A stretch of 64,000 bases of DNA. Origin: Bacilli bacterium. Its GTDB lineage: Bacteria; Bacillota_I; Bacilli_A; MAG-NZ. Below, piece by piece: positions 1 to 64,000 of the stretch (positions are counted from its first letter, which is position 1; the number at the start of each line of letters is the position of its first letter). Both the position numbers and the translations under genes were made by a program. Where the stretch lies: NCBI GenBank assembly GCA_018401215.1, contig JAGYLA010000001.1, positions 62,001 to 126,000 on the forward strand, read 5' to 3'. The notes below the pieces were generated by a model that made no database searches, was not told the DNA's origin, and worked only from the letters and a program-made list of their open reading frames with translations.

Positions 1-2
1 CG

Positions 3-212
3 GTTCGTGCCAACGAGTCGCTTGTGATGGCGACGTTGTACAACACCGTCCTTGAGTACAGTTCCGTGCTTGGCCTACGCTTTGAGTTACCTCGCTTGAG
101 TGCAAAAGACCGAATGCTCTATAGTGACTGGGTGGACGCCAGAGAAAGCAAAGATTATGATCGCGCTGATACCTTACGTAGTGCGTTAATGGAACGCGGG
201 ATCTTAATGTGA
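3..212 (+). CDS. cysS: Cysteinyl-tRNA synthetase, C-terminal end (5' truncated by window)
   Basis: Open from window start; the C-terminal 'SKDYDRADTLRSALMERGILM' is CysRS-like; followed by mrnC-rlmB as in Firmicutes. Confidence 0.8.
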   Translation, partial: VRANESLVMATLYNTVLEYSSVLGLRFELPRLSAKDRMLYSDWVDARESKDYDRADTLRSALMERGILM

Positions 213-589
213 ATGCGTTACAACTTGCGTACTTAGGGGATAGCGTATTGGAAGTGTATGTACGCAAGCATTTGTTACAGCAACAAATAGGTTCGATTGA
301 GCAACTGCATAAGCGAACGGTTCATTTTACCAATGCAAAATCACAAGCAAAATTTTTGGAAGAGTTGATGTTAGAGTTGGATGACGATGAAATTGCTACG
401 GTAAAAAAAGGCCGCAACTCTCAAGCCAGCCAAGGCAAAAAGTCAGCAACGATGATTGAATATAAATACGCAACAGGACTCGAGACATTACTCGGTCAAT
501 TGTATTTGGATGACATTACTCGTCTAGAGACGGTGGTGCAACGCTACATAGAGATAGGAAGCAATCATGGCCATACGATTAAGCGGTAA
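209..589 (+). CDS. mrnC: Mini-ribonuclease III
   Basis: 'LAYLGDSVLEVYVRKHLL' RNase III-like motif; context cysS-mrnC-rlmB. Confidence 0.88.
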   Translation: MNALQLAYLGDSVLEVYVRKHLLQQQIGSIEQLHKRTVHFTNAKSQAKFLEELMLELDDDEIATVKKGRNSQASQGKKSATMIEYKYATGLETLLGQLYLDDITRLETVVQRYIEIGSNHGHTIKR

Positions 590-1280
590 GTTTGCGGTAA
601 CAACCGCAGCTGAACACGAACGAAAATTCCATGAACTGTATATTTTGTATCAAAACCTCGGCAGTTTGGAATTTGTGATGAAGTATTGTGAAGCCAATCA
701 TGTCTCGATTAAAATCATGAAGCGTCCAGAAATGGATGCGATGTTTGGTCAAAAGCATGGTGGGGTTGTTGCGATGGTCGAGGAGTATGAATACGTCGAC
801 TTGTATGACATCTTAAAGCAAACGGACTCGCCGTTCATTGTTATCTTGGATGGCTTGGAAGACCCACATAATTTAGGGGCAGTGTTACGAACAGCAGAAG
901 CAACAGGCGTTGATTGTGTGGTGATTCCCAAACACCACTCGGTCGGATTGAACGATACGGTTGCCAAAGTTGCTGTTGGGGCCATGGACTTGGTTCCTGT
1001 TGCACAAGTCACTAACATTACCAAAACAATTCAAGAGTTGAAAAAACTTGGATTATGGATTGTTGGATTAGAAGCAGATTCACCCCTGACGTATACCGAC
1101 GTCGATGGCAACATGCGAATTGCCATTGTGATTGGTAGCGAAGGCAAAGGAATGAGTCGACTCGTGAAAGAACAATGTGACTTCTTAGCGAGCATTCCGA
1201 TGAAAGGAACCATCAATTCGTTAAATGCAAGCGTGTCTGCTGCGTTGATGATGTATCACGTCTTTCTCCAACGTCAATAG
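567..1280 (+). CDS. rlmB: TrmH/SpoU family 23S rRNA 2'-O-methyltransferase
   Basis: 'LDGLEDPHNLGAVLRTAEATGV', 'IVIGSEGKGMSRLV', 'IPMKGTINSLNASVSAALMMY' SpoU motifs; overlaps mrnC by 23 nt. Confidence 0.92.
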   Translation: MAIRLSGKFAVTTAAEHERKFHELYILYQNLGSLEFVMKYCEANHVSIKIMKRPEMDAMFGQKHGGVVAMVEEYEYVDLYDILKQTDSPFIVILDGLEDPHNLGAVLRTAEATGVDCVVIPKHHSVGLNDTVAKVAVGAMDLVPVAQVTNITKTIQELKKLGLWIVGLEADSPLTYTDVDGNMRIAIVIGSEGKGMSRLVKEQCDFLASIPMKGTINSLNASVSAALMMYHVFLQRQ

Positions 1281-1288
1281 GAGAAGCA

Positions 1289-1825
1289 ATGAACGATTAT
1301 GAATTGTTGTATTTGATTAGCGAGCGCAACGAAGATGCGCTTGCCTTAATGATTGAAAAGTATCAACCACTGATTGCCTCAAAGTGTTATCACTTTAAGA
1401 TTCGTCCCAGTGAACGAGACGATTTTATTCAAGAAGGCAATTTGATGTTACTGCATGCGATGAGGATATTTGACCCAACGTACCGTAAGACCTTTACTCG
1501 ATTTTTTGAGTTGATTTTAACCCGCAAATTCATGAATTTAATGACACCTTCCAGCAAGCAACCGATTTACTTTAGTGAAGAATTGTTTGAAACGATGCGG
1601 GTGGAAGAGTCAGTGACCTGGCGGTTAAATGAAGACCACTTAAGGATCGCCAAAGAGACACTGACAGCGTTTGAGTACGACATCTTTGTGGATCATTATC
1701 AACACGCTCACTCGATTTCACAGATTGCCGATGCCCGGTTGGTCTCAGCAAAGAAAGTGTACAACACGCTGTATCAGATTAAAACCAAGCTGAAACTCAG
1801 ACCTGATTTTCTTGACAAGATATGA
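1289..1825 (+). CDS. RNA polymerase sigma-70 family factor (SigH-like)
   Basis: Sigma region 2-like 'RDDFIQEGNLMLLHAMRIFDPTYRKTFTRFFELILTRKF'; position between rlmB and rpmG-secE-nusG as for sigH. Confidence 0.72.
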   Translation: MNDYELLYLISERNEDALALMIEKYQPLIASKCYHFKIRPSERDDFIQEGNLMLLHAMRIFDPTYRKTFTRFFELILTRKFMNLMTPSSKQPIYFSEELFETMRVEESVTWRLNEDHLRIAKETLTAFEYDIFVDHYQHAHSISQIADARLVSAKKVYNTLYQIKTKLKLRPDFLDKI

Positions 1826-1864
1826 TTTAGTTGCTATATTTTACAAGCGATTGAGGGTATAGTA

Positions 1865-2011
1865 ATGCGTAAAAAAGTCATCTTGGTCTGTGAAGATTGT
1901 TTAGCCAGAAACTACCAAGTTCAAATTCAACCTCAGTCAACATCCAGGTTAGTACTAAAAAAATATTGTTCGACCTGTAAAAAACATACAATACATAAGC
2001 AAACGAAATAG
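1865..2011 (+). CDS. rpmG: 50S ribosomal protein L33 (48 aa, below the ORF-track cutoff)
   Basis: My translation: MRKKVILVCEDCLARNYQVQIQPQSTSRLVLKKYCSTCKKHTIHKQTK; two CxxC motifs; adjacent to secE. Confidence 0.88.
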   Translation: MRKKVILVCEDCLARNYQVQIQPQSTSRLVLKKYCSTCKKHTIHKQTK

Positions 2012-2020
2012 GAGGCTGTA

Positions 2021-2413
2021 ATGCAGTCAAACAAACCCAATCGAATCATGGAAATCTTAACGACCGAGTACAAAGGCGAGAGTTTACTCTTAGTCTTAAT
2101 TTCGATTGTCATCATGGTCGTGAGTTCGTACATCATCATTGGTACGCTAGTGATTAACCCTACATTTCCAGTGATTGGTCGTTTCCCGCTTCTTTCGACA
2201 ATCATTTTTATGGTTTCGGGAGCGGTCGGATTGATTCTTGGCTCATGGCCATTGTTCAAACCAAGCGTTGTTGAAATTCAACGATTAACCCCACCAACCA
2301 AAGCGACCTACTTCGACCACATGGTCAAAGTATTTACCTTTATCTTAGTGTTCTTGGTCGTCTTTATTGTTTTTGATTCAATGATTACTGCTACGTTCGG
2401 ACTCTTTATATAA
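2021..2413 (+). CDS. secE: Preprotein translocase subunit SecE (130 aa, apparently three TM segments)
   Basis: Between rpmG and nusG; 'KPSVVEIQRLTPPTKATYFDHMVKVFTFILVFLVVFIVFDSMI' resembles the SecE core; extra N-terminal hydrophobic segments. Confidence 0.8.
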   Translation: MQSNKPNRIMEILTTEYKGESLLLVLISIVIMVVSSYIIIGTLVINPTFPVIGRFPLLSTIIFMVSGAVGLILGSWPLFKPSVVEIQRLTPPTKATYFDHMVKVFTFILVFLVVFIVFDSMITATFGLFI

Positions 2414-2414
2414 T

Positions 2415-2960
2415 ATGGAAACTGTAGAACGTCGCTGGTACATCGCTCAAACCAGTTCTGGGTTTGAACAAGCGGTTAAAACCAACTTGGAACGTCGAAT
2501 TCAATCGATGGGAATGGAAGATTTCATCTTTACTGTCTTTATTCCAGAAACCAAGGAAATTGAAATCAAACCAGACGGCCGCAAGGTCGAAAAGATGAAG
2601 AAGATGTTTCCAGGATACGTCTTTGTTGAAATGGTCGTCTCAGACGAAAGTTGGTTTATTGTTCGAAACACACCAGGTTGTACCGGGTTCCTTGGTTCAA
2701 GTGGTGGTGGTACCAAACCGGTTCCACTGACCAACGATGAAATTGAGCCGATACTGAAAAAATGTGGAATTGTTGAAAGTTATACGATTGATGCCGAGGT
2801 CGGTGACCCCGTGCAAATCATTGATGGACCGTTCCGTGGCCAATATGGCTCGATCAATCATATCGATAATGACACGCAAAAAGTGGAAGTCCTTGTTGAC
2901 ATGTTTGGCCGTTTAACTCCGATTGAACTCATGTTTACTCAAGTAGAAGTCAAGAGATGA
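2415..2960 (+). CDS. nusG: Transcription termination/antitermination protein NusG
   Basis: 'RRWYIAQTSSGFEQAVKTNLERRI', 'FPGYVFVEM', KOW 'GDPVQIIDGPFRGQYG'. Confidence 0.97.
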   Translation: METVERRWYIAQTSSGFEQAVKTNLERRIQSMGMEDFIFTVFIPETKEIEIKPDGRKVEKMKKMFPGYVFVEMVVSDESWFIVRNTPGCTGFLGSSGGGTKPVPLTNDEIEPILKKCGIVESYTIDAEVGDPVQIIDGPFRGQYGSINHIDNDTQKVEVLVDMFGRLTPIELMFTQVEVKR

Positions 2961-2980
2961 ATTGGATTCATCTCTTTTTT
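2953..2980 (+). terminator. Intrinsic terminator overlapping the nusG stop codon
   Basis: AGAGATGAAT-TGG-ATTCATCTCT followed by a T-run. Confidence 0.85.
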
Positions 2981-2991
2981 TAGGTGATAGG

Positions 2992-3564
2992 ATGCGTAAA
3001 TTTCAAGGTTGGGCAGCACTGATTATAGGAGTCTTGCTGCTATTTAATGTGTTTGATGTCGCAAGTGTCTTTGGCTTAGCCATCGGGATGGCTGCAATGG
3101 TTGCTGCGACATTGACGTTTTTTACCCGACTCAAAGAACGCCGATTCAGTATCAATTCGGTCCTGGTGGGTGCCTTTGGTATTGCCTTAGTATTAAACCG
3201 AGAAGCGGCATTACAAAGCTCGATACGGATGTTAGCGGTCTTAGCGATTATTATTGGAGCATCGAACATGATGCAATATCGTCGTCGCCGAATCGTTGAA
3301 GAACACGTACGATTTGGTGGTGGCGCCGCAACAGTCATTGTTGGGATTACGTTACTCATTTTTCCTGGCTTGCCGTTTACCTTACTTCGAATTGTCGTAG
3401 CCTTCTTGGCTATTGGGTATGGCTTCTTGCGATTGAATGCGAAAGCTGTGCCATTTACTTCGTTTACATGGAATCAAACCGTTCAACGAAGTATGGGAAA
3501 TCAATTTATCAAACAAGATGACATCATCGACGTAGAAGCCGAAGAAACAACAACTAAAAAATAG
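2992..3564 (+). CDS. DUF308/HdeD-like multi-TM membrane protein
   Basis: Repeated hydrophobic segments with a cytoplasmic tail; ORF track starts at TTG 2962 inside the terminator, ATG 2992 is more plausible. Confidence 0.6.
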   Translation: MRKFQGWAALIIGVLLLFNVFDVASVFGLAIGMAAMVAATLTFFTRLKERRFSINSVLVGAFGIALVLNREAALQSSIRMLAVLAIIIGASNMMQYRRRRIVEEHVRFGGGAATVIVGITLLIFPGLPFTLLRIVVAFLAIGYGFLRLNAKAVPFTSFTWNQTVQRSMGNQFIKQDDIIDVEAEETTTKK

Positions 3565-3574
3565 CTGGTTTTCG

Positions 3575-3603
3575 TTGACTTGAACCAGGACATCTAGTAA
3601 TAT
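3575..3603 (+). promoter_or_regulatory. Promoter upstream of rplK
   Basis: TTGACT-N17-TAATAT. Confidence 0.7.
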
Positions 3604-3684
3604 ATTAAGGCGTGACTCACGCAAGAAATATCACGTGGTAGAGGAAGCTCGTTGACCACACACACGTACAAGGAGGTGTGATAC

Positions 3685-4113
3685 ATGGCAGCAAAAAAAA
3701 TATCCAAGATGTTGAAGCTGCAGATTCAAGCTGGTAAAGCCAATCCGGCTCCCCCAGTTGGACCCGCATTGGGCCAAGCAGGAATTAACATTCAAGAATT
3801 TTGTACTAGATTCAATGATGCAACCAAAGACAAAATGGGAAGCATTATTCCGGTGGTGATCACCGTGTTTGAAGACAAAAGCTATGACTTTGTCTTAAAA
3901 ACTCCACCAGCGAGTGACTTATTGAAAAAAGCAGCAGGGATTCAAAGTGCGAGCGCGACCGGTCGTTTAGCAACAGCTGGAACGATTAGCCGTGACAAGC
4001 TTCGTGAAATCGCTGAAATTAAAATGCCTGATTTAAATGCGAACTCTGTTGAAGCAGCGATGAATATCGTTGAAGGAACAGCAAAAAACATGGGCATTAA
4101 GGTGGAGGGATAA
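3685..4113 (+). CDS. rplK: 50S ribosomal protein L11
   Basis: '[29 protein letters not shown]'. Confidence 0.98.
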
Positions 4114-4114
4114 C

Positions 4115-4810
4115 ATGGCAAAGCTGACAAAAAACCTTCGCGCTGTGAAAGAAAAATTAGAACCTGGGAAATTGTATCCATTGGACGAAGCGGTTGGGTT
4201 GATCAAATCGTTATCGTTTGAAAAATTTGATGCAACGGTGGAACTTGCCATTCGATTGAATGTCGACCCCCGTCAAGCAGACCAAAACATCCGTGGTGCA
4301 GTTAGCTTACCGCATGGAACGGGAAAAACAACCCGTGTCTTAGTCTTTGCTCAAGGCGACAAGATCAAAGAAGCAAAAGACGCAGGTGCAGATTTGATTG
4401 GTGATGACGAACTGATTCAACAAATTCAAAAAGGAATCATGGAATTTGATGCGGTCATTGCAACGCCCGATATGATGGGTAAAATTGCGCCGTTAGGTCG
4501 AACATTGGGTCCTCGTGGACTCATGCCAAACCCTAAAACTGGGACCGTTACCAATGACATTACAAAAGCAGTTACCGAAGTAAAATCTGGGAAAATTGAA
4601 TACCGAAATGATAAAGTCGGTAACATTCAAGTCCCTGTCGGCAAAGTATCATTCAGTGCCGACCAATTAGCAGAAAATGCAAAAGCAGTGTATCAACAAT
4701 TAATCAAAGTGCGTCCGTCCACCGTCAAGGGGCTGTATGTATTGAATGCAGCAATGTCTTCGACGATGGGACCAGGAGTGAAAATCTCCTTCGACTCATT
4801 CGACAACTAA
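4115..4810 (+). CDS. rplA: 50S ribosomal protein L1
   Basis: 'GTVTNDITKAVTEVKSGKIEYRNDKVGNIQVPVGKVSF'; ATG 4115 preferred over ORF-track start 4070. Confidence 0.97.
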   Translation: MAKLTKNLRAVKEKLEPGKLYPLDEAVGLIKSLSFEKFDATVELAIRLNVDPRQADQNIRGAVSLPHGTGKTTRVLVFAQGDKIKEAKDAGADLIGDDELIQQIQKGIMEFDAVIATPDMMGKIAPLGRTLGPRGLMPNPKTGTVTNDITKAVTEVKSGKIEYRNDKVGNIQVPVGKVSFSADQLAENAKAVYQQLIKVRPSTVKGLYVLNAAMSSTMGPGVKISFDSFDN

Positions 4811-4908
4811 ATCAAACCAAAGACAGTAGGGGCTTACGCTTAATTATCCTACCGAGGACTATCGATCACTTTCCCTCTTTTGTCTTTGCAAAAGAGGGTT
4901 TCATTTTG
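4811..4908 (+). promoter_or_regulatory. Ribosomal protein L10 leader with attenuator hairpin
   Basis: 'CCAAAGACAGTAGGGGCTTACGC..ATCCTACCGAGG' L10-leader core; hairpin CCCTCTTTTG-TCTTTG-CAAAAGAGGG-TTTCATTTT at 4873-4908. Confidence 0.85.
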
Positions 4909-4924
4909 ATAAAGGAGGAACGCG

Positions 4925-5659
4925 ATGAACGAATCAATTCGTCAACAAAAAGTTGGACAAGTCACAGAACTTGTCGAACGGATTCAATCTTCTAAAAGTA
5001 TGATTGTAACCGACTACTTAGGCTTAAGTGTTGAACAGATGACCAATTTACGACGCAAGTTGTATGAGGCGGGATGTTCGATTGAAGTCATCAAAAATAA
5101 CATCACACGTCGTGCGGTGCAAGAAGCCGGATTCAATCAACTTGATGACCAACTCATCGGACCCAATGCAATTGCATTTAGTCAAGATGATGCGATTTCT
5201 GCGGCGAAAATCTTATATGATTTTTCACAAACAGCAGACAATCTAGAATTAAAAGCAGGAATCATTGATGGCAAATATGTTACTTTCGATGAATTACTGA
5301 TTTACGCTAAATTACCATCTCGTGAAACATTATTGACACAAATTGCTGCTGGATTACTCGGCACTGTTCGCGACTTGGCTGTAGCAATTCATTTGTTTAG
5401 TGAAATAGGCAATGAAGCCGCTACCCCAGAACCTGCCAAAGCACCACCAGCTCCTGTAACTGCTGCTGAAGAACCAGTTGTAGAAGCAGCACCAGCAGAA
5501 GTTGCTGAAGAACCAGTTGTAGAAGCAGCACCAGTAGAAGCGTCTGAAGAAGTCGCTGTAGAAACTGCACCAGAAGAATCCGCAGAAGAAGCAAGTGCGG
5601 ATGTCACTGAAACACCAGAAGAAGTACAAATCTCAGAAGAAGAGAAAAAGGAGGAATAA
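4925..5659 (+). CDS. rplJ: 50S ribosomal protein L10 with long acidic repeat-bearing C-terminal extension
   Basis: 'VTDYLGLSVEQMTNLRRKLYEAG' L10 core; C-terminal about 77 aa rich in A/E/P/V. Confidence 0.95.
   Translation: MNESIRQQKVGQVTELVERIQSSKSMIVTDYLGLSVEQMTNLRRKLYEAGCSIEVIKNNITRRAVQEAGFNQLDDQLIGPNAIAFSQDDAISAAKILYDFSQTADNLELKAGIIDGKYVTFDELLIYAKLPSRETLLTQIAAGLLGTVRDLAVAIHLFSEIGNEAATPEPAKAPPAPVTAAEEPVVEAAPAEVAEEPVVEAAPVEASEEVAVETAPEESAEEASADVTETPEEVQISEEEKKEE
5465..5581 (+). repeat. Three 39-nt in-frame tandem repeats inside rplJ
   Basis: Units 5465-5503, 5504-5542 (near identical), 5543-5581 (diverged): AEEPVVEAAPAEV / AEEPVVEAAPVEA / SEEVAVETAPEES. Confidence 0.9.
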
Positions 5660-5662
5660 CCC

Positions 5663-6034
5663 ATGGCTAAATTATCGACAAAAGACTTCATTGCGTCATT
5701 GAAAGATATGACAATTTTAGAAGTCAAAGAATTGGTTGATGCAATGAAAGAAGAATTTGGAGTAGACCCATCTGCCGTCTCCGTCGCAGCAGCACCAGGT
5801 GCCGCAGCAGCAGACGCAAGCCCAAGTACTGTTAGTGTCATCTTGGAAGCAGCAGGACAAGCCAAAGTTGCTGTGATCAAGATTGTCAAAGAATTAACTG
5901 GTCTAGGTTTGAAAGAAGCCAAAGACTTGGTTGATGGAGCACCAAAACCTGTGAAAGAAAACATCAAACCAGAAGAAGCAGAAGAAATCCAAGCAAAACT
6001 TGTTGAAGCTGGCGCGACTGTTACTGTCAAGTAA
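5663..6034 (+). CDS. rplL: 50S ribosomal protein L7/L12
   Basis: '[39 protein letters not shown]'. Confidence 0.97.
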
Positions 6035-6078
6035 TTACGGTATAAGGATGGCTCGGCCATCCTCACATTCCGTTATTT

Positions 6079-6693
6079 ATGAGTCACTATTATACAAATC
6101 AATCCGACACAAAATCTAAGCCTGCACTGATCAAGGCTTATTTTCCCTTCCAAGAATTTGATTTTTGGACAGATCATGGGGTGTTTAGTAAAAACACCAT
6201 CGATTTCGGCAGCCGTTTATTGATTGAAACGGCACGTCATCATCTGCCAAATGGTCGAATATTGGATGTAGGATGTGGTTATGGACCAATCGGGATTGTG
6301 TTAGCCTCGCTCTGGCCGACACAGAGAATGGATATGGTCGATATTAATGATCGAGCGATTGCGTTAGCAGCAAAAAATGCGACATTGAATCACTGTGACA
6401 ACGTGACTGTGTTCTTCAGTGATTTGTTTAGTCGAATTGAAACAACTTACGCAATGATTTTATCCAACCCACCGGTTCGTGCCGGTAAGCACATCGTACA
6501 TGCAATGATTAGCGAAGCGAAAACGTACTTGATCGATGAAGGAACATTTTGGATTGTGCTCCAAACAAAACAAGGAGCAGCCTCGGCAAAACAGAAAATG
6601 ATTGATGTGTTTGGCAATGTAGACATCGTCGCCAAAGACAAAGGGTATCTGATTCTGTGCAGTCGTAAAACAAAAGAAGAGGGGAATGCATGA
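6079..6693 (+). CDS. Class I SAM-dependent methyltransferase (RsmC/YbxB-like)
   Basis: '[16 protein letters not shown]', '[11 protein letters not shown]'; conserved slot between rplL and rpoB. Confidence 0.85.
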
Positions 6694-9600
6694 ATTTTAA
6701 GCTAGAACCATCTGGAAAACATCGTGTTCGACGTAACTATTCGCGTGTTAAATTAAATGCCGATCTACCAGGATTGATCGACATTCAACTTGAGTCATTT
6801 GAGTGGTTTAAGACCATTGGATTGCGTGAGTTATTTGACTACATCAACCCAATTGAAAACCATAACGGAAACATCAAAATGTATTTTGGTGAGTATGAGT
6901 TCGAGGCACCAGTTCACGACATCGCAGAAAGCAAGCGACGTGAAGTACACTACTCTAGCAAACTAAAAATTAACGTAAAACTAGTGTTTGAAGACACCGG
7001 TGAAGTCAAAGAGGAATCCTTGTATTTGGGGGATGTTCCGATGATGACTCCAGATGGTACTTTTGTGATCAATGGAGCGCAACGAGTCATTGTGACGCAG
7101 ATTATCCGAAGTGCGGGTGTTTATTTCACCAAAGAATTTGATAAAAAACGCAACGCTGATATTTATATGGGACAAGTGATTCCAACGCGTGGAGCTTGGC
7201 TTGAATTTGAAATCAAATCGCGCGATGAATTGTATGTCAAATTAGATCGCTCGAAAAAACTTGAAATGACGGTACTTGCTCGTGCGCTTGGGGTTCAGAC
7301 CAACGAAGAGATTGTTGATTTGTTTGGTGAAAACGACTACTTGTTTGAAACCTTAGCCAAAGACCCAACCAACACCACCGATGCCGCATTACTCAAAACC
7401 TTTACCATCATTCGTAATGGAGAAACAGGAACTGTTGACGGCGCGAAAGCGACGTTGTTTTCTCGTTTCTTTGATGAAAAACGATATGACTTGGCGGCCG
7501 TAGGCCGTTATAAAGTGAATCAAAAATTAGACTTGCTTGAACGAGCACGTGGGCATGCGCTTGCGACGGATTTGATTGACCCCAAAACAGGCGAAGTCTT
7601 GTATGAAAAAGATACCGTGTTAACTCGCGATATTTTAGATGACTTGAGAACCCGTCGAAGTTTATTTGCGAAAACAATCAACTACTCTGGAAACTGGTTT
7701 GATGAACCAATTGTCGTTGAAGTGATTGATTTGTTGATCAAACAAGACGATGATACGTCACATCAAGTTCGTGTGGTTGGAAATGACTCCACCGAACAAC
7801 GAACCATTTTGACTCCATCTGATATTTTTGCATCCATTAGTTACTACATGAACATGTATGACGGTTGTGGATTTGATATGGTCATTGACCACTTGCAAAA
7901 CCGTCGTTTGCGTTTGGTTGGAGAATTACTCCAAAACCAATTTCGCATTGGATTGACGAAAATTGACAAACGAATTCGCGAAAACATGTCAACCAAAGAA
8001 CCCGCAGAAATGAAACCAAAAAACTTGATAGAGGCCAAACAATTGACCTCAACAATCAAGGAATTTTTTGGGTCTAGTCAGTTGAGTCAGTTTATGGCGC
8101 AAACCAATCCACTCGATGAATTGACGCACAAGCGTCGAATTTCAGCCCTTGGGCCAGGTGGATTATCTAGAGAACGTGCTTCGTATGAAGTACGTGATGT
8201 TCACTATTCTCATTATGGTCGCATTTGCCCGATTGAAACCCCAGAAGGGCCAAACATCGGGTTGATCAATAGTTTGAGTATTTATGCCAAAGTGAATCAA
8301 TATGGCTTCATTGAAACACCGTATTATCAAATTGACAAAAAGACCGGCAAAGTCATCGCTGACAAAATTGTCTATTTGGACGCGGACAAAGAAGAACACT
8401 TTGTTATCGCTCAAGCCAACTTGGAGTTAGACAAAGACAACCGAATTGTTGAAGAAGAAGTTGTCGGTCGTCATTACGGAGAAACCAATTTGTACAAGCG
8501 TGAGCTTGTTGATTACATTGATGTTTCCCCCAAACAAATTGTGTCGGTATCAACAGCGTGTATTCCCTTCTTAGAACACGATGATGCAAACCGTGCCCTT
8601 ATGGGGGCAAACATGCAACGTCAAGCAATTCCTTTGATGCGTACCGAAGCCCCATTTGTTGGGACAGGTATCGAATACAAAGCAGCCCAAGATTCAGGGT
8701 CAGCGATTGTTGCTCAAGGGGACGGAACAGTTGAATACGTTGATGCCACAAAAATCATTGTCAAAGAAAAAGGCCAAAAACGAGTGTATCCACTCGCGAA
8801 GTTTATTCGCTCCAACCAATCGACTAACATTTCACATCGCCCGATTGTTACCATTGGCGACAAGATTGAAAAATTTGATGTCATTGCTGATGGTCCTGCG
8901 ATGGACAAGGGTGAACTCGCAATCGGTCGTAACGCAGTCGTTGCCTTCATGACATGGAATGGCTACAACTATGAAGATGCGATCGTTATGAGTGAACGAT
9001 TGGTCAAAGATGATGTGTATACATCGATTCATATTGAAGATTATCAAGTCGAAGTTCGTGATACGAAAGTCGGTAAAGAAGAGATTACACGTGAAATTCC
9101 TGGTGCTGAAAGCGAGAGTTTACGTCTGCTTGATGAACGAGGCATTGTATATGTAGGAGCTGAAGTCAAAGCGGGCCAAATCTTGGTCGGTAAGATCACG
9201 CCAAAAGGAGTTGCAGATTTAAGCAACTTTGAAAAATTGATTTTTGCGATTTATTCGGAAAAAGCACGTGATGTGAAAGATACCTCATTACGCGTACCTC
9301 ACTCTGGTGGGGGAATTGTCTCGCAAGTTCAATATTTCTCAACCGCCAATGGTGATGATTTGCCTAACGGTGTGAATGAACTTGTTCGTGTCTACATCAT
9401 TCAAAAACGTAAAATTCACGAAGGCGATAAAATGGCCGGTCGACATGGAAACAAAGGGGTCATTTCAAAAATTCTCCCAATGGAAGACATGCCGTACATG
9501 GAAGATGGAACACCGATCGATATCATGTTAAACCCACTTGGGGTTCCTTCTCGAATGAACATTGGTCAAGTCCTTGAATTGCATTTAGGCATGGCTGCAA

Positions 9601-10187
9601 AAAAACTAGGCATCCATGTTGCAACCCCTGTATTTGATGGAGTGCGTGGAACCGACTTGAAAGACATCATGGCGGAAGCTGGGATGGATGACGACGGTAA
9701 AATGTGGTTGTATGATGGCCAAACAGGACGTCGTTATGACAACAAAGTTAGTGTCGGCGTCATGTATATGGTGAAACTTGCCCACATGGTTGATGACAAA
9801 TTACATGCGCGCAGTGTGGGGCCGTACATTTTGGTCACACAGCAACCAATGGGTGGTAAAGCGCAAAATGGTGGACAGCGATTTGGCGAGATGGAAGTAT
9901 GGGCATTAGAAGCATACGGTGCCGCATATACCTTGCAAGAAATGTTGACCGTGAAGTCCGATGACATCATCGGCCGTAATAAAGTCTTTAAAGCGATTGT
10001 TAACGGAACACCGATTCCTGATGGTAGTGTGCCAGAAAGTTTCCGAGTCTTAGTCAAAGAGCTCCAAGCACTAGGAATTAGTGTCAAGCTGATGACCAAA
10101 GACGGCATTGACGAAGCCAACAAATCACTGGTTCAAGAACAAGAAGAAGACTACATCCGTAAATACGGTGTAGACGAAAGAATATAA
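6690..10187 (+). CDS. rpoB: DNA-directed RNA polymerase subunit beta
   Basis: '[39 protein letters not shown]', '[15 protein letters not shown]'. Confidence 0.99.
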
Positions 10188-10199
10188 GGGAGGGTACGA

Positions 10200-13100
10200 A
10201 TGGGAAAATATGAATATATTCAAATTCAATTAGCCTCACCCAATGAAATTCGTGGTTGGAGTTACGGTGAAGTCAAGTCCGGAGAAACGATCAATTACCG
10301 GACTGGTAAACCCGAAGTCGAAGGACTCTTTTGCGAGGTCATCTTTGGACCAACCAAAGACTTTCAATGTTCTTGTACCAAGTCAAAACGTCAAACCGAC
10401 ATTGGTCAAAAATGTGACAAATGTGGGGTAGAAATTACCGAAGCTAAAGTTCGTCGTGAACGTATGGGACACATTGAACTCGCTGCACCTGTTGTGCATG
10501 AGTGGTATTTCAAATCCGGAAAATTAGCGACACTCTTGGAAATGAAAAAGGATGAATTACGTCGCATCATGTATTTGGCGGCGTACATTGTCATCCAACC
10601 AGGTGAGACGGATTTGACGAAAAATCAAATCTTGTCTGAACAAGACCATGCCCGATTCTTAACGCAATATGGCAATCGTTTCAAAGCCTTGACGGGCGCA
10701 GAAGCGATTGAAAAATTATTGACGGACATGAATTTGGAAGTCGAAGATCAAAAACTTCGTCGTGAATTAGAGATTGCACCCAAACAAAAACGCAGTCATT
10801 TGACGAAGCGTTTGGACATCATTGAAGCGTTCATGCATTCAGAAAACCGTCCCGAGTGGATGGTGCTTCATGTGCTTCCCGTGTTACCACCGGATTTACG
10901 TCCGTTGGTGCAATTGGATGGGGGACGCTTTGCGACCACCGACTTGAACAAACTATACAAACGAATCATCGACAGAAACAAACGTTTGCGTAAGCTATAT
11001 ACGCAAAATGCACCGTATTTGATGATCAAAAACGAAAAACGAATGATCCAAGAAGCGGTTGATGCGTTGATTGACAACTCGTCGAAAAAAGCACGCCGCG
11101 TCATGGAAAAAAACCGTCCACTCAAGAGTTTGTCCGAGTCACTTCAAGGAAAACAAGGACGTTTTCGTCAAAACTTGCTTGGAAAACGTGTTGATTATTC
11201 TGGACGTAGTGTCATCGTTGTTGGTCCCGATTTGCAAATGCACCAATGTGGGCTTCCTAAACAAATGGCGTTGTCGTTATTTCGTCCGTTTGTCATTCGT
11301 CAAATGATTGAAGATGAACTTGAACCAAACATGTCAACCAACAAGGCGAAGATTTTGATTGACCGTGAAGACCCACGGGTCTGGGCGGAGTTAGAAAAAG
11401 TGATTCGTGAGCACCCCGTGCTCTTGAACCGTGCACCAACCCTTCACCGTTTGGGCATTCAAGCATTTGAACCCAAACTCGTGGAAGGAAAAGCGATTCG
11501 TCTGCATCCGCTTGTAACACCAGCATTCAATGCGGACTTTGACGGCGACCAAATGGCGGTTCACTTACCACTATCTGCAGAAGCGCAAGCAGAAGCACGA
11601 TTGTTGATGTTGGCATCAAATAACATTTTAAATCCAAAAGATGGAAAACCCGTCGTTACTCCGTCGCAAGACATGGTCCTTGGGAACTTTTATTTGACGA
11701 TTGAACGGGTTGGAGATTTGGGCGAAGGATCGGTCTTTAAAGATCAAAACGAAGCCGAACTTGCGTATGAAAGTGGTGTCATTTCACTGCATGCTCGTAT
11801 TGCACTGCCTGCGAAAAACTTTCCACTCTTTAAATTAACCAACGAACAACGCGAACAGTATTTGATTACGACATATGGCAAACTTATTTTTAATAATATT
11901 TTACCTACAGAGTATGTGCCAGAAGCCTTTTCGTATTTGAATGAGCCAACGTTTGAAAATCTAACTGGCATCATTGATGACAAGTTCTTTGTTGCACGTG
12001 GGACGAACATTCGTGAGTACTGTAAAGCGCAACCGATTGTTTCAGCATTCAAAAAAGGATTCTTATCTGACATCATTGCGCATGTGTTGAAGTTGAGTCA
12101 TACGACAGAAACATCAAAAATGCTCGATAAAATGAAGGATTTGGGATTCAAATACTCTACCATCGCTGGAATTACCGTTGCATCTAGTGATGTCAAAATT
12201 GTCAAAAATAAACCAAAAGTCATTGAAAAAGCCCAAACCCAAGTTCGTCGTTATCAAGCAGCATATGAACGTGGCTTGTTAACCAATACCGAGCGCTATG
12301 ACCGTACAATCAAAGAATGGGACTTGGCGAAGAAAACACTGGAAGATGTGATTCGTACTGAAATGGCCGAACAAGCTGATACGAACGATATTTATATGAT
12401 GGCGCACTCTGGTGCCCGTGGAAATGCCTCAAACTTTACTCAGTTAGAAGGGATGCGTGGCTTGATGGCGAACCCGTCAGGGAAAACAATCGAGTTACCA
12501 ATCATCTCTGCCTTTATTGAAGGATTATCGATGTCAGAGTTCTTTATCTCGACGCACGGAGCCCGCAAAGGGTCGACCGATACGGCATTGAAAACCGCGG
12601 ACTCAGGCTATTTGACACGTCGTTTGTGCGACGTCAGTCAAGAAATCGTCATCACCGAAGAAGATTGTGGCACCGACCGTGGATTCTTGGTTGCCGATTT
12701 ACGCAACGAAGACGGCACGATGTTAGAAACGATTCGTGACCGGATTGTTGGTCGATTTGCCTCTTCCCAAGTGGTCCATCCGACGACTGAAGCATTGATA
12801 GTGGATCGTAACCAATACATTACCGAAGAACTTGCGGACACGTTACTTGCCGCAGGCGTGACAGAAGTCATGATTCGATCGAACTTGACGTGTGAAACTC
12901 GTGGTGGACTATGTATTCACTGTTACGGGAAAAACTTAGCAACTGGAACCGTTGTTGAAATCGGCGAAGCAGTCGGAACGATTGCTGCTCAATCGATTGG
13001 GGAACCAGGAACTCAGTTGACCATGCGAACGTTTCACACCGGTGGTGTGGCCGGAACCGATATCACGCAAGGGTTACCTCGAATTGAACAGTTATTTGAA

Positions 13101-13808
13101 GCACGGAATCCAAAAAACCCTGCTGCCATTGCGGAAATTGAAGGAACAGTCAAAGACATTCAACTAGCAGAGCGCGGGAATCATTACATCATTACGGTAG
13201 AAGGCAAGTATCATACGATTGACCATAAAACCGAATCGGCAAACGTCAACATGGTTGTGGCCGTCGGAGATAAAGTCGATCTTGGTCAACCGATGACCGA
13301 AGGACACATTTCACCAAAAGACTTATTGCGAGTCGCAACGGTGGATAAGGTACAAAACTACATATTGAAAGAAGTACAAAAAGTGTACCGCTCTCAAGGT
13401 GTTGAAATTCAAGACAAACACATTGAAGTGATTGTTGGACAGATGTTTAAAAACATCATGATTGTTGAGGAAGGGGATACGAAATTACTCCCTGGAATTT
13501 TGGTCCCGATTGATCAATACCAAAAAGCAAACTTGGCCGCCTTGATGGAAGGAAAAAATCCCGCCATCGGTCGTCCGCAGATTTTGTCGATTACGAAGTC
13601 TGCCGTCAACTCAGAGTCTTTCTTGAGTGCAGCCAGTTTCCAACAAACAACTAAAGTATTAACCGATGCCGCCATTCAAGGCAAGATTGACCCATTACGT
13701 GGGCTCAAGGAAAATGTCATTATCGGTGGCTTGATTCCAGCCGGAACCGGTTTGATTAAAAATGTCGGTATCTCCTACGAAGAACCAGAAGTGTGGGACG
13801 AAGAATAA
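10200..13808 (+). CDS. rpoC: DNA-directed RNA polymerase subunit beta'
   Basis: '[16 protein letters not shown]' active site; Zn finger '[19 protein letters not shown]'. Confidence 0.99.
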
Positions 13809-13815
13809 ATAAAAC

Positions 13816-13842
13816 CCCCTGCCAATCGGCAGGGGGTTTTTA
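13816..13842 (+). terminator. Intrinsic terminator after rpoC
   Basis: CCCCCTGCC-AATC-GGCAGGGGG-TTTTT; flanking A-run makes it potentially bidirectional. Confidence 0.93.
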
Positions 13843-13846
13843 ATGG

Positions 13847-14236
13847 TTATTTCTTTTGCAAAAGTTTTAATGGTTTCGCTGCGGTTTCCAATACGAGTCG
13901 CGCAGTATAAATGACAGCAACAAAATACACCACATTGATGGCTAATGCATAAAGCGTCAACCTAAAGTAAAACTTGTTTTCACTCAAATAGGCAAGTAGT
14001 GTCATGACCAGGTTTATTGCTAAATTGGCAAGATAACCCAAACTTAAGTAGGCATATAGTAAGGCAAACCCTTCAAGCTGATTTAACACATCAAGCAGTG
14101 GAGCGTCTGCGCTCAATTGATCTTGCACCGCAGTGGCAAAGGTTAAAAAAGGTTCTGGAACGAAGGCAATTAGAATAACAAAGGCGGAGATGAAACCAAC
14201 CGACACCACCGCATATAGCTGATACATTCGTTTCAT
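13847..14236 (-). CDS. Hypothetical 4-TM membrane protein
   Basis: Hydrophobic segments; overlaps the upstream paralog-like ORF by ATGA. Confidence 0.6.
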   Translation of the reverse strand: MKRMYQLYAVVSVGFISAFVILIAFVPEPFLTFATAVQDQLSADAPLLDVLNQLEGFALLYAYLSLGYLANLAINLVMTLLAYLSENKFYFRLTLYALAINVVYFVAVIYTARLVLETAAKPLKLLQKK

Positions 14237-14589
14237 AAGATGCTACCCAGTGAGAATGGCTGTTTTTTTAATAAGCGACGCAGTAATACAATCAACACGA
14301 AGCCATAAATCACATTGACCACAAATGTATAAAGTGCTGTTTTGGCCGTGTAGTCCATCGATTCTTGCTTGGCGTAACTTGCAACTGCAATAAAACTGGA
14401 AACACCAACGTTGGCAATCCACAAGCGAATCAACAAGAGTAGGTTTTGTTCGATGGTGGCGTAGTCCAACCCAGCCGCTTCATAAAATGTCCATGATTCA
14501 CCAAAGTAGACAATCGCGAGTGCGACAGTCACAAGAGCGATCAAGACAATCGATGCCACAAAATATAGTTTGATGAGTTGTTTGTACAT
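14233..14589 (-). CDS. Hypothetical 4-TM membrane protein, possible paralog of the adjacent ORF
   Basis: C-terminal 'LYTFVVNVIYGFVLIVLLRRLL' resembles 'LYALAINVVYFVAVIYTARLVL' of the neighbour. Confidence 0.6.
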   Translation of the reverse strand: MYKQLIKLYFVASIVLIALVTVALAIVYFGESWTFYEAAGLDYATIEQNLLLLIRLWIANVGVSSFIAVASYAKQESMDYTAKTALYTFVVNVIYGFVLIVLLRRLLKKQPFSLGSIL

Positions 14590-14671
14590 AAGGAATGTCC
14601 TTTCGATTCACTATAGCATATTCAAAAACCAAACTTTTCACTAAATGTCTCAGACAAATGTACTGAATTTC

Positions 14672-14700
14672 TTGACATACGTTAGGCAACTAATTATAAT
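14672..14700 (+). promoter_or_regulatory. Consensus sigma-A-type promoter for the rpsL-rpsG-fusA operon
   Basis: Perfect TTGACA-N17-TATAAT. Confidence 0.93.
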
Positions 14701-14795
14701 GGTAAGGCTTGATAAGAAATGGCTTTGTCATCGAACAAAGTCATTAAAAAAGTGATAAATGAAACACCCGGTAATGTGGGTAGAGAGGAGACCTT

Positions 14796-15212
14796 ATGCC
14801 AACAATCAATCAATTACTCAAATCAGGACGCACTAGTAAAACGAAAAAAAGTAAATCCCGTCACTTAAATGTAGGAATGAACTCACTGCAAAAGAAACAA
14901 ACGATGTCATTCTCTCCACAAAAACGTGGCGTTTGTACCCGTGTGTCAACAATGACACCGCGTAAACCAAATTCAGCATTGCGTAAATTTGCTCGTGTGC
15001 GTTTAAGCAATGGGGAAGAAGTTACTGCATACATTCCAGGAATTGGCCATAGTTTGCAAGAACACTCCGTCGTATTAATTCGCGGCGGGAAAGCAAAAGA
15101 CTTGGCTGGAGTTCGTTATCATATCGTCCGTGGAACATTAGACACGACCGGTGTTGAGAACCGCATGCAAGGCCGTAGTAAATACGGTACAAGAAAACCA
15201 AAAACCAAATAA
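14796..15212 (+). CDS. rpsL: 30S ribosomal protein S12
   Basis: '[30 protein letters not shown]'. Confidence 0.98.
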
Positions 15213-15230
15213 TGAAAGGAGGCGAGTAAT

Positions 15231-15701
15231 ATGCCTCGTAAAGGAAACGTTCCAAAACGAAATGTATTAGCAGATCCTGTCTATAGTTCAAAACTCGTCG
15301 CCAAGCTGATTAATAAGGTCATGTTGGATGGGAAAAAAGGAACTGCTCAACAAATCTTATACAGTGCGTTTGATCGTATTGAAGCATCGACCAAAGAAAA
15401 TCCGCTCGATGTGTTTCAAAAAGCATTAGAAAACATCATGCCTGTCTTGGAAGTTCGTTCCCGCCGTGTTGGCGGAAGTAATTACCAAGTACCAGTTGAA
15501 GTTCGTCCCGAACGACGAACAACCTTGGGTCTTCGTTGGCTTGTTCAATATGCCCGTCTTCGTAATGAACGCACGATGGAAGAACGATTAGCAAAAGAAA
15601 TTATGGATGCAGCAAATGGACAAGGAAACTCCGTGAAAAAACGCGAAGATATCCACCGAATGGCAGAAGCCAACAAAGCCTTTGCGCATTACCGCTGGTA
15701 A
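15231..15701 (+). CDS. rpsG: 30S ribosomal protein S7
   Basis: '[23 protein letters not shown]'. Confidence 0.98.
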
Positions 15702-15707
15702 GTCGAT

Positions 15708-17777
15708 ATGGCACGCCAGTTTAGTTTAGAGCGAACTCGTAATATTGGCATTATGGCCCATATTGATGCGGGGAAAACAACAGCTACTGAGCGCATTCTA
15801 TTCCATACCGGAAAAACTCATAAAATCGGCGAAACCCATGATGGTGCGTCGCAAATGGACTGGATGGCACAAGAACAAGAACGTGGTATTACCATTACCT
15901 CAGCAGCAACAACAGCTTATTGGAAAGACAATCGAATCAACATCATTGATACCCCAGGCCACGTCGACTTCACCGTCGAAGTGTCTCGAAGCTTACGAGT
16001 TCTTGATGGCGCTGTGGCGCTTCTGGATGGTCAAGCTGGAGTGGAACCACAAACCGAAACTGTTTGGCGACAAGCCACAGAATATAAAGTTCCACGAATC
16101 TGTTTTGTCAATAAGATGGATAAAACGGGTGCCGATTTCATGTTTAGTTTGAATACCTTACGTGATCGACTCGGTGCCAATGCGCATGCCATTCAACTTC
16201 CGATTGGTGCCGAAGATAAATTCCAAGGCATTATCGATTTGATTGGTTGGACCGCATACACGTTTGACGGCAATCAAAAAGAAGACGCAACGGAGATTCC
16301 AATTCCAACAGACATGGAAACCGAAGCGCAAATTCAACGCGATATCTTGGTGGAAGCACTTGCCGATTACAATGAAGAATTGATGATGTTGTATTTGGAA
16401 GGTGAACCGATTCCTGTTTCGCTGATCAAATCATCACTGCGAACCGCAACCCTTAGCGTCGAGTTTTTCCCGGTCCTTTGTGGGTCAGCCTTTAAAAACA
16501 AAGGCGTCAAGTTGCTTTTGGATGCTGTTATTGATTACTTACCTTCACCCACTGATGTTCCTGACATTGAAGGGGAATTGCCCAATGGCGATGTCGTTAC
16601 TCGTAAATCAAGTGATGCACAACCATTTGCAGCCCTTGCCTTTAAAGTCATGACGGACCCATTTGTTGGACGATTGACATTTTTTCGAGTTTACTCTGGT
16701 ACGTTAAAGAGTGGGTCGTATATCTTAAACGCCAACAAAGAGAAAAAAGAACGAATTGGTCGCTTGCTGCAAATGCACGCGAACAATCGAGAAGAAATCG
16801 ATGAAGTATTCGCAGGGGACATTGCTGCTGCTGTTGGGTTAAAAAACACAACAACCGGTGACACCTTGTGTGCCGAAAAGAGTGAAATCATCTTAGAAGC
16901 AATGCGATTCCCAGAACCGGTTATTAGTGTGGCGATTGAGCCCAACACGAAAGCCGACCAAGACAAAATGGGTGTCGCCTTACAAAAACTTGCCGAAGAA
17001 GATCCAACGTTTCGTACATTCATTGACGAAGAAACGGGTCAAACCATCATTGCCGGAATGGGTGAGCTGCACTTAGAGATCATCGTTGACCGAATGAAGC
17101 GAGAATTTAAAGTCGAAGCAACGGTTGGTGCCCCACAAGTGAGTTACCGAGAAACCTTTACCGAAACCGCAGACGTCGAAGGAAAATTTGTCCGTCAGTC
17201 GGGGGGAAGTGGCCAATATGGTCATGTTTGGATCAAATTTGAACCAAACCCTGGAAAAGGATTTGAATATGTTGATAAAGTCGTCGGTGGAGTGGTTCCT
17301 AGAGAATACATTCCTGCGGTAGAAAAAGGTCTGATTGGCGCGTTGCCAAACGGAGTCTTAGCAGGGTATCCGATGATTGACATCAAAGCAACCATCTTTG
17401 ATGGGTCATACCATGAGGTCGATTCGAATGAAATGGCCTTCCGCGTTGCCGCGAGTATGGCACTTCGAAATGCTGCTGGTAAGTGTAAGCCTGTCTTACT
17501 CGAACCAATTATGGAACTCGAAGTCACCGTTCCCGATGATTACTTGGGGAACGTGATTGGAGACATTACCAAACGCCGTGGACGAATTGAAGGTCAATCT
17601 GGGCGGGCAAACGCTCAAATTGTCAAAGCCAACGTCCCGTTAGCTGAAATGTTTGGCTACGCAACCAGTTTGCGTTCCAATACACAAGGCCGTGGAACCT
17701 ACTCGATGCAGTTTTCCCATTATACGGAAACGCCACGCACGATCGCAGAAGAGATCGTCAAATCCCGAAAAGGATAA
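15708..17777 (+). CDS. fusA: Elongation factor G
   Basis: '[22 protein letters not shown]', 'DTPGHVDFT'. Confidence 0.98.
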
Positions 17778-17840
17778 AGAGTTGCGGACCACTTGATATT
17801 CATATAAAATAGAACAGAAAGTTAGTAGGAGGATTCAAAC

Positions 17841-19025
17841 ATGGGTAAAGCCAAATTTGATCGCAATAAACCTCACGTTAATGTTGGAACGATTGGTCAC
17901 GTTGACCACGGTAAAACAACGCTAACCGCAGCGATCACGATAGCATTGTCAAAACGAGGTGGAGCCGCCATCAGAAAATACGATGAAATTGACGGCGCAC
18001 CAGAAGAAAAAGAACGCGGTATTACCATCAACACGGCACACGTCGAATATGAAACAGCAGAACGTCACTATGCGCACGTTGACTGCCCAGGTCATGCCGA
18101 CTACGTCAAAAACATGATTACAGGAGCTGCACAAATGGACGGCGGAATCTTAGTCGTTAGTGCATCCGATGGACCAATGCCACAAACACGCGAGCACATC
18201 TTATTGTCTCGTCAAGTCGGGGTACCTCGTCTTGTTGTATTCATGAACAAAGTGGATATGGTGGATGACGAAGAATTACTCGAACTTGTGGAAATGGAAA
18301 TTCGTGACTTATTAACCGAATATGATTTCCCAGGCGATGAAATTCCAATCATTCGTGGATCTGCACTCAAAGCAATGGAAGGCGACGCTGCATACGAACA
18401 AAAAATCTATGATTTGATGGATGCAGTCGATAGCTATATTCCAACGCCAGAACGTGACGTGGACAAACCATTCATGTTGCCTGTCGAAGACGTCTTTAGT
18501 ATTGCGGGACGTGGTACCGTTGCAACAGGTCGCTTGGACCGTGGACGTATCAAAGTTGGCGACAACTGTGAAATCGTCGGAATTCGTGAAACCCAAACAA
18601 CCGTTATTACTGGTCTTGAAATGTTCCATAAATTACTAGACTATGCAGATGCGGGTGAAAACGTTGGGGCCTTATTACGCGGAACCAAACGTGAAGACAT
18701 CGAACGTGGACAAGTTATTGTGAAACCAGGTTCTGTCACACCACACGCACGCTTCAAGTGCCAAGTATATGTCTTGAGCAAAGAAGAAGGAGGCCGTCAT
18801 ACGCCATTCTTCAGTAACTACCGTCCTCAGTTTTACTTCCGTACCACGGATGTCACTGGAGTGATCGAGTTACCTCAAGGAACCGAAATGGTGATGCCTG
18901 GCGATAACATTGAAATCGTTGTTGAATTGATTCACCCAATTGCGGTGGAACAAGGTACGAAATTCAGTATTCGTGAAGGTGGCCGTACGGTTGGCGCTGG
19001 AAACGTTTCCGAAATTTTAAAATAG
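17841..19025 (+). CDS. tuf: Elongation factor Tu
   Basis: '[21 protein letters not shown]'. Confidence 0.99.
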
Positions 19026-19033
19026 TTTCATAC

Positions 19034-19062
19034 AAGCCTCACAAACAGTGGGGCTTTTTTTT
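19034..19062 (+). terminator. Terminator after tuf
   Basis: AAGCCTCAC-AAACA-GTGGGGCTT followed by T-run (one G-U pair). Confidence 0.8.
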
Positions 19063-19081
19063 GTATAATAGAGGTAATATT

Positions 19082-19546
19082 ATGAAAAATAAAACCATTG
19101 TTGAACTATTAACCGCCAAACAACTCACCATTGCTGCAGCAGAAAGTTGCACAGGGGGAGATTTTATTGCGTCAATCATTCGTGTCCCTGGTGCGTCAGC
19201 TGTTGTTCACGCTTCGTTTATCACATATGCTAATGAAGCAAAAATCAAATATGCCCATGTTGACCCTTCTGTTCTTTTGCGTGAGGGTGCTGTTAGTCAA
19301 GCAACCGCTGAAGCGATGGCCAAAGGTGCTGCCAGCGAAGCAAATGCTTCTGTTGGGGTTGGGATTACCGGAGTGGCTGGACCACTTGGTGGTAGCCCTG
19401 AAAAACCAGTTGGCACGGTTTGGATCAGTACGGTGTATAACAATCAAACGCAAGCATTGCTATTTACCTTTGGTGGAGACCGCGAAGCCATTCAAGCACA
19501 AGCAGTTAACGCAGCAAGTGATATGGTGATTGAGGCGCTTCAATGA
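19082..19546 (+). CDS. CinA family protein (C-terminal amidohydrolase domain only)
   Basis: 'AAAESCTGGDFIASIIRVPGAS', 'VGITGVAGPLGGSPEKPVGTVWI'; ATG 19082 preferred. Confidence 0.88.
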   Translation: MKNKTIVELLTAKQLTIAAAESCTGGDFIASIIRVPGASAVVHASFITYANEAKIKYAHVDPSVLLREGAVSQATAEAMAKGAASEANASVGVGITGVAGPLGGSPEKPVGTVWISTVYNNQTQALLFTFGGDREAIQAQAVNAASDMVIEALQ

Positions 19547-20301
19547 TGTTCAATACGCATTCTCATCTTCAAGATTCAGTGTTTGATGGCAAGCGGGATG
19601 AATTGATTCAAGACGTCAAACAGCTTGGGATGAAGGTCTTACTCGTCGGCTATACCCCAGAAATGAATCGTGCAGCGATTGCGCTTGCCGAACAACATGA
19701 TCATTTTGTTGTTGCCGTGGGGATTCATCCCAACCATGCGGATGATTGGGAACCCCAGTTACAAATTGTCAGAGAACTTGCTCGGCATGAAAAAGTGGTG
19801 GCGATCGGTGAATGTGGATTGGATTACCACTGGGACACGGTTGACAAGCACACGCAACAAGCAGCATTTGTTGCGCAACTTGAACTTGCGACCGAACTCC
19901 AACTGCCGATAGTTGTGCATATGCGCAAGGCAATGGAGGATACGTATGCTATTCTATCGTCAACCTATCAAGGGCCTGGTGTGATGCATTGTTATAGTGG
20001 TGATGCGGAGTATGCTAAAAAATTTATTGAGCTAGGACTTCACCTAGGAATTGGTGGACCGGTTACGTTCAAGAACGCGACCGAACTGCAATCGATTGTT
20101 GCAACCACAGATTTGCGGCACCTTTTGGTCGAAACGGATGATCCATATTTGGCACCAACACCGTTTCGTGGACAACAAAATATTGTGACGCATGTGCAAT
20201 ATGTAATTGAACACATTGCGTTGATTAAACAACTTGATGTAGCAACCGTTACAAAAGCAACAACAACAAATGCAATGCAAGTTTTTGGAGGTGAATCATG
20301 A
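19543..20301 (+). CDS. TatD family DNase/hydrolase
   Basis: 'NTHSHLQDSVFDGKRDELI', 'AIGECGLDYHWD', 'LLVETDDPYLAP'. Confidence 0.9.
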   Translation: MMFNTHSHLQDSVFDGKRDELIQDVKQLGMKVLLVGYTPEMNRAAIALAEQHDHFVVAVGIHPNHADDWEPQLQIVRELARHEKVVAIGECGLDYHWDTVDKHTQQAAFVAQLELATELQLPIVVHMRKAMEDTYAILSSTYQGPGVMHCYSGDAEYAKKFIELGLHLGIGGPVTFKNATELQSIVATTDLRHLLVETDDPYLAPTPFRGQQNIVTHVQYVIEHIALIKQLDVATVTKATTTNAMQVFGGES

Positions 20302-21446
20302 GAAAACTATTGCTGTTAGGATTGGTCATGCTCTTAAGTGGGTGTGCTTATTTTGAAGGATTTCAAGTCTTAGAAGAACCGATTACACGGTCTTCAGAGT
20401 TGACGGAAACAGATGTCAACCGATTGATTCAACAATACATTAGTGCAAACAATTTAGTCCCTGATTCCGATCAAACGGGATTAAATATTGATGCAAGCCA
20501 AATCACGATTGAAGATTTGGATGAATTGACCATGGATTTGGTTGATATCTTAAAATTGAGTGTGCTAGGTGTTTTGAACAAAGGACCACTTGGTGATCGA
20601 AGTGGAACTGGGTCTGCGGTTGTGTATGATTTTAGTGATGGCTTTTATTATGCGATTACTAACAATCACGTGATTGAGTCCGCAACCACAATTGAAGTAT
20701 TCTTTAATGAAGTGGACTTTGCCGTCGCCGAACTTGTCGGTACTGACCCAGAATCAGATTTAGCGGTACTTCGCTTTCAAACCAATCGTAATGTCTTTGT
20801 TGCTCCGATTGCTCCGTATGAATCGGTTCGACCAGGACAAATCATTATTGCGATTGGGTCACCTAGTGGATTCAATTATTTCAATTCGGTGACGATGGGT
20901 ATGATTTCTGGAACAGACCGTTTCGTAGGAATTAGTGACAGTACAGGTGACGGATTCCGAGACATTTTCCAGAAAATGCTTCAGCATGACGCTGCGATTA
21001 ACCCTGGTAATTCTGGGGGACCAATCTTTAATTTAAAGGGTGAAATTGCTGGCATCAATACGTTAAAACTTGTTGATAGCACGATCGAAGGGATGGGATT
21101 TTCGATTCCTGTTGATATTATTGAACGCGTTGTTTCAGACTTGACCGAATTTGGTGAAGTGCAACGAGCGCGTTTGGGAGTCTTTGTTGGTGACGTTCGA
21201 TTTGCGAATGTTGAAACATTGATTTCCCGTGGTGTCTTTATCTCTGACATTATCGAAGGTGGCGCAGTGGATACCACATCAGATTTACAAATTGGTGACA
21301 TTATTACTCACATGGACGGTGTTCGCATTGACGGTCTGTACATGTTAAAAGATATTTTATTTCAATATCGTCCAGGACAATCTGTCTTGTTTGGCTATGA
21401 CCGAGATGGTGAAAGTCGCGAAACAACGGTGATTTTAGGTAAATAA
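20298..21446 (+). CDS. HtrA/DegP-like serine protease lipoprotein with C-terminal PDZ
   Basis: Lipobox 'LLSGC'; His 'ITNNHVIES', Asp 'PESDLAVL', Ser 'INPGNSGGPIFN'; PDZ-like tail. Confidence 0.88.
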   Translation: MRKLLLLGLVMLLSGCAYFEGFQVLEEPITRSSELTETDVNRLIQQYISANNLVPDSDQTGLNIDASQITIEDLDELTMDLVDILKLSVLGVLNKGPLGDRSGTGSAVVYDFSDGFYYAITNNHVIESATTIEVFFNEVDFAVAELVGTDPESDLAVLRFQTNRNVFVAPIAPYESVRPGQIIIAIGSPSGFNYFNSVTMGMISGTDRFVGISDSTGDGFRDIFQKMLQHDAAINPGNSGGPIFNLKGEIAGINTLKLVDSTIEGMGFSIPVDIIERVVSDLTEFGEVQRARLGVFVGDVRFANVETLISRGVFISDIIEGGAVDTTSDLQIGDIITHMDGVRIDGLYMLKDILFQYRPGQSVLFGYDRDGESRETTVILGK

Positions 21447-21498
21447 GAAGCGAAAGCTTCTTATTTTCTTGTATAATAATAGGGTTGAAGAGGTAACT

Positions 21499-22587
21499 AT
21501 GGGATTAACATGTGGAATCGTCGGATTGCCAAATGTCGGTAAATCGACGCTATTTAATGCACTCACAAAATCAAAAGCGTTAGCAGCAAATTATCCGTTT
21601 GCAACCATTGAACCAAACATCGGAATGGTCGAAGTACCCGATGCTCGTTTGGCGACATTGACAGCAATATACAATCCAAAAAAAGTTATTCCAACCTACT
21701 TTGAATTTACGGACATCGCCGGTCTTGTTAAAGGCGCCAGTAAAGGGGAAGGCTTAGGGAATCAATTTTTGTCACACATTCGCGAAGTCGATGCGATTGC
21801 CCACGTTGTTCGCTGTTTTCCCAATCCATTGATGCCGGCCGACTTGAATCCCACCGAAGACATTGAAACTGTTGAGCTTGAACTGATTTTTGCCGACTTG
21901 GATATCGTTGAGAAACGATTACCTAAAATTGAAAAAAAAGCGGAAATGAAAACCGATCCAGACATTGTCAAAGAGTTTGGGATTTTATCCAAAATCAATC
22001 AATGCTTGTTGGCGGGTGAACCGATTCGTTCGCTCAACTTGGATGCGAACGACAAAGCGCGTATCGCAGCGTATTCGTTTTTAACGTTAAAACCCGTGCT
22101 GTACATCGCAAACATCGATGAAGCCGATGTCGACAAAGCCAATCCATTGGTCGATCAGGTCAAAGAATATGCATCCAAACGCAATGACCCAGTCTTACAA
22201 ATTAGTGCTCGCATCGAATCAGAACTTGCTGAGCTGGATGATGACGAACGCCAAATGTTTATGGATGAACTAGGCTTGTCTCGATCGGGGTTTGATTTGT
22301 TGATTCAACAAGCCTATGCGACACTTGGCTTACAAACGTTCTTTACGTGTGGTGAAAAAGAAGTACGTGCATGGACGTACCGTTCGGGATTTACCTCACG
22401 TCAGTGTGCAGGAATCATCCATTCTGATATGGAAAAAGGCTTTATTCGAGCGGAAACCACGACGGTGGATGATGTTGCATTGTACGGCAGCGAACAAGGC
22501 GCCAAAGAAAAAGGCAAATGGCGATTGGAAGGCAAAGAGTATTTGGTCAAAGATGGGGATATTTTGTTTTTCCGCTTTAACGTCTAA
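21499..22587 (+). CDS. ychF: Redox-regulated ATPase YchF
   Basis: 'MGLTCGIVGLPNVGKSTLFNALTKS', 'NYPFATIEPNIG'; ATG 21499 preferred over 21469. Confidence 0.95.
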   Translation: MGLTCGIVGLPNVGKSTLFNALTKSKALAANYPFATIEPNIGMVEVPDARLATLTAIYNPKKVIPTYFEFTDIAGLVKGASKGEGLGNQFLSHIREVDAIAHVVRCFPNPLMPADLNPTEDIETVELELIFADLDIVEKRLPKIEKKAEMKTDPDIVKEFGILSKINQCLLAGEPIRSLNLDANDKARIAAYSFLTLKPVLYIANIDEADVDKANPLVDQVKEYASKRNDPVLQISARIESELAELDDDERQMFMDELGLSRSGFDLLIQQAYATLGLQTFFTCGEKEVRAWTYRSGFTSRQCAGIIHSDMEKGFIRAETTTVDDVALYGSEQGAKEKGKWRLEGKEYLVKDGDILFFRFNV

Positions 22588-22591
22588 GACT

Positions 22592-22620
22592 TTGCAACTT
22601 TCGCATTGCTGTGGTAAAAT
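22592..22620 (+). promoter_or_regulatory. Promoter of the rpsF-ssb-rpsR operon
   Basis: TTGCAA-N17-TAAAAT. Confidence 0.7.
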
Positions 22621-22636
22621 ACTCAAGCAATTTACC

Positions 22637-22659
22637 CTTGCCCTGGATAGGGCCGCTAG
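22637..22659 (+). promoter_or_regulatory. Candidate S6:S18-binding leader hairpin
   Basis: CTTG-CCCT-GGAT-AGGG-CCG-CTAG: hairpin with a 3' CCG bulge just before rpsF. Confidence 0.5.
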
Positions 22660-22677
22660 TCCAAAAGGAGGATTTTT

Positions 22678-22950
22678 ATGAAGTACGAAGCGATGTATAT
22701 CGTTCGTCCCACCCTTGAAGAAGCACCGCGTCAAGCGCTGATTCAAGAGATGTCTGACTTGTTTTCTCAAGAAACCGAAGTCAACGAGTGGGGTATGCGA
22801 GATTTGGCATACGAAATCGAGAAACACAAACGTGGATATTATGTGGTGATGCAAAGTGATGCAAGCCCCGCAGAAGTTGATGAGTTTGAACGAATTTCTC
22901 GCATTCGCGAAGACATTATTCGATTTATGATTGTCAAGATTGACGAGTAG
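22678..22950 (+). CDS. rpsF: 30S ribosomal protein S6
   Basis: '[15 protein letters not shown]', '[21 protein letters not shown]'. Confidence 0.96.
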
Positions 22951-22958
22951 GTGCTAGG

Positions 22959-23399
22959 ATGATTAACCGAGTCGTATTGATTGGGCGCTTAACCAAAGAT
23001 CCCGAACTACGATACACCTCTAATAATATTGCGGTCGTTAGTTTTACGCTCGCAGTGAATCGCAATTTTACCGGCCAAGATGGCCAAAATGAAGTTGATT
23101 TTCTGCCCTGCGTCGCATGGCGTAAACAAGCAGAAAACATTGCGAAATACGTCGGTAAAGGGAGCATGGTTGGCGTCGATGGTCGAATCCAGACACGCAA
23201 TTATGAAGCAACAGATGGGACCAAACGATATATTACAGAAATTGTTTGTGATAATACGCGATTCTTGGATACTCGAAACCCGACTGACCCAGATACTGTT
23301 GAGACCAAACAACCGTTTCCCGATATGAACGAACAAAAAGAAGACCCGTTTGCAAGTCTCCAAGACATTGAGATTGGCGACGACGATTTACCATTTTAG
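22959..23399 (+). CDS. ssb: Single-stranded DNA-binding protein
   Basis: '[20 protein letters not shown]'; acidic tail ending DDDLPF. Confidence 0.97.
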
Positions 23400-23408
23400 G
23401 AGGAACTT

Positions 23409-23660
23409 GTGGAAAAACGAACCAATTATAAAGACCGCGGTGGGTTCCGTAAACGCCGTAAAAAAGAGTGTTACTTTACAAAAAACAAAATCAAACATAT
23501 TGATTATAAAGATGCTGAACTGTTGGTTAAATTTGTCTCAGACCGAGGAAAAATATTGCCTCGTCGTGTCACCGGGACGACTGCGAAATACCAGCGAAAA
23601 TTGGCGGTTGCGATCAAGCGTGCACGCCATATGGCATTGTTACCATTTAGCACGATTTAA
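23409..23660 (+). CDS. rpsR: 30S ribosomal protein S18
   Basis: '[52 protein letters not shown]'. Confidence 0.97.
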
Positions 23661-23663
23661 CTT

Positions 23664-23693
23664 ACGATTTCCCTCAATGGGAAATCGTTTTTT
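23664..23693 (+). terminator. Terminator after rpsR
   Basis: ACGATTTCCC-TCAAT-GGGAAATCGT-TTTTT. Confidence 0.9.
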
Positions 23694-23733
23694 CGTCTGA
23701 ATTATGATACAATAATCCAAAGTTAGGTACCCA

Positions 23734-25743
23734 ATGAAAACTGCAAAAATAAGCATTGTAATCGTCGTTGTGCTTTCCGCATTGGTGATTTACGTGGCAC
23801 TTGCCGGCCTTGTAGATTCGGCTGTTGTTCCTTGGTTGTTAACAGCAACCGTTTTGGTCAGTCTCGTGTTTGCTGGGCTGATTTTCTTCTGGGCACAAAA
23901 CTATGTCACTGGTGAGCGAAAGTACACCCAAGAGAAATTGAATTTACAACGTATTATTACGTTTGATGTGTCAAAAGTTGGTGAAATGGCGATCAATGAT
24001 TTCCCCTTTGGCATCGTGATGTATCAAGACCAAGAAGGCTATCCGATTCGTTGGGTTAACCGGTTCATTGAATCGGTGTTACCGATGTCATTGTTTGATC
24101 AATCGGTAGCAGTGATTGATGAAAGCATTGTGACCTTTTTGGAACAGGGGTATACATCGTTTGAGATTCAACTAGCGACCAAAGATGGCGCAAAGTTCTT
24201 TCAATTTATCAACCAAACTGAACACAATGTCCTGTTTGTGACTGACCTTTCTGCCGTTCGTCAAGCGGAACAACAACTATTGAATCAACGCCAAATGATT
24301 GGTTATTTGTCGATTGAGAACTTGGACGATACGATTCAGTCATTAACCATTCAAGATAGTGTGAACTTACAAGGGAAATTTTATAACACGATTTTACAAT
24401 GGGGCGAAGAGAATCAAGTGTATGTTCGTGGGTTAACCACGGAACGATTTATCTTGATTGGTCGTGTATTTGATTTGGAGCGAATCATTGCGTCAGAGTT
24501 TTCTATTTTAGAATCGGTGCGCCGCGTTGCCAAGTCGGAACAAATGGAACTGACTGCGTCGATTGGTGTTGCGGCCGGATTGCAAACGAGTGAAGAGTTG
24601 TCTGAGCTTGCGGCCGAAGCACTGGATGTTGCGAACAAGCGTGGTGGTGACCAAGCGGTCATCATGATTGAACATGAAGCGGTTCGCTATGTTGGTGGAA
24701 CGAGTACGTCAGTGGCAAAACGCTCTCGAGTGAAATCACGCTTGATTGCGAATCGCTTGCGTCAGGCTATTAGTGATGCGAAAGCAGTATTGATTCTTAC
24801 CCACGAGCGACCCGACCATGATGCGTTTGGTGCTGTGATTGGGATGACAAATTTTGTGTTTAGTGTGAAGAATGAAGTGTATTGGCACATCGACTCCGAT
24901 GGCATGGAACAAGATGTCCGTGCGTTTTATGATGAGTTAAAAGGGATGAGTAAAACGATTGACGAACGCCAATGTGTCGTCAAAGAACTTACTGATGTGA
25001 CCGATTTGAATCCCAAAAACCCGCTGATTATTATTGTTGATGTCAACAATCAACGAATTGTTTATGGACTCAAAGACCATGCCGATAAACTCAAAGGCAC
25101 CATTGCCATCATTGACCATCACCGACAAGGTGGAGTTGAGATCGATGCAGAAATCAACTACATTGAACCCTATGCGTCAAGCACGTCTGAAATTGTTTGT
25201 GAATTGATGCAGTACTTTGAAGATGAGATTGAGATGGATACCGCTGAGGCGACGTTGATGCTTGCGGGGATCGTGATCGACACCAATCACTTTAGTGTGG
25301 CGACGACCTCACGAACCTTTGATGCGGCAAGTTATTTAAAAAACAATGGGGCAAATTTGCAAGACTTGCAGAAGAACTTACGAGAAGATTATGGGACATT
25401 GATTCAACGTTCTCGGTTGCTTGCAGATACGCAACGTTGGTATCAATCCTTTGGTGTTGTCATTACTGATGACTCACTTAGTGCCAAAGACCGAGCAAAA
25501 CTAGCAGAAACCATTTTAACGATCAATGACTTTGATGCAAGCATCGTCATTTCCCATGAACTGGACGGCGTCAATTACGGAATGAGTGCTCGCTCACTGG
25601 GTGATGTGAACGTTCAGTTGATCGCTGAGCAATTAGGCGGTGGTGGTCACTTGACTTCAGCGGGAACGAGTTTCAAAGATACGACAATCAAAGCGATTGA
25701 AGCAAAAGTTCGACCGGTCTTGGAAGCGGTAAATATTCGATGA
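23734..25743 (+). CDS. gdpP: Cyclic-di-AMP phosphodiesterase GdpP-like (TM-PAS-GGDEF-DHH/DHHA1)
   Basis: Two N-terminal TM segments; 'THERPDHDAFGA', 'IIDHHRQGG', 'GGGGHLTSAG'; precedes rplI-dnaB. Confidence 0.92.
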   Translation: MKTAKISIVIVVVLSALVIYVALAGLVDSAVVPWLLTATVLVSLVFAGLIFFWAQNYVTGERKYTQEKLNLQRIITFDVSKVGEMAINDFPFGIVMYQDQEGYPIRWVNRFIESVLPMSLFDQSVAVIDESIVTFLEQGYTSFEIQLATKDGAKFFQFINQTEHNVLFVTDLSAVRQAEQQLLNQRQMIGYLSIENLDDTIQSLTIQDSVNLQGKFYNTILQWGEENQVYVRGLTTERFILIGRVFDLERIIASEFSILESVRRVAKSEQMELTASIGVAAGLQTSEELSELAAEALDVANKRGGDQAVIMIEHEAVRYVGGTSTSVAKRSRVKSRLIANRLRQAISDAKAVLILTHERPDHDAFGAVIGMTNFVFSVKNEVYWHIDSDGMEQDVRAFYDELKGMSKTIDERQCVVKELTDVTDLNPKNPLIIIVDVNNQRIVYGLKDHADKLKGTIAIIDHHRQGGVEIDAEINYIEPYASSTSEIVCELMQYFEDEIEMDTAEATLMLAGIVIDTNHFSVATTSRTFDAASYLKNNGANLQDLQKNLREDYGTLIQRSRLLADTQRWYQSFGVVITDDSLSAKDRAKLAETILTINDFDASIVISHELDGVNYGMSARSLGDVNVQLIAEQLGGGGHLTSAGTSFKDTTIKAIEAKVRPVLEAVNIR

Positions 25744-26186
25744 AAATAATTTTAAATGAAACTGTCAAAGGCAAAGGCAAAGCCGGTCAAACGATTGATG
25801 TGCCAACAGGGTACGCTAATTTTTTGATTCGCGAACAAATTGCGATTGTCGCAAGTGAAGAAGCACTTGTTGCCAAAGCCGAGAATGAAGCGATTGCCCA
25901 AGCGAACGAGGCGAAGTTGATCGATTCGATGAACGTACTAGCTACAACACTCAATGACCTTGTTGTTACCGTACCCATGAAAGTTGGCGTTGAAGGCAAA
26001 ACCTTTGGTGCGGTATCATCCAAACAAGTCATTCAAGCATTTCATGACCAACATCAAATTGACTTGGATAAAAAGAAATTAGACATGGGAGCAACCATCA
26101 ATGCACTCGGTCGATATCAATTATCGATTCAACTGCATCGTAGCGTAACTGCGACGCTTCATGTTCATGTGGTGGAAGAAGTATGA
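25740..26186 (+). CDS. rplI: 50S ribosomal protein L9
   Basis: 'MKIILNETVKGKGKAGQTIDVPTGYANFLI'. Confidence 0.95.
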   Translation: MKIILNETVKGKGKAGQTIDVPTGYANFLIREQIAIVASEEALVAKAENEAIAQANEAKLIDSMNVLATTLNDLVVTVPMKVGVEGKTFGAVSSKQVIQAFHDQHQIDLDKKKLDMGATINALGRYQLSIQLHRSVTATLHVHVVEEV

Positions 26187-27511
26187 AAAAGATGCCGTTT
26201 TCCTTGGAAGCCGAACAATCGGTTCTGGGTGCTGTATTGATTGATGAGCGTGTCATGCAGCGAGCATTGCAACGCTTGGTCAAAGAAGATTTTTATAAAG
26301 TATCCCACGTGCATATTTATGATGTGATGGAGACATTATCGACGCGAAAAATCGATTTGGATTATGCGACGATTATTAGTGTGCTTGAAGAACGTAACTT
26401 AGTGGATGAGGTGGGTGGTGTCGACTACTTGCTAGAACTAGCGAACATGCTGCCGACCGCAGAGAATGTTGATAGTTATATCGACATCGTCAAAAACAAA
26501 TCCCTTGCTCGTCAAGTCATTCAAATGGCCACCAACATTGCCGAACAAACGTACGAACAACGTCTGGACATCGGGGAGTTGTTTGACTTTACCGAGCAAC
26601 AATTGTTTGAAGTTACCAAACAACGAAAATCAGCGGAATTTCGTGCGATTGGTACGGTGGTCAACGAAGTCATCGCGGGGATTGAAAAACACAAAAACAA
26701 AGAAGGCTTTATTGTTGGACTACCGACTGGATACATGGATTTGGATGACCGAACCCTTGGCTTCCAAGATGGCAATTTAATTATTTTGGCTGCTCGACCC
26801 AGTGTTGGGAAAAGTGCGTTTGCGATCAATCTTGCTTATAACATTGCAGAAAAAAACAAACACGTTGCGTTTTTCTCTTTGGAAATGAGTGCCGAACAAA
26901 TCGTGACACGAATGTTATCAACGGTCTCTAGCATTAACAACCAATCCTTACAATCAGGAAACATCAACTCCCGACAATGGCGTCAAGTGGAACATGCTGC
27001 TACCCTTTTGTCGCGCTTGAACATCTATTTTGATGATGCGTCTAGTTCGAATGTGGGAGAAGTATATACAAAATGTCGCCAGTTGAAGCAAGAGGAAAAA
27101 CTTGATTTTGTGGTCATTGACTACTTGCAGTTATTGACAGGTACCGGAAACTACGGGGGAAACCGTGTGGTTGAGGTGTCTGAGATCTCGCGTCGCTTGA
27201 AAAACTTAGCTCGTGACCTTGGGGTACCGGTCTTGGCGTTGTCTCAGTTATCAAGAAATGTCGAATCACGAACTGACAAACGCCCAAACATGGCTGATTT
27301 GCGTGAATCTGGTTCGATTGAACAAGATGCGGATATTGTCATGTTTATGTACCGCGATGATTACTACAACCCAGAGACAACCACTGCCCCGAATATCGTT
27401 GAAATTTCAATCGCAAAAAACCGTTCGGGAGCGACCGGTAAGTTTGACTTGTTGTTTGTCAAAGATTATGGAAGCTTCAGAAACGTAGGGTACCGAGGAG
27501 ACGACGAATGA
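26183..27511 (+). CDS. dnaB: Replicative DNA helicase
   Basis: 'MPFSLEAEQSVLGAVLID', 'LIILAARPSVGKSAFAINLA', 'FFSLEMSAEQIVTRML'. Confidence 0.97.
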   Translation: MKKMPFSLEAEQSVLGAVLIDERVMQRALQRLVKEDFYKVSHVHIYDVMETLSTRKIDLDYATIISVLEERNLVDEVGGVDYLLELANMLPTAENVDSYIDIVKNKSLARQVIQMATNIAEQTYEQRLDIGELFDFTEQQLFEVTKQRKSAEFRAIGTVVNEVIAGIEKHKNKEGFIVGLPTGYMDLDDRTLGFQDGNLIILAARPSVGKSAFAINLAYNIAEKNKHVAFFSLEMSAEQIVTRMLSTVSSINNQSLQSGNINSRQWRQVEHAATLLSRLNIYFDDASSSNVGEVYTKCRQLKQEEKLDFVVIDYLQLLTGTGNYGGNRVVEVSEISRRLKNLARDLGVPVLALSQLSRNVESRTDKRPNMADLRESGSIEQDADIVMFMYRDDYYNPETTTAPNIVEISIAKNRSGATGKFDLLFVKDYGSFRNVGYRGDDE

Positions 27512-28572
27512 TTGATCGGTTAATTCAGATCAAAGAGCGCTATGAAAAAATTTCTCAGTTATTGATGGATGCTGATGTCGTGAAAGACATGGCACGACTC
27601 AAAGACCTGTCGAAGGAACAACGTAGCTTAGAACCTGTCGTCTTGGCGTATGCTGCGTTTGATAAGGTAGTGAAAGACCTGCAGTCCAACAAAGAGTTAC
27701 TCAAGGACGCTGATCTTGAAATTCGTGAGTTAGCGCAAGCTGAAATTGAGGCACTCGAACCACAAAAAACTGCTTTGGAAGAGCAACTTGAACGATTGCT
27801 CATTCCCAAAGACCCCAACGATGAAAAAGACGTTATTATGGAAATTCGCGGTGCCGCCGGAGGCGATGAAGCGAATATTTTTGCGGGAGATTTGTACCGC
27901 ATGTACGCCAAGTATGGCGAACAAATGGGGTGGAGTTTTCAACTCTTAGATTCAGAAGAATCGACCAATGGCGGATTTTCTCGCTTGGAAGTGATGATTA
28001 GTGGCGATTATGTGTACTCCAATTTGAAGTATGAATCTGGCGCTCACCGCGTCCAGCGTGTCCCAGCGACAGAATCGCAAGGTCGCATTCATACCTCGAC
28101 CGCCACCGTGCTAGTGATGCCAGAAGCCGAAGAAATTGAAATTGATTTGGACATGAATGAAGTGCGAATTGATACCTTTACTTCGAGTGGACCAGGAGGC
28201 CAATCGGTCAACACCACCAAATCGGCAGTTCGGGCAACCCATGTTCCAACGGGGATCATTGCAAGCTGCCAAGATGGAAAGAGCCAACACGAAAACAAAG
28301 CGAGTGCATTGAAAATATTACGAGCCCGCATTTTTGATGCGATGTTGCAAGAACGTCTAGCCAAAGAAGGTGCCGAACGCAAAAGCAAAATTGGCACGGG
28401 CGACCGCAGTGAAAAAATCCGGACGTATAATTATCCGCAAAACCGCGTGACTGATCACCGCATCGGGTTCACGATTCAACAATTAGACCGCATCATGGAA
28501 GGCAGGTTGTTGCCTGTTATTGAAGCGCTTCAAGCGGCCGAACTGGCCGAACAGATGAAGGCGAAGGCATGA
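27508..28572 (+). CDS. prfA: Peptide chain release factor 1
   Basis: 'SSGPGGQSVNTTKSAVR' with GGQ; 'IRTYNYPQNRVTDHRI'. Confidence 0.97.
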   Translation: MIDRLIQIKERYEKISQLLMDADVVKDMARLKDLSKEQRSLEPVVLAYAAFDKVVKDLQSNKELLKDADLEIRELAQAEIEALEPQKTALEEQLERLLIPKDPNDEKDVIMEIRGAAGGDEANIFAGDLYRMYAKYGEQMGWSFQLLDSEESTNGGFSRLEVMISGDYVYSNLKYESGAHRVQRVPATESQGRIHTSTATVLVMPEAEEIEIDLDMNEVRIDTFTSSGPGGQSVNTTKSAVRATHVPTGIIASCQDGKSQHENKASALKILRARIFDAMLQERLAKEGAERKSKIGTGDRSEKIRTYNYPQNRVTDHRIGFTIQQLDRIMEGRLLPVIEALQAAELAEQMKAKA

Positions 28573-29405
28573 CGTATGCGCAAGCGCTTCGTCAAGCCAA
28601 AGACCAATTGACTGCTGCCAACAAAGAACTGCGGGTCGCAGAATTGTTATTGCTGCATGTGAGCCAACTTTCTAACGCCGAACTCTATGCGAATCTTCAA
28701 ACACAGATGCCGCAATTGATGATGGAGCAATGGGCTGCGTTGCTTGCTCAACACATTGAATTTGATGTGCCACTCCAACACTTAACTGGTGAAGAGATTT
28801 TTTTTGGGTATTCATTTCGAGTGGGACCTGAAGTATTGATACCTCGGTTTGAAACCGAGGAGCTGGTAGAAAAAGTCTTAGCGCTATATGATGAGCAATT
28901 TGGCTACCCTGTTCATGTGGTTGATTTGGGGACAGGGAGCGGAGCGATTGCGATCAGCTTGGCCAAAGAAGAACTGAGGATGCAAGTCGATGCAGTCGAT
29001 GTGAGTGCTGCTGCACTTGAGGTTGCTAAATATAATGCTGAGCACTTGAACGCATCGATTACGTTTCACCAAGGGTCTTGGTGTGAACCTTTATCAAGAA
29101 CGTATGACATTGTCGTTGCGAATCCACCCTACATCCCAGTCAAGGAATCATTACCCAATGAAATCATTCACTATGAGCCTCACACTGCGTTGTTTGGTGG
29201 AGAGGATGGATTGGATCACCACCGTACGATATATCAATGCATTAAACCACACTTAAATCCCCGCTTTTTGATTGCGGTGGAACATGGGTTTCAACATGCG
29301 CAAGCGGTTCAAACCATGGCCCAAGAAGCCTTTCCATTGGCGCGCGTGTGGAGTGAAAAGGACATGCAGCAAAAAGACCGATTTACGTTTGTCTTACAAA
29401 CATAA
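28569..29405 (+). CDS. prmC: Release factor glutamine methyltransferase
   Basis: 'VVDLGTGSGAIAISLA', 'VVANPPYIP'; adjacent to prfA. Confidence 0.95.
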   Translation: MTYAQALRQAKDQLTAANKELRVAELLLLHVSQLSNAELYANLQTQMPQLMMEQWAALLAQHIEFDVPLQHLTGEEIFFGYSFRVGPEVLIPRFETEELVEKVLALYDEQFGYPVHVVDLGTGSGAIAISLAKEELRMQVDAVDVSAAALEVAKYNAEHLNASITFHQGSWCEPLSRTYDIVVANPPYIPVKESLPNEIIHYEPHTALFGGEDGLDHHRTIYQCIKPHLNPRFLIAVEHGFQHAQAVQTMAQEAFPLARVWSEKDMQQKDRFTFVLQT

Positions 29406-29462
29406 GTTTGAAGTGTATCCTAGTCCACATATGATAGGATAATTTTAGTGAGGTGGGTAAAA

Positions 29463-30086
29463 ATGAGTAAAGTAGTTGTTGTGGATCATCCGCTGGTTCA
29501 ACATAAAATGAGCATCATTCGAGATTACCGAACGGGCACCAAAGAATTTCGGGAAGCGTTGAATGAAATTAGCGGATTGATTACATATGAAATCTCACGT
29601 AACTTTGAAACCAAAGAAGCAAAAGTAACGACACCAATTGAAGAAACGACCGTAAGGGTATTAACAAAAGATGTTGTCATCGTCCCAATTTTACGTGCGG
29701 GACTTGGGATGGTCGATGGAATTCATACGATGATTCCAACTGCTAAAATTGGGCATGTCGGGTTATACCGTGATGAAACGACATTGCAGCCCGTTGAGTA
29801 TTATGCGAAGTTTCCTGATTTACCACAAGCTACCGTGCTTGTTGTTGACCCCATGTTAGCGACCGGTGGCTCGGCAAGTTTTGCTGTGACAGCGGTCAAA
29901 AAACGAGGAGCCAAAGACATTCGTTACGTTGGCTTGGTCGGTTGTCCGGAAGGCGTTGCCCGCATGCAACAAGACCATCCTGATGTTGATATTTATTTGG
30001 CAGCAATGGATGCCCGATTGAATGAAGTGGGTTACATTGTTCCTGGTCTTGGGGACTGTGGTGACCGTTTGTTTGGCACAAAATAA
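29463..30086 (+). CDS. upp: Uracil phosphoribosyltransferase
   Basis: 'VVDHPLVQHKMSIIRDYRTGTKEFR', 'VVDPMLATGGSA'; ATG 29463 preferred. Confidence 0.96.
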   Translation: MSKVVVVDHPLVQHKMSIIRDYRTGTKEFREALNEISGLITYEISRNFETKEAKVTTPIEETTVRVLTKDVVIVPILRAGLGMVDGIHTMIPTAKIGHVGLYRDETTLQPVEYYAKFPDLPQATVLVVDPMLATGGSASFAVTAVKKRGAKDIRYVGLVGCPEGVARMQQDHPDVDIYLAAMDARLNEVGYIVPGLGDCGDRLFGTK

Positions 30087-30301
30087 TGAAAAAATTTAAC
30101 AAAGGACTTCGAATGTATGCACTGGTGACCCAGTTCTTACTACAAACATTTGCTTTGGTGGTGCTTGGATTATGGGCAGGTGCACGGTTGGATGAAGCGG
30201 TCAATCCGGGGTCTAGCTTATATAGTTCCTTGTTTGGGATCTTGGGTATCTTTTTGGGACTTGGGTTGTTTATCGTCTTTGTCATTCGGACGAATCGATG
30301 A
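30086..30301 (+). CDS. AtpZ/AtpI-family small membrane protein
   Basis: Two TM segments; immediately upstream of atpI/atpB. Confidence 0.65.
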   Translation: MKKFNKGLRMYALVTQFLLQTFALVVLGLWAGARLDEAVNPGSSLYSSLFGILGIFLGLGLFIVFVIRTNR

Positions 30302-30662
30302 ATCAAGCGGTATATTCTAAAGTTGCGATTGGTGTCTGGGGCATTAGCTTTGTCGCCGTTCCCTTGCTTTGGGTCTTGTTTGGCGCATCCTATGCGCAAA
30401 GCTATTTGCTTGGTGCGGCAACGTCAATGTTGAATTTATCACTATTGATCAAATCCAGTCGACGTGCGCTTGAGCGTCCCGAAGGGAGCCGACAAGGATA
30501 TATTATGTCGCAACAAGTGCTTCGTATGGGGCTTTATTTTGCGGTATTGATCGCAGCATTCTTTATTGGAACCGATCCGCTTGGGTATCTAGCCTTGTTA
30601 TTTGGTTTATTAAGTGTGAAAATAGTTTTGGTATTGTATACTTTATCTAAGGGTGGGAATCT

Positions 30663-30666
<4 letters not shown>
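30298..30666 (+). CDS. atpI: ATP synthase subunit I-like
   Basis: Four TM segments; overlaps atpB start; conserved atp-operon position. Confidence 0.65.
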
Positions 30667-31584
<918 letters not shown>

Positions 31585-31606
31585 GCGTTGTTGAAGGAGG
31601 ATCCGC

Positions 31607-32146
31607 ATGGATCGCATAAGCGAATTTACTTCAACAATCGGTGAATTACTCGAACAAAGTCTAGGAATTGATACTGGACAAATCTTGTTGCAATGGATTG
31701 CAACGTTTATATTGTTTGGGGTGGTTTTTCGGTACTTATGGAAACCATTAACCACATTACTCGAAGACCGACAAGCGATCGTTGAGGGTGATTTATTACG
31801 AGCGCAAGAACTGAGTTCAAACGCTGAAAAAATCAAATCCGAAATTGATGTTCAACTGACACAAGCACGACAAGACGCCAAAGCGATGCTCGAAGCAGCG
31901 CGCACTCGTTCCTTGTCTGAGCGCGAACAATTGATTGCTGACACAGAAACGGAGTTAGCACGATTGCGTGCCAAAGCAGAAGCAGAGCTTGGTCAAGATG
32001 TTGAAAAAGCAAGGGAAGAATTAAAAGGGGAAGTCGTTGAGATTGCCTTTTTGGTGGCGGAAAAGATATTACAACAACAAGTAGATCGCAACCAAGATGT
32101 TGACATAAAGAGCGTATTGAAGCAGGTAAATCATGACAAGTCATGA
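31607..32146 (+). CDS. atpF: F0F1 ATP synthase subunit b
   Basis: N-terminal TM then long charged helix; between atpE and atpH. Confidence 0.92.
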   Translation: MDRISEFTSTIGELLEQSLGIDTGQILLQWIATFILFGVVFRYLWKPLTTLLEDRQAIVEGDLLRAQELSSNAEKIKSEIDVQLTQARQDAKAMLEAARTRSLSEREQLIADTETELARLRAKAEAELGQDVEKAREELKGEVVEIAFLVAEKILQQQVDRNQDVDIKSVLKQVNHDKS

Positions 32147-32660
32147 GTATGCACTCGCACTCTTTCAAAGTTGCAGTAAAGCTGAGCGAGCTGTTGTCGT
32201 TGATTGGTTTCACCTCATCGAAGATATTGTTGAACAAACACCGGAGTATTTGCGGTTGATGACAAGTCCCAATATCACCGATGAGGTGAAAAAGACGCTT
32301 CTTGCTGAAGTGTTTTCCGACGCACCGGAATCGTTCTTGTATTTCTTGTATGTGTTAGTCGATCAAGACCGCTTTGCTGTGTTGATGGACATCGCTGAAG
32401 TGTATCAACAGTATATTTATGACGAAGATGGCATTATGGTCGTTGATGTCATAAGTGCACAACCATTATCGAGTGACAAGCAAGTTGAATTAACGAGTTC
32501 ATTAGAAAGTAAATTTAACAAACAAATTATTTTGATTGAGAGAGTTCAACCGACAGTCATCGGTGGAATTCGACTAGAGTTCCAAGGAAAGGTCATCGAC
32601 CAATCCATCTATAATCAAGTGCAGCGTCTTCATCAATCGATTAGCAGAAAGGTGTCTTAA
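32133..32660 (+). CDS. atpH: F0F1 ATP synthase subunit delta
   Basis: '[10 protein letters not shown]', '[27 protein letters not shown]'. Confidence 0.93.
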
Positions 32661-32662
32661 TC

Positions 32663-34171
32663 ATGGCAAAACTTCGTTCAAGTGAAATAGCAGGACTGAT
32701 TAAACAACAAATCGAGTCCTACAAAAGTGAATTAAAGACCGATTCGGTCGGTACCGTCATCCGAGTTGGTGATGGGATTGCGATTGTCCATGGACTCGAT
32801 GATGCGATGTCAGGAGAGTTATTGGATTTTGGGTCGGATATTTACGGGATGGTTCTCAACCTCGAACAAGACCAAGTTGGGGTCATTATTTTGTCGCAAA
32901 CCACCACAATCAAAGAAGGTGACACGGTGACGTGTACTGGATTGATTTTGGAAGTGCCCGTGGGGGAAGAGTTGTTGGGTCGTGTCGTCAATAGTTTAGG
33001 GATTGCGATCGATGGTAAACCAGCGATTGTTGCGAAGAAAACCCGAGCGGTTGAGCAAAAAGCAAGTGGTGTCATGGCGCGTCAAAGTGTCTCTGAACCG
33101 ATGCAGACCGGAATCAAAGTGCTTGATGCACTTGTGCCGATTGGCCGTGGTCAACGAGAGTTGATCATTGGTGACCGTCAAACCGGAAAAACATCAATTG
33201 CAATCGATACGATCATGAATCAAAAAGACCAAGACGTGATTTGTATTTATGTCGCGATTGGGCAAAAGGAATCGACCGTACGTAACGTTGTTGAAGTGTT
33301 AGAAGAAGCCGGAGCCATGCCGTATACGATTGTTATTTCGGCATCAAGTTCCTTGCCTGCTCCAATGCTATATTTGGCACCATACGCTGGTGTCACGATG
33401 GCTGAAGAATTTATGTATTCGGGGAAACATGTATTAATTATTTATGATGATTTGAGTAAACACGCGGTTGCATACCGTGAGTTGTCGCTCTTGTTACGTC
33501 GTCCGCCAGGACGCGAAGCGTTTCCTGGGGATGTCTTTTACTTGCATTCACGCTTGTTAGAACGGGCAAGTAAACTAAGTGATGAATTTGGTGGTGGTAG
33601 CATTACTGCCTTACCAATCATTGAAACCAAAGAAGGCGATATTAGTGCCTACATCCCAACCAACGTCATTTCGATTACGGATGGACAAATCTTCTTACAA
33701 ACAAACTTGTTCTATTCCGGAATTCGACCTGCGATTGACGCTGGAAACTCGGTGTCTCGCGTTGGGGGAGCAGCACAAACCAAAGCGATTAAAAAAGTAT
33801 CGGGAACGCTGCGTTTGAACTTAGCAAGTTACCGAGAACTAGAAGCCTTTACGCAATTTGGTTCGGATTTGGATGAATCGACGAAGACGACGCTAGAGCG
33901 TGGTCGACGTACGGTTGAAATCTTGAAACAAGGACTCCATGAAAACTTAACGGTGGGACAAATGACCTTTGCGCTTGCGAGTTTGAAGGATGGGTTCTTG
34001 GATGACGTAAAGATTGAAGATGTTCGTCGTTATGAGAGTGAGTTGTATTCGTTCTTAGAAACCGACAAGTCAGCAAAAGCATTAAAGGATTCCATTAATC
34101 AAACAGGCAAATATCCTGCCGAGGAAGACGTCAAAGACGTGTTAACACGCTTTAGTCGTCAGTTTGCGTAG
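32663..34171 (+). CDS. atpA: F0F1 ATP synthase subunit alpha
   Basis: '[15 protein letters not shown]'. Confidence 0.98.
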
Positions 34172-34180
34172 GAGACTTGT

Positions 34181-36840
<2,660 letters not shown>

Positions 36841-36842
<2 letters not shown>

Positions 36843-36865
36843 ACGGTCCCTTGAGGACCGTTTTT
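36841..36865 (+). terminator. Terminator of atp operon
   Basis: AAACGGTCC-CTTGA-GGACCGTTT-TT. Confidence 0.9.
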
Positions 36866-36908
36866 ATTTTCGCTCATAGAAGTGCTATAATAGCCATAAT
36901 GTGGGGTC

Positions 36909-38054
36909 ATGATGAAGAAGAACTTGGCAGACCGATTTTCTGATGTGATGTTGCGTGTTGTTCGTCCGATTGGACATGTTTGGATGCGCATCGATGCAAA
37001 AAAGAAGATCACATCAACGGTTGATTTTCGTCGCAAAGACCCTTTTGTCTTGGTCGCTAATCATACGTATTTGTTTGATGTGATTCAACTGGGGTTATTG
37101 TTTCATCGAACCCCTGCCGCTGTGTCGCAAGAGTTTTTGCTTAGTACAAAAGGGATTCGTTGGGCACTCAAACACATCACCAAAGTCATCCCCAAATCCA
37201 AAGGTGTTGCTGACGTAAGAACGATTCGTCAAATCTTGACGGTTGTTAAAAAAGGATACCCCATTTTGTTGATGCCAGAAGGGGATTCCACTTATTTTGG
37301 CAACACCGGGATGCTCGAACCTGCAACGTCCAAATTGATCAAGAAATTGGGGATTGATGTTGTGTACGTCAAGGTCAAGGGTGGATATTTATCCAAACCA
37401 CGCTGGGCAAAGAGTCGTCGTCGCGGTCGCTATGTTGAAATGCATGTGGATACCTTGTTTACCAAAGACCAGTTGACAACGCTGAGTGTCGACCAAATCG
37501 CTACACAATTGGATGCCGCACTTGCACATGATGATTATCAATGGCAAACGCAAGCCATGCATTTGTATCAAGGAGAACGACTCGCTGAAGGGTTTGAAAA
37601 TGTGATTTATCGTTGTCCCGTCTGTGGGGCCTTCCATTCGTTTGATGTCTCAGGTAATGCAATTCATTGCCGGGAATGCAAGACCGATGCAACCGTGAGT
37701 GAGTATGGTTTTATTGAAGGATTTTCCGTGCGCACGATGCATGAACTGGATGCGCTACAACGACCCTTTACTCACGAGTTGAAACAACAAACATTTCAAA
37801 GCAATGCCACTCTTCAATTTGTCGATCATACTGTGCATCAACGAACCAAAGGAATTGCGGTTCAAGTTGCGTATCAAGCAGGAGAACTTCATATCAAACA
37901 CAAGACAGTGCAGACCATTCCAGTGACTGACATGGTTAACCCTGTGTTAACAATGCGACGAAATTTAACCTTTGAGTACCAAGATAGAGTATATTTAATA
38001 CAACTTGAACGCTTCGCAATGAGTTTCTTGCGTGCTGTCCAAGAAAAATATTAG
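36909..38054 (+). CDS. PlsC-like acyltransferase with C-terminal zinc-ribbon domain
   Basis: 'ANHTYLFDVIQ' (NHx4D), 'LLMPEGDSTY'; then 'CPVCGAFHSFDVSGNAIHCREC' two CxxC knuckles. Confidence 0.7.
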   Translation: MMKKNLADRFSDVMLRVVRPIGHVWMRIDAKKKITSTVDFRRKDPFVLVANHTYLFDVIQLGLLFHRTPAAVSQEFLLSTKGIRWALKHITKVIPKSKGVADVRTIRQILTVVKKGYPILLMPEGDSTYFGNTGMLEPATSKLIKKLGIDVVYVKVKGGYLSKPRWAKSRRRGRYVEMHVDTLFTKDQLTTLSVDQIATQLDAALAHDDYQWQTQAMHLYQGERLAEGFENVIYRCPVCGAFHSFDVSGNAIHCRECKTDATVSEYGFIEGFSVRTMHELDALQRPFTHELKQQTFQSNATLQFVDHTVHQRTKGIAVQVAYQAGELHIKHKTVQTIPVTDMVNPVLTMRRNLTFEYQDRVYLIQLERFAMSFLRAVQEKY

Positions 38055-39425
38055 GTGAAGATGATGTTAGATTTCTTGTCGGAGTATTTACCAGATTATA
38101 GTGGGATTGTTCATTTTATTATTATTGCTGGCTTGCTTGTAGTTGCGAAATTGATGAAAGAACGGATCCCGTTCTTAAACCGGATTATCGTTCCATCTGC
38201 GTTACTCGCAGGTGGACTTGGATGGCTGCTTTCTGAACAAGCACTCGGGTTGATTACATATGACACTCGCTTATTAGAAATTATTATTTATAATTCGATT
38301 GGATTAGGATTCATTGCGCTAGCTTTACGCACCAATGACAAAGGCTCATTCAAGCCGTTTGTGACTGGCGCTATTATCGCAAGCGGATATTTGTTTCAAG
38401 CGTTTGTGGGATCATTGGTTGTGGTGTTGTTGTTTTCTGAGCTATTTTTAGGCACTGGGTTTTTGATTTCTTTGGGGTTCTCTCAAGGACCTTCGTTGGC
38501 GTTTAACATCGGTCTTGGGTGGGAAAACCAAGGACTGGTTCCACTTGGGAGTGGATTAGGAATTGCGATTGCCTCGATTGGCTTTTTGTGGGGTGGGTTG
38601 GTTGGAGTCATCGTCAACAACCTTTATGCAAGAAAACACAATTTGCCACTTCTAAAAGTCGAAGAAAAAGTGATTGCTTCGCAAGTTGATGTCGATACGC
38701 ATTCCAAAATCACGATTTTTGACATGTTAACAACAAACATTGTGTTGGTGTTATTGATTTACGGAGTGGTTGTCTTGGTGTTGGCATTTACGCAACGTTT
38801 CCTCGCGCCACTTGGTGGTCTTGCAGGCACATTAGCCAATCTTGTTTATGGGTTGAACTTCTTGATTGGAATCATGGCTGCGTTTGGATTCAAGCGTCTG
38901 CAACGATTCATTAACGACAAGGGTGTGAATGTCTTATTTGTCACCAACAATTACTTGCTGCAATCGATTTCTAGCTTTTTATTCAATGTGTTGATTACCG
39001 CAAGTGTATTGATCATCTCAACTTCCAGTGTAAGAGAATACTTTTGGTTTATTGTGATTGGAACGACACTTGCTGGTGTGTTGACATTAGGCTACTTTAA
39101 AGTACTTGCTTATTGGCAATTTGATGAACACCAACATGAATACATGATTGGATTTTATGGAAATAACACGGGGGTTATTTCGACTGGAATTGCGCTTGTC
39201 AAAATGATTGACCCCGAATTAAAAACCCCCGTGGTCCAGGGACTCGTTGTTGGTTCGGGGACAGCGTTGTTCTTTGCGATTCCACTCTTTGGTATTTTAG
39301 TGATTCCCGAAGCCTTTGTAGACCAAGGATTCATTGGGGTTGTTTATACCTTTGCTGCTCTTGTTATTTATTGGCTAGTTTTGATGACGTTCTTGTTTGT
39401 TGCGAAGCGACGGGGTGCTGCATGA
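38055..39425 (+). CDS. Sodium/glutamate symporter-like membrane transporter (GltS-like)
   Basis: About 10 hydrophobic segments; 'LLVVAKLMKERIPFLNRIIVPSALLAGGLGW', 'FSQGPSLAFNIGLGWE'; ATG 38061 also possible. Confidence 0.6.
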   Translation: MKMMLDFLSEYLPDYSGIVHFIIIAGLLVVAKLMKERIPFLNRIIVPSALLAGGLGWLLSEQALGLITYDTRLLEIIIYNSIGLGFIALALRTNDKGSFKPFVTGAIIASGYLFQAFVGSLVVVLLFSELFLGTGFLISLGFSQGPSLAFNIGLGWENQGLVPLGSGLGIAIASIGFLWGGLVGVIVNNLYARKHNLPLLKVEEKVIASQVDVDTHSKITIFDMLTTNIVLVLLIYGVVVLVLAFTQRFLAPLGGLAGTLANLVYGLNFLIGIMAAFGFKRLQRFINDKGVNVLFVTNNYLLQSISSFLFNVLITASVLIISTSSVREYFWFIVIGTTLAGVLTLGYFKVLAYWQFDEHQHEYMIGFYGNNTGVISTGIALVKMIDPELKTPVVQGLVVGSGTALFFAIPLFGILVIPEAFVDQGFIGVVYTFAALVIYWLVLMTFLFVAKRRGAA

Positions 39426-39637
39426 GTTTGAGTGATTATGTTTTGTTGTATCAATTCGCCGTCTTTGTGTTGATGATTCCCTTCACCTTTAAGATGCTCG
39501 AAGCACTAAATGCCGATACGTTATTCAAGCGAAGTGCACTGTGGCAAAAACAATCATTTTATTTGATCATGACTGTCGTCATTGCCTTTTTATTCAGTGA
39601 AGCTGTCATTTTATTGCTGGAAGTATTTATTCGATAA
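39422..39637 (+). CDS. Small two-TM membrane protein, DUF1146/YwzB-like
   Basis: 'MLEALNADTLFKRSALWQKQSFYLIMTVVIAFLFSEAVILL'; ATG 39422 preferred over 39371. Confidence 0.5.
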   Translation: MSLSDYVLLYQFAVFVLMIPFTFKMLEALNADTLFKRSALWQKQSFYLIMTVVIAFLFSEAVILLLEVFIR

Positions 39638-39659
39638 GACCTCTTGAGAGGTCTTTTTT
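39636..39659 (+). terminator. Terminator
   Basis: AAGACCTC-TTGA-GAGGTCTT-TTTT. Confidence 0.88.
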
Positions 39660-39660
39660 A

Positions 39661-39678
39661 TTGTAACTTATGTTACAA
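39661..39678. promoter_or_regulatory. Inverted repeat upstream of degV
   Basis: TTGTAAC-TTAT-GTTACAA. Confidence 0.5.
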
Positions 39679-39707
39679 TATACAAAAATGAATGGAGCAT
39701 TGATATT

Positions 39708-40559
39708 GTGAAAATAGGGATTCTAACCGACTCCACCGCAAACCTTCAACAAATTCCATATGCGAGTGAACGAATCAAAGTCATTGATTTTTCAGTGATT
39801 ATTTCTGGAACAAGTTTCAAAGCATCGACCTTAAGTACTGATGAGTTTTATCAACGCATGGCGAATGCTGAGAAGATTCCGACCACGTCGCAAGGAACAG
39901 TGATGGATGTTGTTACATTATTGGAAGAGTTCAAAGCCGAAGGGTGTAGTGATGTCATCGTCATGACGATTTCTTCTAAATTAAGCGGTTCGTACCAAAA
40001 CATCGCGAGTGCTGCGGCAGAAGTCGATGGACTTGTTGTCCATTTACCAGATACGTTAACAACTGAAATCATGCTTGGCACCGCGGTGATGTATGTTGAT
40101 GAATTGATCATTCAAGGGCAAGATGTATCGACTATTTTAACCCAACTAGAGCCTTTTTTGCTTGCCGATGGTGCTTTCTTTTATGTTGATTCGCTGAAGC
40201 ATTTGGTCAAAGGGGGCCGCATCTCTGGCGCGTCTGGGATGGTCGGTGAAGCTCTAAAGATCAAACCCATTCTTGAGTTAACCAAAGAAGGGACAATTGA
40301 ACTCAAAGAAAAAAAACGAACCAAAACCAAAGCCGTGAATCATTTGCTCGCGCTGGTTCAAGACCAAGTCAAAGATACCCCGCATACGTTGTTTTTATTG
40401 TATTCAGATAATCATGCGGAAGTTGCAGCCTATGAATCGATGTTTCCACTGGATGCGTTCCGCAAAGCACGATACTTGTCGCCATTGACCCCGGTCGTTG
40501 GGGCCCATACAGGACCTGGTGTGATTGGGATTGGTTGGCGGCTACATGAAAGAGCGTAA
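39708..40559 (+). CDS. DegV family fatty-acid-binding protein (GTG start)
   Basis: 'IGILTDSTANL', 'TTSQGTVMDVV', 'TISSKLSGSYQNI', 'HTGPGVIGIGW'. Confidence 0.92.
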   Translation: MKIGILTDSTANLQQIPYASERIKVIDFSVIISGTSFKASTLSTDEFYQRMANAEKIPTTSQGTVMDVVTLLEEFKAEGCSDVIVMTISSKLSGSYQNIASAAAEVDGLVVHLPDTLTTEIMLGTAVMYVDELIIQGQDVSTILTQLEPFLLADGAFFYVDSLKHLVKGGRISGASGMVGEALKIKPILELTKEGTIELKEKKRTKTKAVNHLLALVQDQVKDTPHTLFLLYSDNHAEVAAYESMFPLDAFRKARYLSPLTPVVGAHTGPGVIGIGWRLHERA

Positions 40560-40588
40560 GCTCTTTTTTCTTATGGTATAATCGGTCT

Positions 40589-41689
40589 ATGAGACCAGCC
40601 ATTCGTGAGGTATTACGTACCTTAATTGAAGCCGGATATGAAGCGTACATCGTGGGCGGTTATGTTCGCGATGTTTTGCTTGGCCATGACACGAATGATT
40701 GTGACATTACAACCAGTGCCACCCCCGATCAAGTAGAACGATTGTTTCCTGAGACGCATTCTCATGCCAAGCAATACGGAACCATCGGAGTGGTGTGTCT
40801 TGGGGAGTTATTTGAAGTGACGACGTTTCGCAGTGAAGGCACGTATGATGACTTTCGCCGGCCTTCATCGGTGACCTTTTCCACCTCGCTAGAAGCGGAT
40901 TTATCGCGTCGTGATTTTACCATCAATGCGTTAGCGATGAACCTCCAAGGAGAACTTACAGATTTGTATGGTGGGCAAGCGGACCTAGAATCGTCCCTTC
41001 TTCGTGCGATTGGTGACCCCTTGGTTCGCTTGCGAGAAGATGCACTTCGAATCTTACGGGCGCTGCGCTTTCAAAGCCAGTTGGGGTTTCAGCTAGAAGC
41101 ATCATTGGTTGACGCAATGAAAGAGTGTGCGCCCTTGGTGGCTCATCTTTCAAGCGAACGCGTGATGGACGAATTAAAAAAATTATTACGTGGTCCGTTT
41201 CTTGAGTTAGCGCTAACACAGTATCATGAGATCGCGTTACCCGGACTTCCGTTGTTGGTTGCTGACGAAGGATTGTCGTTGGTCGAACAATGTGCGATTG
41301 CGCAGTTGAGAGATCACTTCGATGCGAGTGGATTTCCATGGACCAAAGAAGAACGTTCCATCTACATAGACGCACAAACACTCACGACAAGCGCACCGAC
41401 AAAAACCCAGTTGTATCAAATGTCGCATCCGCAAGCAATGATACGCATCGGGGCGGTAGTCTATCACTGGGATGCAGCGAAGTTGACCGACATGTATCAT
41501 GGATTGGTCATTCATTCGCGCAGCGAACTCAAGATCAGTGGCCACGATGTTGTGGCGCTACAGTTTGAAGGGGAATCGATAGAACAAGTCCTTCGCACTG
41601 TGGAGTCGATGGTCGTCGAGGAACAACTGCACAACGAACAGACTGCGATACTATCGTGGATAAAGGAGCACTATGATGAAAATTATTGA
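40589..41689 (+). CDS. cca: CCA tRNA nucleotidyltransferase / poly(A) polymerase family
   Basis: 'AYIVGGYVRDVLLGHDTNDCDITTSATPDQV', 'RRDFTINALAMN'. Confidence 0.92.
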   Translation: MRPAIREVLRTLIEAGYEAYIVGGYVRDVLLGHDTNDCDITTSATPDQVERLFPETHSHAKQYGTIGVVCLGELFEVTTFRSEGTYDDFRRPSSVTFSTSLEADLSRRDFTINALAMNLQGELTDLYGGQADLESSLLRAIGDPLVRLREDALRILRALRFQSQLGFQLEASLVDAMKECAPLVAHLSSERVMDELKKLLRGPFLELALTQYHEIALPGLPLLVADEGLSLVEQCAIAQLRDHFDASGFPWTKEERSIYIDAQTLTTSAPTKTQLYQMSHPQAMIRIGAVVYHWDAAKLTDMYHGLVIHSRSELKISGHDVVALQFEGESIEQVLRTVESMVVEEQLHNEQTAILSWIKEHYDENY

Positions 41690-42608
41690 ATTAAAACATG
41701 CCGTTTCTACTGCCGAAGAGGTTGTGATTATCGGGAAAATCAATACCATCAATGAAAGCACGACACGAGATGGTCAGCCATTTATCTCAGTGAATGTAGA
41801 AGATGCGACCGGCTCAGTGACTGGCCGTTTATGGAACACCAAGGAACATGGGTTTGAAAAAGGTATGGTGTACGAAGTGACGGGCACAATGAGTGAATAC
41901 AATGGCCGGTTACAGTTGATTGTTAGTGACTATACCCAAATTCTTGATGAGGCGATTGTGAGTTCATTTTTTACCAGTGCACCCAAATCCAAAGAGTGGC
42001 TCATCGAACAAGTGAACTATTATGTGGGGTTGATTACTGACAACGACTACCAACAAGTGGTGCAGACGTTATTGACCAAACATCATGAGGATTTTTTTGA
42101 GTATCCTGCCGCGACGCAAAACCATCATGCGTACTTGCAAGGTTTGAGTTACCATACTGTTTCAATGTGTCAACTTGCTGAAAGCATCATGCCGCGCTAT
42201 GAGATGTTTGATGCATCACTCGTCTATGCAGGCATCTTGCTGCATGACCTTGGGAAAATCGTTGAATTATCCGACGCTAAAGGCCCCGAATACACCAATG
42301 AAGGCAAGTTGCTTGGGCATTTAGTTCTTGGCGCCCAGTGGGCCAAAGAAACCGCTCAGACGCTTGGTGTGGCGCAAGAGAAATCGTTATTGCTGCAACA
42401 CTTGATTATTTCTCATCATGGTCGCCGTGAATGGGGAGCCGCACAAGTGCCGCAGACTGCCGAAGCAGAGTTATTGTATTTCATCGATAACTTGGATTCC
42501 AAGATGGAATCGATTCGTGTCTTTCTCGATGAAGTAGCAGTTGGTGAATGGACGAAACGAATTCCTGTTTTGGATGGACGAAGTCTATATCGACATAAAA
42601 AAAACTAG
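41673..42608 (+). CDS. yhaM: 3'-5' exoribonuclease YhaM-like (OB fold + HD domain)
   Basis: 'DGQPFISVNVEDATGSVTGRLWN', 'GILLHDLGKIVEL', 'LLQHLIISHHG'. Confidence 0.88.
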   Translation: MMKIIELKHAVSTAEEVVIIGKINTINESTTRDGQPFISVNVEDATGSVTGRLWNTKEHGFEKGMVYEVTGTMSEYNGRLQLIVSDYTQILDEAIVSSFFTSAPKSKEWLIEQVNYYVGLITDNDYQQVVQTLLTKHHEDFFEYPAATQNHHAYLQGLSYHTVSMCQLAESIMPRYEMFDASLVYAGILLHDLGKIVELSDAKGPEYTNEGKLLGHLVLGAQWAKETAQTLGVAQEKSLLLQHLIISHHGRREWGAAQVPQTAEAELLYFIDNLDSKMESIRVFLDEVAVGEWTKRIPVLDGRSLYRHKKN

Positions 42609-42629
42609 CCGAGAAATCGGCTAGTTTTT
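42605..42629. terminator. Bidirectional terminator between converging genes
   Basis: CTAGCCGA-GAAA-TCGGCTAG flanked by A-run and T-run. Confidence 0.9.
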
Positions 42630-45055
42630 ATACATTCCGTGGGTCGAATTGAATGGCTGCTTGACGCTCGGATGCGGCAATGAATTCATTGAAGACGGCC
42701 AGTTGTGCTGAATCAGTGAATGCTAACGTTCCTTTTGTTTGAAGTTCTTCATTGAAGAACACGAAGCGATAGCTTTCACGGTACTCGTCTTTCACAGGAA
42801 CATAATAGGTGTCCAAGAATAAGATTAAATCTACACTCAATTCACTTTGATCGTCAGATTCAAAGCGGACAACGTCCTCACGTGAGGGCAGACTTAAGTT
42901 TGGATTAGTGGGATATGCATTGAGTTTAGGTGTGAAGTTGCTTGCATAAATGACATGGACACCAAACTGTGAGGAAACATTGTTTGGTGACACCAAGTTT
43001 CTGGCAACCGTTGCCACCATGGTGTTGTACATGCCACGAGCTTCCACTTCAAAGGGTTCCAACCATCATCCCTGAGGTGGTAACAGTGTTCAAGTCTTCT
43101 ACACAGCTTAAGAATCCTGCTTCTTTGAATGGCAACCAAATGCTTTGTTCTGCATCTCGTCTTCCAGCAAGGCGAATTGCTGCGTTGTATTCACTAACAA
43201 TTTCGTTGAAGCTTGCAATCGTCATTTCTTCCAGTTCACTCTGTGCTTGCACTCGTTCCCGCAAAGAGATTCGCAAACTCATCTGCAAGCAATCGCTGCG
43301 GCTCAGTCCACGTTGTTGCTAATAGTGGATCTGGTGCACCATCATTGTCATCATCTCGATGAATCAATAAATGAATCAAGTCTATTGAGAAGAAGTCGTT
43401 GTAATCGTTTTACCATCAAGTCATAATACGTATCAATGGCGGTTGGTGTTTCTAGAGAGTCTCACAAAGTTTGCTTCTAGAACTTCTTGGGCGATGAACT
43501 CATTGTATAAACGAAGTTCCAGAGCGGTAACTGAAGGCCAAGTAAATAAACTGAGGCCAAGTAATTTGTGTTGGGCTAAATCCAAACTGTTCCTTACTCT
43601 CCGGCAAAGAAGGCATCTCTAAGGCCTGTAATTGTGCTCTTGCACCGTTGCGTACCCCTCGGGTGTGACTGTTTCGCATCATATACGTCAGATTCTGCAA
43701 GTGACATTTGTTGATACATTTCTCAGGAGACAACTGAAGGGAAGTATCGTTGCAGCGCAACGAAGAATTCATCGGCAGTGACGGGTACTTGTTCGCCGTT
43801 ACACGTTCGTAGCGGAAGGCAATCGGAATTGTCCTTGGTTTTCACCATCAGCACAAACAAGCTTGTAATAATTGCTAATCGTAAGTAGGGATCCAAACAC
43901 GGTCAGTGCGTTGGCCTGAAGCAATTGATTCATTTTGTTTGAACTTCTTCACTCGATTCGCTACGTGAGACCGCACTTCCTCAATCAACTCATTGATTAA
44001 GGATGGATTGATAGTGATTGCTGATGCAGGTTCTAGTAACGTTGCTTGGTAATCCAAGTCTTCGATTTCAGGAAATAACCCTCTGAAGCTATTGGGTTCA
44101 TCGCCAGAAATTTTTGGATGATGTAATAACTGGTTTCTTCGCCACGTCCCGATTGCACGAATGTTTGTAAAGGAACTGAAAGGGAAAATTCCTGCCTCTT
44201 CATCAATCAAGAATGACCCAGATAATTCGCGGAACAACACCCTTGCTAGTTCAGGGTTGGAAGAGGAGATGTGGTGTCAAAGTCATATAGCATGTCTGTC
44301 TCACAACCAGAAGACGCCATCAGCAAACGATACTGTTTTGTTGAATGCATTATTATAAAGCGTAATATAAGCCTGCAATAATGGTTCCTCGAAAGGGACA
44401 TCGACAAATTCGCCAGTATCGGTTACATCTAGCCCAACATTTTCTTAGGGCTGCAACTGCGGAATCTAATGTATTATATCGAACAACAATGGCACATACT
44501 TCATTATGAAGACGTTTCATAATAGGTCGCAATTTCTTGACCATATTTGATCGTTGGTAAAATTTGGTCTTTGGTGTACAACTCTCGAGCTCGTTGCAAA
44601 TAGAGCTCTTCTTTGAAGTCGTCAACGGAATCAAATCCGTTGTTGCTTAAAATATTGGTAAACTCGGCTTCCGCTCGGCGGCGGTCTGCGTCAGCTAATG
44701 TAACTAGTGCTTCGTCTAGAGGTACGCCATAAATGGCCTCTTCCAGGGCTTCTTCAACATCGAAGGTGACATCGTTTTTTGCCAACTGGATAAAGTCAAC
44801 GGGGCCACTTGTTAATAAATCACGAGTTATGATCGAATTCATTACTCGCAATCCAAATTGGTCCACCAATTCAGTATAAATGGTTTCGTTGGTGATGCGA
44901 ATGTCTCCAAGTTCAACAAATGTATCATTGGCAGATCGAAGTTGGGGTACTTCCGCATCAGTGCTAATCAAACTACAACTAAATGCAAGTAATAGAATGA
45001 TGATTAGGGCGGCTGTTGTTGGTAGAATGCGGCGCAATAATTGTTGCGTTGTCAT
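42628..45055 (-). pseudogene. Large (about 800 aa) PrsA/SurA-like surface protein, split by multiple indels (probably sequence errors)
   Basis: Intact N-terminus 44504-45055 (signal 'LIIILLLAFSCSL', SurA_N-like); coding continues in shifting frames; intact C-terminal frame 42628-43062. Confidence 0.65.
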
Positions 45056-45182
45056 AGTGATTCTCCTCTTAAGAATAAGGCTAAATTCGCAAAGATAATC
45101 ATAGCATGAACCAACGATGGATTCAACTTTGTTGCGGGTTTTTTCTATGCTAAACTACGAAAGGAAAGATGCGGAAGTAACA

Positions 45183-45950
45183 ATGAAGATTATTGTACTT
45201 GGGTCAGGGTCCAAAGGAAATTGCACGATGTATCAAACACCAACTACCACGTTCTTCATTGATTGTGGTTTTTCGCATCGTGATATTCGTCTGCGATTGG
45301 AACAACGTCAAATGGAATTTGACCGTTTGGATGCAATTATTATTACCCATGAACACATTGATCACGTCTCCGGATTACCAAGTATTTACAAGTTTCATCA
45401 ACCGATGTTGTATATTTCAACCAAAACATACCAATCTCTTGCAACCTACATCAAACAAGCAATTCCAACGTCATGCTTGAAGTTGTTTGAAGCGGAGTTT
45501 GAAATTGGTGATGTGTTTATTGAACCTTTTGAAGTGTCCCATGATGCCTCTCACCCTTTGGGCTACCGGATGACGCACCAAAGCAAATGTGTCGTGCACT
45601 CTGCCGATACAGGGTATGTTCCGCGTCGGTTGTTTGAACAACTCCAAGGGGCTGATGTCTATGTCTTTGAGTCCAATTATGATCCTGAATTGCTTTTGGA
45701 TACTGACCGTCCCTTTACGTTAAAACAACGCATTATCGGCAACAGTGGTCATTTGTCCAACGAACAAAGTGCCTTGGTCTTGCGTGAACTAATTCGCGAC
45801 AATACCCACACGGTCATTTTCATTCATTTGTCGCAAGAAGCAAACACCGTTCATCATGCGAAACAAACCCACCAACAGTTCATTGTCAATGAGAAGCTTT
45901 GTTGTGTGTATTCCACTCAAGACGAACCCACTGAGGTCATCCTATTATGA
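45183..45950 (+). CDS. MBL-fold metallohydrolase (YycJ/WalJ-like)
   Basis: 'LGSGSKGNCTMYQTPTTTFFIDCGFS', 'ITHEHIDHVSGL', 'HSADTGYVP'; ATG 45183 preferred. Confidence 0.88.
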   Translation: MKIIVLGSGSKGNCTMYQTPTTTFFIDCGFSHRDIRLRLEQRQMEFDRLDAIIITHEHIDHVSGLPSIYKFHQPMLYISTKTYQSLATYIKQAIPTSCLKLFEAEFEIGDVFIEPFEVSHDASHPLGYRMTHQSKCVVHSADTGYVPRRLFEQLQGADVYVFESNYDPELLLDTDRPFTLKQRIIGNSGHLSNEQSALVLRELIRDNTHTVIFIHLSQEANTVHHAKQTHQQFIVNEKLCCVYSTQDEPTEVILL

Positions 45951-46402
45951 GGATTTTGTTGATTGTTGTCGGTCAACTAACTACTCCAGGCTTACGAACA
46001 CTGAGCGATGATTTTGAGCAACGCTTGAAGCATTACACGTCACTAAAAATTATTGAAGTCAAAGAAGCCAAAGGCAGTGTCGACGAAGTCTTGGATGCAG
46101 AAGCATCGTTGATTCAAAAACACATTCCTGATGCTGCAAACGTTTATGTGTTGGCGCTGGAAGGGTCTCCACTAAGTTCATTACAGTTTGCAACAATGGT
46201 TGAGGCCCATCAAACGTATGGCTCAACACCGTTGGTGTTTATCATTGGTGGGTCTGATGGACTCGCTGATTCGATCAAACAACAAGGCAAATTGCTTCGT
46301 GTATCAACAATGACATTTCCGCATCAACTGATGCGAGTTATGTTTTTGGAACAATTGTACCGGGCGTTTAAAATTATTCGCAATGAGGTCTACCACAAAT
46401 AA
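45947..46402 (+). CDS. rlmH: 23S rRNA pseudouridine1915 N3-methyltransferase
   Basis: 'VLALEGSPLSSLQFA', 'FIIGGSDGLADSIK', 'MTFPHQLMRVMFLEQLYRAFKI'. Confidence 0.95.
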   Translation: MRILLIVVGQLTTPGLRTLSDDFEQRLKHYTSLKIIEVKEAKGSVDEVLDAEASLIQKHIPDAANVYVLALEGSPLSSLQFATMVEAHQTYGSTPLVFIIGGSDGLADSIKQQGKLLRVSTMTFPHQLMRVMFLEQLYRAFKIIRNEVYHK

Positions 46403-46430
46403 AAAGCGAACCAATCGGTTCGCTTTGTTT
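46403..46430. terminator. Terminator between converging genes
   Basis: AAAGCGAACC-AATC-GGTTCGCTTT. Confidence 0.85.
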
Positions 46431-47065
46431 TATCTGATAAACCCAAGCTTGGCCAAAAATGCATATTGCCATTGTAAAAACAATGGAAAGACAAAGACGA
46501 TAACAATACTTGCAATCGTCATTTCACCAAATCCAATCCCACCGATGAGCCCAACAATCAATCCAAGCGTAAGCCCAGTGCCTTCGATGGCTAACCGAAT
46601 CCAAAATACTTGTTTGGTTTTGAACCAGTCCATGAGCAAATACATCAATTCATCAAATGACACTGCGGCAATCTTGGTTGTTGAGATGATCGCTAAGCCA
46701 AGGGTTAGAATATAAATTCCAATTGGGTAGCTAATGAGTCGTACCCAGATGGACGTGGGATTGTAATTGGCTAAGGCAATTAAGTCCCAAAAATCGAGGG
46801 CAATTCCAGCAATCAGCACCGAGCTAAAACTGATCAGATAACGAAGGTTTTTACGTGAGATGGTAACGAACAAAATAATCAGTCCTTGAACCACAAAGGC
46901 GGCAGTTCCCAGGGTCAAAGGGGTGGTTAATTTTAAGTGCACAAACAACACATCAAAGGCGGCAGGTCCTAAAGAACTACGAATGATTACGACCGCTCCA
47001 AATGTGGCGACAACATTCCCTAATATATATTGTATGATCCGAGCTTGTATGGTGTGTTTCTGCAT
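46430..47065 (-). CDS. YczE/YitT-like multi-TM membrane protein
   Basis: 'YILGNVVATFGAVVIIRSSLGPAAFDVL', 'GLIGGIGFGEMTIAS'. Confidence 0.7.
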   Translation of the reverse strand: MQKHTIQARIIQYILGNVVATFGAVVIIRSSLGPAAFDVLFVHLKLTTPLTLGTAAFVVQGLIILFVTISRKNLRYLISFSSVLIAGIALDFWDLIALANYNPTSIWVRLISYPIGIYILTLGLAIISTTKIAAVSFDELMYLLMDWFKTKQVFWIRLAIEGTGLTLGLIVGLIGGIGFGEMTIASIVIVFVFPLFLQWQYAFLAKLGFIR

Positions 47066-47087
47066 GAGGTCTCGCTAACGGTTATTT

Positions 47088-48011
47088 TTATGATAAGAGT
47101 GATTCTAATTCTTCAATGAAGGCAGGTAATTGATTCAAATCGTCGAGTTTGCAACCACTTGCGAGTGGATGACCACCCCCTTGATAGTTGCTAGCCACTT
47201 GATTAATCGTAATGGACGCCGAACGCAATCGAACGCGCCATTCCGATTCCTTGGTTTGATACACCAAAAACCAAATTGGATAGCCTTTGACATCGGACAA
47301 TTGACTAATAAAGTTTGCAGCAGCGTCATCCGTCAATTGGGCTAATGTAATGTCCTCTTGTGTTAATACCACATAAAGGATCCCTTTGGGTGAGGTTTGA
47401 ATCTTACTTAGAAATTGACCGAGAAATTGAAGTTCTTCGATGGTTTTTTCATACAAGGATTGATACACATCCGTCACGTCAATTCCCGTCTTGAGTAATG
47501 TCGCGGCTTGCGTCAATGTCTCTGCAGTCACTCCGCGGTAACGAAAGCGTCCTGTATCGGTTGTTATGCCCGTCAACAATGCTTTTGCCGCAATCGGTGG
47601 AATCGTGTAATTCCACTCAGTAAGCAGTCGAGTAATGATATTACAAGTTGACGGGGACGTGGTATCGACATAGTCAATGTCGCCAAAGAAATCAATATGA
47701 GGATGATGATCAATTCGCAGTAACTGTTTGGCAGTGTTATAGCGTTGATCATAAATTCGTTCTTGGTTTGCCGTATCCAAACTAATGACGAGCGCGGTTG
47801 GAAATAGCTCATCAGCTACGTCATCGGGTGTGCCAATGAATGCTAAATAGTCTAACGCTTCATAGCGACAAACCACTTGTTTGGTAGGAAACTGATGAAG
47901 GATTGAGTGGCGAAGCCCTTCGCTAGCACCGATGCAATCACCATCCGGGCGAACGTGCGCAATAATAATGATGGGATCTGCGGCTTCGATCATGGTTTTT
48001 ATTTCGTTCAT
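47088..48011 (-). CDS. DHH/DHHA1 phosphoesterase (NrnA-like)
   Basis: 'IAHVRPDGDCIGA', 'RIDHHPHIDFFG', 'NYQGGGHPLASG'. Confidence 0.9.
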   Translation of the reverse strand: MNEIKTMIEAADPIIIIAHVRPDGDCIGASEGLRHSILHQFPTKQVVCRYEALDYLAFIGTPDDVADELFPTALVISLDTANQERIYDQRYNTAKQLLRIDHHPHIDFFGDIDYVDTTSPSTCNIITRLLTEWNYTIPPIAAKALLTGITTDTGRFRYRGVTAETLTQAATLLKTGIDVTDVYQSLYEKTIEELQFLGQFLSKIQTSPKGILYVVLTQEDITLAQLTDDAAANFISQLSDVKGYPIWFLVYQTKESEWRVRLRSASITINQVASNYQGGGHPLASGCKLDDLNQLPAFIEELESLLS

Positions 48012-48117
48012 ATGTACCTCTACTTCGACATTGTAGTGTATAACAACTAGCCAATTTGTACAAGGTAAACAACGACAAACAGGGCGAAATTGGGTATAAT
48101 ATCATTGAGGTAATTCG

Positions 48118-49025
48118 ATGCTTGAAATCAAACATGTTAGTAAATCATACGGCCACATTTTAGCGGTCGATGATGTATCGCTTTCTGTTCAACCAGGTGA
48201 AATATACGGTCTTCTTGGCTTGAATGGTGCGGGCAAAACCACCACATTTCGAATGATTATGAATTTGTTTTCTGCCGACCAAGGGGACATTCTCTTGGAA
48301 GGAGAACCAATTGGGTATCCACAAATGGACCGAATTGGCTTTTTGAGCGAAGACCGTTCGCTAATGACAAAAATGACCGTCAAAGAACAAATGATTTTTT
48401 ATGGTCGTTTAAAAGGAATGGATAAAAAATCCGCAGTCGATGCAATGCGCTACTGGTTGGACCGCTTCAACATCAAAGAATATGAGACTCGCAAAATCAA
48501 AGAGCTCTCCAAAGGAAATCAACAAAAGATTCAGTTCATTACGGCCATCATGCACCAACCAGATTTGTTGATTCTGGATGAACCGTTCAATGGGCTTGAT
48601 CCGATCAATGTGGAATTGTTTATTGATGTGATTCGTGAGTTCTGAAACCAATGGCAAAGCGATTATTTTTCATCGCATCAAAATGCATCACATTGAACAG
48701 TTTTGCGAATCCCTTGTCGTTACTGCGCAATGGACGTGTCGTCTTAGCAGGAAACATTCAGCAAATCAAAGAAGACTTTCAACAAAAGAACATCTTTATT
48801 CAGTGCGAGCATTGATGTCGAGTTTGTTCGTCAACTCGACGGTGTGCTTGCTGTTGTCGAACACAACGACATGATTGAAGTAAAGATTGAAAATGCGAGT
48901 CATGTGGCTAATGTATTTGAAGCAGTGAAACTCTCGCGCGCAAGACGTCAAAATGTTTGATGTTCATGCCAAGTTTGCATGAAGTTTTTGTCGCTAAAGT
49001 AGGAGAAGCGTATGAAGCGGAATAA
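48118..49025 (+). CDS. ABC transporter ATP-binding protein (NatA-like), disrupted by indels after 48640
   Basis: Walker A 'GLNGAGKTTT', signature 'LSKGNQQKIQF', Walker B 'LLILDEPFNGLDP'; hand reading recovers '...PSLHEVFVAKVGEAYEAE*'. Confidence 0.88.
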
Positions 49026-50258
49026 AGCATGGTTTTTGATTGGGTTTAGTCTGCGCCGTAAAATCTTCCGAAAGTCCTTTTTCATCTCCAATGCTGTCAT
49101 CATTTTAGTGATTTCGGTGTTAGCAAATTTGGATCAAATCATTTCTTGTTTGATTCTGAGGACGCGACAGTCTACACCGTGTATTATGCCGATGAGTTTG
49201 ATAACAAATATGAAGACTTGTTTCGAGTCTCCTTGAATGGTCAAGTGGAACAAGGTGTGACGGTGATTGGTTCACTCAACCCTGTGATTGGAAGTGACGA
49301 TGAATTGATTGTCTCGTTGACGAGTGATTTTACAGCGACGGTTGAGAGTAACACTTCGATTCCGGCCTTAACTTATAATTCGATTGTTCAAACACTGAAT
49401 CAAATTAAATTGATTGAGGTGAGTGAACAGTACAGTCTAAGCACCAACGAGGTGATGCGCTTGTCGACCCCCGTGATGATTAATCGTGCGATTACGGTGG
49501 AGGAAGTCACTTCAGAAGAAGATTTATTGATTGACCAAGGCGTTGCGTATGCGATCACGGTTCCATTGTTTTTGGCGTTGGTGTTCGTAATTCAAATGGT
49601 TGGGATGGAAATCTTTGAAGAAAAGTCGACCAAAAGTACCGAGATTATTTTATCGAACGTCACACCTCAGGAACATCTGATCGCAAAAATTGCCTCGTCG
49701 AACATGTATAGTTGGATCCAGTTTTTCTTATTTTTTGTCTATGGGTTATTGGGATTCACGAGTCGGTCTTTGATTGAATCGGTGGCGGGAGAAGCAACAG
49801 CGATTGACGTTAGCATCTTTGTTGATAGTGTGTTAGAAGTCATCCCAGTGGTGTTGGTGTTATACATTATGACCAACATCATTTACTCGATCATTATGGC
49901 AGTGCTTGCGGCAACGGCATACGAGATGGAAGACTTTCAAAAAATCATTTCTCCATTGATGATTACCATGGTGGTTGGATTTTATATTGGATTGTTTACG
50001 ATCTTTGTTCCAGAAACAACGTTTGCGTTGATCATGGCGCACATTCCACTCTTTAGTTTGATGATTGCCCCCGCCTTATGGGTCGCTGGCGTGCTTCAGT
50101 GGTGGAATATTGGTATTATAGTAGTAATCCAAGCAGCGACCATTTACTTGCTGTATCGATATGGAGCTGCATCCTACAAACAAGCTATTTTGGATTATTC
50201 CGGCCAAGGAGTATTTCAACGTTTGTGGAAAATATTACGAGGAAAGCAAGCCGCATGA
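49012..50258 (+). CDS. ABC transporter permease (NatB-like), one indel near 49145
   Basis: ORFs 49012-49236 and 49146-50258 join into one protein; 'VFVIQMVGMEIFEEKSTKSTEIILSNVTPQEHLIAKI'. Confidence 0.85.
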
Positions 50259-50596
50259 TCAACGAAGTTACCGTTCAAGAGTTGAATCAACTACTACCCA
50301 CATCGCCAATCATCATTGACATTCGCGAACCGCACGAACTGTTTACGGGGTTTATCCCCGGAGTGGTAAACATCCCGATGATGACACTTGCGTTAAACCA
50401 TGAAGACTACATGAAGCCTGATCAAACCATTTACATCGTGTGTGAACATGGGGTGCGAAGTGTTCAGTTGATTGAAGTCTTTGCGGCGATGTATCCTAAG
50501 ATGATTAATGTCACTGGGGGCACGGAACTGTATGCAAGATTCTTTCCCCTTGATCAATTCAATGAAGAAGGAGAATATCATGGCAATCGAATATAG
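50255..50596 (+). CDS. Rhodanese-like domain protein
   Basis: 'IIDIREPHELFTGFIPGVVNIPM', active-site loop 'CEHGVRS'; ATG 50255 preferred. Confidence 0.88.
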   Translation: MINEVTVQELNQLLPTSPIIIDIREPHELFTGFIPGVVNIPMMTLALNHEDYMKPDQTIYIVCEHGVRSVQLIEVFAAMYPKMINVTGGTELYARFFPLDQFNEEGEYHGNRI

Positions 50597-50888
50597 TGAT
50601 CAAGCGAATTATTTAAGTAAGTTAGACAAAGGAGTTGGCTTGTTGGTGTTTTATGCTGACTGGTGTGGCCCTTGTAAGATGTTGCATCCAGAACTAGAAA
50701 AACTCGATGCAGATGGCGTACGCATTGTCAAAGTAAATAGTGACACCAATCCATCACTGATGATGGAATTTGGGTTGTCTGGTGTTCCGTCAATGATTTT
50801 ATTTAAAGATGGATTACCACAAGAAAAAACGAGTGGATATCGACCAAAAGCCCAGTTGGAACAGTGGCTTTCTAAGTTTGCAGGATAA
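50580..50888 (+). CDS. Thioredoxin
   Basis: 'FYADWCGPCKMLHPELEKL', 'GVPSMILFKDG'; ATG 50580 preferred. Confidence 0.93.
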   Translation: MAIEYSDQANYLSKLDKGVGLLVFYADWCGPCKMLHPELEKLDADGVRIVKVNSDTNPSLMMEFGLSGVPSMILFKDGLPQEKTSGYRPKAQLEQWLSKFAG

Positions 50889-50891
50889 CCG

Positions 50892-51347
50892 ATGAAGAAC
50901 GCTTCTCATGAGTTATTGAACCAAATGTTGGTTGAAACCTTTAATCAAATTTTGGTGTTGCAAGAAACGTTCATCAACCAGCATGCCGAATTGTCTGTGA
51001 CGATGAATGAAGTGCACGTAATGGAAGCGATTGAGCGCTTTGGCTCTCCAACCATGGCACAAGTCTCACAATACATGCTAGTAACCCCAGGAACATTATC
51101 AACGTCAATCAAACGCTTGGAAAAAAAAGGATACGTGACGCGACGTCAAAACACCGAAGACCGCCGAGTGTATCATTTGTCGATTACTGCGCAAGCATCA
51201 AAGGTCCTCGCAATTCATCAAGACTTTCATCAACGGATGATTGAGGGCATCTTGAATCATCCGGAAGTCGATTTACAAAGTGTCTTTCATACAATCAAAG
51301 TGCTCTTGGAATTTTTTGAGACATTAAAAAAGGAATATGCGAAATAG
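50892..51347 (+). CDS. MarR family transcriptional regulator
   Basis: 'MAQVSQYMLVTPGTLSTSIKRLEKKGYVTRRQNTEDRRVYHLSIT' winged helix. Confidence 0.9.
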   Translation: MKNASHELLNQMLVETFNQILVLQETFINQHAELSVTMNEVHVMEAIERFGSPTMAQVSQYMLVTPGTLSTSIKRLEKKGYVTRRQNTEDRRVYHLSITAQASKVLAIHQDFHQRMIEGILNHPEVDLQSVFHTIKVLLEFFETLKKEYAK

Positions 51348-51359
51348 CATATTTTTTTT
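51334..51359 (+). terminator. Terminator overlapping the marR stop
   Basis: AATATGC-GAAATA-GCATATT-TTTTTT. Confidence 0.75.
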
Positions 51360-51379
51360 GGTATGATACTTCGTAGAGA

Positions 51380-52756
51380 ATGAAGATAAAACAATGGTTG
51401 GGCGATGCCGCCTTTTATCAACGACTGTTCGCGTTGAGTGTCCCGCTTGTGCTTCAGCAACTGATCACAGCAAGCATTCAAATTGTCGATAACGTGATGG
51501 TTGGTCAATTAGGAGAAACAGCGATTGGCGCCGTTGGCGTTGTCAATCAGTTGTTTTTTGTTGTGATTATTTCGTCATTTGGTGTGATGTCAGGGTCAAC
51601 GATATACATGGCACAGTATTTCGGTGCCAAAAACAAAGACAAACTCCAACAAACCTTTCATTTTACGATTCTTGCTGCCCTTGCGGTGGGGGTTGTGGCG
51701 TTTGTCTTGTTTTCCTTTGCCGATGCATTGTTGATTGGTGTGTTTACACAAAACGTAGAGACAACAGCACTGGCTCAAGACTATATCGCAATCATTCGAT
51801 TTGGTTTGTTTGCCTTTGCGGTATCGATTGCGATTTCGAGTAGTTTGCGCGTCGTGGGGATCACGAAACCCATTTTATGGATTTCTGTCATTACAATTAT
51901 TCTTAATACTATTCTTAATGCCATCTTGATTTTTGGGTTGTTTGGGGTTCCGGCCTTTGGTGTGGTTGGTGCAGCCATTGCGACGTTGATTGCACGGGTT
52001 GTGGAAGCACTCTTATCGTTATGGTACTTAATGAAACGTCAAACAATCTTTAAATTGCAGTTGCGAAAACTGTTACAAATTGAATTTAGTGTGGCAAAAG
52101 CTGTTGTGATCATTGGGTTGCCATTATTATTGAATGAGTTTTTATGGAGCATGGGGCAAACAACTTACTTGTATGCTTACTCCACAAGAGGGGACAGTGC
52201 GTTAGCGGCGATGAATGTGACCAACACGATCTCGCAAATTACGTTTGTCATGTTTCAAGCCATCGGGACTGCTGCCGCTGTCTTTGTGGGCAACAAGCTT
52301 GGAGAAAATTCGCTAGAGGAAGCAGAACTCAATGCCAAGCGGTTAATCTTTATTGCAACGATGATTGCAGTCATCGTTGGGCTGATTCAATTTGGCTTAA
52401 GTTTTTATGTTTTGGATTTGTATAGTGTGTCTGAGGTCACCAAACAAGCGGCACAATTTAACATTCGTGTGAATTCCCTATTTGTTCCACTGTATACAAT
52501 GAATGTAACAATCTTTTTTATCATTCGCTCTGGTGGCGATACGGTAAGTACGTTCTTAATGGACTCTGGATTCATGTGGGTTGTTGCGGTTCCGGTAGCA
52601 TTAGCCTTAGCGTTTTTTACAACGTTGCCCATTACCATCATGTTCTTATTGATTCAAGGAACCGAGTTTTTGAAAGTTGCATTTGCGTTTAACCGGTTCT
52701 TTCAACGCCGCTGGATAAAAAATCTAGCATCGACTCCGGACGCGTTAACGCTGTAA
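51380..52756 (+). CDS. MATE family efflux transporter
   Basis: 'ALSVPLVLQQLITASIQIVDNVMVGQLGETAIGAVGVVNQL'. Confidence 0.94.
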   Translation: MKIKQWLGDAAFYQRLFALSVPLVLQQLITASIQIVDNVMVGQLGETAIGAVGVVNQLFFVVIISSFGVMSGSTIYMAQYFGAKNKDKLQQTFHFTILAALAVGVVAFVLFSFADALLIGVFTQNVETTALAQDYIAIIRFGLFAFAVSIAISSSLRVVGITKPILWISVITIILNTILNAILIFGLFGVPAFGVVGAAIATLIARVVEALLSLWYLMKRQTIFKLQLRKLLQIEFSVAKAVVIIGLPLLLNEFLWSMGQTTYLYAYSTRGDSALAAMNVTNTISQITFVMFQAIGTAAAVFVGNKLGENSLEEAELNAKRLIFIATMIAVIVGLIQFGLSFYVLDLYSVSEVTKQAAQFNIRVNSLFVPLYTMNVTIFFIIRSGGDTVSTFLMDSGFMWVVAVPVALALAFFTTLPITIMFLLIQGTEFLKVAFAFNRFFQRRWIKNLASTPDALTL

Positions 52757-52789
52757 AATTGTGATATTCTTGAGTCATAGGAGAATCAT

Positions 52790-53230
52790 GTGAATTATTA
52801 TATTATCATTTCAATTATTGCGATGTTTGTCGCTCAATTCGCTAAAGTCTTTTCAAAATATTTTATTCGCCGTGAATGGGATTGGACGGCGATGTTTGCG
52901 ACGGGTGGAATGCCAAGTTCGCATACCGCGCTTGTGACTGCACTGGCTGTTTCGCTGGGGATGATTGAAGGCTTTGGTTCAATTTACTTTGCGATTACCT
53001 TTGTCTTTGGCATGGTGATTGCCCATGACTCGATGGGCATTCGATTTGAAGCTGGCAAACACGCAAGTGTACTGAACCGGATTGTCGATGACATCAATGA
53101 ACTCTTACAAACCAAAGAAGCCCAGGAAAAAAAACTCAAAGACTTGCTTGGACACAATCCCATTGAAGTGATTGGTGGGTTCTTGCTTGGAATTATAATT
53201 GCCTTGCTTGGATTTTATATCTTCTATTAA
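52790..53230 (+). CDS. Divergent PAP2 family (DUF212) membrane protein, GTG start
   Basis: 'TGGMPSSHTALVTALAVSLG', 'AHDSMGIRFEAGKHASVLN', 'LLGHNPIEVIGGFLLGI'. Confidence 0.9.
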   Translation: MNYYIIISIIAMFVAQFAKVFSKYFIRREWDWTAMFATGGMPSSHTALVTALAVSLGMIEGFGSIYFAITFVFGMVIAHDSMGIRFEAGKHASVLNRIVDDINELLQTKEAQEKKLKDLLGHNPIEVIGGFLLGIIIALLGFYIFY

Positions 53231-53256
53231 AAAGAACCTACTATTGTAGGTTCTTT
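53231..53256. terminator. Terminator between converging genes
   Basis: AAAGAACCTAC-TATT-GTAGGTTCTTT-TT. Confidence 0.9.
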
Positions 53257-54177
53257 TTATTTTATTAAGAATTGATCTAATGATTCAATGACCTGAAGCA
53301 AAGGTGCCAAGGAAGCACTACGAACCTTGCTTGCGAATTTATGACCTCCACCACCAAAGGGTGTGAGGAGCTTTTGTAAATCATATTGGTCTGACTGTGC
53401 ATGCAACACACATTCGTCGTCAAGTTGAACTAGCAAGACGATGATTGACGCTTCTTCAATGCTGCGTAAAATACTAAACAAATCACTAAATTCAAAGTTA
53501 TTTTTCTTGATGGTTGCATAATCAATGATCCAGTACGCCAACCCATTCTCGGTGACTTGAATCGCTTCACTTGCTTGAAACAATGCTTTGGTTGTTTTGA
53601 ACTCACGCTTGGTCAATTGATTGACAAGCACTTTGTACGTTGCTCCTTCATCCAGCAAATAGCCAATTGCTTTCATTGTGGTTTTGGATGTGTAAGGATG
53701 CTGTAAGATCGTCGTATCACTCAAGATACCAAACAATAATAAATTGGCAGTTTTTGGATCCAAACTAAGTGATTCTCGCTCAGCGAGTGTCGCGAGGATT
53801 TCACAGGTCGAGGTTGCTGATTCATTGATTATTCCATGGTCATAAAAGACGGATTCCACCGGATGATGATCGATTAAGATGACAGGATTACCTTCGATTG
53901 CTTTGGGATGAATCAATAATTCCTGTTTGGCGGTATCCACGACAATGACGACGCTTTGCGCCCATTCAGAGTCAACCACTCGTTCAAACGAACCCATCCA
54001 CCGACTTGTGTCTGAGTGTTCTCCAACGACTTTCACGTGTGAAGTCATTGTTGATTGCAACATTGCTTGTAAGCCAAATGCGGCGCCCAATGCATCGCCA
54101 TCAGGATGCAAGTGCGGCACGATGATGACTTGTTTGGCATCCTTACAACGGCGCTGAATGTCGGTAAATGTTCTCAT
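53257..54177 (-). CDS. Second DHH/DHHA1 phosphoesterase (NrnA-like)
   Basis: 'IIVPHLHPDGDALGAAFGL', 'LIDHHPVESVF', 'GGGGHKFAS'; start MRTFTDIQRR at 54177 preferred. Confidence 0.88.
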   Translation of the reverse strand: MRTFTDIQRRCKDAKQVIIVPHLHPDGDALGAAFGLQAMLQSTMTSHVKVVGEHSDTSRWMGSFERVVDSEWAQSVVIVVDTAKQELLIHPKAIEGNPVILIDHHPVESVFYDHGIINESATSTCEILATLAERESLSLDPKTANLLLFGILSDTTILQHPYTSKTTMKAIGYLLDEGATYKVLVNQLTKREFKTTKALFQASEAIQVTENGLAYWIIDYATIKKNNFEFSDLFSILRSIEEASIIVLLVQLDDECVLHAQSDQYDLQKLLTPFGGGGHKFASKVRSASLAPLLQVIESLDQFLIK

Positions 54178-54198
54178 GAAAGTATTATACAACAGTGA

Positions 54199-54228
54199 TT
54201 GACCAAACCACATAAGCTTGCGTATAAT
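54199..54228 (+). promoter_or_regulatory. Promoter for riboswitch transcript
   Basis: TTGACC-N18-TATAAT. Confidence 0.65.
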
Positions 54229-54236
54229 GAATCAAG

Positions 54237-54395
54237 TTTGGTGACTGTTTTTACAGTCTGAAAAAGGAATTGGGTGCAATGCCCAAGCTGTCCCAGCAAC
54301 CGTAACATGGACGAAGACACATAAACCACTGCGTAACCCGCGGGAAGGGGTGTCCAAGGATGAAGTGGAGCCGGTAGACTTGCCAATCGACGTTT
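54237..54395 (+). promoter_or_regulatory. Cobalamin riboswitch
   Basis: 'GGAATTGGGTGCAATGCCCAAGCTGTCCCAGCAACCGTAAC...CCACTGCG...CCCGCGGGAAGGGG...GATGAAGTGGAGCCGGTAGACTTGCC' contains the cobalamin riboswitch core, including the B12-box-like AGCTGTCCCAGCAACCGTAA. Confidence 0.93.
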
Positions 54396-54441
54396 GATGT
54401 CTCCTGGGGATGGGAAATTCATCTTTTTTTGATGATTTTTT

Positions 54442-54476
54442 GTCCACGATTAGTTTGCGCGTGGACCATTTTTTTT
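54442..54476 (+). terminator. Likely riboswitch expression-platform terminator
   Basis: GTCCACG-N11-CGTGGAC then CA and eight T, before the lipoprotein ORF. Confidence 0.75.
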
Positions 54477-54502
54477 GGAGACAAGACATATGAGGAGAAT
54501 GG

Positions 54503-54874
54503 ATGAAACGATTACTTGTCTTGTCGCTATTATTATTTTTGACTGGCTGCATTGTTCAACCCACCGAAGCCCAGACTTGCATTGTGGTGGACGTCATTTA
54601 CGCAGAACAATCGGTCGAAGAATCGTTTGAATTGTGTGGGTCCACCAATTTGGTGGCGGATATTTTGAACGAGCATGCTGACACCTTGCAGTTAGAACTC
54701 ACGAGTTCTAGTTTTGGTGATTATGTCAGCGGCCTAGTGGGCTATAATTTTGAAACTCTCGGGTTGAATTATTTTTGGGAAATCAGTGTCAATGACACAA
54801 CTGCTGAGGTTGGCATTTCGGAATTGATCGTTGGAACAGATGACCGGTTGTTGTTTGAAGCGAGTCCGTATTAA
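54503..54874 (+). CDS. DUF4430-like lipoprotein (putative corrinoid binding)
   Basis: Lipobox 'FLTGC'; 'LNYFWEISVNDTTAEVGISELIVGTDDRLLFE' resembles the DUF4430/transcobalamin C-terminal domain; downstream of cobalamin riboswitch. Confidence 0.7.
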   Translation: MKRLLVLSLLLFLTGCIVQPTEAQTCIVVDVIYAEQSVEESFELCGSTNLVADILNEHADTLQLELTSSSFGDYVSGLVGYNFETLGLNYFWEISVNDTTAEVGISELIVGTDDRLLFEASPY

Positions 54875-55374
54875 TGAAAACCGTTAAGGATGTCGTTGTC
54901 ATTGCCTTTTTATCTTCGCTATTGACCGTCGGCAAGATTTCACTCGCCTCGGTTCCAAATGTCGAAGTTGTATCGTTTCTATTGATTTTGTATACCGTGG
55001 TCTTTGGCTGGCGATATGGCGCACTCACAGCGATTGTGTTTGCGACGATTGAGATCTTAATTTGGGGCGTTGGACTATGGACGGTCGGGTATTACTTTGT
55101 TTGGCCGTTGCTAGTCTTACTTGCTGCGATCTTGCCAAAAACCTTACAAAACATTTTTGGGTACACGATTCTAAGCGGTGGTTTTGGTTTGTCGTTTGGG
55201 TTGTTGTTTGCAATCTACACTGCACCGCTGACGAATGTGTCAATTTGGGTGTATTGGTTGAATGGCATCATGTTTGATGTGGTGCATATGATTGGTAACG
55301 TGGTCGTTATGGTTGTGTTGTATGTGCCAACACGCCGGGCATTAGAGTTTGTCGAAGAGCGACTTCAACGCTAA
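54874..55374 (+). CDS. ECF transporter S component (putative cobalamin/corrinoid)
   Basis: Six hydrophobic segments, 'VFGWRYGALTAIVFATIEI'; overlaps lipoprotein stop; under cobalamin riboswitch. Confidence 0.72.
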   Translation: MKTVKDVVVIAFLSSLLTVGKISLASVPNVEVVSFLLILYTVVFGWRYGALTAIVFATIEILIWGVGLWTVGYYFVWPLLVLLAAILPKTLQNIFGYTILSGGFGLSFGLLFAIYTAPLTNVSIWVYWLNGIMFDVVHMIGNVVVMVVLYVPTRRALEFVEERLQR

Positions 55375-55377
55375 AAA

Positions 55378-55403
55378 AAATGGGTGAGATTCACCCATTT
55401 GAT
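55378..55403. terminator. Bidirectional terminator
   Basis: TGGGTGA-GAT-TCACCCA flanked by A8 and T3. Confidence 0.75.
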
Positions 55404-55410
55404 TTAAGCA

Positions 55411-55608
55411 TTACGCTTTTCTGATTTGTGTTGCTTGAGGTCCACGGTCGTTCACTTCGATTTCGAAGGAAACAGCTTGACCTTCATCTAAAGACTTATA
55501 TCCATCTTCCATGATGTTTGAGAAATGTGCAAACACTTCACGACCATCATCAGCGGTGATAAATCCGTAACCTTTCTCAGAGTTAAACCATTTTACAGTT
55601 CCGTTCAT
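55411..55608 (-). CDS. Cold shock protein
   Basis: '[32 protein letters not shown]'. Confidence 0.97.
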
Positions 55609-55642
55609 TACGTTTTGTTTCTCCTTAATTTAAACTATAGTC

Positions 55643-55670
55643 ATTATATAGTGAAAATGCTAAAATACAA
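55643..55670 (-). promoter_or_regulatory. Promoter of cold shock gene
   Basis: Minus strand TTGTAT-N16-TATAAT. Confidence 0.7.
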
Positions 55671-55740
55671 TGTATTTACAACAATTTTTTACTTTTTTTG
55701 ACAATAATAACGTTTTTATTTTGTTTTTGAGGTTATTTTA

Positions 55741-56247
55741 ATGCCTTTACTTATGGATGGAGCGGCAATGCAGCGAAGTATTAAGCGGATTGCCCATGAA
55801 ATCATCGAACAACATCAACAAGTCGATCAAATGCTGCTTTTGGGGATTCAAACCCGAGGCGTTTTTTTAGCGCAGCGGATTGCAAAAGAATTGTTTGAGA
55901 TTGATGGGTCAAACGTCGAAGTGGAATCGATTGACGTCAAACCATTTCGTGACGATTTGACCGAGAAACCAGCCATGCAATTACCCCATGTGTCAACCAA
56001 AGACAAGCAAGTCATCTTGATTGATGATGTGTTGTTTACCGGTCGCACACTACGCGCCGCGATGGATGCGGTCATTGCGATGGGTCGACCAACCCGTATT
56101 CAATGCGCGGTATTGATTGACCGAGGGCATCGAGAATTGCCCGTCACCGCAAATTTTATTGGCAAAAATATTGCGACCAAACGCAGTGAACGCGTCTTCG
56201 TGCAATTGGTGGAACAAGATGGAGTGGACCGTGTTGAGCTCGATTGA
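55741..56247 (+). CDS. pyrR: PyrR-like pyrimidine regulator / uracil phosphoribosyltransferase
   Basis: 'LLGIQTRGVFLAQRIA', 'VILIDDVLFTGRTLRAAMDAV', 'VLIDRGHRELPV'. Confidence 0.93.
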   Translation: MPLLMDGAAMQRSIKRIAHEIIEQHQQVDQMLLLGIQTRGVFLAQRIAKELFEIDGSNVEVESIDVKPFRDDLTEKPAMQLPHVSTKDKQVILIDDVLFTGRTLRAAMDAVIAMGRPTRIQCAVLIDRGHRELPVTANFIGKNIATKRSERVFVQLVEQDGVDRVELD

Positions 56248-56572
56248 CCGCGTCATTTCAATGCTTACCATGAAACGTTTGCCGGTCACGATGTCAATGG
56301 AGCAGTTTGCTGCATTTTCTGAGGTCCGTTTTGAAATCGACATTCATGAGATGTTTGTTGATGAAGCACTAACGTTGCTGCGTAATATTGTGAAACACTG
56401 TCCCAAGCAATTAGAACAAATCTATGTGATTCATGGATACCGTTCTGGTCAAGCATTACAACAAGCACTAACCGTAAGTAATTTACGTTCAAAACGAATT
56501 CGATCCGTGCATCCAGCGATGAATCCTGGCATCTCAGTAATCGAATTCAAAAGTGAGGAAAATCATGGGTAG
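56219..56572 (+). CDS. Small Smr-domain protein (exact start uncertain, 56219 or 56261)
   Basis: 'EIDIHEMFVDEALTLLRNIVKHCPKQLEQIYVIHGYRSGQALQQAL...ISVIEFK' matches the Smr pattern (LDLHGxxxxEA...HGxGxG...). Confidence 0.65.
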   Translation: MEWTVLSSIDRVISMLTMKRLPVTMSMEQFAAFSEVRFEIDIHEMFVDEALTLLRNIVKHCPKQLEQIYVIHGYRSGQALQQALTVSNLRSKRIRSVHPAMNPGISVIEFKSEENHG

Positions 56573-57281
56573 AGCGTTTGAAGTCCGCAAAGCATCAATG
56601 ATGAAAACTGGTGCGGCGAAAGCCAAACTGTATTCAAAATTTGGCAAAGAAATTTATATGGCAGCAAAAAACGGGGGACCGAACATTGAAGCCAATACTG
56701 AATTAAAACGCTTGATCGAACGAGCAAAAAAAAATCAAGTACCGGGAGATGTGATCGCCCGCAACATCGACAAAGCTACATCGAATGCGGTCGATAACTA
56801 TACTTTTTATCGATATGAAGGATTTGGTCCAGGTGGCGCCCAGTTGATTGTCGATTGTTTGAGTGACAACGTGAACCGCACCGTCACAGAAGTGCGAAAT
56901 TGCTTTACCAAAACCGATGGCAAACTTGGTGTCAATGGCTCCGTCATTCATGGGTTTGATCACTTGGCAGTTGTGAGTGTTGCCAACGTCGAGGAAGAGG
57001 ATGTGCTCGATGCGTTATTTACCCAAGACATCGATATTGATGACGTAGAAACAGAAGCAGAGATGACCACGATTTATGCTGCTGCCGAACAATTACATAA
57101 AGTCACGCAAATCATTCAAGATTCGTTTTCAGAAGCAGAATTGTTGCATGAAGAACAAACATATTTGGCTCAAACATTGATTACCCTTAATGAAGGGGAA
57201 GCAACTGCATTTGAGAAACTGCTCAATATGTTAGAAGACTGTGAAGACGTTCAGCGGGTATATCATAACGTGAAAGCGTAA
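56565..57281 (+). CDS. YebC/PmpR family regulator (TACO1-like)
   Basis: '[59 protein letters not shown]'. Confidence 0.95.
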   Translation: [238 protein letters not shown]

Positions 57282-57300
57282 TCATTGATGCATCGATGTT

Positions 57301-57355
57301 GTGATTTGTGTGAGTTAGCTTTATAATTTACGTATCAAAAGCTAACACAAATCAC
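57301..57355. repeat. Long imperfect inverted repeat / hairpin
   Basis: GTGATTTGTGT(GAGT)TAGCTTT ... AAAGCTAACACAAATCAC: 18 bp paired, 4-nt bulge, 15-nt loop. Confidence 0.9.
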
Positions 57356-57376
57356 TCACTATAGCTGTTCATTTCA

Positions 57377-57405
57377 TTGTAATAAAGCCATAAAAACGAT
57401 ATAAT
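57377..57405 (+). promoter_or_regulatory. Promoter of nifJ
   Basis: TTGTAA-N17-TATAAT. Confidence 0.75.
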
Positions 57406-57434
57406 GAAGGGCTAAAACTTTACAGGAGGTTACT

Positions 57435-60400
57435 ATGGCTAAAGTATTCCAGTCGATGGATGGTAACCAAGCAGCTGCATACGTTTCGTATGCTTTTACA
57501 GAGGTTGCTGGGATCTATCCAATCACTCCTTCAAGCCCAATGGGAGACCACGTTGATCGTTGGTCTGCACAAGGGAAGAAGAATTTATTTGGGATTTCAC
57601 CCCAAGTTGTTGAGATGCAATCAGAAGCGGGAGCTGCGGGTGCAGTTCACGGGTCATTGCAAACGGGGTCATTAACGACCACGTATACTTCATCACAAGG
57701 GTTGTTACTTAAAATACCGAACATGTATAAAATATCGGGTCAATTGTTACCTGGTGTGATGCATGTTGCGGCACGAAGTATTGCCCAACAATCGTTATCG
57801 ATTTTTGGTGATCATCAAGATATTTACGCGGCTCGTCAAACTGGATGGGCTATGCTTGCAACATCATCAGTACAAGAAGTCATGGACATGGCGGGGATTG
57901 CTCACTTAGCAGCAATCAAAACCAGAGTTCCTTTTATGCATTTCTTCGATGGCTTTCGAACCTCGCATGAGATTCAAAAAGTTGAAGTCATGGACTACAG
58001 CGTGCTTGACCGATTGTTGGACCGCAAAGCGGTTACGGAGTTCCGTAAATCTGCACTAAATCCAAGCAATCCAATTACGCGCGGTAGTGCCCAAAACGAT
58101 GACGTGTACTTCCAAGCAGCCGAAGCACAAAACCGTTTCTGGGATGCCATTCCTGATGTTGTCAATGATTACATGAAGGAAATCAGTAAAGAAACTGGAC
58201 GTCATTATGCACCGTTTGTTTACTATGGTCACCCCGAAGCAACCGATATCATCATCGCGATGGGTTCGGTCAACGAAACTGCCAAAGAAGTGATTGACGT
58301 CAAAGTCACTGCCGGCGAAAAAGTGGGATTATTAACGGTTCATTTGTATCGACCATTTAGTGAAACGTATTTCTTAGACGCGATTCCAAAAAGCGTGGAA
58401 CGCATCGCGGTCTTAGACCGTACCAAAGAAAAAGGCGCACTTGGTGAGCCATTGTATTTGGATGTTCGTGCCGTCTTCTACGGTCGTGAAAACGCGCCAA
58501 AAGTGATTGGTGGACGTTATGGATTGTCCAGTAAAGACGTGACCCCAGAACAAATTGGTGCGGTGTATACGAACTTGAAAAACGAAGCATCGATCAACGG
58601 ATTTACGATTGGGATTGTTGATGATGTAACATTCAAATCACTCGCAGATGCCCCTCAAATCACCATTGAAGACCAAAGTTTGACCGAACTGTTGTTCTTT
58701 GGGCTTGGTTCGGATGGTACGGTTGGAGCAAGCAAAAATACGATATCGATCATTAGTGACAACACGGACTTGTATGGTCAATCGTATGCAAGTTATGACT
58801 CGAAAAAATCGGGTGGCGTCACGCGCATGCATTTGCGCTTTGGCAAAAGTCCGATTCGTTCGACCTACTTGGTATCCAATCCTCACTTTGTCTCTTGTTC
58901 AAGCGACACGTATGTTGCGAAGTACGACTTGATTGGTGGACTTCGACCCGGGGGAACGTTCTTACTCAATACAATTCATGGCGAAGAAGAGATTCTAGCG
59001 ATGATGCCAAACGAAATGAAACGCATTTTAGCGGAACGAAATGCGGATTTCTTCATCATTAATGCGCATGGACTTGCCAAAGAAATCGGGTTAGGTGGTC
59101 GCATCAATACGATCATGCAATCCGCATTCTTTAAATTAAACGAACAAATTATTCCTTATAATAAAGCCAAAGAATTGATGAAAGCTGCGGCGAAGAAGTC
59201 CTACTCCAAACGTGGAGAAGCCGTTGTTCAAATGAACTTTGATGCGATTGACCAAGGGGGCGATAAACTCGTTCAAGTGAAGGTCGATCCCGCATGGAAA
59301 ACCCTGATTACGCAAGCGGTTGATGTTGACATGAGTCGACCAGCCTACGTTCGTGATTTGGCAGATCCAGTCAATGCGATCAAAGGCTATGACATTCCTG
59401 TCTCTGCCTTCACAGGATTTGAAGATGGACGAATGGTCAATGGATCTTCCGCGTATGAAAAACGTGCGATTGCGACAGAAGTACCAAACTGGCTCGAAGA
59501 CAACTGTATTCAATGTAACCAATGTGCCTTTGCATGTCCGCACGCCGTGATTCGTCCGTTCTTGTCGAACGCCGAACAAACTGCGAATGCGCCAGAAGGC
59601 AGTAAAACATTAAAAGCGGTTGGTAAAGCGTTTGATGGATATGATTTCTCGATTCAAGTCTCAACCTTTGACTGTACTGGTTGCGGAGTATGTGCCGCGG
59701 TCTGTCCAGGGAAAAATGATTTGAAAGCATTAGAAATGACACCAATCGAAGAAATGATGGACCAAGGTCAACATGACCAAGCTGCCTATTTCTTCAATGA
59801 AGTTGGTTACCAAGACGAACTCGCAGATAAATTTGCTAACGTCAAAAACTCTCAATTTGCCCAACCATTGTTTGAATTCAGTGGTGCATGTGCTGGTTGT
59901 GGAGAAACACCGTACATTAAATTAGCAACGCAATTGTATGGCGATCATATGACGATTGCGAACGCGACAGGTTGTTCTTCCATTTATGGTGGTAGTTTCC
60001 CGGCAACTCCATATACAACCAATCCGGATGGAAATGGTCCTGCATGGGCAAACTCACTCTTTGAAGACAACGCCGAATTTGGGTTTGGAATGCATTTATC
60101 CAACCAGACATTACGTCGTCAAATTGAATCACGCTTATTGGACATCAAAGAAGAAACCGACAACGAAGAATTAATTGACCTAATTGACACGTGGGTCGAA
60201 CACAAATTCTCGACGACCAAAACACGAGAAGTCTCCCCACGATTGATTGAAATCTTAGAAACATTCGGTGACAAATACGCTGGTGTCTTGGACTTGAAAG
60301 ACTTCTTCGTCAAATCCTCCACATGGATCTTTGGTGGCGATGGATGGGCCTATGATATTGGGTATGGTGGACTTGACCACGTTATCGCAAACAACGAAGA

Positions 60401-61028
60401 CGTCAACATTTTGGTACTTGATACCGAAGTGTACTCCAACACTGGGGGACAAAGTTCAAAATCATCCCAAGCAGGATCGATTTCTGTTTATACTTCCGCA
60501 GGGAAACCGGCGAAGAAAAAAGATTTAGCCGCGATTGCGATGACTTATGGACACGTCTATGTTGCACAAGTCTCCCACGGTGCATCCCATCCGCAAACCT
60601 TAAAAGCCTTCAAGGAAGCAGAATCCTACAATGGTCCATCGATCATTGTTGCGTATTCTCCTTGTATCGCTCACGGGATTAGTGGTGGAATGACACAAAT
60701 GTTCAATCACGCAAACCTTGCGACCAAATGTGGATACTGGCCAACGTTCCGCTTTGACCCACGCTTGGTCGAAGAAGGCAAAAATCCATTCCAAATTGAT
60801 TGTAAAGACCCACAATGGGACTTGTACCATGAGTTCTTAATGAGTCAAACACGCTATGCAGCGTTGACGGTGGTGAATCCAACCAAAGCTGAAGAACTCT
60901 TAGCGCTAAACCAAAAAGACGCGAAAGATCGTTGGAACATGTACAAACGATACCAAGCAATGGACTGGACATCGGCCACTGATACTCCCGATGCCCCAGA
61001 AGAACCAGCCGCACCTGCAACCGTATAA
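57435..61028 (+). CDS. nifJ: Pyruvate:ferredoxin (flavodoxin) oxidoreductase
   Basis: 'VAGIYPITPSSPMGDHVD', 'CIQCNQCAFACPHA', 'CTGCGVCAAVCPGK', 'NTGGQSSKSS'. Confidence 0.98.
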   Translation: MAKVFQSMDGNQAAAYVSYAFTEVAGIYPITPSSPMGDHVDRWSAQGKKNLFGISPQVVEMQSEAGAAGAVHGSLQTGSLTTTYTSSQGLLLKIPNMYKISGQLLPGVMHVAARSIAQQSLSIFGDHQDIYAARQTGWAMLATSSVQEVMDMAGIAHLAAIKTRVPFMHFFDGFRTSHEIQKVEVMDYSVLDRLLDRKAVTEFRKSALNPSNPITRGSAQNDDVYFQAAEAQNRFWDAIPDVVNDYMKEISKETGRHYAPFVYYGHPEATDIIIAMGSVNETAKEVIDVKVTAGEKVGLLTVHLYRPFSETYFLDAIPKSVERIAVLDRTKEKGALGEPLYLDVRAVFYGRENAPKVIGGRYGLSSKDVTPEQIGAVYTNLKNEASINGFTIGIVDDVTFKSLADAPQITIEDQSLTELLFFGLGSDGTVGASKNTISIISDNTDLYGQSYASYDSKKSGGVTRMHLRFGKSPIRSTYLVSNPHFVSCSSDTYVAKYDLIGGLRPGGTFLLNTIHGEEEILAMMPNEMKRILAERNADFFIINAHGLAKEIGLGGRINTIMQSAFFKLNEQIIPYNKAKELMKAAAKKSYSKRGEAVVQMNFDAIDQGGDKLVQVKVDPAWKTLITQAVDVDMSRPAYVRDLADPVNAIKGYDIPVSAFTGFEDGRMVNGSSAYEKRAIATEVPNWLEDNCIQCNQCAFACPHAVIRPFLSNAEQTANAPEGSKTLKAVGKAFDGYDFSIQVSTFDCTGCGVCAAVCPGKNDLKALEMTPIEEMMDQGQHDQAAYFFNEVGYQDELADKFANVKNSQFAQPLFEFSGACAGCGETPYIKLATQLYGDHMTIANATGCSSIYGGSFPATPYTTNPDGNGPAWANSLFEDNAEFGFGMHLSNQTLRRQIESRLLDIKEETDNEELIDLIDTWVEHKFSTTKTREVSPRLIEILETFGDKYAGVLDLKDFFVKSSTWIFGGDGWAYDIGYGGLDHVIANNEDVNILVLDTEVYSNTGGQSSKSSQAGSISVYTSAGKPAKKKDLAAIAMTYGHVYVAQVSHGASHPQTLKAFKEAESYNGPSIIVAYSPCIAHGISGGMTQMFNHANLATKCGYWPTFRFDPRLVEEGKNPFQIDCKDPQWDLYHEFLMSQTRYAALTVVNPTKAEELLALNQKDAKDRWNMYKRYQAMDWTSATDTPDAPEEPAAPATV

Positions 61029-61033
61029 GTTAA

Positions 61034-61069
61034 AACGATGCCCTCGATGATGAAGGCATCGTTTTTTTT
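61034..61069 (+). terminator. Terminator after nifJ
   Basis: AACGATGCC-N12-GGCATCGTT-T7. Confidence 0.9.
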
Positions 61070-61171
61070 GTAAAAAAATGTGAGAAAGCGTTCTTATTTT
61101 ATTTGACTATCAAATCAACAGTGTAGAATAGAAAAGAAGTGTAATTTCTTACTTAGGAAGGAACCATTTGG

Positions 61172-62320
61172 ATGAAGTTAGGTGTGTTGAAAGAGACAAC
61201 CGCGGGGGAAACCCGTGTGGCATTAGTTCCTGCGCACATTCCAGCCTTGCAAAAACGAGGATTTGAAGTCCTTGTTGAATCAGGAGCTGGATTTTTAGCG
61301 GGATATGAAGATGCAAGCTACAAGGAAAAAGGAGCAACTTTGTTATCGGCAAACGAGATTATCAAACAAGCCGATGTGCTCTGTGTCGTTCGCGGTGCTG
61401 CGGCAAGCGAAGATGGCGAATCACTCGCCAAACAATTGAACAAGAAGCAACTCCTTGTTGGGATGCTTGAACCGTATCAACCACATCCGTCGTTTGATGC
61501 GTTATTGAAAAATCAAGTGACGAGTTTTTCTCTTGAGATGATCCCCAGAACCACGCGAGCACAAAGCATGGATGTCTTGTCTTCGATGGCCAACTTGGCA
61601 GGCTACAAATCGGTGCTCCTTGGCGCCGACGTCAGTCCCAAAATGTTTCCGATGATGATGACTGCTGCGGGAACGATTGCTGCGGCTAAAGTCTTTGTCT
61701 TGGGTGTTGGGGTTGCAGGATTACAAGCGATAGCGACCGCTCGACGTTTGGGGGCACTTGTCTATGCGTATGACATTCGTCCAGAAGTCAAAGAACAAGT
61801 TTTATCACTAGGTGCTAAGTTTGTTGAATTTGACTTAGAAAGTGCATCTGGTGAAGGCGGTTATGCCAAACAAATGGATGAAGCATATTATGAAAAACAA
61901 CGTCAGTTGATGATTGAAGTCATCAAGGACATGGACATTGTCATTACGACAGCCAACGTTCCGGGGAAAAAAGCACCGATTCTCGTGACCAAAGCGATGA
62001 TTGCGGCGATGGCACCAGGGTCAGTCATTGTTGACTTGGCTGCAGAACGCGGCGGGAACTGTGAAGGAACCGTCCCAGGAACCACTACCGTCATTGATGG
62101 CGTGTCACTGGTTGGACCATTGAACATTCCGGCATCGATTGCCTTCAATGCATCAGCATTATATTCAAAAAACATGGCGACATTCATTGAAAACTTGTTT
62201 GACAAAGAAACCCAAGCGATTCGTTATGACGATGACATTGTTGCTGCAACAATGATTTCCAAAGAAGGGTCATTGACCCACGAAAAAGCCACTCAGTGGA
62301 TTCAAGGAGGCGCAAACTAA
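61172..62320 (+). CDS. pntAA: NAD(P) transhydrogenase subunit alpha part 1
   Basis: 'MKLGVLKETTAGETRVALVPAHIPALQKRGFEVLVESGAG', 'VVITTANVPGKKAPILVTKAM'. Confidence 0.95.
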   Translation: MKLGVLKETTAGETRVALVPAHIPALQKRGFEVLVESGAGFLAGYEDASYKEKGATLLSANEIIKQADVLCVVRGAAASEDGESLAKQLNKKQLLVGMLEPYQPHPSFDALLKNQVTSFSLEMIPRTTRAQSMDVLSSMANLAGYKSVLLGADVSPKMFPMMMTAAGTIAAAKVFVLGVGVAGLQAIATARRLGALVYAYDIRPEVKEQVLSLGAKFVEFDLESASGEGGYAKQMDEAYYEKQRQLMIEVIKDMDIVITTANVPGKKAPILVTKAMIAAMAPGSVIVDLAAERGGNCEGTVPGTTTVIDGVSLVGPLNIPASIAFNASALYSKNMATFIENLFDKETQAIRYDDDIVAATMISKEGSLTHEKATQWIQGGAN

Positions 62321-62628
62321 TGAATGACCTTATGGTATTGGTTTATTTGATTACGATTTTTTCAGTGTCGATCTTTTTGGGGGTTGAGTTAATTACGAAA
62401 GTACCAGCGACACTCCATACGCCCTTAATGTCTGGTTCGAACGCAATTAGTGGAATTACAATTGTTGGAGCGATTGGGGTGTTATTGACCTCAGTTTCCT
62501 TGGAATCTGCTGGTTGGTTGCCCTTTGCGTTAGCCGCTCTAGCGTTGTTTCTTGCAACGATTAACGTGGTCGGTGGATTTGTGGTAACCAATCGAATGCT
62601 TGAGAAATTTAGAGGTAAAAAATCGTGA
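62320..62628 (+). CDS. pntAB: NAD(P) transhydrogenase subunit alpha part 2
   Basis: 'FLGVELITKVPATLHTPLMSGSNAISGITIVGAI'; ATG 62320 preferred over 62296. Confidence 0.95.
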   Translation: MNDLMVLVYLITIFSVSIFLGVELITKVPATLHTPLMSGSNAISGITIVGAIGVLLTSVSLESAGWLPFALAALALFLATINVVGGFVVTNRMLEKFRGKKS

Positions 62629-64000
62629 ACACTAATTTAGAAGCCATTGTGGCAGTCAGTTATTTAGTGAGTTCAATCTTTTTTATCTTTGGGATTAAAC
62701 GGTTATCGAATCCGAAAACGGCACCACGCGGAAATCGTCTGGGTGCGCTCGGAATGCTCATTGCATCATTGACGGCATTTGTTGATTTTGGATTTCTTCA
62801 AAATGAGGTGTTTCCGGTTCAGTTTTTATGGTTGATTGCGTTGTCCATCGTTGCCGGAAGTGCGATTGGAATATGGACAGCAACCAAAGTCAAAATGACT
62901 GGAATGCCACAAATGGTTGCGATATTTAACGGATTTGGTGGAGCAGCCTCGTTTCTTGTTGCCGGTGTGTACTATCAATTTTTAGATGTTGCACAAGCGG
63001 ATACAAGCGACCCCGCGTTCTTGGTTGCCACTGAATTGTCTGGCTTGATTGGAGCAGTCACGTTGTCAGGTAGCTTCCTTGCCTTTGCGGAAACTGCAGA
63101 ACTTAAATGGATTCGAAACCGGTGACCTACAAGGAGACTTGGTTGTCAAGTTGACCTTATTGCTGCACTACTAGTAGGAACTGGTGTCTTTGTTGGATTC
63201 TCTAATACCTTAAATTGTATTGGATTCTCGTCTTTGGGGGATTGTTATTAGGCGTCCTTCTTGTGATTGGGATTGGTGGCGCAGACATGCCTGTTGTCAT
63301 TAGTTTGTTGAACTCGTATTCTGGGTTAGCAGCAGCCGCAACAGGATTTGTGTTATCAAATACCGTATTGATTATTTCAGGGTCACTGGTTGGCGCGTCA
63401 GGATTGATTTTGACCGCCATCATGACCAAAGCAATGAACCGAAGCTTACGTAATGTATTATTTGGAGGTTTTGGTGGTGCAACCGATGGCCCAAGCGACG
63501 ACGATGTGTATGGCGGAAAAGTCAAAAGTACGTCCGCGGATGAAGTGGCGATGTTACTGAAAAATGCACGTCGTGTTGTCATTGTTCCTGGGTATGGACT
63601 CGCTGTCGCAAGAGCCTCAGGACCAACTCGAGTATTGACGGAATTGATGGAACAAGATGACATTGAAGTGGCCTTTGGGATTCACCCGGTTGCGGGCCGT
63701 ATGCCAGGGCACATGAACGTCTTACTCGCCGAAGAAAACATTGCGTACGAGAAGTTGATTGAACTAGATACGATCAACCCAACGTTCGCACAAACTGATG
63801 TGGTCTTGGTGTTAGGCGCTAATGATGTTGTCAACCCACTCGCGCGTGACCCCAAATCAGCGATAGCTGGCATGCCAATCTTGGATGTTGATAAAGCGGC
63901 GGTTTGCGTTGTTGTTAAACGTAGTTTGTCGCCAGGATTTGCTGGCATTCCAAACCCATTGTTTGCCAATGAAAACACCTTGATGCTCTTTGCCGATGGG
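62625..64000 (+). CDS. pntB: NAD(P) transhydrogenase subunit beta, interrupted by clustered indels at about 63090-63225, continues past window end
   Basis: N-terminal ORF 62625-63125, then '...[17 protein letters not shown]...[47 protein letters not shown]...' readable in shifted frames. Confidence 0.93.

Follow-up and report, generated by a model that had tools for sequence, protein, structure and literature searches.

A CbrS-CbrT-like gene pair under a cobalamin riboswitch in a Bacilli bacterium of the lineage MAG-NZ

The window analysed here is a stretch of 64,000 nucleotides from contig JAGYLA010000001.1 of a Bacilli bacterium genome (assembly GCA_018401215.1). At the locus under study, a cobalamin riboswitch precedes two genes on the same strand, referred to below as gene 1 and gene 2, which overlap by one base (TAATG). 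The features are given in window positions:

54199..54228, plus strand: sigma-70-type promoter-like site TTGACC-18-TATAAT, agreeing with 11 of 12 consensus positions (a match to the consensus, not proof of a promoter)
54222..54401, plus strand: cobalamin riboswitch aptamer (RF00174; 101.3 bits, E 3.5e-24)
54442..54476, plus strand: intrinsic-terminator-like hairpin with a T8 run, stem GTCCACG-11-CGTGGAC, the presumed expression platform
54503..54874, plus strand: gene 1, CbrS-like lipoprotein with DUF4430, 123 aa (PF14478, 27.1 bits)
54874..55374, plus strand: gene 2, CbrT-like ECF transporter S-component, 166 aa (6FNP match, S-component fold)

The aptamer was recovered at full length (model positions 1-189) against a gathering score of 31.5 bits for RF00174, and it is the single cobalamin riboswitch in the genome assembly (795,877 bases, 61 contigs, 78.6% complete). 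The search thus confirmed the riboswitch recognised in an earlier sequence-only reading of this DNA. That reading had started the feature at 54199; a promoter-like match does lie there, but 54199 is the -35 box, and the aptamer itself begins at 54222. The terminator-type platform it had placed at 54442-54476 was also present, as a hairpin at 54442-54466 with a 7-bp stem (-9.3 kcal/mol folded alone, z -2.8), followed on the 3' side by the T8 run at 54469-54476. The automatic terminator scan overlooked this hairpin on account of its loop, which exceeds 8 nt. Several relatives that share this arrangement also have a hairpin, of different sequence and followed by T residues, between the riboswitch and the first gene, as in L074 (AACTCACAC..GTGTGAGTT-T7). 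This recurrence indicates that the expression platform is likely of the transcription terminator type. The fold of the whole region, comprising riboswitch and platform, was no better than that of shuffled sequences (z -0.53); therefore, no antiterminator pairing is claimed.

The product of gene 1 carries a lipobox (LTGC, by inspection) and a DUF4430 domain scoring above the Pfam cut-off of 23.8 bits for PF14478, which bears out its earlier description as a small secreted lipoprotein. Its relatives likewise have an N-terminal hydrophobic segment or lipobox. A profile was built from 22 proteins encoded upstream of S-components, 19 of which match DUF4430. Searched against the PDB, it retrieved RUMGNA_00854 (3u7z, E 4.7e-15), annotated as a 'putative metal binding protein', as the closest solved bacterial relative; no publication naming RUMGNA_00854 or 3u7z was found in a literature search. 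The same profile gave weak matches to the C-terminal domains of transcobalamin and intrinsic factor (E 0.02-0.9). The AlphaFold model of gene 1 was of modest confidence (pLDDT 63), and the top PDB entries found with it by Foldseek were the transcobalamin structures 5np4 and 5no0 (E 2.5e-4 for the 5np4 beta domain, TM about 0.34-0.45). These matches agree with the transcobalamin-like character proposed earlier for the domain. DUF4430 is the C-terminal domain of vertebrate B12 binders (PMC4350170), and the transcobalamin beta domain has been crystallised alone with cyanocobalamin bound (PMC5599065). Since the best match of the predicted fold of gene 1 is this cobalamin-bound beta domain, corrinoid capture is plausible, and it appears to be the most likely role of the lipoprotein. 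A likeness of the DUF4430 protein to thioredoxin was rejected, the single-sequence PDB matches concerned being insignificant and taken as chance.

Gene 2 matched Pfam ECF_trnsprt at E 3.3e-6, with a score a little under the Pfam cut-off. In a single-sequence phmmer search of the PDB it matched CbrT, the cobalamin S-component (6FNP chain A, E 3.1e-12), and a profile of 23 S-component relatives retrieved 6FNP as the sole match (E 1.7e-24). As a control, the second S-component of the genome, which is FolT-like, matched structures of the folate S-component FolT instead, so the PDB search separates S-component families. In the AlphaFold model of gene 2 (mean pLDDT 76), six main helices are seen; Foldseek matched it meaningfully only to ECF S-components in the PDB, among them RibU, PanT and ThiT (probability 0.85-1, though E > 0.1). 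The six-helix S-component read earlier from the sequence was therefore upheld, as was its assignment to cobalamin and not to another vitamin family. Identity to CbrT of Lactobacillus delbrueckii is about 25-27%, and in the tree gene 2 groups with its relatives in a separate clade, sister to that of Lactobacillus CbrT; the corrinoid preference of its product could therefore differ. A first scan of genome contigs with the window S-component as query found nothing, and a plasmid tblastn search gave no match.

The remainder of the system is encoded elsewhere in the genome. EcfA1, EcfA2 and EcfT are encoded at C1:42257-44834, which is 17 kb upstream of the window and apart from the S-component gene, and more than one S-component is present, as in group II ECF transporters. 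Accordingly, the gene pair supplies the substrate specificity of a group II ECF transporter, rather than forming the minimal unit proposed earlier. The uptake route suggested with it, cobalamin import by a group II ECF transporter, is supported by the CbrT homology and by the EcfA1-EcfA2-EcfT genes. A B12-dependent ribonucleotide reductase (NrdJ) is encoded on contig 12 (1307.8 bits against a cut-off of 854), and contig 8 carries a gene for a PduO-type adenosyltransferase; no PduO-type matches were obtained in the three family relatives searched. A FecCD/BtuC permease, the PF02310 B12-binding domain and QueG were not found in the assembly, which is about 79% complete.

The pair was compared with the CbrS-CbrT system of lactic acid bacteria. 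In L. delbrueckii, the gene cluster is reported as nrdJ-cbrS-cbrT-pduO, CbrT binds cobalamin and cobinamide, and the ECF-CbrT complex transports its substrate (eLife 2018, PMC5997447). According to the same report, ECF-CbrT without CbrS transports B12 with nanomolar affinity in proteoliposomes and also functions in E. coli, and isolated CbrT is unstable without ligand. Lactobacillaceae cbrT loci were fetched using the L. delbrueckii CbrT sequence as query. The gene directly upstream of cbrT was a DUF4430 gene in L066, L068 and L071 (66.6-74.2 bits). In L066, a locus of the L. delbrueckii type, NrdJ, CbrS, CbrT and PduO are encoded consecutively, and CbrS matches PF14478 at 74.2 bits; in L069, a second short ORF separates a 65-bit DUF4430 gene from cbrT. 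The L066 contig is labelled Faecalicatena absiana and is probably mislabelled or contaminating, given the 98% identity between its CbrT and the L. delbrueckii protein and a gene order that follows the published one. In L067 (L. delbrueckii DSM 20074), the frames of at least 80 aa listed upstream of cbrT (about 4500-4980) include no intact cbrS, and an aldo-keto reductase gene occupies the place expected for nrdJ, possibly owing to gene decay or local rearrangement. A proteomic study of Lacticaseibacillus rhamnosus lists an 'Additional lipoprotein component of putative cobalamin ECF transporter' and also mentions a DUF4430 protein adjoining rtpR (PMC9963975); the two are presumably one protein.

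Like the L. delbrueckii system, the window encodes a secreted DUF4430 protein followed by an S-component in the same gene order, and its genome holds the shared group II ECF module together with NrdJ and PduO as users of the vitamin. In contrast to L. delbrueckii, the window pair has a cobalamin riboswitch to itself, and nrdJ, pduO and ecfAAT are located elsewhere; searches of the Lactobacillaceae loci detected no such riboswitch. The lipobox is absent from the L066 CbrS but present in the window protein and in three other Lactobacillaceae homologues. The sequence-only reading had considered a lipoprotein working with an S-component to be outside the textbook architecture. It is, however, the arrangement of the published CbrS-CbrT pair (PMC5997447), and the lipoprotein has already been annotated as a transporter component in the L. 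rhamnosus data (PMC9963975). The architecture is thus already known, as a prediction, and the window pair is a new example of the CbrS-CbrT transporter set of lactic acid bacteria, not a new kind of system.

A survey of 149 relatives yielded 59 S-component matches in 58 genomes. For 39 of the 59, a same-strand cobalamin riboswitch lies no more than 6 kb upstream, against a chance expectation of about 0.1 of 59 (a rough estimate, from about one riboswitch per 1.8-Mb genome); DUF4430 is encoded directly upstream of 26, and both elements accompany 21. The co-occurrence of DUF4430 and S-component genes under cobalamin riboswitches, for which a survey had been proposed, is therefore widespread. The window and six nearer relatives (G000, G002, G070, G031, G052, G020 and G042) all carry riboswitch, DUF4430 gene and S-component gene in this order, which was found in many families of the class. 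Genomes with DUF4430 and genomes with the riboswitch shared 42 members (Fisher p 6e-17, kinship ignored). The more distant matches among the 59 (e.g., G050 and G032) form a different subgroup and lie beside EcfA-like genes. Two relatives show a direct link to B12: in L005 the S-component gene overlaps that of PduO, and in L011 the S-component is fused to a BtuR/CobO adenosyltransferase.

Taken together, these features are very probably explained as a CbrS-CbrT-type uptake operon repressed by B12. Judging from the class and anatomy of the riboswitch, scarce cobalamin would permit read-through of the terminator, and both proteins would be made. CbrT, as the membrane S-component, would bind cobalamin and join EcfA1-EcfA2-EcfT for ATP-driven import, a step predicted from homology to the experimentally proven CbrT of L. 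delbrueckii. The lipid-anchored CbrS on the outer face would most likely bind corrinoid in the manner of the transcobalamin beta domain and may raise its concentration at CbrT, which is the least certain step. The imported vitamin would then be adenosylated by PduO and used by NrdJ. Because the published CbrT transports B12 without CbrS (PMC5997447), CbrS would not be essential for transport, and its role is one that we infer.

The part played by the lipoprotein may be read in two ways. It is quite possible, though somewhat short of probable, that the lipid-anchored transcobalamin-beta-like domain catches B12 and passes the corrinoid directly to the S-component, acting as a substrate-binding protein for an ECF transporter, and that the DUF4430 proteins of relatives, including two-domain lipoproteins of about 400 aa, form a bacterial transcobalamin-like family. 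Alternatively, the lipoprotein may bind no B12 and serve as a structural or regulatory partner, such as a lid or stabiliser, of a CbrT that binds the vitamin alone. CbrS-independent binding and transport by CbrT and the instability of the ligand-free protein, which a partner could relieve, are both reported for L. delbrueckii (PMC5997447) and are consistent with such a role, as is the lack of a DUF4430 gene directly upstream of some S-components of the group. The presence of DUF4430 as the C-terminal domain in vertebrate B12 binders (PMC4350170), the predicted fold of gene 1, closest to the transcobalamin beta domain, and the crystallisation of that domain alone with cobalamin (PMC5599065) nevertheless speak for binding, and the non-binding partner appears possible but rather doubtful.

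The remaining alternatives concern the substrate. Import of another corrinoid or precursor, such as cobinamide, instead of or besides complete B12 is unlikely: the B12 users of the genome require the complete adenosylated cofactor and give no reason to prefer a precursor, even though L. delbrueckii CbrT is described as also taking cobinamide (PMC5997447) and the window S-component falls in a different clade. That the S-component serves another vitamin and owes its place under the riboswitch to chance or to some indirect cause is very improbable. The Pfam ECF_trnsprt match by itself names no substrate, but CbrT is the only solved S-component matched in the sequence searches, and the cobalamin riboswitch and B12-gene neighbours recur across families, so this reading is close to refuted.

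Returning to the CbrS-CbrT-type uptake operon, gene 1 resembles the beta domain of transcobalamin and intrinsic factor in predicted fold (at the modest confidence of the model), weak profile similarity and extracellular location. Unlike transcobalamin, it is bacterial, lipid-anchored and without an alpha domain; therefore, sub-picomolar clamping between two domains is not expected. BtuG and BtuH of Bacteroidetes are surface lipoproteins that catch B12 for a transporter, as proposed for gene 1, but they are set apart, going by their descriptions, by other domains and an outer membrane setting; the C-terminal B12-binding domain of BtuH is unlike other known structures. A btuH homologue of Firmicutes near a predicted ECF cobamide transporter has been reported (PMC8941943). 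BtuCDF also imports B12, but it is a different type of transporter.

The class thereby gains another small-genome lineage with this known, functionally half-characterised B12 uptake pair, and the profile and fold evidence supports kinship of the cobalamin ECF lipoprotein with the human B12 carriers, through their beta domain. Were the direct hand-off true, it would be an exception among ECF transporters, which as a rule do not require a separate binding protein, and would provide a bacterial transcobalamin counterpart open to direct study.

Several further arrangements were observed in the relatives. In L101 (genome G001, of the same family), genes for an ATPase, a permease and a Peripla_BP_2 (BtuF-like) protein at 288-2960 adjoin the cobalamin riboswitch, downstream of it, in place of CbrS-CbrT, the transporter type being swapped under the same switch. 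In L011 (1471-2544) and L012 (1468-2541), read with TGA as Trp, a CbrT-like S-component and an ATP:corrinoid adenosyltransferase of the BtuR/CobO type (PF02572, 174.6 bits in L011) form an in-frame fusion. TGA codons occur inside the S-component frame in these genomes, and the fusion lies directly 3' of an apparent B12-dependent ribonucleotide reductase gene; a single protein would thus combine uptake and adenosylation. Extra lipoproteins of about 400-480 aa are encoded in the riboswitch operons of L092 (395-1618), L093 (1307-2752, minus strand), L095 (1217-2458, minus strand), L096 (403-1602) and L097 (858-2222, minus strand). Each combines an N-terminal DUF4430 with a conserved domain, about 280 aa long, for which neither Pfam nor the PDB gave a match. 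By analogy with transcobalamin, this domain could be an alpha-domain partner; sequence searches for a transcobalamin alpha-like domain in these proteins gave no support. Elsewhere in the window, a ribosomal protein L10 leader (RF00557, 72.9 bits) was detected at 4799-4913, an ordinary regulatory leader.
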